Source: Kiritimatiellia bacterium
GTDB taxonomy: Bacteria > Verrucomicrobiota > Kiritimatiellia > RFP12 > UBA1067
Direction of reading: 5' to 3'
Assembly (NCBI GenBank): GCA_024405395.1
Contig: JAKSOW010000025.1
Span: forward strand, 1 to 33,889
Length of the DNA: 33,889 nt
A model generated the notes under the pieces. It was not told where the DNA came from. It ran no database searches and saw only the letters and a program-made list of their open reading frames with translations. Positions 1 through 33,889 of the stretch are shown in pieces; the first letter of the stretch is position 1; each line of letters starts with the position of its first letter. Both the position numbers and the translations under genes were made by a program.

Positions 1-1349
1 GCTATGTGGCCACGCGTGAGCTGGGATATCGTCGCATCACCGTCATCAAGGAGAAGGGGGATCCCAACGGCGGGCGCATCTTCCTCTACCGCGGACCGCG
101 TGCAGGCGTGGCCGAGACGATTCGTTTCCTGGAGCAGACGCCCGTTCTGGTGACTGACGTGCCCGTGCTGGCCACTGCTCAGGCAGAACGGCGGTTCGAG
201 GGACTGAAAACGGAACTTGAGGCGCGCGCAGCCGCCGGTCTTTCGCGCAGCTGCCGGACACTGTCTTCGCCAACGGGTCCCACGGCGGAGGTGGACGGTC
301 GCGAGATGCTGGTGTTGGCCTCCAATGATTACCTTGACTTGGCGCGCGATGCGCGTGTGACGCAAGCTGCCGCCGCGGCGGCTTGCACGTGGGGTGCGGG
401 GTCTGGCGGGGCGCGCCTGACCACCGGCACCCAGCCGCCGCATGTGGCGCTGGAGGAGAGGCTGGCCCAGTTCAAGGGAACGGAGTCGGCGCTTGTCTAC
501 GGTACGGGCTATATGGCGAACGTCGGTGCGATCACCGCCTTGGTCGGCAAGGGCGATGCGGTGCTTTCGGACGAGTTGAACCATGCTTCGATCATCGATG
601 GCTGTCGGCTGTCGGGCGCGGACGTGTTCGTCTATCGCCATGGCGACCTGGATGATCTGGACCGCAAACTGTGCCTTTGCCGTGAACATCGGCGGCGGCT
701 GGCGGTTTCGGATGGCGTCTTCTCCATGGATGGGGATTTGCTGAATCTGCCGCGCTTTCTGGAGATCACGCGCCGTCATGATGCCTTCTCCATGGTGGAT
801 GAAGCGCATGCAACCGGTGTCGTGGGCGCCACGGGCCGCGGCCTTTCCGAACATTTTGGATGCGGGCATCCCGATGTGCTGATGGGCACGCTCTCCAAGG
901 CCCTGGGGTCGGAGGGGGGATTCGTGTGCGGTTCGCGCGTGCTGATCGACTATCTGCGCAACGTGTCGCGCGCCTTCATCTTCTCGACGGCGCCTGGCGC
1001 GCCGGCGATGGCGGCGGCCACGGCGGCCATTGACGTACTGGACGCGGAGCCGCAGCGCGTGTCTCGTCTGCGGGAGAACGTGGCGCTTTTCGTGGCGGAG
1101 CTGGCGCGTCTGGGCGTGTCCGCGCGCGGGGAAACGGCCATCGTCCCGATTCTGGTTGGAGACGAGAAGCGGGCGCTGGCGGCGAGCGCGGCGTTGGCGG
1201 AGCAGGGTTTTCTGGTGCCGGCGATTCGCTATCCCACCGTTGCGCGCGGCGCGGCGCGGCTGCGGGTGGCGCTTATGAGCGCACACACACCCGACCAGCT
1301 GCGTCAGGCGGCGGCGGCGATTGCGTCATGTGTGAAGGCCGTGCAGTGA
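1..1349 (+). CDS. bioWF: BioW-BioF fusion (6-carboxyhexanoate-CoA ligase / 8-amino-7-oxononanoate synthase), 5' end missing
   Basis: The reading frame is open from the first base, so the gene starts upstream of the window. The GTG at 6 encodes an internal valine in a GYVATRELGYRR segment. Counting from that codon, residues 1 to about 50 match the C-terminal end of BioW (GYVA, KEKG, NGGRIF), which makes pimeloyl-CoA from pimelate. From about residue 60 a complete BioF domain follows. BioF is a PLP enzyme that condenses pimeloyl-CoA with alanine to form 8-amino-7-oxononanoate. Visible BioF signatures are GTGYMANVGA, LNHASIIDG, VDEAHATGV (D265, H268) and GTLSKALGS, which holds the PLP lysine (K298). 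The fusion couples two consecutive biotin steps. bioB follows 15 nt downstream. BioF is very secure. The BioW part rests on its conserved last ~50 residues only. Confidence 0.9.
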   Translation, partial: YVATRELGYRRITVIKEKGDPNGGRIFLYRGPRAGVAETIRFLEQTPVLVTDVPVLATAQAERRFEGLKTELEARAAAGLSRSCRTLSSPTGPTAEVDGREMLVLASNDYLDLARDARVTQAAAAAACTWGAGSGGARLTTGTQPPHVALEERLAQFKGTESALVYGTGYMANVGAITALVGKGDAVLSDELNHASIIDGCRLSGADVFVYRHGDLDDLDRKLCLCREHRRRLAVSDGVFSMDGDLLNLPRFLEITRRHDAFSMVDEAHATGVVGATGRGLSEHFGCGHPDVLMGTLSKALGSEGGFVCGSRVLIDYLRNVSRAFIFSTAPGAPAMAAATAAIDVLDAEPQRVSRLRENVALFVAELARLGVSARGETAIVPILVGDEKRALAASAALAEQGFLVPAIRYPTVARGAARLRVALMSAHTPDQLRQAAAAIASCVKAVQ

Positions 1350-1364
1350 AAGGAAAGAGCAGAC

Positions 1365-2342
1365 GTGGAAATGGATAATGTTGTGACGGCATCCTCTGTG
1401 GCCGATCGAATCATCGCTGGGGGCGAAGTGACGCCTGCGGAAATGGTGCAGCTGCTGACGACGGCGCGAAAAGAGGATATTTTCGAGGCGGCGCATCGCG
1501 TCACGGAGGCGTTCAAGCCGACAAATTTCGACTTCTGCGCGATCCTGAACGCCCGCTGCGGGCGGTGCTCGGAAAACTGCCGCTGGTGCGCGCAGTCCGC
1601 ACATTGGAAGACGGACTGTGACGTGTGGGGCATGAAGACGTCGGAGGAGTGTCTGGCCGCGGCACGTGCGGCGGCGGCCAACGGAGCCGTGCGTTTCGGC
1701 ATCGTCACGTCCGGGCGAACGCTTTCCGCCGAGGACGTGGAAGCGGTATGCGCCGCCGTGCGCCGCATACGGGAAGAAACGTCGATCTCGTGCTGCGCGT
1801 CGTTGGGGCTGCTGACGGAGGCGGACCTTGCCAAGCTGCAGGCGGCTGGGCTTCAGCGTTTCCACTGCAATTTGGAGACAGCGCCCTCGCGTTTCGCGAA
1901 ACTCTGCACTACGCATACCACAGCCGACAAGATCGCCACGCTCAAGGCCGCCAAGAAGCTGGGCCTCCAGATCTGCTGCGGCGGCATCCTCGGCATGGGC
2001 GAGACGCCGGCCGAGCTGGTGGAATTCGCCTTTGCGCTCAAGGAGATAGCGCCGGATTCGATTCCCGTGAACATCCTCCACCCCATTCCCGGCACGCCGC
2101 TGGGGGAGAGTCCCGTTCTTTCGGCCGAGGAGGTGCTGACGGGCGTCGCCGTGTTGCGGCTCGTCAACCCGCGCACGCCGTTGCGTTTCGCGGGCGGCCG
2201 CCGCGACATGTCCGACGAAACCGCCGCCCGCGCCATCTACGTGGGCGTCTCGGCGGGCATTGCGGGGCCGCTGCTAACCACACCAGGCGCCGATTTCGCG
2301 GATGACCGCCAGCTGGCGCGCGACGCCGGCTACAGGGTCTAA
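1365..2342 (+). CDS. bioB: Biotin synthase BioB
   Basis: Radical-SAM enzyme that inserts sulfur into dethiobiotin, the last step of biotin synthesis. The 325-residue length fits the family. The SAM/4Fe-4S motif is C68-x3-C72-x2-C75 (CSENCRWC), followed by AQSAHW. Later family landmarks are CCASLGLL, ICCGGILGMGET, HPIPGTPL and LRFAGGRRDM. The GTG at 1365 is preferred because an AGGA at 1351-1354 sits 10 nt upstream; the ATG at 1371 would be 16 nt away. The gene lies 15 nt after bioWF and is probably cotranscribed with it. Its first ~31 bases are present as a near-perfect second copy at 3222-3252, next to a dead transposase. The stop codon is followed within 20 nt by an 11-bp tandem repeat. Confidence 0.95.
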   Translation: MEMDNVVTASSVADRIIAGGEVTPAEMVQLLTTARKEDIFEAAHRVTEAFKPTNFDFCAILNARCGRCSENCRWCAQSAHWKTDCDVWGMKTSEECLAAARAAAANGAVRFGIVTSGRTLSAEDVEAVCAAVRRIREETSISCCASLGLLTEADLAKLQAAGLQRFHCNLETAPSRFAKLCTTHTTADKIATLKAAKKLGLQICCGGILGMGETPAELVEFAFALKEIAPDSIPVNILHPIPGTPLGESPVLSAEEVLTGVAVLRLVNPRTPLRFAGGRRDMSDETAARAIYVGVSAGIAGPLLTTPGADFADDRQLARDAGYRV

Positions 2343-2357
2343 CTGTACATATCTGGT

Positions 2358-2390
2358 GCGTCACACTGGCGTCACCTTGACGTCAGGTGT
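2358..2390 (+). repeat. Three tandem 11-bp repeats after bioB
   Basis: Units are GCGTCACACTG (2358-2368), GCGTCACCTTG (2369-2379) and the weaker ACGTCAGGTGT (2380-2390). Read on the other strand they become CAGTGTGACGC, CAAGGTGACGC and ACACCTGACGT. That is the same family as the AATGTGACGC units at 24032-24064, in the opposite orientation. The period equals about one helical turn. The function is unknown. The association with 22-bp iterons occurs in both places. Confidence 0.75.
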
Positions 2391-2436
2391 CTTAGTCGGT
2401 GGATTTATAGGAACTAGGGCGTAGGCAGGGGCATTT

Positions 2437-2546
2437 TAGACCATAGGGACTTTCATTTTAGACCATAGGCAAAAGGTTTCTAGACCATTGGGATTTTTAT
2501 TCTAGACCATAGGAGCATCACGTCTAGACCAATGGAGCAGAAAGGA
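2437..2546 (+). repeat. Five iterons at exact 22-bp spacing
   Basis: TAGACCAT begins at 2437, 2459, 2481 and 2503, and TAGACCAA begins at 2525. The spacing is 22 bp every time. The conserved core is about TAGACCATAGG and the other half of each unit varies. A constant two-turn period places all cores on one face of the helix, as expected for a protein-binding array. The last unit includes the ribosome-binding site of the winged-helix gene that starts at 2554. Candidates are operator sites for that gene, replication-type iterons, or the repeated terminal sites of an IS21-like element. On the opposite strand the core reads GGTCTAAAA, related to GGTCTCAAAA in the array at 23927. Confidence 0.85.
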
Positions 2547-2553
2547 TGGGTGC

Positions 2554-2814
2554 ATGAGGCGGGCAAAAGTACCTAATGAGGTAGTTCATAAGATGGTGTG
2601 GGAGTCCTTGTGCAGACGCATGGACCCTGAGACGCATCGGGTTCGTCCGTCTTGGATTGCGTTGATGCGTGAAGTCGGCGTTTGCCGCCAGCGCATTGCA
2701 AACGCCATCCGCGACTTGAAGGCGGAGGGGCGGATAGATGTCGTCATGGTCCCTCGAACAGGGAAAGACGCTAAAACCTCTGATTATCTCTATGAGGTTA
2801 AAATGCGCAAGTAG
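2554..2814 (+). CDS. Small winged-helix DNA-binding protein
   Basis: An 86-residue basic protein. Residues from about 30 to 65 (VRPSWIALMREVGVCRQRIA, then an NAIRDLKAEGRIDVV segment) have the pattern of a GntR/MarR-like winged helix: a helix, a turn, a recognition helix with RQRIANAI, and a beta wing ending in DVVMVP. The ATG at 2554 has AAAGGA at 2541-2546. The gene sits directly behind five 22-bp iterons, and the final iteron overlaps its translation start. This suggests an autoregulator or a protein that binds the array, but that is inference from position. I cannot name a family. Base composition is lower in GC than the bio genes, and the surroundings (IS remnant, hipBA) are accessory. 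Confidence 0.7.
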   Translation: MRRAKVPNEVVHKMVWESLCRRMDPETHRVRPSWIALMREVGVCRQRIANAIRDLKAEGRIDVVMVPRTGKDAKTSDYLYEVKMRK

Positions 2815-2922
2815 CAATTGCCGCAAGCGGAAAAGCTCTCTCGGCGGATTGTTTCGCGCCAAAGCCGCAGAAAGTCGTGCACGCGGGGTATCATCCATGT
2901 CAATTTGCTTTATATGTATATT

Positions 2923-2949
2923 GTGTCATATATCTGCAAATTATGACAC
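2923..2949. repeat. Perfect 8-bp inverted repeat at transposase remnant end
   Basis: GTGTCATA (2923-2930) and TATGACAC (2942-2949) are exact reverse complements around an 11-nt spacer. The right arm overlaps the stop codon of the minus-strand transposase remnant. It resembles the inverted repeat at 24705-24731 (TTGTCATTA/TAATGACAA). It could be a hairpin at the transposase mRNA end or an operator. No U-tract follows on either strand. Confidence 0.5.
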
Positions 2950-3225
2950 TATCATCCCATAGAGGCGCAGGGTCTCCACAATGTCCAGGTCCATCCACAC
3001 CGCCGAGCGCACGATCCCGACAAGGCGCGAGAACGCCTTGTTCCACCCGGAGAGGAACTTGAGCTAGTGCAGCAGGAGCGTCGGCTTGAGTTCCTTGAAG
3101 AACACCTCGATTTCCCATCTCGCCCTGTAGAGTTCGCGCACCGTGCCTGCCTCACATTTCGTGTTGTTCGCCAGGAAGGTCATCTCCCGCCCCTCACCGT
3201 CGACCTCGACGGTTGTGCGGGCGTG
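2941..3225 (-). pseudogene. IS4-family (YREK) transposase remnant
   Basis: On the minus strand, in one frame, the region reads ARTTVEVDGEGREMTFLANN, then ELYRARWEIEVFFKELK, KPTLLLH, a TAG stop (complement of 3064-3066), and a final segment FLSGWNKAFSRLVGIVRSA...ETLRLYGMIVS with its stop at 2941-2943. The middle segment contains the exact IS4-family spacing Y-2-R-3-E-6-K, where E is the third catalytic acidic residue of the DDE triad. In related transposases a stretch of roughly 30-40 residues separates the YREK helix from the C-terminal part, so an internal deletion is likely in addition to the stop. The N-terminal two thirds are absent. At about 3222-3225 the sequence switches to a copy of the bioB 5' end. 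The remnant cannot be functional. Confidence 0.8.
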
Positions 3226-3265
3226 GAAATGGATAAGGTTGTGACGGCATCCGTTGTGGTTGATG
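3222..3265 (+). repeat. Second copy of the bioB 5' end
   Basis: Bases 3222-3252 match 1364-1394, starting one base before the bioB GTG, at 30 of 31 positions. Weaker similarity continues to about 3265 (TGTGG and GAT retained). In the sense frame it still encodes VEMDKVVTASVVVD against VEMDNVVTASSVAD in BioB. The copy abuts the transposase remnant and stops before any functional BioB domain, so it is a fragment rather than a gene. Confidence 0.8.
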
Positions 3266-3315
3266 TCGCGGATTTCAACTTATTGCTAATATGTTGGAGA
3301 TAATTGCGCAATGGG

Positions 3316-3348
3316 TTGATAGTACCAAAATATTGTGGTAAAATATTG
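3316..3348 (+). promoter_or_regulatory. hipBA promoter with overlapping direct repeats
   Basis: TTGATA (3316-3321), a 17-nt spacer and TAAAAT (3339-3344) form a good sigma70-type promoter. Two copies of AAAATATTG (3327-3335 and 3340-3348), 13 nt apart, overlap the spacer and -10 element and are plausible HipB operator sites. The expected start of transcription (about 3351) is only a few bases before the ATG at 3353, which suggests a leaderless or nearly leaderless mRNA. Confidence 0.65.
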
Positions 3349-3352
3349 TTTG

Positions 3353-3688
3353 ATGACTTCTTCGGACATACTTTCATTAGTTACGCCATCGGATGTGTTG
3401 GCGGTGTTGCGGGGGTGGCTCAGGACCGAGCGGCAACGCCTTCGGTGGACGCAGGCGGAATTGGCGCGGCGCAGTGGTGTGCCAGCGGCGACGATTTCGC
3501 GGTTGGAACTGACGGGACTCGGTTCGACGGATACTGTCCTGAAGATTCTCTTTGCCCTGAATCGATTGGATGCGGTCTCGGATTTCCTGAAGGAGTGTCA
3601 GCGTCTTGCTGATTTGCCGACGACGCTACAAGAAGAGCCGCCGAAGAAAACCATCCTGCGTGTGCGGGTGCGAAAGGAGGCGACATGA
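3353..3688 (+). CDS. hipB: HipB-like antitoxin, XRE-family regulator
   Basis: A 111-residue protein with a lambda-repressor-like helix-turn-helix at about residues 24-55 (RLRWTQAELARRSGVPAATI, then SRLE). The tail is basic and probably flexible (PPKKTILRVRVRK). In HipBA systems HipB binds HipA, neutralises it and represses the operon. I chose the ATG at 3353 over the in-frame GTG at 3335, which lies inside the promoter spacer. No Shine-Dalgarno sequence is visible, consistent with the promoter being only 9 nt upstream. The gene overlaps hipA by 4 nt (ATGA), the usual arrangement for a toxin-antitoxin pair. The symbol is given by family and context. Confidence 0.85.
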   Translation: MTSSDILSLVTPSDVLAVLRGWLRTERQRLRWTQAELARRSGVPAATISRLELTGLGSTDTVLKILFALNRLDAVSDFLKECQRLADLPTTLQEEPPKKTILRVRVRKEAT

Positions 3689-4779
3689 GACTCTCCGTTT
3701 CCTTTCAGTTTGCGCCGAATGTGAAGATTCTGGTCGGGACGCTGTCGGATTTCGGACGTGATACGGTGTTCGAATACGACGTGGCTTTTCTGTCCCGCGG
3801 AATCAATCCCGCGCCGTTCCGTCTTCCGTTGCGTTCCGGCGTGCAAGCGTATGACCACACGGGGAACATGGAGACCTTTGGGCTGTTTGAGGATTCGTTG
3901 CCGGACGGATGGGGGCGGCGGCTCGTGGATGTTGCATTTCGCAAACGCCACGGACGTCTACCGACGGTGCTTGAACGCCTGGCTTGTGTGGGATCGAATG
4001 GCATGGGAGCGCTTGTCTACGAGCCGGAAGACGAGCTGGCCGAAGAGGTTGCCGTGTGTGACGTAGCCGCACTGGCCGAGTCCGCGATGGCGTTTGATGC
4101 GGGACAGGCCGAGGATGTCTTGCCGGCCGTGCGCAAAGCGGGCGGCAGTTCGGGCGGTGCGAGGCCCAAGGCCTTTATCGGCTATAATCCGAAGACAGGC
4201 GAGGTGTGTCCTGAAAGTCCTGAGCTTCCGGCGGACTTCGAGCATTGGATCGTCAAGTTTACGACGCGTCGCGACGGCAAGAATGCGGGAGTGGAGGAAT
4301 ATCGGTATTATGAGAAGGCGCTTGCGGCAGGTGTGACGATGATGCCGAGCCGACTGATCGAGACGAAGGCGGGGACTTTTTTCGCGACCAAGCGCTTTGA
4401 CCGAACGAATGCGGGCGGGCGGCTGCATTTCGCGTCCGCAGCAGGTCTTCTTCATGCCGACTATCGCATACCGGGGGACGAGTATTCGCTCCTCTTCAAA
4501 CTGACGGATGCGCTTCTTCGCGATCATTCGGCGAAGGAGGAACTCTTTCGTCGTGTCACGCTTAACGTGCTTGAACACAACCGTGACGATCACTTGAAGA
4601 ATTTTGGCTTTTTGATGGATGCGAAGGGGCGTTGGTCGCTCGCACCGTTCTACGACTTCACTTATAGCGAGGGTCCCAATGGTTGGCAGACGCTGTCCGT
4701 TTCCGGAGTCGGCGAGAATCCGACGCAAGCCGACATTGATCGTCTTGCAAGGGAAGTGGGGGTTCTAGCGGAATCCTAG
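3685..4779 (+). CDS. hipA: HipA-like serine/threonine kinase toxin, C-terminally short
   Basis: A 364-residue HipA-family protein. The N-terminal HipA domain covers about residues 1-115 and the kinase-like domain follows. Visible elements are the glycine-rich loop GGSSGGARPKA (153-163), the ATP-contacting lysine in WIVKF (K191), KRFDR (236-240), the catalytic loop HNRDDHLKNF (298-307) and the metal-binding YDF (D324). Characterised HipA proteins inhibit growth by phosphorylating glutamyl-tRNA synthetase; the target here is unknown. AAAGGAGG at 3673-3680 is a strong ribosome-binding site and the start overlaps hipB. Family members usually run about 40-70 residues further through a C-terminal helical region. 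Here the protein stops at REVGVLAES, so the C terminus appears lost, although the catalytic core is intact. Confidence 0.88.
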   Translation: MRLSVSFQFAPNVKILVGTLSDFGRDTVFEYDVAFLSRGINPAPFRLPLRSGVQAYDHTGNMETFGLFEDSLPDGWGRRLVDVAFRKRHGRLPTVLERLACVGSNGMGALVYEPEDELAEEVAVCDVAALAESAMAFDAGQAEDVLPAVRKAGGSSGGARPKAFIGYNPKTGEVCPESPELPADFEHWIVKFTTRRDGKNAGVEEYRYYEKALAAGVTMMPSRLIETKAGTFFATKRFDRTNAGGRLHFASAAGLLHADYRIPGDEYSLLFKLTDALLRDHSAKEELFRRVTLNVLEHNRDDHLKNFGFLMDAKGRWSLAPFYDFTYSEGPNGWQTLSVSGVGENPTQADIDRLAREVGVLAES

Positions 4780-4847
4780 ATATTCTAGTGCTGCTTTGAG
4801 CGAAAAAAGGTATCTCAAGCCCATATAAGTGGATTTTTCGTTCTTCT

Positions 4848-4858
4848 TATGATAGAAT
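4848..4858 (+). promoter_or_regulatory. Possible -10 region of the sugar isomerase-like gene
   Basis: TATGAT (4848-4853) overlaps TAGAAT (4853-4858), 13-24 nt before the proposed ATG at 4872. No convincing -35 box is present; TGGATT at 4830-4835 is the best candidate for the second hexamer. It lies in the first AT-rich gap after hipA and before a long gene block. Confidence 0.35.
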
Positions 4859-4871
4859 ACAGGACATGCAA

Positions 4872-5717
4872 ATGATCTCCCGTAGAATGTTCGTTAGGGG
4901 CCTGGCGGCTTCGGCTGGCGCGGTTGCCGTCGGGGCGTGCCAGAGCCTGCCGGTCGGTCTGCGCCGTCCGGCGTTGGCGCTGCAGCTCTATTCCATCCAC
5001 AAGATCTTCTGGCCGTCGCCTGAAGTATGCCTGGCGGGCATCAAGGCCGCAGGTTACGATGGCGTGGAATTCGCGGGCTATGGCGGCCGCACGGCCAAGC
5101 AGATCCGGCAGTTGCTGGCGGATGCTGGGCTGGTGGCGGCGGGCACCCACGTAAATGGCGACATCGACCTGGTGGGCGATGGCCTCAAGAAATCTCTCGA
5201 CTTCTGCGCCGAGGCGGGAATCCAGAGCATCACGACGCCGCATGCCAAGCGTGATTCGCGCGATGCCTACCGGAAGTTCGGGCATGACATGGGCCTGGCC
5301 GCCGAAGCCGCCGAGAAATACGGCATCAAGGTGGGCGTGCACACGACGTATCACCATTTCACCACGGTCTATGGCGCTGTCACGGCCTGGGATGCCATCT
5401 ATGAAGAAGCCTCGCCGCTGCTGCAGCAGCAGGTCGATACGGGCAACACGTTCCACACGGGCACGGATGTCGTGGCGCTGCTGAAGAAGTATCCCGGCCG
5501 TCACCATTCGGTGCACCTCAAGGAGAACACCCCCACGACGGAAGGCATTCTGGGCGTGCCGCCCACGGATGGTGGCAAGTGCGTGCCTTGGAAGGACGTG
5601 ATTGCCTATCTGAAGACCGAGCCCACGAACCGCTGGTGGATCATCGAGGCAGAGGGCCGTCCGGATTCGCTGGAGCCCGCGCACGCCAGCGCGACGGTGG
5701 CCAATGCCTGGCTGTGA
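4872..5717 (+). CDS. Exported sugar phosphate isomerase/epimerase-like lipoprotein
   Basis: A 281-residue protein of the xylose isomerase-like TIM-barrel superfamily. The N terminus has a twin-arginine pattern (SRRMFVRG) and a lipobox-like AVGAC, so Tat export followed by lipidation is likely. The barrel shows LQLYSIHK, GYDGVEFAGYGG, HVNGD, GVHTTYHHF, VDTGNTFHTG, HHSVHLKE and WWIIEAE. These carry Glu, Asp and His residues at strand ends as expected for a metal-dependent isomerase. The ATG at 4872 is chosen over the one at 4866 because AGGA (4861-4864) is 7 nt from the former and only 1 nt from the latter. The substrate cannot be told from sequence. It is followed by lpxD after 47 nt. A role in periplasmic sugar handling is inference. 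Confidence 0.8.
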   Translation: MISRRMFVRGLAASAGAVAVGACQSLPVGLRRPALALQLYSIHKIFWPSPEVCLAGIKAAGYDGVEFAGYGGRTAKQIRQLLADAGLVAAGTHVNGDIDLVGDGLKKSLDFCAEAGIQSITTPHAKRDSRDAYRKFGHDMGLAAEAAEKYGIKVGVHTTYHHFTTVYGAVTAWDAIYEEASPLLQQQVDTGNTFHTGTDVVALLKKYPGRHHSVHLKENTPTTEGILGVPPTDGGKCVPWKDVIAYLKTEPTNRWWIIEAEGRPDSLEPAHASATVANAWL

Positions 5718-5764
5718 GGAATGCAGTCCGAAGACAAATCAGATTTGAGGAAAGAGAATAGACG

Positions 5765-6811
5765 ATGAAAGCATCTGAACTTGCCGCTGAGTTGAATGGT
5801 GTTCTTGAGGGGAATGACGTTGAGCTGCTCGCCTGCGCCGGACTGGAGGAGGCGCGTCCCGGCGATTTGAGCTTCTGCAAGGATCCCAAGCACGTGAAGC
5901 TGGTGGAGACGACCAAGGCGTCGGCCGTGCTGCTGCCGGTGGACTGGGCGCATGCGACGCCGCCGTGTGCCGTCATTCGCGTGGCCGACCCCAATCACGC
6001 CTGCATGCAGGCCGCCGCCCGCTTCGCGCCGCCCGCGCCGATTCGTGCGCCGGGTGTCCATCCCACGGCGATCGTCGACGCGTCGGTGACGCTCGGCAAG
6101 GATGTGCATGTGGGCGCCTTCACAATCATCGAGAAGGGCACGGTCGTCGGCGATGGCGCGGTCATCGAGGCGCAGGTGTTCGTGGGCGAGAACTGCACGA
6201 TCGGTGCCGGCTCGCACATCTATCCGCAGGTCACCCTGCGTGAAGGCACCAAGCTGGGCCGCGGCGTGATTCTTCACTGTGGTGTGCGCCTGGGCGGCGA
6301 CGGCTACGGCTACAACACCACCTTCGAGAACGGTCTGCCCAAGATCGAGAAGATCCCGCAGTTGGGCATTGTGGAGCTGGGCGACTTCGTGGAGATCGGG
6401 TCCAACACCACGATCGACCGTGCGCGTATCGGCCGCACCTACATCGGCCCGCACACGAAGATCGACAACCTCGTGCAGATCGGCCACAACGTCAAGGTGG
6501 CGGGCTATTCCGGCATCATCGCGCAGGCCGGCGTCGCGGGTTCCACGCAGATCGGCTCGGGTTGCCTCATCTGGGCGCAGGCCGGCATTTCGGGCCACAT
6601 CAAGATCGCCGACGGCGTGCAGGTGGGTCCGCAGGCGGGCGTGCCGCAGTCGCTGGACGGTTCCATCAAGTACGTCATCGGCGCGCCGGCGACGTCGATG
6701 AAGGAGATGGCGGCCATCACGCTCGCGCCGAAGATGATCGCCAAGACGCGGGCCGAGCTCAAGGCGCTCAAGACCGAAGTGGCGGCGCTCAAGTCGAATA
6801 GTCCGGCATGA
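5765..6811 (+). CDS. lpxD: UDP-3-O-acylglucosamine N-acyltransferase LpxD
   Basis: Catalyses the third step of lipid A synthesis, transfer of a hydroxyacyl chain from acyl carrier protein to the 2-amino group of UDP-3-O-acylglucosamine. The 348-residue protein has an N-terminal substrate-binding domain (about 1-95), a long left-handed beta-helix of hexapeptide repeats (about 97-315) and a C-terminal helix. Diagnostic elements are GGDGYGY (177-183), [10 protein letters not shown] (211-220) and the catalytic histidine in DNLVQIGHN (H241). Its presence indicates an outer membrane containing lipid A. The ATG at 5765 is preceded by GAGGAAAGAG. It is the first gene of a closely spaced series continuing with the GH28-like gene 19 nt later. 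Confidence 0.95.
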
Positions 6812-6830
6812 ACGGAAAGGTGAGTCGGAG

Positions 6831-8174
6831 ATGAGAACCCTGTTTCTTTTGGCGATGGCCGCGTTCGCCGGCTGTGTTTCCGTGGTGGAGGACGGTGCGG
6901 GCTGCGAGCTGCAGGCACGCATCGATAAGGCGGCTGCCACTGGCGGCGGCACCGTTGTGGTTCCGGCGGGCACGTGGGAGAGCAAGCCGCTGATCCTCCG
7001 TGCGGGCGTCACGCTCCATCTGGCGAAGGGCGCCACCGTGCTCGCGAGCACGAACATCAATGACTATGTGCAGAAGGACGGTCAGCGCTTCTTCATCTAC
7101 GCCGAAGACGCCGACAACGTGGCCATCGAGGGCGAGGGCGTCATTTGCGGCCGCGGTGGCGTGTTCCGCGAGAAGAAGGGTCTCAAGGGCGAGAGCCAGC
7201 CGCAGAACCTGCCCATTCTCATGCGCTTCGCACGGTGCCGCAATCTCCGGCTGGAGGACTTCACGTTCCGCGACGGAGCTGCCTGGGGCTGCCATCTCAT
7301 GAACTGCGATGGGGTGGTGATTCGCCGCATGAAGGCCTTTAACCACGTGAACAACACCAATGACGGCATCGACATCGAGTCGCGCAACGTGCTCATCGAA
7401 GACTGCGACATCGACACCGACGATGACGCCATCGTCTTCAAGACCGAAAGCGATTTCACCTTCCCCGTGGAGAACGTGGAGGTGCGCAACTGCCGCCTCG
7501 CCAGCTGCTGCAACGCCATCAAGTTCGGCACGGGCAGTTATGGCGACTGGCGCAACATCGATGTGCACGACTGCGTGATTTCCCGCTCCAAGGACAACTT
7601 CCGCTTTGACTGGCGCAAGCGCACGCCGGGTGTGACGGAGCGGATCACGGGTCTCGCCGCCATTGCCCTCGAGGTTGTGGACGGCGGCCGCATGGAGAAC
7701 GTCAAGGTGCGCAACATTGAGATCAAGAATGGCTTCCAGACGCCGATCTTCATCCGGCATCACCGTCGGCATGCCTGCCGCGACGGCAAGGGCACGTTCC
7801 TGAAGAACATCCTCATCGAGAACGTGAAGGGGCGTGCGGAAAGCCATATCGCTAGTTCCATCACGGGCGTGCCGGGCCTCAAGCCCCGTGACATCACGCT
7901 GCGCAACATCACGCTGGAGATGCCGGGTGGGTGCACGGCACAGGCTGCCGCCAAGCCGGTTCCCGAGATGGAGACGGGCTATCCCGACAATCACATGTTC
8001 GGCTATGCGCCGCTGCCGGCCTGGGGATTCTTCATCCGCCATGCCGAGAACATCACCTTTGAGAACGTGAAGCTCACGCTCGCCGCCGCCGATGCGCGCC
8101 CCATGTGCGTCGCCGTGGACGCGCAGAATGTTCGGGGCATCCAGATCACGCCCCAGGAAGGCAAGGCCAAGTGA
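6831..8174 (+). CDS. GH28-like right-handed beta-helix lipoprotein
   Basis: A 447-residue protein with a short signal peptide ending in a lipobox (AFAGC, Cys14) and a parallel beta-helix. The N-terminal part (GGGTVVVPAGTWESKPLILR, then GVTLHLAKGATVLAS) is typical of GH28 polygalacturonase-like enzymes. The region NNTNDGIDIES near residue 175 and DTDDDAIVFK near 196-205 match the first two GH28 acidic motifs (NTDG and DD). The usual GHG histidine motif is not evident: the corresponding turn reads CNAIKFGTGS. It is therefore GH28-like, but pectin-type hydrolysis is not certain. GH28 members also act on other uronate or rhamnose substrates. The stop overlaps the GTG of metF, so the two are translationally coupled. 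Confidence 0.8.
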   Translation: MRTLFLLAMAAFAGCVSVVEDGAGCELQARIDKAAATGGGTVVVPAGTWESKPLILRAGVTLHLAKGATVLASTNINDYVQKDGQRFFIYAEDADNVAIEGEGVICGRGGVFREKKGLKGESQPQNLPILMRFARCRNLRLEDFTFRDGAAWGCHLMNCDGVVIRRMKAFNHVNNTNDGIDIESRNVLIEDCDIDTDDDAIVFKTESDFTFPVENVEVRNCRLASCCNAIKFGTGSYGDWRNIDVHDCVISRSKDNFRFDWRKRTPGVTERITGLAAIALEVVDGGRMENVKVRNIEIKNGFQTPIFIRHHRRHACRDGKGTFLKNILIENVKGRAESHIASSITGVPGLKPRDITLRNITLEMPGGCTAQAAAKPVPEMETGYPDNHMFGYAPLPAWGFFIRHAENITFENVKLTLAAADARPMCVAVDAQNVRGIQITPQEGKAK

Positions 8175-9046
8175 AGATACGCGACATTCTCAACCGCGGG
8201 AAGCCCAGTGTTTCCTTTGAGGTGTTTCCGCCCAAGGCGGATGCGCCGTTTGGCCCCGTGCGCGACGCCGTGACGCAGCTGGCCGCGATGAAGCCGACGT
8301 TCATCTCCGTGACCTACGGCGCCTCGGGCAACGCCCAGGCCAACACGGCCGAGATCGCCTCCTTCGTGCAGGCGTGCGGTACGCCCGCGCTGGCGCACCT
8401 CACCTGCCTTACGTCCTCGCGTGACCGCATCGCCGAAGAGGTGTCCACGCTGAAGGCCAATGGCATCGAGAACATCCTGTGTCTGCGCGGCGACTATCCG
8501 CGTCAGACGGCAGGCGCCGTTCCCGCAGATGCCACGCCCAATGACTTTGCCCACGCGGTGGATCTCGTTCGGGCCCTGCGGCCGTCGGACTTCTGTCTGG
8601 GCGGCGCCTGCTATCCCGAGTGCCATCCCGAATGCGGGCACATTCAGGACGACATCGCCCATCTGAAGGAGAAGGTCGACGCCGGGCTGGACTTCCTCAC
8701 GACGCAGATGTTCTTCGACAACAACGTCTATTTCCACTATCTCGCGCGTCTGCGTACGGCCGGGATCACGGTGCCGGTGCTCGCGGGCATCATGCCGGTG
8801 GTGAACGGGAAGCAGATCGACCGCATCTGCCGTCTGTCGGGAACTGTGCTGCCGCCGCGCTTCCGCGCGATCGTCGACCGCTTCGGCGACGATCCGGCCT
8901 CTATGCTCGATGCAGGCGTGGCCTATGCCACCGAGCAGATCATTGACCTTTTCGCCAATGGTGTCGACGCTGTCCACATTTACACGATGAACAAGCCAGA
9001 AGTGGCTGGTCGCATCATGGTAAATCTGCGTGGCATCCTAAGTTGA
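8171..9046 (+). CDS. metF: Methylenetetrahydrofolate reductase MetF
   Basis: FAD-dependent reduction of 5,10-methylene-THF to 5-methyl-THF, the methyl donor for methionine synthesis. The 291 residues fit the family. Signatures are SFEVFPPK near the N terminus, SVTYGASG, AHLTCL, NILCLRGDYP, CYPECHPE, DFLTTQMFFDN and PVLAGIMP. The start is the GTG at 8171, overlapping the upstream TGA by 4 nt; AGGAAGG lies at about 8155-8161. Starts further upstream would run deep into the preceding gene in another frame. Three cysteines cluster around the flavin-site loop (GACYPECHPEC), whereas most relatives read YPEGHPE there. Confidence 0.92.
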   Translation: MKIRDILNRGKPSVSFEVFPPKADAPFGPVRDAVTQLAAMKPTFISVTYGASGNAQANTAEIASFVQACGTPALAHLTCLTSSRDRIAEEVSTLKANGIENILCLRGDYPRQTAGAVPADATPNDFAHAVDLVRALRPSDFCLGGACYPECHPECGHIQDDIAHLKEKVDAGLDFLTTQMFFDNNVYFHYLARLRTAGITVPVLAGIMPVVNGKQIDRICRLSGTVLPPRFRAIVDRFGDDPASMLDAGVAYATEQIIDLFANGVDAVHIYTMNKPEVAGRIMVNLRGILS

Positions 9047-9056
9047 GGGATACCCT

Positions 9057-10469
9057 ATGCTGAATGACAGTATCAATGGCGCGGGCATGCGCACCCATCT
9101 GAGCGCGAGCGACTGGTCGGCTGCCGCGATTGTCGCGGGTGTCGTGATGCTGGTGCTGACGCTCTTCCCCTATCCGATGCCGCACCCCTGCGTGTGGTCG
9201 GACCTCGCGGCGGCGGCCGGGCTTCGTCCCCAGGCCGCCGAGTTTCCGGCGTTGGCGCCTTTCCTGCAGCGGATTGTCTTCAGTTCCCTCGGCGCCGACA
9301 TCGGCTTGGGGGCGATCGCCGTTCTGGGGCATGTGCTGGCGGGCCTGACGGCGGGCTGCTGGTACATGGCCTTTCGCCAGATGCTGGAGTTCGGCGGCAA
9401 CATCGATATGGCGGACCGGCAATGGAACAACCGCCTGTGTCCCGCCATCTCCGCGGGTGGCGCACTGCTGATCGCGTTCTCGGAGCTGACGTGGACCGCT
9501 TCGCAGATGCTCACGTCGGCCAGTGTGGATCTCTTCCTGGCGGCGGCGGCGTTTGCCTTCTTCTTCCGTTTCCTGGCCCGCGGTCGGCGGCATCTGGGTT
9601 TTCTGACCTTCTTTTTACTGGGCGCATTGGCGGCCGAGACGCCCTACGGTCTCTTTTTGCTCGTCCCCGTGGTTGTGATGATCGGTCTGGCCTGGTACAT
9701 GCTTGATCCGCGTGACGACATCGAGCCTGCCGTGCGCATCAAGCCCATCGAGGAATTCCCCTATGCGCTCATGGTAGCTGCCTGGGTGATTGGATTTGGA
9801 TTGGTGTTGGGGCTGGCGGATACGGCCTTCCGTTCGGCAGGTGGCGTGGTGGATTCCTTTGCCGCCACCCGCGCGGCGTGGTCGCGCCTGTTGCCTGAGG
9901 GCTCCACGGTGAAGGGTGCGCTCTTGGGTGGGGCCGTGACGCTGTTGCCGTTGATCGTCGTCGCCAGTGTTTACCCGCGCCTTTCGCATCCGCTGGCGCC
10001 AAAACCGATCTGGGTTCGTGGCCTCTGCGTGCTGGCGGGTCTCGTGGCGCTCACGCAGCTCATCGACTATGCGCCCCTGCGCTATCGGGCCTGGTCAGAC
10101 GAGGAAGAGGCTGTTGCGGTGGCGGTGCTGCCGGGAATCTTCACGGCGATTGCCGCGGCCACCGTTGTCCTCTCCGCCGCCGCCGTGGCGGCGATGACGT
10201 GGTGCCACGATTCACGGCTGCACATTTTCGTGCTGCGTCTCGGTCGGTTCCTGTTCTCGATTGCCGCCATCGGGTTGATTGTGTGGGTGGGTTCTGGCCG
10301 CCAGTGCGAAACGGTGCGTGAGAAGCTTGCCAAGGTGGATGCCCACATCGCCAAGACGCTGGAGGCGTGCAAGGGCAATGACGTCATTCGCTCGCAGGGG
10401 CGCCTTGACCCCATGCTGGAGCTGCGGGCCCTGCGCCTGAATCGCAAACTTGTGATTACCCATGACTGA
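9057..10469 (+). CDS. Polytopic inner-membrane protein of unknown function
   Basis: A 470-residue protein with about ten hydrophobic segments. They begin with AAAIVAGVVMLVLTLFPYPM near residue 23 and end with LFSIAAIGLIVWVG near 400-413, followed by a soluble, charged C-terminal tail of about 55 residues (CETVREKLAKVDAHIAKTLE). No catalytic motif is recognised. The arrangement, with an early loop followed by clustered helices, is loosely like integral-membrane glycosyltransferases, but I see no diagnostic residues. The start at 9057 follows GAGGGA at about 9045-9050, which overlaps the metF stop region. The end overlaps coaB by 8 nt, so it belongs to the same transcription unit. Confidence 0.75.
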   Translation: MLNDSINGAGMRTHLSASDWSAAAIVAGVVMLVLTLFPYPMPHPCVWSDLAAAAGLRPQAAEFPALAPFLQRIVFSSLGADIGLGAIAVLGHVLAGLTAGCWYMAFRQMLEFGGNIDMADRQWNNRLCPAISAGGALLIAFSELTWTASQMLTSASVDLFLAAAAFAFFFRFLARGRRHLGFLTFFLLGALAAETPYGLFLLVPVVVMIGLAWYMLDPRDDIEPAVRIKPIEEFPYALMVAAWVIGFGLVLGLADTAFRSAGGVVDSFAATRAAWSRLLPEGSTVKGALLGGAVTLLPLIVVASVYPRLSHPLAPKPIWVRGLCVLAGLVALTQLIDYAPLRYRAWSDEEEAVAVAVLPGIFTAIAAATVVLSAAAVAAMTWCHDSRLHIFVLRLGRFLFSIAAIGLIVWVGSGRQCETVREKLAKVDAHIAKTLEACKGNDVIRSQGRLDPMLELRALRLNRKLVITHD

Positions 10470-11148
10470 CAGATCGCCGCTTCGGTTTGTCGTGACGGCA
10501 GGTCCCACCCGCGAATATCTGGACCCCGTCCGATTCCTCTCCAACCCCTCTACGGGTCGCATGGGGTTTGCCGTGGCGCGTGCCGCGCGTGCGGCCGGTC
10601 ATGAGGTTACGCTGATTGCCGGTCCTGTGGCGCTCAAGACGCCCAAGGGCGTGACGCGTGTGGACGTCGTCTCCGCGCGGGACATGTTGGCCGCAGTCAA
10701 GGCGGCAATCGTTCCCAGGAAGGGACATGGTCAGGATCGGACATGTCTTGTCATGACGGCCGCGGTGGCGGACTGGCGTCCGGCCGAATGCGCCGAACGC
10801 AAGCGCAAGAAGGGCGAGATGGCCGATACGCTCAAGCTGGTGCGCAACCCCGACATCCTCAAGACGGTCAATGAGATCCCAGCTGTACGGCGTCCCGCCG
10901 TGCGCATTGGCTTTGCCGCCGAAACGGGCGAGCCTACGTCTGAGGCGGCGCGCAAGTGTCGCGAGAAGGGGCTCGACTGCGTGGTCGCGAATGACGTCAC
11001 GGCACCGGGCGCGGGATTTGGCGTGAAGACCAATCAGGTGACGCTGGTGTTTCCCGATGGCACGATTGAGGCGCTGCCCCTGATGTCCAAGGATGCGGTG
11101 GCGCGTCGGTTGGTTCGCCTGGCCGCGAATCTTGCGGAGCGGAAATGA
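10462..11148 (+). CDS. coaB: Phosphopantothenate-cysteine ligase, stand-alone CoaB
   Basis: Joins cysteine to 4'-phosphopantothenate in coenzyme A synthesis. The 228-residue protein shows the CoaB nucleotide-binding start VVTAGPTREYLDPVRFLSNP, then STGRMGF, and later AAVADWRP, KLVRNPDIL, GFAAETGE and VVANDV. In most bacteria this domain is the C-terminal half of a CoaBC fusion with the decarboxylase. Here only the ligase is present and no CoaC-type flavodoxin-fold domain is adjacent, so the decarboxylase must be encoded elsewhere. It overlaps the upstream membrane gene by 8 nt and tsaC by 4 nt. Confidence 0.9.
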   Translation: MTDRSPLRFVVTAGPTREYLDPVRFLSNPSTGRMGFAVARAARAAGHEVTLIAGPVALKTPKGVTRVDVVSARDMLAAVKAAIVPRKGHGQDRTCLVMTAAVADWRPAECAERKRKKGEMADTLKLVRNPDILKTVNEIPAVRRPAVRIGFAAETGEPTSEAARKCREKGLDCVVANDVTAPGAGFGVKTNQVTLVFPDGTIEALPLMSKDAVARRLVRLAANLAERK

Positions 11149-11741
11149 AGATTGTCGCATGCGATGAGGCGGGGCTTGCGGAGGTTGCCTCCGTTTTGAA
11201 CGCAGGCGGCGTGGCCGTGATCCCCACAGATACGGTCTATGGCCTGGCCGCCCATCCGGACTTCCCCGAGGCCGTATCCCGGCTCTACACCATCAAAGGG
11301 CGCGAGGCCCGAAAGCCCATTGCCCTGTTGGCCAGCGACACGGCCGCGGCTGCGCGTTTCCTCGGCGGCGAGCTGCCGCCTGGCGCGAGGACGCTGGCGA
11401 TGCGGGGGTGGCCTGGCGCACTGACTTTGGTTCTGCCCGTGCAGGGAAGCGCCGAGGAACAATACGAGGGCTTGCGGGTGCCTGACCATGACTGGACGCG
11501 TCGCCTCCTGGCCGCCTGTGGCGGCGTATTGCGCGTGACGAGCGCCAACCTGAGCGGGCAGCGCGCGGCCACGGATGCCCCGTCGGCATTGGCGGAAGTT
11601 GGTCTGTCGGCGGACATCGTCGTTGACGACGGCATTTCGCCGGGTGGTGTGGCGTCCACGGTCCTGAAGATCGACGGCGAAGGCGCATGCACGGTGCTGC
11701 GCGAAGGTCCGTTCAAGCTGGGGCCTGGGGTTGAGAGGTGA
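11145..11741 (+). CDS. tsaC: Threonylcarbamoyl-AMP synthase (TsaC/Sua5/YrdC family)
   Basis: Makes L-threonylcarbamoyl-AMP from threonine, bicarbonate and ATP for the t6A modification of ANN-decoding tRNAs. The 198-residue, single-domain length fits TsaC rather than the longer Sua5. Signatures are GGVAVIPTDTVYGLAAHP, KGREARKPIALL, MRGWPGALTLVLP and RVTSANLSGQ, and the SxAN motif is a family hallmark. The ATG overlaps the coaB stop by 4 nt, and gluQ follows 1 nt after its stop. Two consecutive tRNA-modification genes suggest a translation-related operon. Confidence 0.9.
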   Translation: MKIVACDEAGLAEVASVLNAGGVAVIPTDTVYGLAAHPDFPEAVSRLYTIKGREARKPIALLASDTAAAARFLGGELPPGARTLAMRGWPGALTLVLPVQGSAEEQYEGLRVPDHDWTRRLLAACGGVLRVTSANLSGQRAATDAPSALAEVGLSADIVVDDGISPGGVASTVLKIDGEGACTVLREGPFKLGPGVER

Positions 11742-11742
11742 G

Positions 11743-12660
11743 ATGGCAGGCTACGTCGGCAGACTCGCGCCCAGCCCAACTGGTGCATTGCACCTCGGCA
11801 ATGCGCGCACGTTCATGATTGCCTGGCTGCGTGCGCGAAAGGCGGGCGGGAAGGTCGTCTTCCGCATGGAGGATCTCGATCATCCGCGTGACAAGCCAGG
11901 GGCCGCTGCGCAGGCGGTTGAGGACTTGCGTTGGCTCGGGTTTGACTGGGATGAGGAATTCGTGCAGTCGCAGCGCCGGGAGGTCTATCGCGAGGCGCTT
12001 GAGCGGCTTCGTCTGGCGGGGCGGATCTATCCCTGCGTATGTACGCGCAAAGACGTCGAGAACGCGCAGTCGGCGCCGCATGCCGGTGAACAGCTTTTCT
12101 ACCCGGGCACCTGTCGGGATCGTTTTGCGTCCTGGGAGGCGGCCGCCGCGGTGCGCCCGCCCTGCTGGCGTTTCCGGGTGACGGAGAATGAACCGGTTTC
12201 CTTCACGGATGTGTTTGCGGGGCGGCATGTGCAGGATGTGGCCCATACGCTGGGCGATTTTCCGTTGGCGCGGGACGCCTGGGGGGCAGGGTATACGTTG
12301 GCGGCGGTGGTGGATGATGCCGCCATGGGCGTCACCGAGGTTGTGCGCGGCGATGATCTGCTGCCGGCGACACCGGCGCAGATCCTCGTGCAGCGCGCCT
12401 TGGGTTTGCCCGCGCCGGATTATTGTCACGTGCCATTGGCCGTGGGGCGGGACGGACGACGCCTTGCCAAGCGTCATGGGGATACGCGCGTGGCAACCTA
12501 TCGCGCCAAAGGCCTGTCGCCGGAGGCCTTGCTGGGGAAGCTGGCCCATTCGTGTGGTTGGGGGGATGGTTCGCCTGTGCGGCTGACCGAGCTGCTGAGG
12601 GTCTTCACGCTGGATACGATTCCGCGTCGGCCGTGGGTAGTTGAGGAGGATTCACTGTGA
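11743..12660 (+). CDS. gluQ: Glutamyl-Q tRNA(Asp) synthetase
   Basis: A GluRS paralogue lacking the anticodon-binding domain. It glutamylates queuosine in the anticodon of tRNA(Asp). The 305-residue catalytic core has the class I HIGH-type motif PSPTGALHLGNARTF and a KMSKS-type loop GRRLAKRHG. The zinc-site cysteines PCVCTRKD and YPGTC are characteristic of this subfamily. The ATG at 11743 has GAGAGG at 11733-11738; the in-frame TTG at 11731 is less likely. It ends 4 nt into nth (GTGA overlap). Its substrate requires queuosine-modified tRNA, so the organism should make or salvage queuine. Confidence 0.9.
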   Translation: MAGYVGRLAPSPTGALHLGNARTFMIAWLRARKAGGKVVFRMEDLDHPRDKPGAAAQAVEDLRWLGFDWDEEFVQSQRREVYREALERLRLAGRIYPCVCTRKDVENAQSAPHAGEQLFYPGTCRDRFASWEAAAAVRPPCWRFRVTENEPVSFTDVFAGRHVQDVAHTLGDFPLARDAWGAGYTLAAVVDDAAMGVTEVVRGDDLLPATPAQILVQRALGLPAPDYCHVPLAVGRDGRRLAKRHGDTRVATYRAKGLSPEALLGKLAHSCGWGDGSPVRLTELLRVFTLDTIPRRPWVVEEDSL

Positions 12661-13388
12661 CAGTCAAGGACATACCAGCGCTCGACCGTGCGCTCAAGCG
12701 GGAATTCGTCGCGCATGCCTCGCCCATCATCGAGTTGATCGAGGCGCAGACGCACGATCCGTTTTGCGTGCTGGTGGGCACGATTCTCTCGGCGCGCACC
12801 AAAGACCAGTGTACGGCCGGGGCCGTGCGACGGCTGTTCGCCACGGGTGCGGCAAAGGGCGAGGACATTGCGCCGTTTACGCCGGCCGACCTCGCGCGGC
12901 TCACGGAGAAGCAGATCGAGAAGCTCATCTTCCCCGTGGGGTTCTACCATGACAAGGCCCGCCATCTGAAGGCCCTGCCGGCCGCGCTGGAGGAACACTT
13001 CCCCGAAGGCTTTGCGCATGCGGGCGAGGGCTTGACTCGTCTGGAGCAGTTCAATGCGCTGGTGGAGCGCCTTTGCCTGTTGCCGGGTGTGGGCCGCAAG
13101 ACGGCGAATCTCACGGTCGCCGTGGGCTTCGATCTGCCGGCCGTCTGTGTGGATGTGCACGTGCATCGCATCTCGAATCGTCTGGGGCTGGTGAAGACGA
13201 AGACCCCCTTCGAGACGGAGATGGCGCTGCGGAAGATTGTGCCGGTGAAGTACTGGAAGACCTGGAATAGCCACCTTGTCTCCTTCGGTCAGTCGCGCTG
13301 CGGCCCCATCCGCACCAATTGCGACGATTGCCCCGTGGCCAAGCTTTGCCCGAGCTGTCGGCAGACGGCGCGCGACAAACAGAGATAA
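12657..13388 (+). CDS. nth: Endonuclease III, DNA glycosylase/AP lyase
   Basis: Removes oxidised pyrimidines and cleaves abasic sites in base-excision repair. The 243-residue protein has the helix-hairpin-helix LLPGVGRKTAN with catalytic Lys148 and the second catalytic residue Asp166 in VCVDVHVHRISNRLG. The C-terminal 4Fe-4S ligands are spaced C-x6-C-x2-C-x5-C (CGPIRTNCDDCPVAKLC). The early motif LVGTILSARTKD is also typical. The GTG start at 12657 overlaps the gluQ stop by 4 nt. All catalytic and cluster residues are present. A 36-nt gap before trmD follows. Confidence 0.93.
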   Translation: MTVKDIPALDRALKREFVAHASPIIELIEAQTHDPFCVLVGTILSARTKDQCTAGAVRRLFATGAAKGEDIAPFTPADLARLTEKQIEKLIFPVGFYHDKARHLKALPAALEEHFPEGFAHAGEGLTRLEQFNALVERLCLLPGVGRKTANLTVAVGFDLPAVCVDVHVHRISNRLGLVKTKTPFETEMALRKIVPVKYWKTWNSHLVSFGQSRCGPIRTNCDDCPVAKLCPSCRQTARDKQR

Positions 13389-13424
13389 TTTCCTTTCCCT
13401 AGTGAACTACGATAATCGAGTCCC

Positions 13425-14147
13425 GTGAAAATCGACATTCTGACAGTCTTCCCGGAGATGTTCCGGGGCTTTTTGGGCGAAAGCATGATCGCCCGTGCCG
13501 GCCGTGCGGGCAAGGCACTGATCCGCACCGTCGACTTGCGCGACTTCTCGCGTGACCAACGGCGCACCGTGGACGACAAGCCCTATTCCGGCGGTCCCGG
13601 CATGCTGATGAAGCCCGAGGTGTGGTATGAGGCCATCGAGTGCTGTTTGTCCGAAACGCCGCCCGATCAGATCGGGACGGCCACGCGGATTGTGATGACG
13701 GCACCCGCAGGTGCGCCCTACACGCAGCGCAAGGCGGAGGAATTCTCGGCCTGTGAGCACTTGATCTTCCTATGCGGGCACTATGAGGGATTTGACGAGC
13801 GTGTGCGGCGGCTGGTGACGGATGAGGTTTCGTTGGGCGACTTCGTGCTCACGGGGGGCGAGATCCCTGTGGCGGCGATGATCGATTCCACGGTGCGGCT
13901 CTTGCCGGGCGTGTTGGGTGGTGGCGCCGAGGCGACGGCCCGTGAGTCGTTTGGGCAGGATGGCCTTCTTGAGGCGCCTCAGTACACGCGGCCGCCTGTC
14001 TATCGAGGCATGGCTGTGCCCGAGGTGCTGGTCAATGGCGACCACGGCAAGGCCGAGGCCTGGCGGCGGCGGCAGGCGATTGACCTGACGAGCCGACGTC
14101 GGCCCGATCTGCTGGAGATGGGCGGCACGTTCGCGAATCAAGGCTGA
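13425..14147 (+). CDS. trmD: tRNA (guanine37-N1)-methyltransferase TrmD
   Basis: Methylates G37 next to the anticodon with SAM; it prevents frameshifting and is essential in many bacteria. The 240-residue SPOUT-fold protein shows MKIDILTVFPEMF, DDKPYSGGPGMLMKPE, IFLCGHYEGFDERV (knot and SAM site) and SLGDFVLTGGEIP, followed by LLPGVLGG and QYTRPP. The start is a GTG at 13425 with no convincing Shine-Dalgarno sequence. The short gap upstream is AT-rich, with GATAAT at 13411-13416 as a possible -10. The common neighbours rimM, rpsP and rplS are absent. Confidence 0.95.
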   Translation: MKIDILTVFPEMFRGFLGESMIARAGRAGKALIRTVDLRDFSRDQRRTVDDKPYSGGPGMLMKPEVWYEAIECCLSETPPDQIGTATRIVMTAPAGAPYTQRKAEEFSACEHLIFLCGHYEGFDERVRRLVTDEVSLGDFVLTGGEIPVAAMIDSTVRLLPGVLGGGAEATARESFGQDGLLEAPQYTRPPVYRGMAVPEVLVNGDHGKAEAWRRRQAIDLTSRRRPDLLEMGGTFANQG

Positions 14148-14162
14148 GATGGAGAGGTTGAG

Positions 14163-15812
14163 GTGAGAAAGTTCCTGTTGTTTTCCCTGGCCGTGTGGAC
14201 GTGGATCGGATGGACGGCGCCGACACGTCGGCCGATTGTGGTGATCCGTCCGATGGAGTCGTGCCCCGCAGTGGATCGTGGGTACGCCGAATCGCTATCG
14301 AAGCACATTGTGACATGGTTGAAGGATGGCGGCGTTTCCGCCGATATGGCCGACGATCGTGCCATTGAGGCCGCTTTGGCGGGGCGGCGCCTGGCGTATC
14401 TGGTGATGCCGCTGACGCCGAGCGCAGCCGAATTGGGGGCGCTCAAGCGCTTTGTCCTGCGTGGCGGGCGCCTGTGCGTGTTCTACTCCAAGTCCCCTGA
14501 ATTGGGCGCGTTGATGGGCGTGAACCCCGGAACCTACCGAAAGGGCACTTCGGGCAGCTATGAGAAGATCGTCTTCACGTGTGGTCCGGCTGGTGCGCCG
14601 GCGAAGATCGTCCAGTCGAGCGGTGGCGTCTTCACCGCTCAACCGCTGTCGCCGCGCACCAAGGTGTACGCCACTTGGCAGGATGCGGCGGGCCGCCCAA
14701 CCGGTGTCTCCGCCGTGTTGGCTTCGTCGGCCGGCTGGTGGGTGACGCAGGTCTTTGGCGCCGAGGGGGATGAACGCGCCAAGAAGCAGTTTCTGCTGTC
14801 CGTGGCAGGGGCGGCCGTGCCGGGTGTGTGGAATGCGTCTGCCTGGGTTGCGCATGAGCGTGGCCGTGTGGCGACCATAACGGCCTATGCCAAGCGCCAA
14901 GTTCGCCGTCCGGGGGAAATCCATGCGGTGTGGGATCATACGGGAACGGGTCTTTATCCCGGAGACTGGTCGCGAACGATGCGGGAACTGGCGGCGATGG
15001 GCGTGACCGATCTTTTTGTGAATGTGGCAGGCGCGGGATTCGCGCATTGTGCCACGCCATGTCTGCCGGGATCGTCCGTGCTGCGTGGAAAGGGCGACCA
15101 GTTGGCGCAGTGCCTGGCGGCGGCACGTGGAACCGGTGTGCGTGTGCATGCGTGGGTGTTGTGCTTCAATGGTTCGCGGGCGGCCGCTGGCGAGATGGAG
15201 AAGTTCACGCGGTGGGGCTGGCGTCTGCGCAATCGTGCGGGCGCGCTGACGGAATATCTGGATCCGGCCAAGCCCGCCGTTCGGGAAAGGATGCTGGCGG
15301 CGGTGGGGGATATCGCGCGTCGTTATCCTGTGCATGGGGTGCATTTGGACTTTGTGCGCTGGTACGAAGGTGCGGCAAAGCCGCCCGAGGCGGCGCGAAT
15401 CATCACCTCCTTCGTTGGCGCGGCGCGCACGCGGGTCAAGGCGGCACGTCCGCAGGCCTGGCTCACGACGGCGGTGCTGGCCTCGTATCCGTCCTGCGTC
15501 ACGTCGGTGGCTCAGGACTGGGAACGGTGGATGGACATGGGGATTGTCGACTACATCGTGCCGATGAACTATTCCGAGGACAACGCACGCTATTCGGCCT
15601 TCCTGGCGCGGCAGTGTCGTACGCCGGCCCATGCCCGCAAGGTGATCTCGGGGTTGGGCGTCACGGCAAACGAGTCGCGTTTGGGAGCAGTGAAGGTGAT
15701 TGACCAGATCACGCTCGCCCGCCGTGCGGGCTGTGCGGGGGTGGCGCTCTTTGATCTCGACTACACGCTGATGACGCAGATTCTGCCGTATCTGCGGATG
15801 GGGATGTTCTGA
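14163..15812 (+). CDS. Secreted GHL10-type glycoside hydrolase-like protein
   Basis: A 549-residue exported protein. The signal peptide is RKFLLFSLAVWTWIGWTAP. Residues of about 25-230 form an alpha/beta domain (PIVVIRPMESCP, YLVMPL, LKRFVLRGGRLCVFY) resembling a glutamine-amidotransferase-like fold, which I cannot assign exactly. From about residue 250 to the end is a GHL10 (glycosyl hydrolase-like 10) TIM barrel: IHAVWDHTGTGLYPGDWSRT, LFVNVAGAG, VHAWVLCFN, EYLDPAKPAVRERML, GVHLDFVRWYEG and VDYIVPMNYSED. The Asp in HLDF is the likely catalytic region. GTG at 14163 follows GGAGAGG at 14151-14157. The domain combination suggests processing of cell-wall or complex glycans outside the inner membrane; the substrate is unknown. 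Confidence 0.8.
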   Translation: MRKFLLFSLAVWTWIGWTAPTRRPIVVIRPMESCPAVDRGYAESLSKHIVTWLKDGGVSADMADDRAIEAALAGRRLAYLVMPLTPSAAELGALKRFVLRGGRLCVFYSKSPELGALMGVNPGTYRKGTSGSYEKIVFTCGPAGAPAKIVQSSGGVFTAQPLSPRTKVYATWQDAAGRPTGVSAVLASSAGWWVTQVFGAEGDERAKKQFLLSVAGAAVPGVWNASAWVAHERGRVATITAYAKRQVRRPGEIHAVWDHTGTGLYPGDWSRTMRELAAMGVTDLFVNVAGAGFAHCATPCLPGSSVLRGKGDQLAQCLAAARGTGVRVHAWVLCFNGSRAAAGEMEKFTRWGWRLRNRAGALTEYLDPAKPAVRERMLAAVGDIARRYPVHGVHLDFVRWYEGAAKPPEAARIITSFVGAARTRVKAARPQAWLTTAVLASYPSCVTSVAQDWERWMDMGIVDYIVPMNYSEDNARYSAFLARQCRTPAHARKVISGLGVTANESRLGAVKVIDQITLARRAGCAGVALFDLDYTLMTQILPYLRMGMF

Positions 15813-15825
15813 TGGGGAGGCGAAC

Positions 15826-16356
15826 ATGACCAAGGCATTTGACGAGCATTTCATGCGCATGGCGCTGCGCGAGGCCGAAAAGGCGGCTGCGGACGGCGAG
15901 GTGCCGACGGGGTGCGTGATCGTGGACACAACGGGTCTGGATGAGGATGCGCCTCCTGCCGCCGCCCGGATTCTGGCGCGTGCCCACAACATGCCCGAAC
16001 AGCTGCAGGACGCCACGGCGCATGCGGAAATGCTGGCGCTCACCGCCGCCGCCGAGGCCCGAGGTGCCTGGCGACTCACTGGCACACGACTTTATGTGAC
16101 CAAGGAACCCTGCCCCATGTGCGCCGGCGCCATCATCCTGGCACGCCCCGATGTGGTGGTGTGGGGCGCGTCAGATCCGAAACGCGGGGGCGGCACGGTG
16201 TTCGGGATATTCGATCATCCGGGCATCAACCATCATCCGGAGGTCATTGCTGGCGTTCTGGAGGAGCCGTGTGTTGCCGTGCTCAAGGACTTCTTCCGGG
16301 CACGCAGGGCCGAGGGTGCCGCCAGGCCCGCGTTAGGCGTTGAGAATGAAACCTGA
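15826..16356 (+). CDS. tadA: tRNA-specific adenosine deaminase TadA
   Basis: Deaminates A34 to inosine in the tRNA(Arg) anticodon. The 176-residue protein has the cytidine/deoxycytidylate deaminase zinc site HAE (H66, E68) and PCPMC (C96, C99), the start FMRMALREAEKAAADGEVPTG, and a TadA-type loop after the zinc site (GASDPKRGGGTVFGIF). The region before HAE (residues about 34-62) is longer than in E. coli TadA. GGGGAGGCGAAC gives a strong ribosome-binding site before the ATG at 15826. A nucleobase-deaminase role is possible but less likely given the motifs. Confidence 0.88.
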   Translation: MTKAFDEHFMRMALREAEKAAADGEVPTGCVIVDTTGLDEDAPPAAARILARAHNMPEQLQDATAHAEMLALTAAAEARGAWRLTGTRLYVTKEPCPMCAGAIILARPDVVVWGASDPKRGGGTVFGIFDHPGINHHPEVIAGVLEEPCVAVLKDFFRARRAEGAARPALGVENET

Positions 16357-16385
16357 AGACTGAGGGCGGTCTGCGAGTGTCTTTA

Positions 16386-16394
16386 TGCTATAAT
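16386..16394 (+). promoter_or_regulatory. Extended -10 promoter TGCTATAAT
   Basis: TGCTATAAT is a perfect extended -10 element. The region 17 nt upstream has no good -35, which is acceptable for extended -10 promoters. Transcription would start near 16401, on or beside the proposed start codon of the lipoprotein gene, so the transcript would be leaderless. Confidence 0.65.
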
Positions 16395-16400
16395 ATGAAT

Positions 16401-16922
16401 ATGTTTGAATTCAAGAAAGTCCTTTTCCTGCTGCCGGCCCTGGTTGTCGGCGGCTGTGCCACATGGTCGTTCACGCCCAATCGCGAAAGTCAGTTTGTGG
16501 ATGAAGACCATCGCTTCATGCTGGTCGAATACGGCAAGGGCGAGGTGCGCGAGACGGAGTTTGTGGCGCCCAACGGTGTGAGGCTGCCGTTCAAGAGCTC
16601 TCTGCAGGTTCGCGTCACCACGCCCGACGGCACGCGGTTTGTGGCCTACCAGAACATGTCGACCGTGGGCAATCTCTATTTCACGGAAGACCGGAGGTGG
16701 GAATATTTCGAGGAAGGGACGGCCTGCATCCTGGCCGAGCGGGCAGCGGACGGCAATGGTTACGAGATGCGCTTCCAAGGTGTAATGTGCCGAAATGGGC
16801 GCACTAAGCCTCTGGTTAAACAGCCCAAGATCCGTAGCGTCGGTTCGACGCCATCAGGTTTTGGACGCGATTCCTCCGGCCCCCGTGATTCCGACGGCCC
16901 GCGTACGGTCGAACAGAAGTGA
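16401..16922 (+). CDS. Small lipoprotein of unknown function
   Basis: About 173 residues, starting MFEFKKVLFLLPALVVGGC with a typical lipobox (VVGGC). The mature protein is a compact, probably beta-rich domain (FMLVEYGKGEVRETEFVAPN, LQVRVTTPDGTRFVAYQN) followed by a low-complexity basic and serine-rich tail. No family is recognised. The ATG at 16401 is favoured because the -10 element TATAAT ends at 16394. An alternative ATG at 16395 and GTG at 16377 lie at or upstream of the predicted transcription start. The gene stands alone between tadA and the repeat-preceded trmJ. Confidence 0.7.
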   Translation: MFEFKKVLFLLPALVVGGCATWSFTPNRESQFVDEDHRFMLVEYGKGEVRETEFVAPNGVRLPFKSSLQVRVTTPDGTRFVAYQNMSTVGNLYFTEDRRWEYFEEGTACILAERAADGNGYEMRFQGVMCRNGRTKPLVKQPKIRSVGSTPSGFGRDSSGPRDSDGPRTVEQK

Positions 16923-16947
16923 TCATTCCCGTGGTCCGAGGATGGGA

Positions 16948-17002
16948 TTCAACCCTTCAACCTTTTAACCCTTTAACTTTTTAACCCTTTAACCTTCAAC
17001 TC
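16948..17002 (+). repeat. Tandem octamer repeat abutting the trmJ start
   Basis: Six 8-bp units in perfect register (TTCAACCC, TTCAACCT, TTTAACCC, TTTAACTT, TTTAACCC, TTTAACCT) and a 7-nt remnant TCAACTC lead directly into the ATG at 17003. The repeat occupies the place where a Shine-Dalgarno sequence should be, and none is present. Consensus TTYAACCY. The function is unknown. Changes in copy number would alter the leader but not the frame. Confidence 0.8.
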
Positions 17003-17761
17003 ATGTCCGCACTAGATAACATCAAAGTGGTGCTCGTGGGCACCCTCTATTCGGGAAACGTCGGCAGCGCGTGCCGTGCCATGGCCAATATGGGCATCCG
17101 CAAGCTGGTGCTCGCCGCCCCCAACATCCAGAACGGTTGGGACGAAGGCGAGCGGATGGCGGTGCATGCCGACGACGTGCTGCACAACCGCCAGGAATTC
17201 GCCACTTTCGAGGAGGCGGTGGCCGACTGCGTGGCCGTGGTGGGCACAACCGCACGTGGCGGACTTTACCGCCAGCACGTGAAAGCCCCCTGTGACTGTG
17301 CGGCCGATCTGCTTTCGTTGGCCGAGACGGGGCCGGTGGCGCTCGTCTTCGGACGTGAGGACAAGGGCCTGCTCAATGAGGAGATCGCCCAGTGCACGCA
17401 CCTCATCCGCATTCCCGTGGATGAAGGCTACACCTCGATCAATCTGGCCCAGGCTGTCTTGATCACGTGCTACGAGATGTTCACGGCGAGCGGCAGCTAC
17501 CAGCCGCCCCACGAGAAGGCGCCGCCGGCCCCGCAGGCGCAGAAGCAGCAGCTGATGAAGAATTGGCAGATCATGCTGCGGGACATTGGCTTCATCGCCG
17601 ACGACAAGCAGACTGAGCACATGATGCAGGGCATTCACCGCATCTTCTCGCGGGGCGTCTTCACGCGCGATGACGCGGCGATCATGCTGGGCGTGGCGCG
17701 CCAGGCGCTTTGGGCGCACCGCAACCCCGCGCTTGAAGGCCGCAAGCCTTCCATCGCCTAA
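17003..17761 (+). CDS. trmJ: tRNA (Cm32/Um32) methyltransferase TrmJ-like, TrmH family
   Basis: A SAM-dependent 2'-O-methyltransferase of the SPOUT/TrmH class. The 252 residues match the TrmJ group: the N-terminal motif VVLVGTLYSGNVGSACRAMA, then NMG, the knot motifs GPVALVFGREDKGLLNEEI and IPVDEGYTSINLAQAVLI, and the C-terminal dimerisation tail with RIFSRGVFTRDDAAIMLGVA. TrmJ methylates position 32 in the anticodon loop. No ribosome-binding site is visible upstream; an octamer repeat runs up to the ATG. It is the fifth tRNA-modification gene in the window. Confidence 0.88.
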   Translation: MSALDNIKVVLVGTLYSGNVGSACRAMANMGIRKLVLAAPNIQNGWDEGERMAVHADDVLHNRQEFATFEEAVADCVAVVGTTARGGLYRQHVKAPCDCAADLLSLAETGPVALVFGREDKGLLNEEIAQCTHLIRIPVDEGYTSINLAQAVLITCYEMFTASGSYQPPHEKAPPAPQAQKQQLMKNWQIMLRDIGFIADDKQTEHMMQGIHRIFSRGVFTRDDAAIMLGVARQALWAHRNPALEGRKPSIA

Positions 17762-17808
17762 GTCTGGAATTGCGGAGCGCGTTCATGGGAAAGCGGAGGC
17801 TTCTTTAG

Positions 17809-18627
17809 ATGCGGGGATTGCGGCTAGTTCTGGCCACTGTGTCATTCGTGGCGTTGACGCTCTTGTTCCTGGACGGAACGGGATATGCCGTGGCGCATTG
17901 GGGATGGATGGCGAAGATACAGTTCCTCCCGGCCCTGCTGTCGTTGAGTGCCTTTACGTGGGGGGCGTTGGCGATTGTGTTGGGCATTCTCGCCGTGACA
18001 TTCCTGTTCGGGCGTATCTACTGTTCGGTGATTTGCCCGTTGGGTATCTTCCAGGACATCGTGTCCTGGGCAACGCGCTTGGTGTTGAGGAGCCCCCATT
18101 CCTATGCGCCCGCACGCACGCGCACGCGCATTGCCTTTCTGGTGGCCACATTGGGTGCTGGTGTGGTGGGTCTGCATTTTGCCGTCTTGGCGCCTTATGG
18201 CATCTATGGACGCGCGGTGGCGGCATTCCTGACGCCATTGACTCGCTTGGGCAGTAATGCCCTGGTGCCGTGGCTGCAGGCACATGGTTGCTACCTTGTT
18301 CGGTCGGTTGAGATTGTGGTACCCACGGCGGCGACGCTGGTCTGCGCAGGGGCATTGCTCGTGGCGGTGGCCCTGTGTGCGGCGGCAAAGGGGCGCCTGT
18401 GGTGTAATGTGGTGTGTCCGGTGGGCACGGTGCTGGGATGCGTGTCGCGGCATGCGCGTGTGAAGCCGGTTTTGGACGCGGAGAAGTGCGTGAACTGCGG
18501 CCTCTGTGCGAAGGCCTGCAAAGCCCAATGCATTGATGTGGCGGCCCATCGGGTGGACACCTCGCGTTGCGTGGTGTGCTTCAACTGTTCGTCTGCCTGC
18601 AGGAAGGGGGCTTTGACATGGAAGTGA
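17809..18627 (+). CDS. NapH-like membrane iron-sulfur protein
   Basis: A 272-residue membrane protein with about four transmembrane segments. It has the two NapH/YccM-type cysteine motifs GRIYCSVICPLG and GRLWCNVVCPVGT, placed at the cytoplasmic ends of helices. A C-terminal di-cluster ferredoxin domain follows, with CVNCGLCAKACKAQC and CVVCFNCSSACRKG. NapH proteins take electrons from quinol and pass them to a periplasmic partner. The next gene encodes a NapG-like Tat-exported ferredoxin overlapping by 10 nt, which supports a quinol-dependent electron-transfer pair. No terminal reductase is encoded nearby, so the final acceptor is unknown. GCGGAGG lies about 11 nt upstream of the ATG. Confidence 0.85.
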   Translation: MRGLRLVLATVSFVALTLLFLDGTGYAVAHWGWMAKIQFLPALLSLSAFTWGALAIVLGILAVTFLFGRIYCSVICPLGIFQDIVSWATRLVLRSPHSYAPARTRTRIAFLVATLGAGVVGLHFAVLAPYGIYGRAVAAFLTPLTRLGSNALVPWLQAHGCYLVRSVEIVVPTAATLVCAGALLVAVALCAAAKGRLWCNVVCPVGTVLGCVSRHARVKPVLDAEKCVNCGLCAKACKAQCIDVAAHRVDTSRCVVCFNCSSACRKGALTWK

Positions 18628-19688
18628 CGCGGCGTACGTTCCTCGTGTCGGCGGGAGCCACTGTGCCGGCATTGGCAGTGGAGGACAAGATCTACGACGG
18701 TGGTCTGGCCCCCGTGTCGCTGCCGGGTGATCCCGTGCGCGACTGTCCGGTGTTGCCGGCCGGCGCCCGGTCGCTGGCGGCGTTTCGGGCGAAGTGCGTG
18801 GGGTGTCAGCTGTGTGTGACGGCGTGTCCGCAGCAGGTGTTGAGGATGTCGAAGACGCCAGGTCGCCTGATGCTGCCGGAACTGTCGTTTCAGCAGGGGT
18901 ATTGTCGAGTCTCGTGTGGCAAGTGTGCGGAGGTGTGTCCGGCAGGTGCCATTGCACATCTCTCGCCCGAGCAGCGGCGGCATGTGCATGCCGGACATGC
19001 GGTGTATCATCCTGAAATGTGCATCGCCCACAAGGAAAACGTGGCGTGTGACGCCTGCGCACGGGTGTGTCCCGTAAAGGCCATTTACCGCATACCCCGA
19101 GAAGGCGGCGTGCCGATTCCCGTGGTGGATGCGCAGGCGTGCATCGGATGTGGTGCGTGCGAGCATGTGTGCCCGGGGCGGCCGCTTCCGGGGATGCAGG
19201 TGCAGGGGCATGAAGTGCAAAGGGAGGTAAAGGCGATGGACGAATCAGATGTGCTGGCAGAGGCGAAGCGCGTGATCAAGGAGAACAAGGCTGGCGTGGT
19301 CGCCTATCGTGACGGCGTCTTCACGGCGCATGCGGCCGGCCGCGGCATTGGACCGCTTCTGAGCCTTTACGACGACGAACTGGCGGCGTTGCAGGGGGCA
19401 ACGGTGGTCGACAAGATCGTCGGTCGGGCGGCTGCGGCCATTTGCGTGGCGGCTGGCGTCAAGGCCGTACATGGGCAGCTTATGAGTGAAGGGGCGATGC
19501 AGTTCCTCAAGGCGCGTCAGGTGGCGTGTTCGGCTGATGAGACTACGCCACAGATCCGCAATCGCGACAACACGGGCATCTGCCCGATGGAAGAATCCGT
19601 TCAGGAGCTGGACGATCCGCTGAAGATGATCGCGGCGATACGCCGCAAGCTGGAGCAGCTGCGGCGTCAGGCGACCATGCGCCCGTGA
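18618..19688 (+). CDS. NapG-like Tat-exported ferredoxin fused to a DUF1893 domain
   Basis: A 356-residue protein. The N terminus carries a twin-arginine signal (TRRTFLVSAGATVPALA). Residues about 55-190 hold four cysteine clusters: C60/63/66/70, C96/100/103/107, C144/147/151 with C135, and C175/178/181/185, consistent with four 4Fe-4S centres as in NapG. Residues about 211-345 match a DUF1893 domain (GVVAYRDGVFTAHAAGRGIG, VVDKIVGRAAAAICVAAGVK, LMSEGAMQFL, RNRDNTGICPMEE), which is usually a separate small protein of unknown function. The ATG at 18618 overlaps the NapH-like gene by 10 nt, and GGAAGGGGG lies upstream. If exported through Tat, the DUF1893 domain would be periplasmic or membrane-tethered. 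The function is inferred from NapGH. Confidence 0.82.
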   Translation: MEVTRRTFLVSAGATVPALAVEDKIYDGGLAPVSLPGDPVRDCPVLPAGARSLAAFRAKCVGCQLCVTACPQQVLRMSKTPGRLMLPELSFQQGYCRVSCGKCAEVCPAGAIAHLSPEQRRHVHAGHAVYHPEMCIAHKENVACDACARVCPVKAIYRIPREGGVPIPVVDAQACIGCGACEHVCPGRPLPGMQVQGHEVQREVKAMDESDVLAEAKRVIKENKAGVVAYRDGVFTAHAAGRGIGPLLSLYDDELAALQGATVVDKIVGRAAAAICVAAGVKAVHGQLMSEGAMQFLKARQVACSADETTPQIRNRDNTGICPMEESVQELDDPLKMIAAIRRKLEQLRRQATMRP

Positions 19689-19691
19689 ACG

Positions 19692-19711
19692 GACCGGGCG
19701 TCCTTCCGGTC
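19692..19711 (+). other. Short GC hairpin between operons
   Basis: GACCGG (19692-19697) and CCGGTC (19706-19711) are perfect complements around an 8-nt loop, right after the stop of the NapG-like gene. No U-run follows, so it is a weak candidate for a terminator or mRNA 3'-end stabiliser. Confidence 0.3.
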
Positions 19712-19804
19712 ACCAGGCAAACACTTTTCTGGCGGAATGGACACATTTTCCTGACAAAGAAAGCGTACAATAGGCGACATCAGCGAAATCGGGAAGGAAA
19801 TGAG

Positions 19805-22798
19805 ATGAGATTCATTGTGGCGATGGTTGCAGGTATGTTGTTGATGTCCGTTGGGGCCATCGACTACACATGGATTGGCGATCTGGGCGGGGCCTGGACG
19901 GAGGGCACCAACTTCTCGCCTGCCGCCCCAGATGGAGGCCCTGGTGAAGGCGACACGGTTACGGTGAACACCCCCTGTGCGCTTTCCCAAAGCGATGAGG
20001 TCGTGTTGGACAAGATCGACCGCCTCACCTTCACGGGCGGCAAGACGACCTATCTTTACGCGGCGGACGGCGAATCCGTCACGCTGCGCTGTGCGGTCGT
20101 CTCGGGCGATGCCAACAGTTACTTGGGTAAAAGCGGCACGGGAAGCCTGACGATTGATGGTGTCTTCGCGGCAGGTGGAGGCTTTTTCGAGACGGTGGGC
20201 ACCGTTATCCTAGGACCTCATGCCCAAAGCGACATGTCGGCCAACTCGAAGCTGTTCCGTCTAGGCACTGGGCCGGATAACACCGTGACGTTTGCGGGAC
20301 CCTTGACAGTGGCAGAAGGGGCGTCTCTGCCCACTTTTCAGACGCGTACCCGAAGCCTCTTCAAGTTTGCGGCAGACAACGTCTTCGCGGGACAGGATGT
20401 GCTTTTCCAGATTGGGACGGCGTCCGGCTTCCATGGCGGTCTTGATCTTCAGGGCCATGACCAGGAGATTGGCCGCCTGTCCTTCATGCCGCCCAAAGCG
20501 GTCACTGCGACGTATGCCGAAAATCACGTTCTGACCTCTGAGACGGCCGCCACCCTAACGATCACCAAAGGTGCTGTGCCCTACAAGAGCAATAACAGTG
20601 CCTTCTCGCCTGTTTCGGGGTCGGAGGCCGTTTGCGCCAGTTGCATCAATGGTGGTCTTACGCTGAAGCTGGCGGCTGACGGTACGGGAACGGGCGTGTT
20701 CATGGTGTCAAACTACACGGGGTATGCTTCCTCGACCACGGGGTCGGTCATCTGCACGAGCGGCACCTTCACATTCCTGGAGTCGGCCAACTTCACGGCT
20801 CTCAGTATGTTGGAGAAGCTTGAGTCGGGTAATCTGGTCGTGCAGGCGGGCGCGAGCATCAACAAATCGGTCGAACTGTTCCTGGCTGGCTCTGGCACGT
20901 TGGACATCTCGGGGAACCTCGCTGTGGAACACCTGCGTCTGGCGGATGGCCATGGCGGCTGGAAGTATCTGCCGGCGAAAGTCTATGAGGCTACTGACCC
21001 AGCCTTGGAAGGGCATGTCAAGGGTTCTGGCCGATTGCTGGTCGCCGCCGGTGATCCTGATGAGAAGACAGAGTATACCGTCCACACCTGGACGGGTGCC
21101 GCCCGCGATGGTCTGCTGACCAATCCCGCCAACTGGGATGTGGCGCCTTCGTTGACCTCGCTGGAGGAGATTCTCCGTTTTCCCGCCGATGCCGACTATA
21201 CCCAGATGCCCCTGGTTTCGGGCACGGTGACTGCCGCCGGTGTGGAGGTGGAATATGCCGGCGGCTTCACGCTCCTGAAAGACGAGACAGTTGGCGGTGT
21301 GCTGAATCTTGGCACCAAGGCGCTTAGTTTTACGGACGTGACGACGGAAGGATCTAGGGAAACCTTCTATGTGTGGCCGGACATCGTCTTCACCACGTAT
21401 GCCGACCACACGATCCGCATCGCCGCAAACACTAAGGTGTCGTTCTATTCGACGTTCAGCACGCCGGATTCTGACCTGTTCCATCTTCGCTTTGATGGTC
21501 CTGCCGTGGTGTTGCGGGGAGAGAGCGTCAACTGCCACTTCCCCATGGTATTCGTCAATTCTGCGTCCATCACCTGCTACAGGGCGCATTCGTTCGGCCT
21601 TACGCGGGCCGAGATCCAGGCCCCGGTCATCCCGATGTTCCGCAACACGCACGTCTGCGCGACGCCCTGGTCGGTAGTGGGCGCATTCCCCAGTTCGGGT
21701 GTTCTCAGTCCGCTGGTCTTCAAGGACAACAAAGGCTATCCCTTCGAATTCCAGGGTGCCGTGTCGATCGCGGGCACGGAGCTTCAGCCACATGACGCGT
21801 CCGGTCAGGTGCTGGACTACACAGGATACGTACGTCTGGCCGTGGAGGGGCCGCTGACCTTTTCCGGCGGACTCCATGTTGAGCGCGTGTCGCGCGTGCA
21901 GTTTGAGTATGCCGACGAGGGTACGCTGACGTTCCGTGAGGGCGCGTTGACGCGTGGCAAATCGCAGGAAGGCTCTTCTGGCGTCGTCCAGTTGCGGTTC
22001 TACGGAATTAACCCAACTGTAAATACGCTGACATTGGCGGACAGCACGTTGACGGGCACCTACATCTATCCCTCCCGCGTCACGGTCGTGTGCGAGAACA
22101 GCGTGTTCTCCGCGGCTCAGCTCACGCCCTATGTCAACAGCCGCGTGCCGGACACGGATAACCTCTGGGCGGTGCTGGACCTTCAGGACACGGTGCAGGA
22201 GTTCGCGCGCCTGGTGGCCGTCACAGATGTGACGAACAACCGCTATGTGCAGTATCCCAACGCGACATTTGACGTCACGAGCGGTTCGGGCGGCAGACTG
22301 CTGCTGAATAGCAAGAGCGCCTATTCGGACACGCACGTTCTGCGCCTCACCGGCAAAGCCAGCCTGGAGACGTGTGCTCCCTGGACGGGCGAGATCCGCA
22401 TCACCAACGCCGTCTCCACGACTGAGGGTTGCCTCAAAGTGGGCTCGGGTTCCGTCACATTCCTGGCGGGTGCGGGCTGGAGTGCCGGCACCAATGTGAC
22501 GGTGGGGGCTGCCGGCACGCTTGCCTTTGACGCGGGATCGAGTGGGTTCGAGCCTGGCGAGGGAAGCAAGTCGAAGGTGAATCTCTGCCTTGTTCCAGGC
22601 GGCACGTTGAAGATTGCCGACGGGCTTACCCTGCGCGTCGCCACGTGTGAGGTAAATGGCGTACGCCTTGCGCCGGGTTACTATGGCGCAACGGCATCGA
22701 TGGGCGTCACGGCGCTCGGCGACTATTTGACGGGCGGCGGCCGCCTGCATGTGCGGTCACGTAGCGGGCTCGTGGGTGTGCGGCTCATTCTTCGATAG
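19805..22798 (+). CDS. Large secreted beta-strand-repeat surface protein
   Basis: A 997-residue protein beginning MRFIVAMVAGMLLMSVGAID, a clear signal peptide. It is followed by the module DYTWIGDLGGAWTEGTNFSP, which recurs near residue 425 as VHTWTGAARDGLLTNPANWD. These W-x-G...NW modules are common at the start of autotransporter-associated beta-strand-repeat (PATR-like) proteins. The rest is Thr/Ser/Gly/Val-rich and predicted almost wholly beta (GTGSLTIDGVFAAGGGFFET, FLAGSGTLDISGNLAVE). The C terminus ends in SGLVGVRLILR, similar to the end of the 1778-residue protein at 26936. The start at 19805 has GGGAAGGA at 19791-19798; longer versions lack a signal peptide. A phosphatase gene follows after 10 nt. 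It is probably a cell-surface or extracellular adhesin or scaffold. Confidence 0.78.
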   Translation: MRFIVAMVAGMLLMSVGAIDYTWIGDLGGAWTEGTNFSPAAPDGGPGEGDTVTVNTPCALSQSDEVVLDKIDRLTFTGGKTTYLYAADGESVTLRCAVVSGDANSYLGKSGTGSLTIDGVFAAGGGFFETVGTVILGPHAQSDMSANSKLFRLGTGPDNTVTFAGPLTVAEGASLPTFQTRTRSLFKFAADNVFAGQDVLFQIGTASGFHGGLDLQGHDQEIGRLSFMPPKAVTATYAENHVLTSETAATLTITKGAVPYKSNNSAFSPVSGSEAVCASCINGGLTLKLAADGTGTGVFMVSNYTGYASSTTGSVICTSGTFTFLESANFTALSMLEKLESGNLVVQAGASINKSVELFLAGSGTLDISGNLAVEHLRLADGHGGWKYLPAKVYEATDPALEGHVKGSGRLLVAAGDPDEKTEYTVHTWTGAARDGLLTNPANWDVAPSLTSLEEILRFPADADYTQMPLVSGTVTAAGVEVEYAGGFTLLKDETVGGVLNLGTKALSFTDVTTEGSRETFYVWPDIVFTTYADHTIRIAANTKVSFYSTFSTPDSDLFHLRFDGPAVVLRGESVNCHFPMVFVNSASITCYRAHSFGLTRAEIQAPVIPMFRNTHVCATPWSVVGAFPSSGVLSPLVFKDNKGYPFEFQGAVSIAGTELQPHDASGQVLDYTGYVRLAVEGPLTFSGGLHVERVSRVQFEYADEGTLTFREGALTRGKSQEGSSGVVQLRFYGINPTVNTLTLADSTLTGTYIYPSRVTVVCENSVFSAAQLTPYVNSRVPDTDNLWAVLDLQDTVQEFARLVAVTDVTNNRYVQYPNATFDVTSGSGGRLLLNSKSAYSDTHVLRLTGKASLETCAPWTGEIRITNAVSTTEGCLKVGSGSVTFLAGAGWSAGTNVTVGAAGTLAFDAGSSGFEPGEGSKSKVNLCLVPGGTLKIADGLTLRVATCEVNGVRLAPGYYGATASMGVTALGDYLTGGGRLHVRSRSGLVGVRLILR

Positions 22799-22808
22799 GG
22801 GAAAGCTC

Positions 22809-23882
22809 ATGAAACGCGTGTTGATCTGCACTGTGGGTCTGGTGTTGGCGGCGGTGGCCGAGCCTCTGCCGCCGCTGCCTGAAGGCGCCTTCACGTACTG
22901 CGTCATTCCGGATACGCAGCTCTACCGCGGTGAAGGCGCGCATGTGAAGCCAGGCAAGCCGCAGCAGACGGGCCCCACCCGCAATCCGGCCTTCACCAGT
23001 CGCGTGAACTGGATTGCCGAGAATGTGGCGAAGGAGCGCATCTTCTTCGTGTCGCATGTGGGCGACATCGTGGACTTCAAGAATGAGGCACAGTGGAATT
23101 TCGCCTCGAACCTGATGACGCGTCTCGACGGCCTGGTGCCCTATGGCATTTCACCGGGCAACCACGATCTGGCCGGTGAGGATTCCCGTGACTTCAACCG
23201 ATACTTCCCCCGTGAACGCTATCAGGGCAAGGCCTGGTATGCCGGCGGCTTTGACGGCTGTCCGGGGCTCAAACCCGGTTCGCTCGTCTCGGGTGGCAAT
23301 GCCAACAGCTGCCAGCTTGTGGAGGCGGGTGGCGTGAAGTTCGTCTTTCTGCATCTCGAATGCAATGCGCCGGCCCCTGTGCTCAAGTGGGTGGACGCGA
23401 TGCTCGCGAAGCATGCCGATCGGCGGGCCATTATCTGCACGCACATGGCGGTGGGGTTCCGGACCCGGCAGATTGACATGGACCGACGCCAGCTCAAGGA
23501 TCAGGTGCCGCCGGAGGAGTGGTTCGGCGTGATGGACTGGACAAAATGCCATGGCGCCAACGGCGTTTCCGCCGAAGAGGCCTGGCGTACGTGTTTCTCG
23601 AAGCACCGGAATCTCATCCTGATTGTCTCGGGCGACCAGGGACCCGCGATTGCCGCCCGCGAGACGCGCAAAGGCATCGCCGGCAATACCGTGCATTTGA
23701 CGCTGCAGGATTACCCCCGCAAGGCCGACAGCGACGATTGGCTGCGGCTCTACCGCTTTCACGGCGATATGCGGGCGATTGACGTGATAACCTATTCGCC
23801 CGGACAGAATCTGGTGTGCGAAAAGGCGGGCCACCGCAAACGCCGGGACTGTCACGTCTTCACCCTGCCGCTCGATCCGTAA
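22809..23882 (+). CDS. Secreted calcineurin-like metallophosphoesterase
   Basis: A 357-residue protein with signal peptide KRVLICTVGLVLAAVAEP. Metal-site motifs of the calcineurin fold appear in order: PDTQ (D35), GDIVD (85-89), GNHD (117-120) and a CTHMA histidine near residue 211. The last motif, normally GHxH, is replaced by SGDQGP near residue 275. This is a known type of variation in exported members, but it may alter metal binding. The substrate is unknown. The ATG at 22809 has GGGGAAAG just upstream and lies 10 nt after the beta-strand-repeat gene, so the two are likely cotranscribed. An upstream in-frame ATG lies within the preceding gene and lacks a signal peptide. Confidence 0.85.
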   Translation: MKRVLICTVGLVLAAVAEPLPPLPEGAFTYCVIPDTQLYRGEGAHVKPGKPQQTGPTRNPAFTSRVNWIAENVAKERIFFVSHVGDIVDFKNEAQWNFASNLMTRLDGLVPYGISPGNHDLAGEDSRDFNRYFPRERYQGKAWYAGGFDGCPGLKPGSLVSGGNANSCQLVEAGGVKFVFLHLECNAPAPVLKWVDAMLAKHADRRAIICTHMAVGFRTRQIDMDRRQLKDQVPPEEWFGVMDWTKCHGANGVSAEEAWRTCFSKHRNLILIVSGDQGPAIAARETRKGIAGNTVHLTLQDYPRKADSDDWLRLYRFHGDMRAIDVITYSPGQNLVCEKAGHRKRRDCHVFTLPLDP

Positions 23883-23926
23883 GGGCCTCCGAGCACGCCC
23901 GTAGGATCCATCCCCTCAATTTCAAG

Positions 23927-24014
23927 GGTCTCAAAATTCCCCTCCTTAGGTCTCATAATTCCCTCGCATGGGTCTCAAAAATCCCCTCTAAGGGTCTCAA
24001 AATTCCCCCGCCCA
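23927..24014 (+). repeat. Four iterons at exact 22-bp spacing
   Basis: GGTCTC begins at 23927, 23949, 23971 and 23993. Consensus of the first 16 bases is GGTCTCAAAATTCCCC, followed by 6 variable bases. The spacing equals that of the array at 2437-2546, whose core on the opposite strand is GGTCTAAAA. The array begins 45 nt after the phosphatase stop and is followed at 24021 by 11-bp repeats. Confidence 0.85.
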
Positions 24015-24020
24015 AGGCAA

Positions 24021-24086
24021 TCCTGTGTCACGAATGTGACGCCAATGTGACGCGAATGTGACACTTATGCGGCACTTATGCGGCAC
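24021..24086 (+). repeat. 11-bp tandem repeats after the iterons
   Basis: Units in perfect 11-bp register: TCCTGTGTCAC (24021), GAATGTGACGC (24032), CAATGTGACGC (24043), GAATGTGACAC (24054), TTATGCGGCAC (24065) and TTATGCGGCAC (24076-24086). The central units are the reverse complement of the family found at 2358-2390. Each unit spans one helical turn, half the period of the adjacent iterons. Confidence 0.8.
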
Positions 24087-24189
24087 TTGCAAAATGGATA
24101 ATTGAAATTTCGAGATGATTATCCAAAAGAGATGGAATATAGGCGCTGTCGCTAGTTGAGGATAGGGAAGGTCTGATTTTTTGTCCTGT

Positions 24190-24420
24190 GCGGGGCCTGC
24201 CCTCGCACGGATTCATCACCACGGAAGAAACGGAAGCGCCCAGTTGGGCGGCACGGAATCGGCCTCGAAAGAGACCACTTCGTGGTTTTGGCCGACATTA
24301 TCCGGCAAAGGATTGACCACGGGAACAAAGTAGAGTTTTTCGCGTCATCTTCCGCGTCCCGCGAAGGCGGTTTCTGCGTGTTCCGTGGTCGTTGCAAGTA
24401 CGTGTACGATGCGATTTTGC
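24190..24420. repeat. Dispersed repeat, copy R1
   Basis: Noncoding copy of a sequence also found at 26223-26400 and 26699-26820. Bases 24243-24300 match 26225-26282 at 54 of 58 positions, and 24335-24420 matches parts of both other copies (CATCTTCCG, GTCCCGCGAAGGCGG, TGTTCCGTGGTC, GCAAGTACGTGT, GATTTTGCG). No convincing ORF. The copy ends exactly where a degenerate iteron array begins (24421). Confidence 0.75.
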
Positions 24421-24505
24421 GCACTCAAAATTCCCTGAACTAGGTTTCAAAAATCCTCTCCAAGAGTCACATAATTCTCCTCGTCCAGGGTAGTCCTGTG
24501 ACGCC
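24421..24505 (+). repeat. Degenerate third iteron array
   Basis: Units start at 24421 (GCACTCAAAATTCCC), 24443 (GGTTTCAAAAATCC) and 24465 (AGTCACATAATTCTCC), again 22 bp apart. They are followed by TCCTGTGACGCC at 24494-24505, corresponding to the start of the 11-bp block at 24021. It is a decayed duplicate of 23927-24053 with several units missing. Confidence 0.7.
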
Positions 24506-24528
24506 TTGGAATTTCTATGTAAATACCC

Positions 24529-24557
24529 TTGACATGTTACAACCGGTGTGATACCAT
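24529..24557 (+). promoter_or_regulatory. Promoter TTGACA-17-TACCAT
   Basis: A perfect -35 (24529-24534), an optimal 17-nt spacer and a fair -10 (24552-24557). The predicted transcript starts around 24564, exactly at the beginning of the heptamer array, and continues towards the small zinc-ribbon gene at 24816. Confidence 0.6.
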
Positions 24558-24564
24558 ACCAGAG

Positions 24565-24683
24565 TTTTAAGTACTGTGTTCTAAGTTCTAAGTTCTGAGC
24601 TCTAAGTTCTAAGTTCTAAGTTCTAAGTTCTGCGCTCTGTGTTCTAAGTTCTGTGTTCTAAGTTCTGTGTTCTAAGTTCTGTG
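24565..24683 (+). repeat. Seventeen tandem heptamers
   Basis: 119 bp made of 17 units of 7 bp with no insertion or deletion. Most units are TTCTAAG or TTCTGTG, with variants TTTTAAG, TACTGTG, TTCTGAG, CTCTAAG, TTCTGCG and CTCTGTG. In the second half TTCTAAG and TTCTGTG alternate regularly. The array lies between a good promoter (24529-24557) and the small gene cluster. Seven bases is not a multiple of three and no ORF crosses the array, so it is not a protein repeat. Confidence 0.9.
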
Positions 24684-24704
24684 TCGCCCTCGTTGCCGCT
24701 GTTT

Positions 24705-24731
24705 TTGTCATTATATGGCCCGTAATGACAA
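24705..24731. promoter_or_regulatory. Perfect 9-bp inverted repeat upstream of the zinc-ribbon gene
   Basis: TTGTCATTA (24705-24713) and TAATGACAA (24723-24731) are exact reverse complements with a 9-nt spacer. There is no U-run, so an operator is more plausible than a terminator. It resembles the inverted repeat at 2923-2949, and TTGTCATT also occurs directly after the -10 of the promoter at 26843-26870. Confidence 0.5.
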
Positions 24732-24815
24732 TTAGTAGTGGATGTATCTCAAGATGAGAAGGGGCTTTTATGGGCTAAGTAGGTTATGGATAAAAACAAG
24801 AAAAGGAGTAAGAAC

Positions 24816-25052
24816 ATGCAAATTCAAATTGATGTGTGGGACGATGGTGATGACGTCGTCAAGAAGGTTGCCATTTCCGAGGAAGAACTTCTTCGGAAGT
24901 ATCCATATGTTTGTCATTCATCAGAATGTGGGGCTTTGGCACTTCCTCGTGTTGGCGTAGATGGTGAATGTCCGGTGTGTGGCGATCGTGATAGTGTTGA
25001 CCCCGTCGATATTTGGTTGTCCGACGGTGCGTTTCCGGGCGATGTTGAATGA
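24816..25052 (+). CDS. Small acidic zinc-ribbon protein
   Basis: 78 residues. Two cysteine pairs, C33-x4-C38 and C52-x2-C55 (VCHSSECG and ECPVCGD), suggest a zinc ribbon. The first pair has unusual x4 spacing. The remainder is acidic (WDDGDDVV, DPVDIW). The ATG at 24816 has AAAAGGAG at about 24800-24807; an upstream in-frame ATG at 24786 lacks such a site. No family is recognised. Base composition is AT-richer than the core genes, and the gene lies between dispersed repeats with two other small genes downstream, so recent acquisition is likely. Confidence 0.65.
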   Translation: MQIQIDVWDDGDDVVKKVAISEEELLRKYPYVCHSSECGALALPRVGVDGECPVCGDRDSVDPVDIWLSDGAFPGDVE

Positions 25053-25122
25053 CCTGTGACAAATAGCAGATTCTCGGTGAAAGAGGAATCTATCGAAAAG
25101 ATAATAGAAAGAGACATGGATC

Positions 25123-25605
25123 ATGGATGACAACAACTCTACGTTGGAAGATCGGCTGATTGCTGATATGAGACATCAGGAATTCTCAGAAATCTTGAGA
25201 CAGCAAAGAGAACTGAGGCAGCTGGTTGCTGGTATGAATGGTCGGGCGGAAAGGCGTCAGTCTTCCACTTCGACTATTACTATAGAGGACATTGCCGCGC
25301 AGTATGCAGTTGCCCCTGCCCCGACGAGATATGAGTGGACAGAACCTAAGTTGGGGGATTGGATGATGCTCATCGGGGCATTAGGGTATGGGTTTATAGG
25401 AGCAATAGGAGCAGAACCAGGTCAAGTGGAAGTGAAACATAGTGAAGAGAAGAACCTCAGTGACATGACTCTCGAAGAGCTGGAAGCAATTGCACAGAAT
25501 AAACGAAACAAAGAAATGAGGCGACTGTGCGAGCGTGTCTCTTCTTTGGAGGACGAGTTAGAGCGCACAAAACGAGAGTTGGAAGATGCGTGTATCAGTA
25601 GGTGA
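25123..25605 (+). CDS. Coiled-coil protein with one hydrophobic segment
   Basis: 160 residues. The N-terminal 40 are charged and helical (EDRLIADMRHQEFSEILRQQ), followed by a Ser/Thr/Pro-rich linker. A short hydrophobic stretch (MMLIGALGYGFIGAIGA, about 81-97) may be a membrane anchor or buried helix. A C-terminal coiled coil covers about 112-157 (LEELEAIAQNKRNKEMRRLC, then SSLEDELERTKRELED). No known family is recognised. It lies 70 nt after the zinc-ribbon gene and 33 nt before the membrane-protein gene, consistent with one operon. Lower GC than the core genome. Confidence 0.6.
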   Translation: MDDNNSTLEDRLIADMRHQEFSEILRQQRELRQLVAGMNGRAERRQSSTSTITIEDIAAQYAVAPAPTRYEWTEPKLGDWMMLIGALGYGFIGAIGAEPGQVEVKHSEEKNLSDMTLEELEAIAQNKRNKEMRRLCERVSSLEDELERTKRELEDACISR

Positions 25606-25638
25606 TGAAGCAAATTTTAAGAGAAAGGGGATATAGCG

Positions 25639-26001
25639 ATGATGAGAATATTGAATCGTGTTGGACGCGTCTTCTTCGTGGAGTTTATGGTGCTATTGCC
25701 GATACTCATGTTGGCAACGGATTTCCTGGCACGGAGAGAATGGCACGGCGTAGCACAGATTTCGCTTTTTTACGGAGTGATTCTTACGGCACTTGCGGGT
25801 ACTGTGGTAGTTAACGTAGTGTTGCGGAAATGGTTTGACCATTTGATGGTTGAGTCGCCTCGTATGGCCAATATCATCGATGGAAGAGGACAATTGGGGG
25901 TCTACATGTTGATTGCCATCGTGTTTTTCGTGGTGTGGTCCTTTGCTACCCATCCCACGCATCTTATGCTGATTTGGCGAGCATTGGGTTGGGTTGAATG
26001 A
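25639..26001 (+). CDS. Small three-helix membrane protein
   Basis: 120 residues with three clear transmembrane segments, about 14-31 (VEFMVLLPILMLATDFLA), 41-62 (ISLFYGVILTALAGTVVVNV) and 86-104 (LGVYMLIAIVFFVVWSFAT), separated by short basic loops. AAAGGGG about 9 nt upstream of the ATG supports the start; an ATG at 25642 is equally possible. No family is recognised. It is the last gene of the three-gene accessory cluster. Confidence 0.65.
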   Translation: MMRILNRVGRVFFVEFMVLLPILMLATDFLARREWHGVAQISLFYGVILTALAGTVVVNVVLRKWFDHLMVESPRMANIIDGRGQLGVYMLIAIVFFVVWSFATHPTHLMLIWRALGWVE

Positions 26002-26222
26002 GCACATGAGGAGTGAAAAGAGTGTCCCATCCCCCTGTTCTTGCGCAGTAAGATCCGTGAAATACGTGCTCTAGGCTCAGGGTGACTTCGCAGACTCGTT
26101 CTTGCCCTTCCTGCTGGATGAATCGCGAGGTGACGTGGAATGGAAGTGGTGGCTTTTGCCAACCATTAATGTTCTTAAAAGGGCATGGACGGGCCACTTC
26201 CTGCCCACGCGTGCCTAACGCC

Positions 26223-26400
26223 CTGTTGGGCGGCGCGGAAACGGCCTCGAAAGAGACCACTTCGTGGCTTTGGCCGCCATTAAGGGCTGGCTGATCGCGG
26301 GCACGAAGTGGTTGCTTCCGTATCGTCTTCCGTGCCCCGCGAAGGTGGGCTCGTGTGTTCTGTGGTCGTCGCAATGGCATGTGTGAGGCGATTTTGCGGA
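26223..26400. repeat. Dispersed repeat, copy R2
   Basis: The best preserved of three copies. It shares 26225-26282 with R1 and 26297-26350 with R3 (GGGCACGAAGTGGTTGCTTC, TCTTCCGTG, CCCGCGAAGG). Similarity to R3 may begin earlier, near the TTAAAAGGG at about 26175. No supported ORF, although antisense reading frames look superficially conserved between copies because the DNA itself is conserved. Confidence 0.75.
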
Positions 26401-26436
26401 TTGACGACAAAACTGTAGATTAGCGCATTTTGCAGA

Positions 26437-26466
26437 TTGGCTCGCCATGGTATTTTGATGTATACT
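26437..26466 (+). promoter_or_regulatory. Possible promoter TTGGCT-18-TATACT
   Basis: TTGGCT at 26437-26442 and TATACT at 26461-26466. Transcription would start near 26473 and immediately enter the strong hairpin at 26478-26510. This would suit a very short RNA or simply reflect AT-rich sequence. Confidence 0.35.
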
Positions 26467-26477
26467 GTTCGTGTTAA

Positions 26478-26510
26478 AAAAAACGAACTTCGGCTCGTTG
26501 TTCGTTTTTT
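26478..26510. terminator. Bidirectional rho-independent terminator
   Basis: AAAAAACGAAC (26478-26488) and GTTCGTTTTTT (26500-26510) are perfect 11-bp complements around an 11-nt loop, with T-runs on the 3' side for both strands. It is the strongest intrinsic terminator in the window. On the + strand it would end transcription from the accessory cluster before the giant surface-protein operon. Confidence 0.75.
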
Positions 26511-26698
26511 CTAGAATGAATGGTGGTGTGTATGACGGACTCTGAAATCTCCATCCTCCTTGAAACTTCTGATCGACTGACGGATTATGCTTCACGCGAT
26601 TCTCGCCGATCGTCGTGAACGATGATACGGAAATTGGCATCGGCAATAAGATTCCTCTTTGGCTTTTCGGGTTCCTTTATTAAGATGCTTAAAAGGGA

Positions 26699-26820
26699 CC
26701 TGGCTTAAGGGCTGATCTCGGGCACGAAGTGGTTGCTTCCGCATCATCTTCCGTGTCCCGCGAAGGCGGGCTTCTGAGTGTTCCGTGGTCTCCGCAAGTA
26801 CGTGTGTGATGTGATTTTGC
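26699..26820. repeat. Dispersed repeat, copy R3
   Basis: Truncated copy matching R2 from the GGGCACGAAGTGG segment onward and R1 in its last part (GTGTTCCGTGGTC, GCAAGTACGTGTG). It ends about 20 nt before the consensus promoter at 26843. The 58-bp block shared by R1 and R2 is missing. Confidence 0.7.
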
Positions 26821-26842
26821 GGATGGACGGGCATCTCCGCTA

Positions 26843-26870
26843 TTGACAAAAGCCGAAATGGCGTTATAAT
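26843..26870 (+). promoter_or_regulatory. Near-consensus promoter TTGACA-16-TATAAT
   Basis: Perfect -35 (26843-26848) and -10 (26865-26870) hexamers with a 16-nt spacer, 65 nt upstream of the giant surface-protein gene. It is the strongest promoter match in the window. TTGTCATT immediately after the -10 resembles the arm of the inverted repeat at 24705 and could be an operator half-site. Confidence 0.8.
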
Positions 26871-26935
26871 TGTCATTTACGGCTTATTAGAGCTTTTCAG
26901 AAGAAATAAGGACTGTACGGAAAGAGCGCTACGCA

Positions 26936-29900
26936 ATGACAGACAAGAGATGGATTTTGCCGCTGATGCTGGGGGCCGTCATGGGCCTGTTTGCCGACAC
27001 CTGGGTCTGGACAGGTGCGCAAGACGCCTTTTGGACGAATGCCGCCAACTGGACGGTGGATGGCGTCGTGGCCATGGTGCCGCCCGGCCGTTATCTAGCA
27101 TCTGACGGCACGTTGGCGGGCGTTGGGGAGGCAAGCGCGGAGTTCCCCGCGCTTGCCGAAGGCCGTCCCACCACGATTGACCTCTCGGGCGCATGGGATG
27201 TGCGCAATCTCACGGTGAAGAGCGGTGCGCCACGCTACACGTTCGGCACGGCCAACTCGCAGGCCCTCTGCATTTCGGCCGACACGGGCCGGTTCATCGC
27301 CGAGGCCGGATCTCAGGGCGCGCTCTTCGTGGCGCAGTTCGGCTGCGGCCGCCTGCCGCGTAAGACGGGCAATATGGGCGTTGCCGACGAGCCGCGGGTG
27401 GAGAACTGGTCGGCGGCCGAGATCGAATTCCAGAAGTTCTTCTACGTTGAAAACGATGCGACCTACAAGCAGGAACACGAAATCGCCTTCTGGGGAACTG
27501 GTGACATCCGGCTCTCGGGCATGGCTCCCTATCGTGTGTGTCAGTATCTGGACATCTACCAGACGGGCGGGGCGAAGACGATCGTAGCCTGCGATGTGCC
27601 CGCCGTGAACAAGAACCTTTTCCGCAAGATCCGGAATGCGGCCAACTACACTTCCACGATCGAGATCGCGGAAGGCGGCGTGCTCTCGGGCTACTACGGC
27701 ATGGGTCCCTTTGAGATCAGCGGCACCCTGAACGTGACGGGTGCGGGCGAGTTCCGCTGCCTGGCCACCACCAAGAACAAAGCCGATTCAAAGGGCGTGC
27801 CTTTCCTGGGCGGCGGCGAATACCAGAACAACACGCAGTCCATCAATGGGAAAGCCACGTTTTCCTGTCGGATGACCTCGGAGAAGGTCGGCGACTACTA
27901 CGGCAGCTGGTATCACTATTCGGGCGCGGGCACGACGGAATTCACGGGCGACAACCAATTGCGCAGCCCCATCCAGATTGCTTCCACCTCGGCATCCCAC
28001 AAGCCGACGCTGCGGGCGGCGACCATCGGCACAGACGAGGCGGCGAGTTCGCTGGGTTATGCGCCGCTGCATCTTGCCAATGAGGCGCGTCTGCTCTACA
28101 CGGGCCCGGGCGAGATCTGCTCGCGCACAATCTGCCTGACCAACCGTTCGGCCCGGCTTTCCAACAGTGCCGCACTTGAGGTGGCTGCGCTTGGCGTGGT
28201 GGAGCAGGGCGGCACCGGCAAGCTGACGTTCAATTCGCCGGTGCGGTGTCGGTGTGAGAACGCCAGTGGCACGGTGATCGATTCGGCGACGCTGGTGTTG
28301 GCGAACGCCACCGCCCAGGACTTTGACGTGGAGACGGCATTGGCGGATGACGACGGCGTGAAGCTCAATCTGATCAAGCGCGGCACGGGCGTCGTGACGC
28401 TGAAGGGCGCCAATACCTGCTCGGGCACGCTGACGCTCGAGGCGGGCGTGCTCGCCCTTGCCGAAGGGGCCGGCATCGGAAACGTCAGTCGCATCCTCAT
28501 GCAAGGCGGCACGCTGCGCCTGACGCGTACGCTCACCTTGCCGCCGCTGACGATGCGGGCGGGGAGCGCCCATCTGGAAGTGCTGGACGGCGTTACGCTG
28601 ACGCTGTCCGGAATCACGGGAGAGGGAGGCCTGCTCGACATCGTGACGCAGGGCACGGGCAAGGTGCAGGTGGCGGGCGCGACGGCCGGCACCGTTCTGC
28701 CGGCGGGCCTGACGCTCAATGGAATGCCGGTTGAATGTGATGGCTCGGGTACGATCGTCAAGCGTTCGTACGTGGTTACGGCGGACATCCCGGCACGCGG
28801 CGGCCGTATCCCGAATGCGGCGGCGGAAGTGGTGGGCATCACATCCGCCGGTGACGCCTCGGCCGGTCCCATCACGCTGGCGAATGGCCTTTCCACGGCG
28901 TCTGTCGGAGTACTCTATCAGCGGACGGACACGCCTGCCGAGGTGGCGCTTGTGGCCGGGCAGACGCTCAAGGCCAACACGATCGCCATGCATGCGAGCG
29001 CTTCTGCACTGACGGTCGGCACGGCCGAGGGTGCGGGCACGCTGGCGCCAGCCAGCACGTATCTGGAGTTCGACAACGCCTCCACCACCGAACCGCTCAC
29101 GGTGAATGCGGCGGTGACGATGCCGTCGACCTCGGCGGACTTCTCCATCCTGGGCGAGGGCTTGGTGCGCCTCCTGTCGCCTTTTGACTGGGCCGGCACG
29201 ATCAGTTTGTCGGCGGGAACCCTGGCGTTGGCGAACGACGGACAGACGGCCTTCAATGCCAAACTGAAGGGCAAGGGCACGTTCCGCAAGGAAGGGGCGG
29301 GCGAATGGACGCTCTCCCAGCAGCAGCCCGACTTCAGCGGCGAGTTTGTCGTGGCGGGCGGCAAAGTGAAGCCGCCGGCCAACTATGGCGTCTTCGGTTC
29401 AGGGACGCTGTCCGTCACGAATGGCGGGCAGATCTGGAACACGACCTTCTCCGATTCGCTGTACCTGAAGGATCGTACGATGCATCTGGCGGGACGGGGC
29501 CCCGATGACTCGGGCGCGCTGCGTACGGATGCGAGCGTGAGCCTGCCGAAGCAGGTCATTCTGGACGGCGACACCCTGATCTCGAACAAGACTTCGGCGA
29601 CGCTCACGATGTCGGGCACCACGTTGGACATGAATGGCCATGACCTGGAATTCATGATGGAGGCCGCCACCGTCAGCATGACTGATGTGGTCGTCACCAA
29701 TGTTGGTCGTTGGCTGATGACCCCGCTGTGCCTCACCGCCAACTCGTGGAATTACCTTACGATCTGGAGCGGATGCGATCTGGGAACGGCGGACGACCCT
29801 GAGATCATCTTCACGAATGGTTCGCGCTTCTCGCTGGGCACCTCGCAGAAGCCGATTTACCGCCGTCTGGTCCTGGACATCGATGCTTCGAAGGACGGGC

Positions 29901-32272
29901 CAGAGGCGTCGTTCACGAGTGGGCTCCCCTATCGCGACGACGGCGGCATCACCAATTTCGCCAACTGGGCGGGCCCGATCGAGATCCGGAACGCCAACAC
30001 GTGGCTGTCGTTCCACCCTTGGGAGACCTATCGCGCTGACCGCTACCTCACGTTCTCGGGCCCGATCTCGGGTGCGGGCGGCGTGAACTGTGGCTATGGC
30101 GGAAAGAGCGGCATAAAGGGGCATATTCTCATCACGAACCCCCACAACATCTATACGGGCCTTACAAAGCTGAACGGCTCCAGCGGTGCGAGCCTCACGT
30201 TCCTCCATCCGGGATCCATGCCGAACTGGGACAATCTGGACTTCTATCTCGGCCGCATCGGCCTATGCTGGGGCGAGGGGCTTTGGGACAAGGCCAGCTA
30301 CCTGGCCGCGGCCAACAACAGCGGCGCCAACTACCATCCGACGTCGGCGGGACCCGGCGTCTACTACATGCCTTCGGTGCTGGCCATCAACACCACCTAT
30401 GCGCCGGGACGCACAGCCGAGATCGAGCTCTCGGATGCGGACATCACGGGCCCCAACTTCTCCATCGGCCACGACGGCGAAGGTGTGCTCACGGTCTCGG
30501 GTTCGTTCACCAAGCCCGTCAGGTTCGGCTCGTTCCGCGGCACGCTGCGCTTCACGGGCGAGGGACCGATCACTCTGGGTCCGGGCTCGATCTCCTCGGA
30601 TTGGGATCTGCACGAGGGCGACTGCCGCATTGAGGATGCGCAGGATGTGCGCCAGACCATCGGCAACATCACCGTGGGCGGCTATTCGAGCGTGAACGAC
30701 GCCAATGCGCGACTGACCATCGCCAATTCCAAGGTGACGAAGGTGAAGTCGCTGGACGCCACCTGGTGGGCCAACACGACCTATGACTCGCTCATGGTGG
30801 GCAGCCTGGGGCGTGGCGTTGTGGAGGTCTTGGGCAACTCGGTGGTGACGAACCGCTTCATGGTGGGCTATGGGGCCGCCGGACGCGGTGCGCTCTACGT
30901 GAAGGACGGGCTGGTCACGGATCTGGGCATTGAGGTGGCCTCGATGGTCGGCGGCGGTGGCGGCTCCGGTTCCGTCTGCGTCTCTGGCGGCTTCTTCGAC
31001 GTGGCGGGCATCCAATATCAGGGCAATGGCATCGCCGCGGTCAACGGCGATCGGTTTGGCGGATGGAGCACCTTCACGCAGACGGGTGGCCGTACGGAGA
31101 TACATCCCTCGGGTCTGCTCGGCGATACGTATGTGGGTGGCTGGTACATCGGTTCGAGCGAGATGGCGCGCGCGTGTGTCTACATCTCGGGCGGCGTAGT
31201 CACCAACCAGCGTGACACCATCTTGGCCAGTGGCGTCGGCGTCAAGTCCGTCTTCACGATGGACGGGGGCGAGTTCGTCAACCTGCGCCCGGCCAACCCC
31301 ACCCGCAACGTGAACGACACGGTGACGATCATGAACTTCAACGGCGGCGTCTTCACCGCCTGGAATGTGGCGCGTGCGCGTCCCGGCGGCACAGCGCGTG
31401 CGGACATCAACTTCAACGGCGGCACCTACCGTCCCAACCAGGACAACAGCCTCTTCGGTAGCACCACGGACGGCACTTGGAACGTCAAGGTCGATCGTGT
31501 CACGCTCTACGCCAAGGGCGCCATCTTCGACACGTCGAAGCAGAACGCCTCGCTCGACGTGCCGATGGGCGCGCCTACGGGGCAGGGCGTGTCAGCCGTC
31601 AATTTCGTCGATCCCGGCAACACCTTTGTGGGCTCGCCTTTTGTGGACATCATCGGCGACGGTACGGGCGCGAGCGCCTACGCCGTGTTTGACGAGGCGG
31701 CGAAGGCGATCACCGAGATCAAGGTGACGAGCCCCGGCAACGACTACACGTGGGCGAAGTCCGTCATTCGCTACGGCACCAAGGTGTGGACCAATGACTG
31801 CACGCTGGCGGCGAATGATGCAGGCGGCGGTATCGTGAAGAAGGGCGCGAAGATGCTCACGCTCATGGCGCCCAACACGTACACGGGCGACACGGTGATC
31901 GAAGAGGGTGATCTTGTGCTGGGCGTGGCGGATGCGTTGCCGGCCGAGTCGCGGCTCGTCCTCAAGGGCGGCCGGATTGTCGTGGGTACGGGCGTTGCGC
32001 GTCCGGCCTTCAACCTGAAGCTGACCGTGGGCGAGACGGGTTCCTATCCCGGCGCGTTGACGCTGGCGGAAGGCTCCACGGTGTATGTGGCGAATCTCGA
32101 CCAGGCCGACAAGGCGGAGGCGCCGTATACGCTGTTGGAGGCGGGTGGCCCCATCTCGGGAACCTTCACGCTGGCGAACCCGGAGGATCTGCCGGCGAAC
32201 TGGAATGTGCGCATCAACGCCAACCGCATCCGCCTGGCGCGTGAGCGGGGCATCTGCATCAACTTCCGTTGA
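26936..32272 (+). CDS. Giant autotransporter-type beta-strand-repeat surface protein
   Basis: A 1778-residue secreted protein. Signal peptide: TDKRWILPLMLGAVMGLFAD. The first module is TWVWTGAQDAFWTNAANWTV, as in the protein at 19805. Several PATR-like repeats are visible, for example GTGVVTLKGANTCSGTLTLE near residue 483, FRKEGAGEWTLSQQQPDFSG near 783 and KKGAKMLTLMAPNTYTGDTV near 1640. Each has the alternating Gly/Thr/Val pattern followed by AG-x-L. No autotransporter beta-barrel is evident at the C terminus, which ends RERGICINFR. GGAAAGAG at 26919-26926 precedes the ATG, and a strong promoter lies upstream. It probably forms a long beta-helical fibre or glycan-interacting surface structure, but no catalytic motif was found. 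A related gene follows 23 nt downstream. Confidence 0.82.
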   Translation: MTDKRWILPLMLGAVMGLFADTWVWTGAQDAFWTNAANWTVDGVVAMVPPGRYLASDGTLAGVGEASAEFPALAEGRPTTIDLSGAWDVRNLTVKSGAPRYTFGTANSQALCISADTGRFIAEAGSQGALFVAQFGCGRLPRKTGNMGVADEPRVENWSAAEIEFQKFFYVENDATYKQEHEIAFWGTGDIRLSGMAPYRVCQYLDIYQTGGAKTIVACDVPAVNKNLFRKIRNAANYTSTIEIAEGGVLSGYYGMGPFEISGTLNVTGAGEFRCLATTKNKADSKGVPFLGGGEYQNNTQSINGKATFSCRMTSEKVGDYYGSWYHYSGAGTTEFTGDNQLRSPIQIASTSASHKPTLRAATIGTDEAASSLGYAPLHLANEARLLYTGPGEICSRTICLTNRSARLSNSAALEVAALGVVEQGGTGKLTFNSPVRCRCENASGTVIDSATLVLANATAQDFDVETALADDDGVKLNLIKRGTGVVTLKGANTCSGTLTLEAGVLALAEGAGIGNVSRILMQGGTLRLTRTLTLPPLTMRAGSAHLEVLDGVTLTLSGITGEGGLLDIVTQGTGKVQVAGATAGTVLPAGLTLNGMPVECDGSGTIVKRSYVVTADIPARGGRIPNAAAEVVGITSAGDASAGPITLANGLSTASVGVLYQRTDTPAEVALVAGQTLKANTIAMHASASALTVGTAEGAGTLAPASTYLEFDNASTTEPLTVNAAVTMPSTSADFSILGEGLVRLLSPFDWAGTISLSAGTLALANDGQTAFNAKLKGKGTFRKEGAGEWTLSQQQPDFSGEFVVAGGKVKPPANYGVFGSGTLSVTNGGQIWNTTFSDSLYLKDRTMHLAGRGPDDSGALRTDASVSLPKQVILDGDTLISNKTSATLTMSGTTLDMNGHDLEFMMEAATVSMTDVVVTNVGRWLMTPLCLTANSWNYLTIWSGCDLGTADDPEIIFTNGSRFSLGTSQKPIYRRLVLDIDASKDGPEASFTSGLPYRDDGGITNFANWAGPIEIRNANTWLSFHPWETYRADRYLTFSGPISGAGGVNCGYGGKSGIKGHILITNPHNIYTGLTKLNGSSGASLTFLHPGSMPNWDNLDFYLGRIGLCWGEGLWDKASYLAAANNSGANYHPTSAGPGVYYMPSVLAINTTYAPGRTAEIELSDADITGPNFSIGHDGEGVLTVSGSFTKPVRFGSFRGTLRFTGEGPITLGPGSISSDWDLHEGDCRIEDAQDVRQTIGNITVGGYSSVNDANARLTIANSKVTKVKSLDATWWANTTYDSLMVGSLGRGVVEVLGNSVVTNRFMVGYGAAGRGALYVKDGLVTDLGIEVASMVGGGGGSGSVCVSGGFFDVAGIQYQGNGIAAVNGDRFGGWSTFTQTGGRTEIHPSGLLGDTYVGGWYIGSSEMARACVYISGGVVTNQRDTILASGVGVKSVFTMDGGEFVNLRPANPTRNVNDTVTIMNFNGGVFTAWNVARARPGGTARADINFNGGTYRPNQDNSLFGSTTDGTWNVKVDRVTLYAKGAIFDTSKQNASLDVPMGAPTGQGVSAVNFVDPGNTFVGSPFVDIIGDGTGASAYAVFDEAAKAITEIKVTSPGNDYTWAKSVIRYGTKVWTNDCTLAANDAGGGIVKKGAKMLTLMAPNTYTGDTVIEEGDLVLGVADALPAESRLVLKGGRIVVGTGVARPAFNLKLTVGETGSYPGALTLAEGSTVYVANLDQADKAEAPYTLLEAGGPISGTFTLANPEDLPANWNVRINANRIRLARERGICINFR

Positions 32273-32295
32273 TCGGATTCGGAAAGGGACTGAAC

Positions 32296-33889
32296 ATGAA
32301 GACATTGCTGACGATGGGGTACTGCACGGCGGCGTTGCTGGCCGCTGCGGGCGCGTACGACTTCGACACGGAGGATGGCAAGTTCGCCTACACCTATCCA
32401 TACTATGTCGTGGATGTGGGCGAGGCCTCCAATCGGTTCGCCACCGTCTCCGGCATCGTGAAGGTGGCGAGCGAGACGGCCGAGCCGACTACCGTGGACT
32501 ATGCGGAATTCAGTGCGGCGACCTCCGGAACGCTCTTCAAGAAAGGCGCCGGCTGGCTGGAGATCGACACGGAAATCACCAACTGGCGTGGTCAGATCCA
32601 TGTGCTGGAGGGATACCTGCTGTCGCGCTGCTACGGTTCGCTGGGCGCCCAGGTTCTGGAGACGCGCACGGGGCAGCAGCGTGCCGCCCGTTCGGCGGGC
32701 ACGTATGTGCACAACGGGGCCACGTTGGTGCGCTTCAACAAAATCGCGGGCGCCGTGAACGACAACGACAAGAAGTACATCGCGGTGGAGGGTGTGGGCG
32801 CAGATGGGCTTGGGGCGCTTCGCTGCATCGACCTGAAGGGCAATGAAAGCACATGGCCGCTGGGTTTCGACACGGAGTTTCTCGGCGATACGCTCGTCAA
32901 GGGCGGGCCAGGTTGGGCAACCAAGCTGAGCTGGAGCCCTAATCCCGGGTCAACTCTCTGGCTCAACGAGCACACCGTCACGATTGAGGGTACGGACGGG
33001 ACATCCGGATTCATGCAGAACTGGGGCACCATCCATCCCGGTCATCTGGTGCTGACGAACACCCAGGGCCGAATCTACGGCACGTTGCCGCATTTCTTTG
33101 GTGGTCCCGACTATACGCTGACGTTGCGCGCCAAGAGCAATCTGGAGTTCACGGGGACGGTCAGCGGTGACGACACCACGTGGACGCTGGTCGCGGATGG
33201 CGCCACCCATATCGGAGCCAACCAGGCTCTGGCCGACTGCACCAATCGCTACAACTGGGCGGGTCCCGTCAATCTGAAGGTTGATCTGCCACTTTACAGT
33301 GGTGCAGGCGCCGAGTCCTGTCTGACGCTGAATGGCTATGTGTACGGCCCCGGCGGCTTCCCTGTGCGTCCCAAGACCAACAAGAGCACCGGCTACCTGA
33401 ATTTCCATCTGGTCTGCCCCACGAACGCCTTCAAGGGCGTGGTTGGCCTGGACAGGGAAGCGCGTTTGCATCTTCACGCCGATGGCGCGCTGCCAGTTGA
33501 CTCCGCGGGCGCGTCAATCACGAATGGCGCCTTGGTGCTCTATGACGTGGACTATCGCCTGCCGCCTCTGACGTTCGACGGGACGGGCGCCGTGGATACG
33601 GTGTGCAGCTATTGGACGAACCGCGTATGCCAGTCGCTCACGAAGACGGGCGAAGGTGCGCTTTGTCTGAACACGGCGCTCCACTCGCCGTTGTTGACGA
33701 TTCGCGGCGGCGGCGTGAAGATGCCGCAGACGTCGTTCGCGGGTTTCTTTGAGGGCCTCCTGCCGGGCGATCCCACGGCCGGAGCGTCTTCGCTTATGCA
33801 GAATACACGCGATGTGGGCACAAATGCGATTGTCCTGGCGGCCAACCGTCCCAACACCACCTGGCCCAAGTGCACGTGCCTGACCTATT
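32296..33889 (+). CDS. Second large beta-strand-repeat secreted protein, 3' end missing
   Basis: An open frame from the ATG at 32296 to the window edge (531 codons, no stop). It starts KTLLTMGYCTAALLAAAGAYD, a signal peptide. GGAAAGGGA lies about 6-14 nt before the start. The sequence is Gly/Thr/Val/Asn-rich and beta-predicted throughout, with GTLFKKGAGWLEIDTEITNW near residue 80 and CQSLTKTGEGALCLNTALHS near 445. These are PATR-like strands of the kind seen in the upstream protein. It follows the 1778-residue gene after 23 nt, so the two likely form an operon. Family assignment is by composition and repeat pattern only, and the C terminus is not visible. Confidence 0.75.
   Translation, partial: MKTLLTMGYCTAALLAAAGAYDFDTEDGKFAYTYPYYVVDVGEASNRFATVSGIVKVASETAEPTTVDYAEFSAATSGTLFKKGAGWLEIDTEITNWRGQIHVLEGYLLSRCYGSLGAQVLETRTGQQRAARSAGTYVHNGATLVRFNKIAGAVNDNDKKYIAVEGVGADGLGALRCIDLKGNESTWPLGFDTEFLGDTLVKGGPGWATKLSWSPNPGSTLWLNEHTVTIEGTDGTSGFMQNWGTIHPGHLVLTNTQGRIYGTLPHFFGGPDYTLTLRAKSNLEFTGTVSGDDTTWTLVADGATHIGANQALADCTNRYNWAGPVNLKVDLPLYSGAGAESCLTLNGYVYGPGGFPVRPKTNKSTGYLNFHLVCPTNAFKGVVGLDREARLHLHADGALPVDSAGASITNGALVLYDVDYRLPPLTFDGTGAVDTVCSYWTNRVCQSLTKTGEGALCLNTALHSPLLTIRGGGVKMPQTSFAGFFEGLLPGDPTAGASSLMQNTRDVGTNAIVLAANRPNTTWPKCTCLTY

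Follow-up and report, generated by a model that had tools for sequence, protein, structure and literature searches.

A tandem array of 22-bp repeats running into 11-bp repeats in the genome of a rumen Kiritimatiellae bacterium raises the question of what such an array is for and which proteins would recognise it. The array lies within a stretch of 33,889 nucleotides (the window) that corresponds to contig C168 of a 4.04 Mb draft assembly, 84% complete.

Repeat arrays of the window and their dispersed relatives

The initial annotation had described four iterons at exactly 22 bp followed by five to six 11-bp units, and both elements were confirmed when the periodicity of the locus was compared with that of dinucleotide shuffles (2000 per lag). 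The iterons start at 23927, 23949, 23971 and 23993 and share the core GGTCTCA(A/T)AA(T/A)TCCC, with a lag-22 match of 46/66, whereas the shuffles gave on average 17.3 and at most 29. The 11-mers that follow are six, i.e. TGTGTCACGAA at 24024, TGTGACGCCAA at 24035, TGTGACGCGAA at 24046, TGTGACACTTA at 24057, TGCGGCACTTA at 24068 and TGCGGCACTTG at 24079, drifting along the run from the TGTGACGC type to the TGCGGCAC type, and their lag-11 match (Table 1) compares with a shuffle mean of 12.8 and a maximum of 26. When the whole window was scanned, 23927-24089 ranked first for both lags, and the first array of the window ranked second for lag 22. As annotated initially, this first array is inverted relative to the second one and is accompanied by TGACGC 11-mers, which by themselves give a lag-11 match of only 21/44.

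Table 1. Position of the repeats and of the associated gene in the window
Feature	Position	Strand	Basis
Five 22-bp iterons TTYTAGACCA (TGGTCTARAA on the minus strand), class ii	2434..2531	-	sequence
Three TGACGC-type 11-mers adjoining the class ii array	about 2358..2390	-	weak by themselves
86-aa winged-helix protein, class ii, no AT-hook	2554..2814	+	alignments A1 and A2
Four 22-bp iterons, core GGTCTCAWAAWTCCC, variable 7-bp spacers	23927..24007	+	shuffles 0/2000; core entropy
Junction around CCCAAGGCAATCC, between iterons and 11-mers	24009..24023	+	common to most copies in the genome
Six tandem 11-mers, TGTGACGCSAA to TGCGGCACTTR	24024..24089	+	lag-11 38/44, shuffles 0/2000
AT-rich inverted repeat TGGATAAT-N15-ATTATCCA, 3' of the 11-mers	24095..24125	.	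read from sequence
Decayed second copy: mutated iterons at 24421, 24443 and 24465, GTCCTGTGACGCC remnant	24421..24504	+	sequence

The AT-rich inverted repeat overlaps the lowest-GC 50 bp near the array (26% GC), and a similar sequence follows several other copies; a low-GC stretch is found near most arrays, its position not being constant. No significant hairpin is predicted for the 11-mers of the window (z -1.3), and a structured-RNA reading of the array was dropped because an Rfam search of the window gave no match. Two features had not been noticed in the initial annotation, the small winged-helix gene beside the first array and the decayed copy, which is an iteron plus 11-mer unit located 494 bp downstream of the intact one in the same orientation. 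The window copy contains no helicase gene. Further downstream, at 24563-24680, a 7-bp repeat (AGTTCTA/AGTTCTG) occurs about 17 times, just after a TTGACA-17-TACCAT promoter-like site and upstream of three small ORFs with no clear family match.

Pattern searches of the genome, which miss diverged arrays, revealed 12 intact GGTCTC 22-mer arrays and a decayed one. Most of them comprise four units, after which come 11-mers of the same orientation, and an 11-bp periodicity was significant 3' of 9/12 arrays tested. Over the 43 iterons of the genome, the mean entropy was 0.21 bits in the 15-bp core and 1.45 bits in the 7-bp spacer, and homologous iterons at different loci were 92% identical in the core and 58% identical in the spacer. 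This difference in identity indicates that the copies are old, and the cores of the predicted binding sites appear nevertheless to have been maintained. Selection is the simple reading of this conservation, and homogenisation between copies is a possible alternative. According to gene calls based on open reading frames only, the solo arrays are located mostly after genes and not in promoters.

The linkage of 22-bp and 11-bp repeats proposed in the initial annotation held in this genome for 9/12 GGTCTC arrays and for 5/6 arrays of a second family, GGTACC, described below. In other genomes, represented by fragmented metagenomic assemblies, it mostly failed: the 22-mers there are mostly devoid of 11-mers, their constant partner being a winged-helix gene, so that the 11-mers were rejected as universal partners of the 22-mers outside this genome.

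Several arrays showed additional repeats. In a gene-less subfamily of genomes G078 and G026 (L132, L134, L141, L148 and L150), another pair with 22-bp spacing, CCCTAATCGTAGG, is found within a conserved 5' flank. At L056, the GGTCTC iterons are directly preceded on their upstream side by four further 22-bp units of other sequence (TCATGGAGCG...). At L057 (genome G027), a long inverted 9-mer array (GTGAGACTG/GTGTGACGA) comes directly after the 22-mers, on the minus strand from 5750; at L097 this position is occupied by a 12-mer array. An ORF that resembles, by eye, a REP-associated tyrosine transposase lies about 1.6 kb downstream of the array at L016.

A small winged-helix protein as candidate binder of the 22-bp iterons

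The 86-aa protein encoded beside the first array of the window is a candidate binder of that array, and the same linkage of gene and array is found in genomes G069 and G079. With a profile built from three such small proteins, 13 genomes of the family were found to encode strong relatives; 17/18 intact genes of this first set had a 22-bp array within about 120 bp, and the exception (L103) has a decayed iteron pair 20 bp apart. When GTDB contigs were scanned independently with an alignment of eight rows, six further intact genes were obtained from five more genomes, and each of these genes (6/6) had an array directly downstream (0/300 shuffles each). A small winged-helix gene (83-109 aa) adjoins a 22-bp array, therefore, in 23/24 intact loci from 18 genomes, including contig C70 of the present genome (locus L013, gene at 2737-3015). 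When the protein and the arrays were scored in 95 genomes, both were present in 13, the protein alone in none, the arrays alone in one and neither in 81 (Fisher 4e-15, a value that overstates independence because the genomes are related). The carriers that bear names are rumen and gut Kiritimatiellae, Verrucomicrobia and Lentisphaerae assemblies.

The type of iteron follows the recognition helix of the adjoining protein. GGTCTCA iterons go with an STI(S/A)R helix (6/6), GGCTCA iterons with an (S/A)S(I/V/L)KR helix (14/14), GGTTCA iterons with an SSLRR helix (1/1), and the TGGTCTAAAA iterons, as in the first locus of the window, with a CRQRIA(N/D) helix in proteins that lack the AT-hook (3/3). 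Genome G027 encodes two protein types (L055 and L095) and contains both matching iteron types. When the iteron labels were placed on a tree of the 24 proteins, three changes were sufficient, which is the minimum possible (mean of 9.2 for shuffled labels). These results are in agreement with the initial annotation in that the arrays form a family with cognate putative binding proteins. The evidence for co-inheritance of site and protein is strong, and that for their co-evolution, also proposed there, is only suggestive because there are few independent switches.

The structure model of the small protein is a winged helix (pLDDT of about 91-93 over the domain) that resembles many DNA-binding domains, among them those of CRP, repressors and the centromere protein AspA. 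Phage replication-initiation proteins make up most of the PHROG families that were matched by the largest numbers of members (11, 9, 8 and 7 of the 18 members). These matches are weak (E about 1e-3) and fall on one common domain; the 'O-like' phrog_391 was matched by 7/18 members with a best E of 0.0013.

The arrays might be operators of a small accessory or selfish winged-helix protein that regulates itself or its neighbours, or that organises or segregates DNA, without any role in replication, the helicase and 11-mers described below being chance neighbours. The winged-helix gene is indeed the only constant partner of the arrays across genera, the iterons are on the 3' side of the gene in 20/24 loci, with its stop codon inside the first iteron at several of them, and the resemblance of the model to repressors and AspA points the same way. 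In contrast, the solo arrays are mostly outside promoters, and the patchy presence (13/95 genomes) does not fit a core chromosome organiser. We regard this plain operator or organiser array as possible, if somewhat doubtful, and as the main rival of the reading preferred below.

At L110 (1417-2655), the AT-hook/winged-helix domain is fused to a long, unknown domain in a protein of 413 aa, and no 22-bp array accompanies this strong relative, in contrast to all the others. At L119, L121, L123, L127 and L129, the last codons of an MmeI-type single-chain restriction-modification gene overlap the start of the winged-helix gene, which is followed by the 22-bp array; these loci occur in several copies per genome, and the winged-helix gene is partly deleted in some of them.

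Helicase genes, 11-bp repeats and a second repeat family

At C70 the gene order is helicase, 11-mers, 22-mers and winged-helix gene. This is the only GGTCTC locus with both genes, and remnants of both were found at L015. The C70 helicase matched the PHROG 'DNA primase' with an E of 2.6e-55, and a paralogue passed the DUF3987 cut-off. A distinct 11-bp array comes after the stop codon of each of the helicase genes at C70, C135 and C207 (p <= 0.003), and the arrays of the paralogues C135 and C207 have unrelated sequences (TTCGCATTNNG; GGAATTCCCCG). Such arrays come directly after the helicase homologues L033 and L035 as well, several other homologues being negative. The 11-mer arrays of C70 and C135 are inverted repeats with strong predicted single-strand hairpins (z -10.4 and -5.3). 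The structure model of the helicase was poor (pLDDT 64.5), with a C terminus that looks like a winged helix in this low-confidence model, and a Foldseek search with it gave nothing under an E of 0.001. No helicase match at all was obtained in genome G027.

The same genome contains a second 22-bp family, the palindromic CGGGTACCCGA (GGTACC arrays), which is unrelated in sequence to the first one and comprises six arrays. At C135, the CGGGTACCCGA iterons lie between the 11-mers and an HU-DNA_bdg gene, with the helicase at the same founder locus. This general plan predicted that solo CGGGTACCCGA arrays should exist elsewhere in the genome, and a search found them at C208, C238, C244, C267 and C275, with TTCGC 11-mers beside 4/5 of them. 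Each family has one founder locus in which a DUF3987-type helicase gene is beside the 11-mers and a DNA-binding-protein gene is beside the 22-mers, and the non-founder copies of both families lack the helicase and binding-protein genes. Therefore, two unrelated sets of sequences follow one architecture and both are dispersed, which bears out the earlier proposal that the architecture is conserved more than the sequence. The occurrence of helicase, 11-mers, 22-mers and binding protein in two unrelated families of one genome argues against the 11-mers and helicase being mere neighbours of an operator array.

A non-coding stretch of about 600 bp is common to L152 (2800-3700), L153 (3980-4880) and L155 (in reverse). 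It contains inverted TTCGC 11-mers, six CGGGTACCCGA 22-mers, CCCTACAGTCGGC repeats 22 bp apart and two ATTCGTGCGCACGAAT palindromes, and ATTCGTGCGCACGAAT is also present beside the C207 helicase (L029).

A proposed origin-like module and its alternatives

We propose that the arrays are iteron-type, origin-like sites of replicon-derived modules that spread as orphan copies, and we assign to this reading a probability of about 0.46, slightly less than one half. The array would be a multi-site binding platform in which the 22-bp repeats, two helical turns apart, may be bound in a row by the small winged-helix protein, which usually has an AT-hook and whose gene adjoins one or a few of the arrays in each genome. 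The sites of the DUF3987-type initiator helicase would be the 11-bp repeats, which are spaced by one helical turn and come immediately after the end of the helicase gene in the founder locus. Helicase, 11-mer iterons, 22-mer iterons and initiator-like protein would together make up the origin region of a small mobile replicon-type module, whose copies would spread in trans, and the window copy would be one of about a dozen gene-less orphans in intergenic DNA that have kept their cores.

This arrangement resembles a helicase-bound origin combined with O-type A-tract iterons at a small winged-helix gene, by analogy with two known systems. In SaPI Rep and SCCmec Cch2, an initiator helicase has iterons after its gene, and in the case of SaPI Rep it is the C-terminal domain that recognises these iterons, located immediately after the gene (PMC7581432). 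Short iterons directly downstream of a helicase gene are likewise found at C70, C135, C207, L033 and L035. A winged-helix-like C terminus of the present helicase is suggested by the low-confidence model. Unlike in those systems, the helicase is of the phage-primase/DUF3987 type, a set of 22-bp iterons with a small protein of its own is also present, and many copies are gene-less and chromosomal. Lambda O binds four A-tract iterons of the origin inside the O gene (PMC7466680), and here also about four A-tract iterons lie in a row, within or next to the gene for the winged-helix protein that is presumed to bind them (23/24 loci). The present iterons differ in being asymmetric 22-bp direct repeats with a protein of about 90 aa and many dispersed copies, and a P-like loader was not found.

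Several observations were counted against the origin reading, i.e. the single GGTCTC locus with both genes, the scarcity of 11-mers in other genomes, the poor helicase model, the weak PHROG matches, the lack of a hairpin in the window array, the inconstant low-GC position and the absence of a helicase from G027. No origin activity, extrachromosomal form or excision was seen. Searches of IMG/VR, INPHARED and PLSDB revealed no relative of the small protein or of the iteron pair, and residence in a phage or plasmid was rejected on that ground.

The initial annotation had pointed instead to the ends of IS21-family elements, and this part of its interpretation was not supported, in contrast to the family with cognate proteins. 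The arrays would then be subterminal transposase sites of IS21 or another transposon, now mostly solo or MITE-like, in agreement with their multi-copy dispersal, with the existence of internally deleted relatives (L058, L127 and L129) and with the multiple repeats, L1/L2 and R1/R2, carried by IS21 ends (PMC10122671), which are protein-binding sites as the present repeats are predicted to be. Nevertheless, the search for IS21 genes, which covered IstB, gave nothing above the cut-off in the 84%-complete assembly (a control search was positive in 13/14 genomes), and no inverted array pairs enclosing genes or terminal inverted repeat pairs were found, the arrays at 23927 and 24421 facing the same way with no gene between them. 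Moreover, the linked protein consists of a winged helix alone and is too small (about 90 aa) to accommodate a catalytic domain. No target-site duplication was recognisable in the aligned borders of near-identical copies from other genomes, which are ragged and have no empty-site reference; an empty-site comparison with a genome of the same genus failed because the two are too diverged. We consider such transposon ends very improbable.

Dispersed REP repeats are also intergenic and multi-copy, with a cognate protein, RAYT, encoded at one or a few loci, as is the case for the present arrays. REP repeats are single hairpins and RAYT is a tyrosine transposase, unlike the tandem 22-bp direct repeats and the winged-helix protein described here.

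The orphan arrays could also be kept by the host as decoys against related replicons that enter the cell, whose initiators they would titrate or handcuff. Lambda iterons in trans, together with the oop transcript, block lambda replication (PMC3349717), and the drift of the spacers around conserved core sites would suit such a role, as would the location of some arrays or protein genes beside restriction-modification genes, including the MmeI-type gene that overlaps the winged-helix start codon. However, no matching invader was present in the phage, plasmid or IMG/VR collections and arrays are also found beside ordinary genes, which makes this kind of immunity improbable.

A wider, speculative and rather unlikely extension of the origin-like module is that the arrays represent a new class of mobile DNA, chromosomal and non-autonomous, that would spread through recognition by a replication initiator, not by a transposase. 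Such a class would consist of gene-less orphan iteron origins, with several unrelated families per genome, each having its own initiator-like protein, and with the helicase cassette serving in trans. No prior description of such arrays was found in the collection of literature searched.

The recognition helix of the small proteins predicts their site, and the family offers therefore a natural series of protein-DNA specificities. If the origin reading is true, an origin module is able to multiply along a chromosome in the form of repeats without genes, in a gut lineage with almost no genetics, and this would offer short repeats a route of dispersal that needs no transposase.
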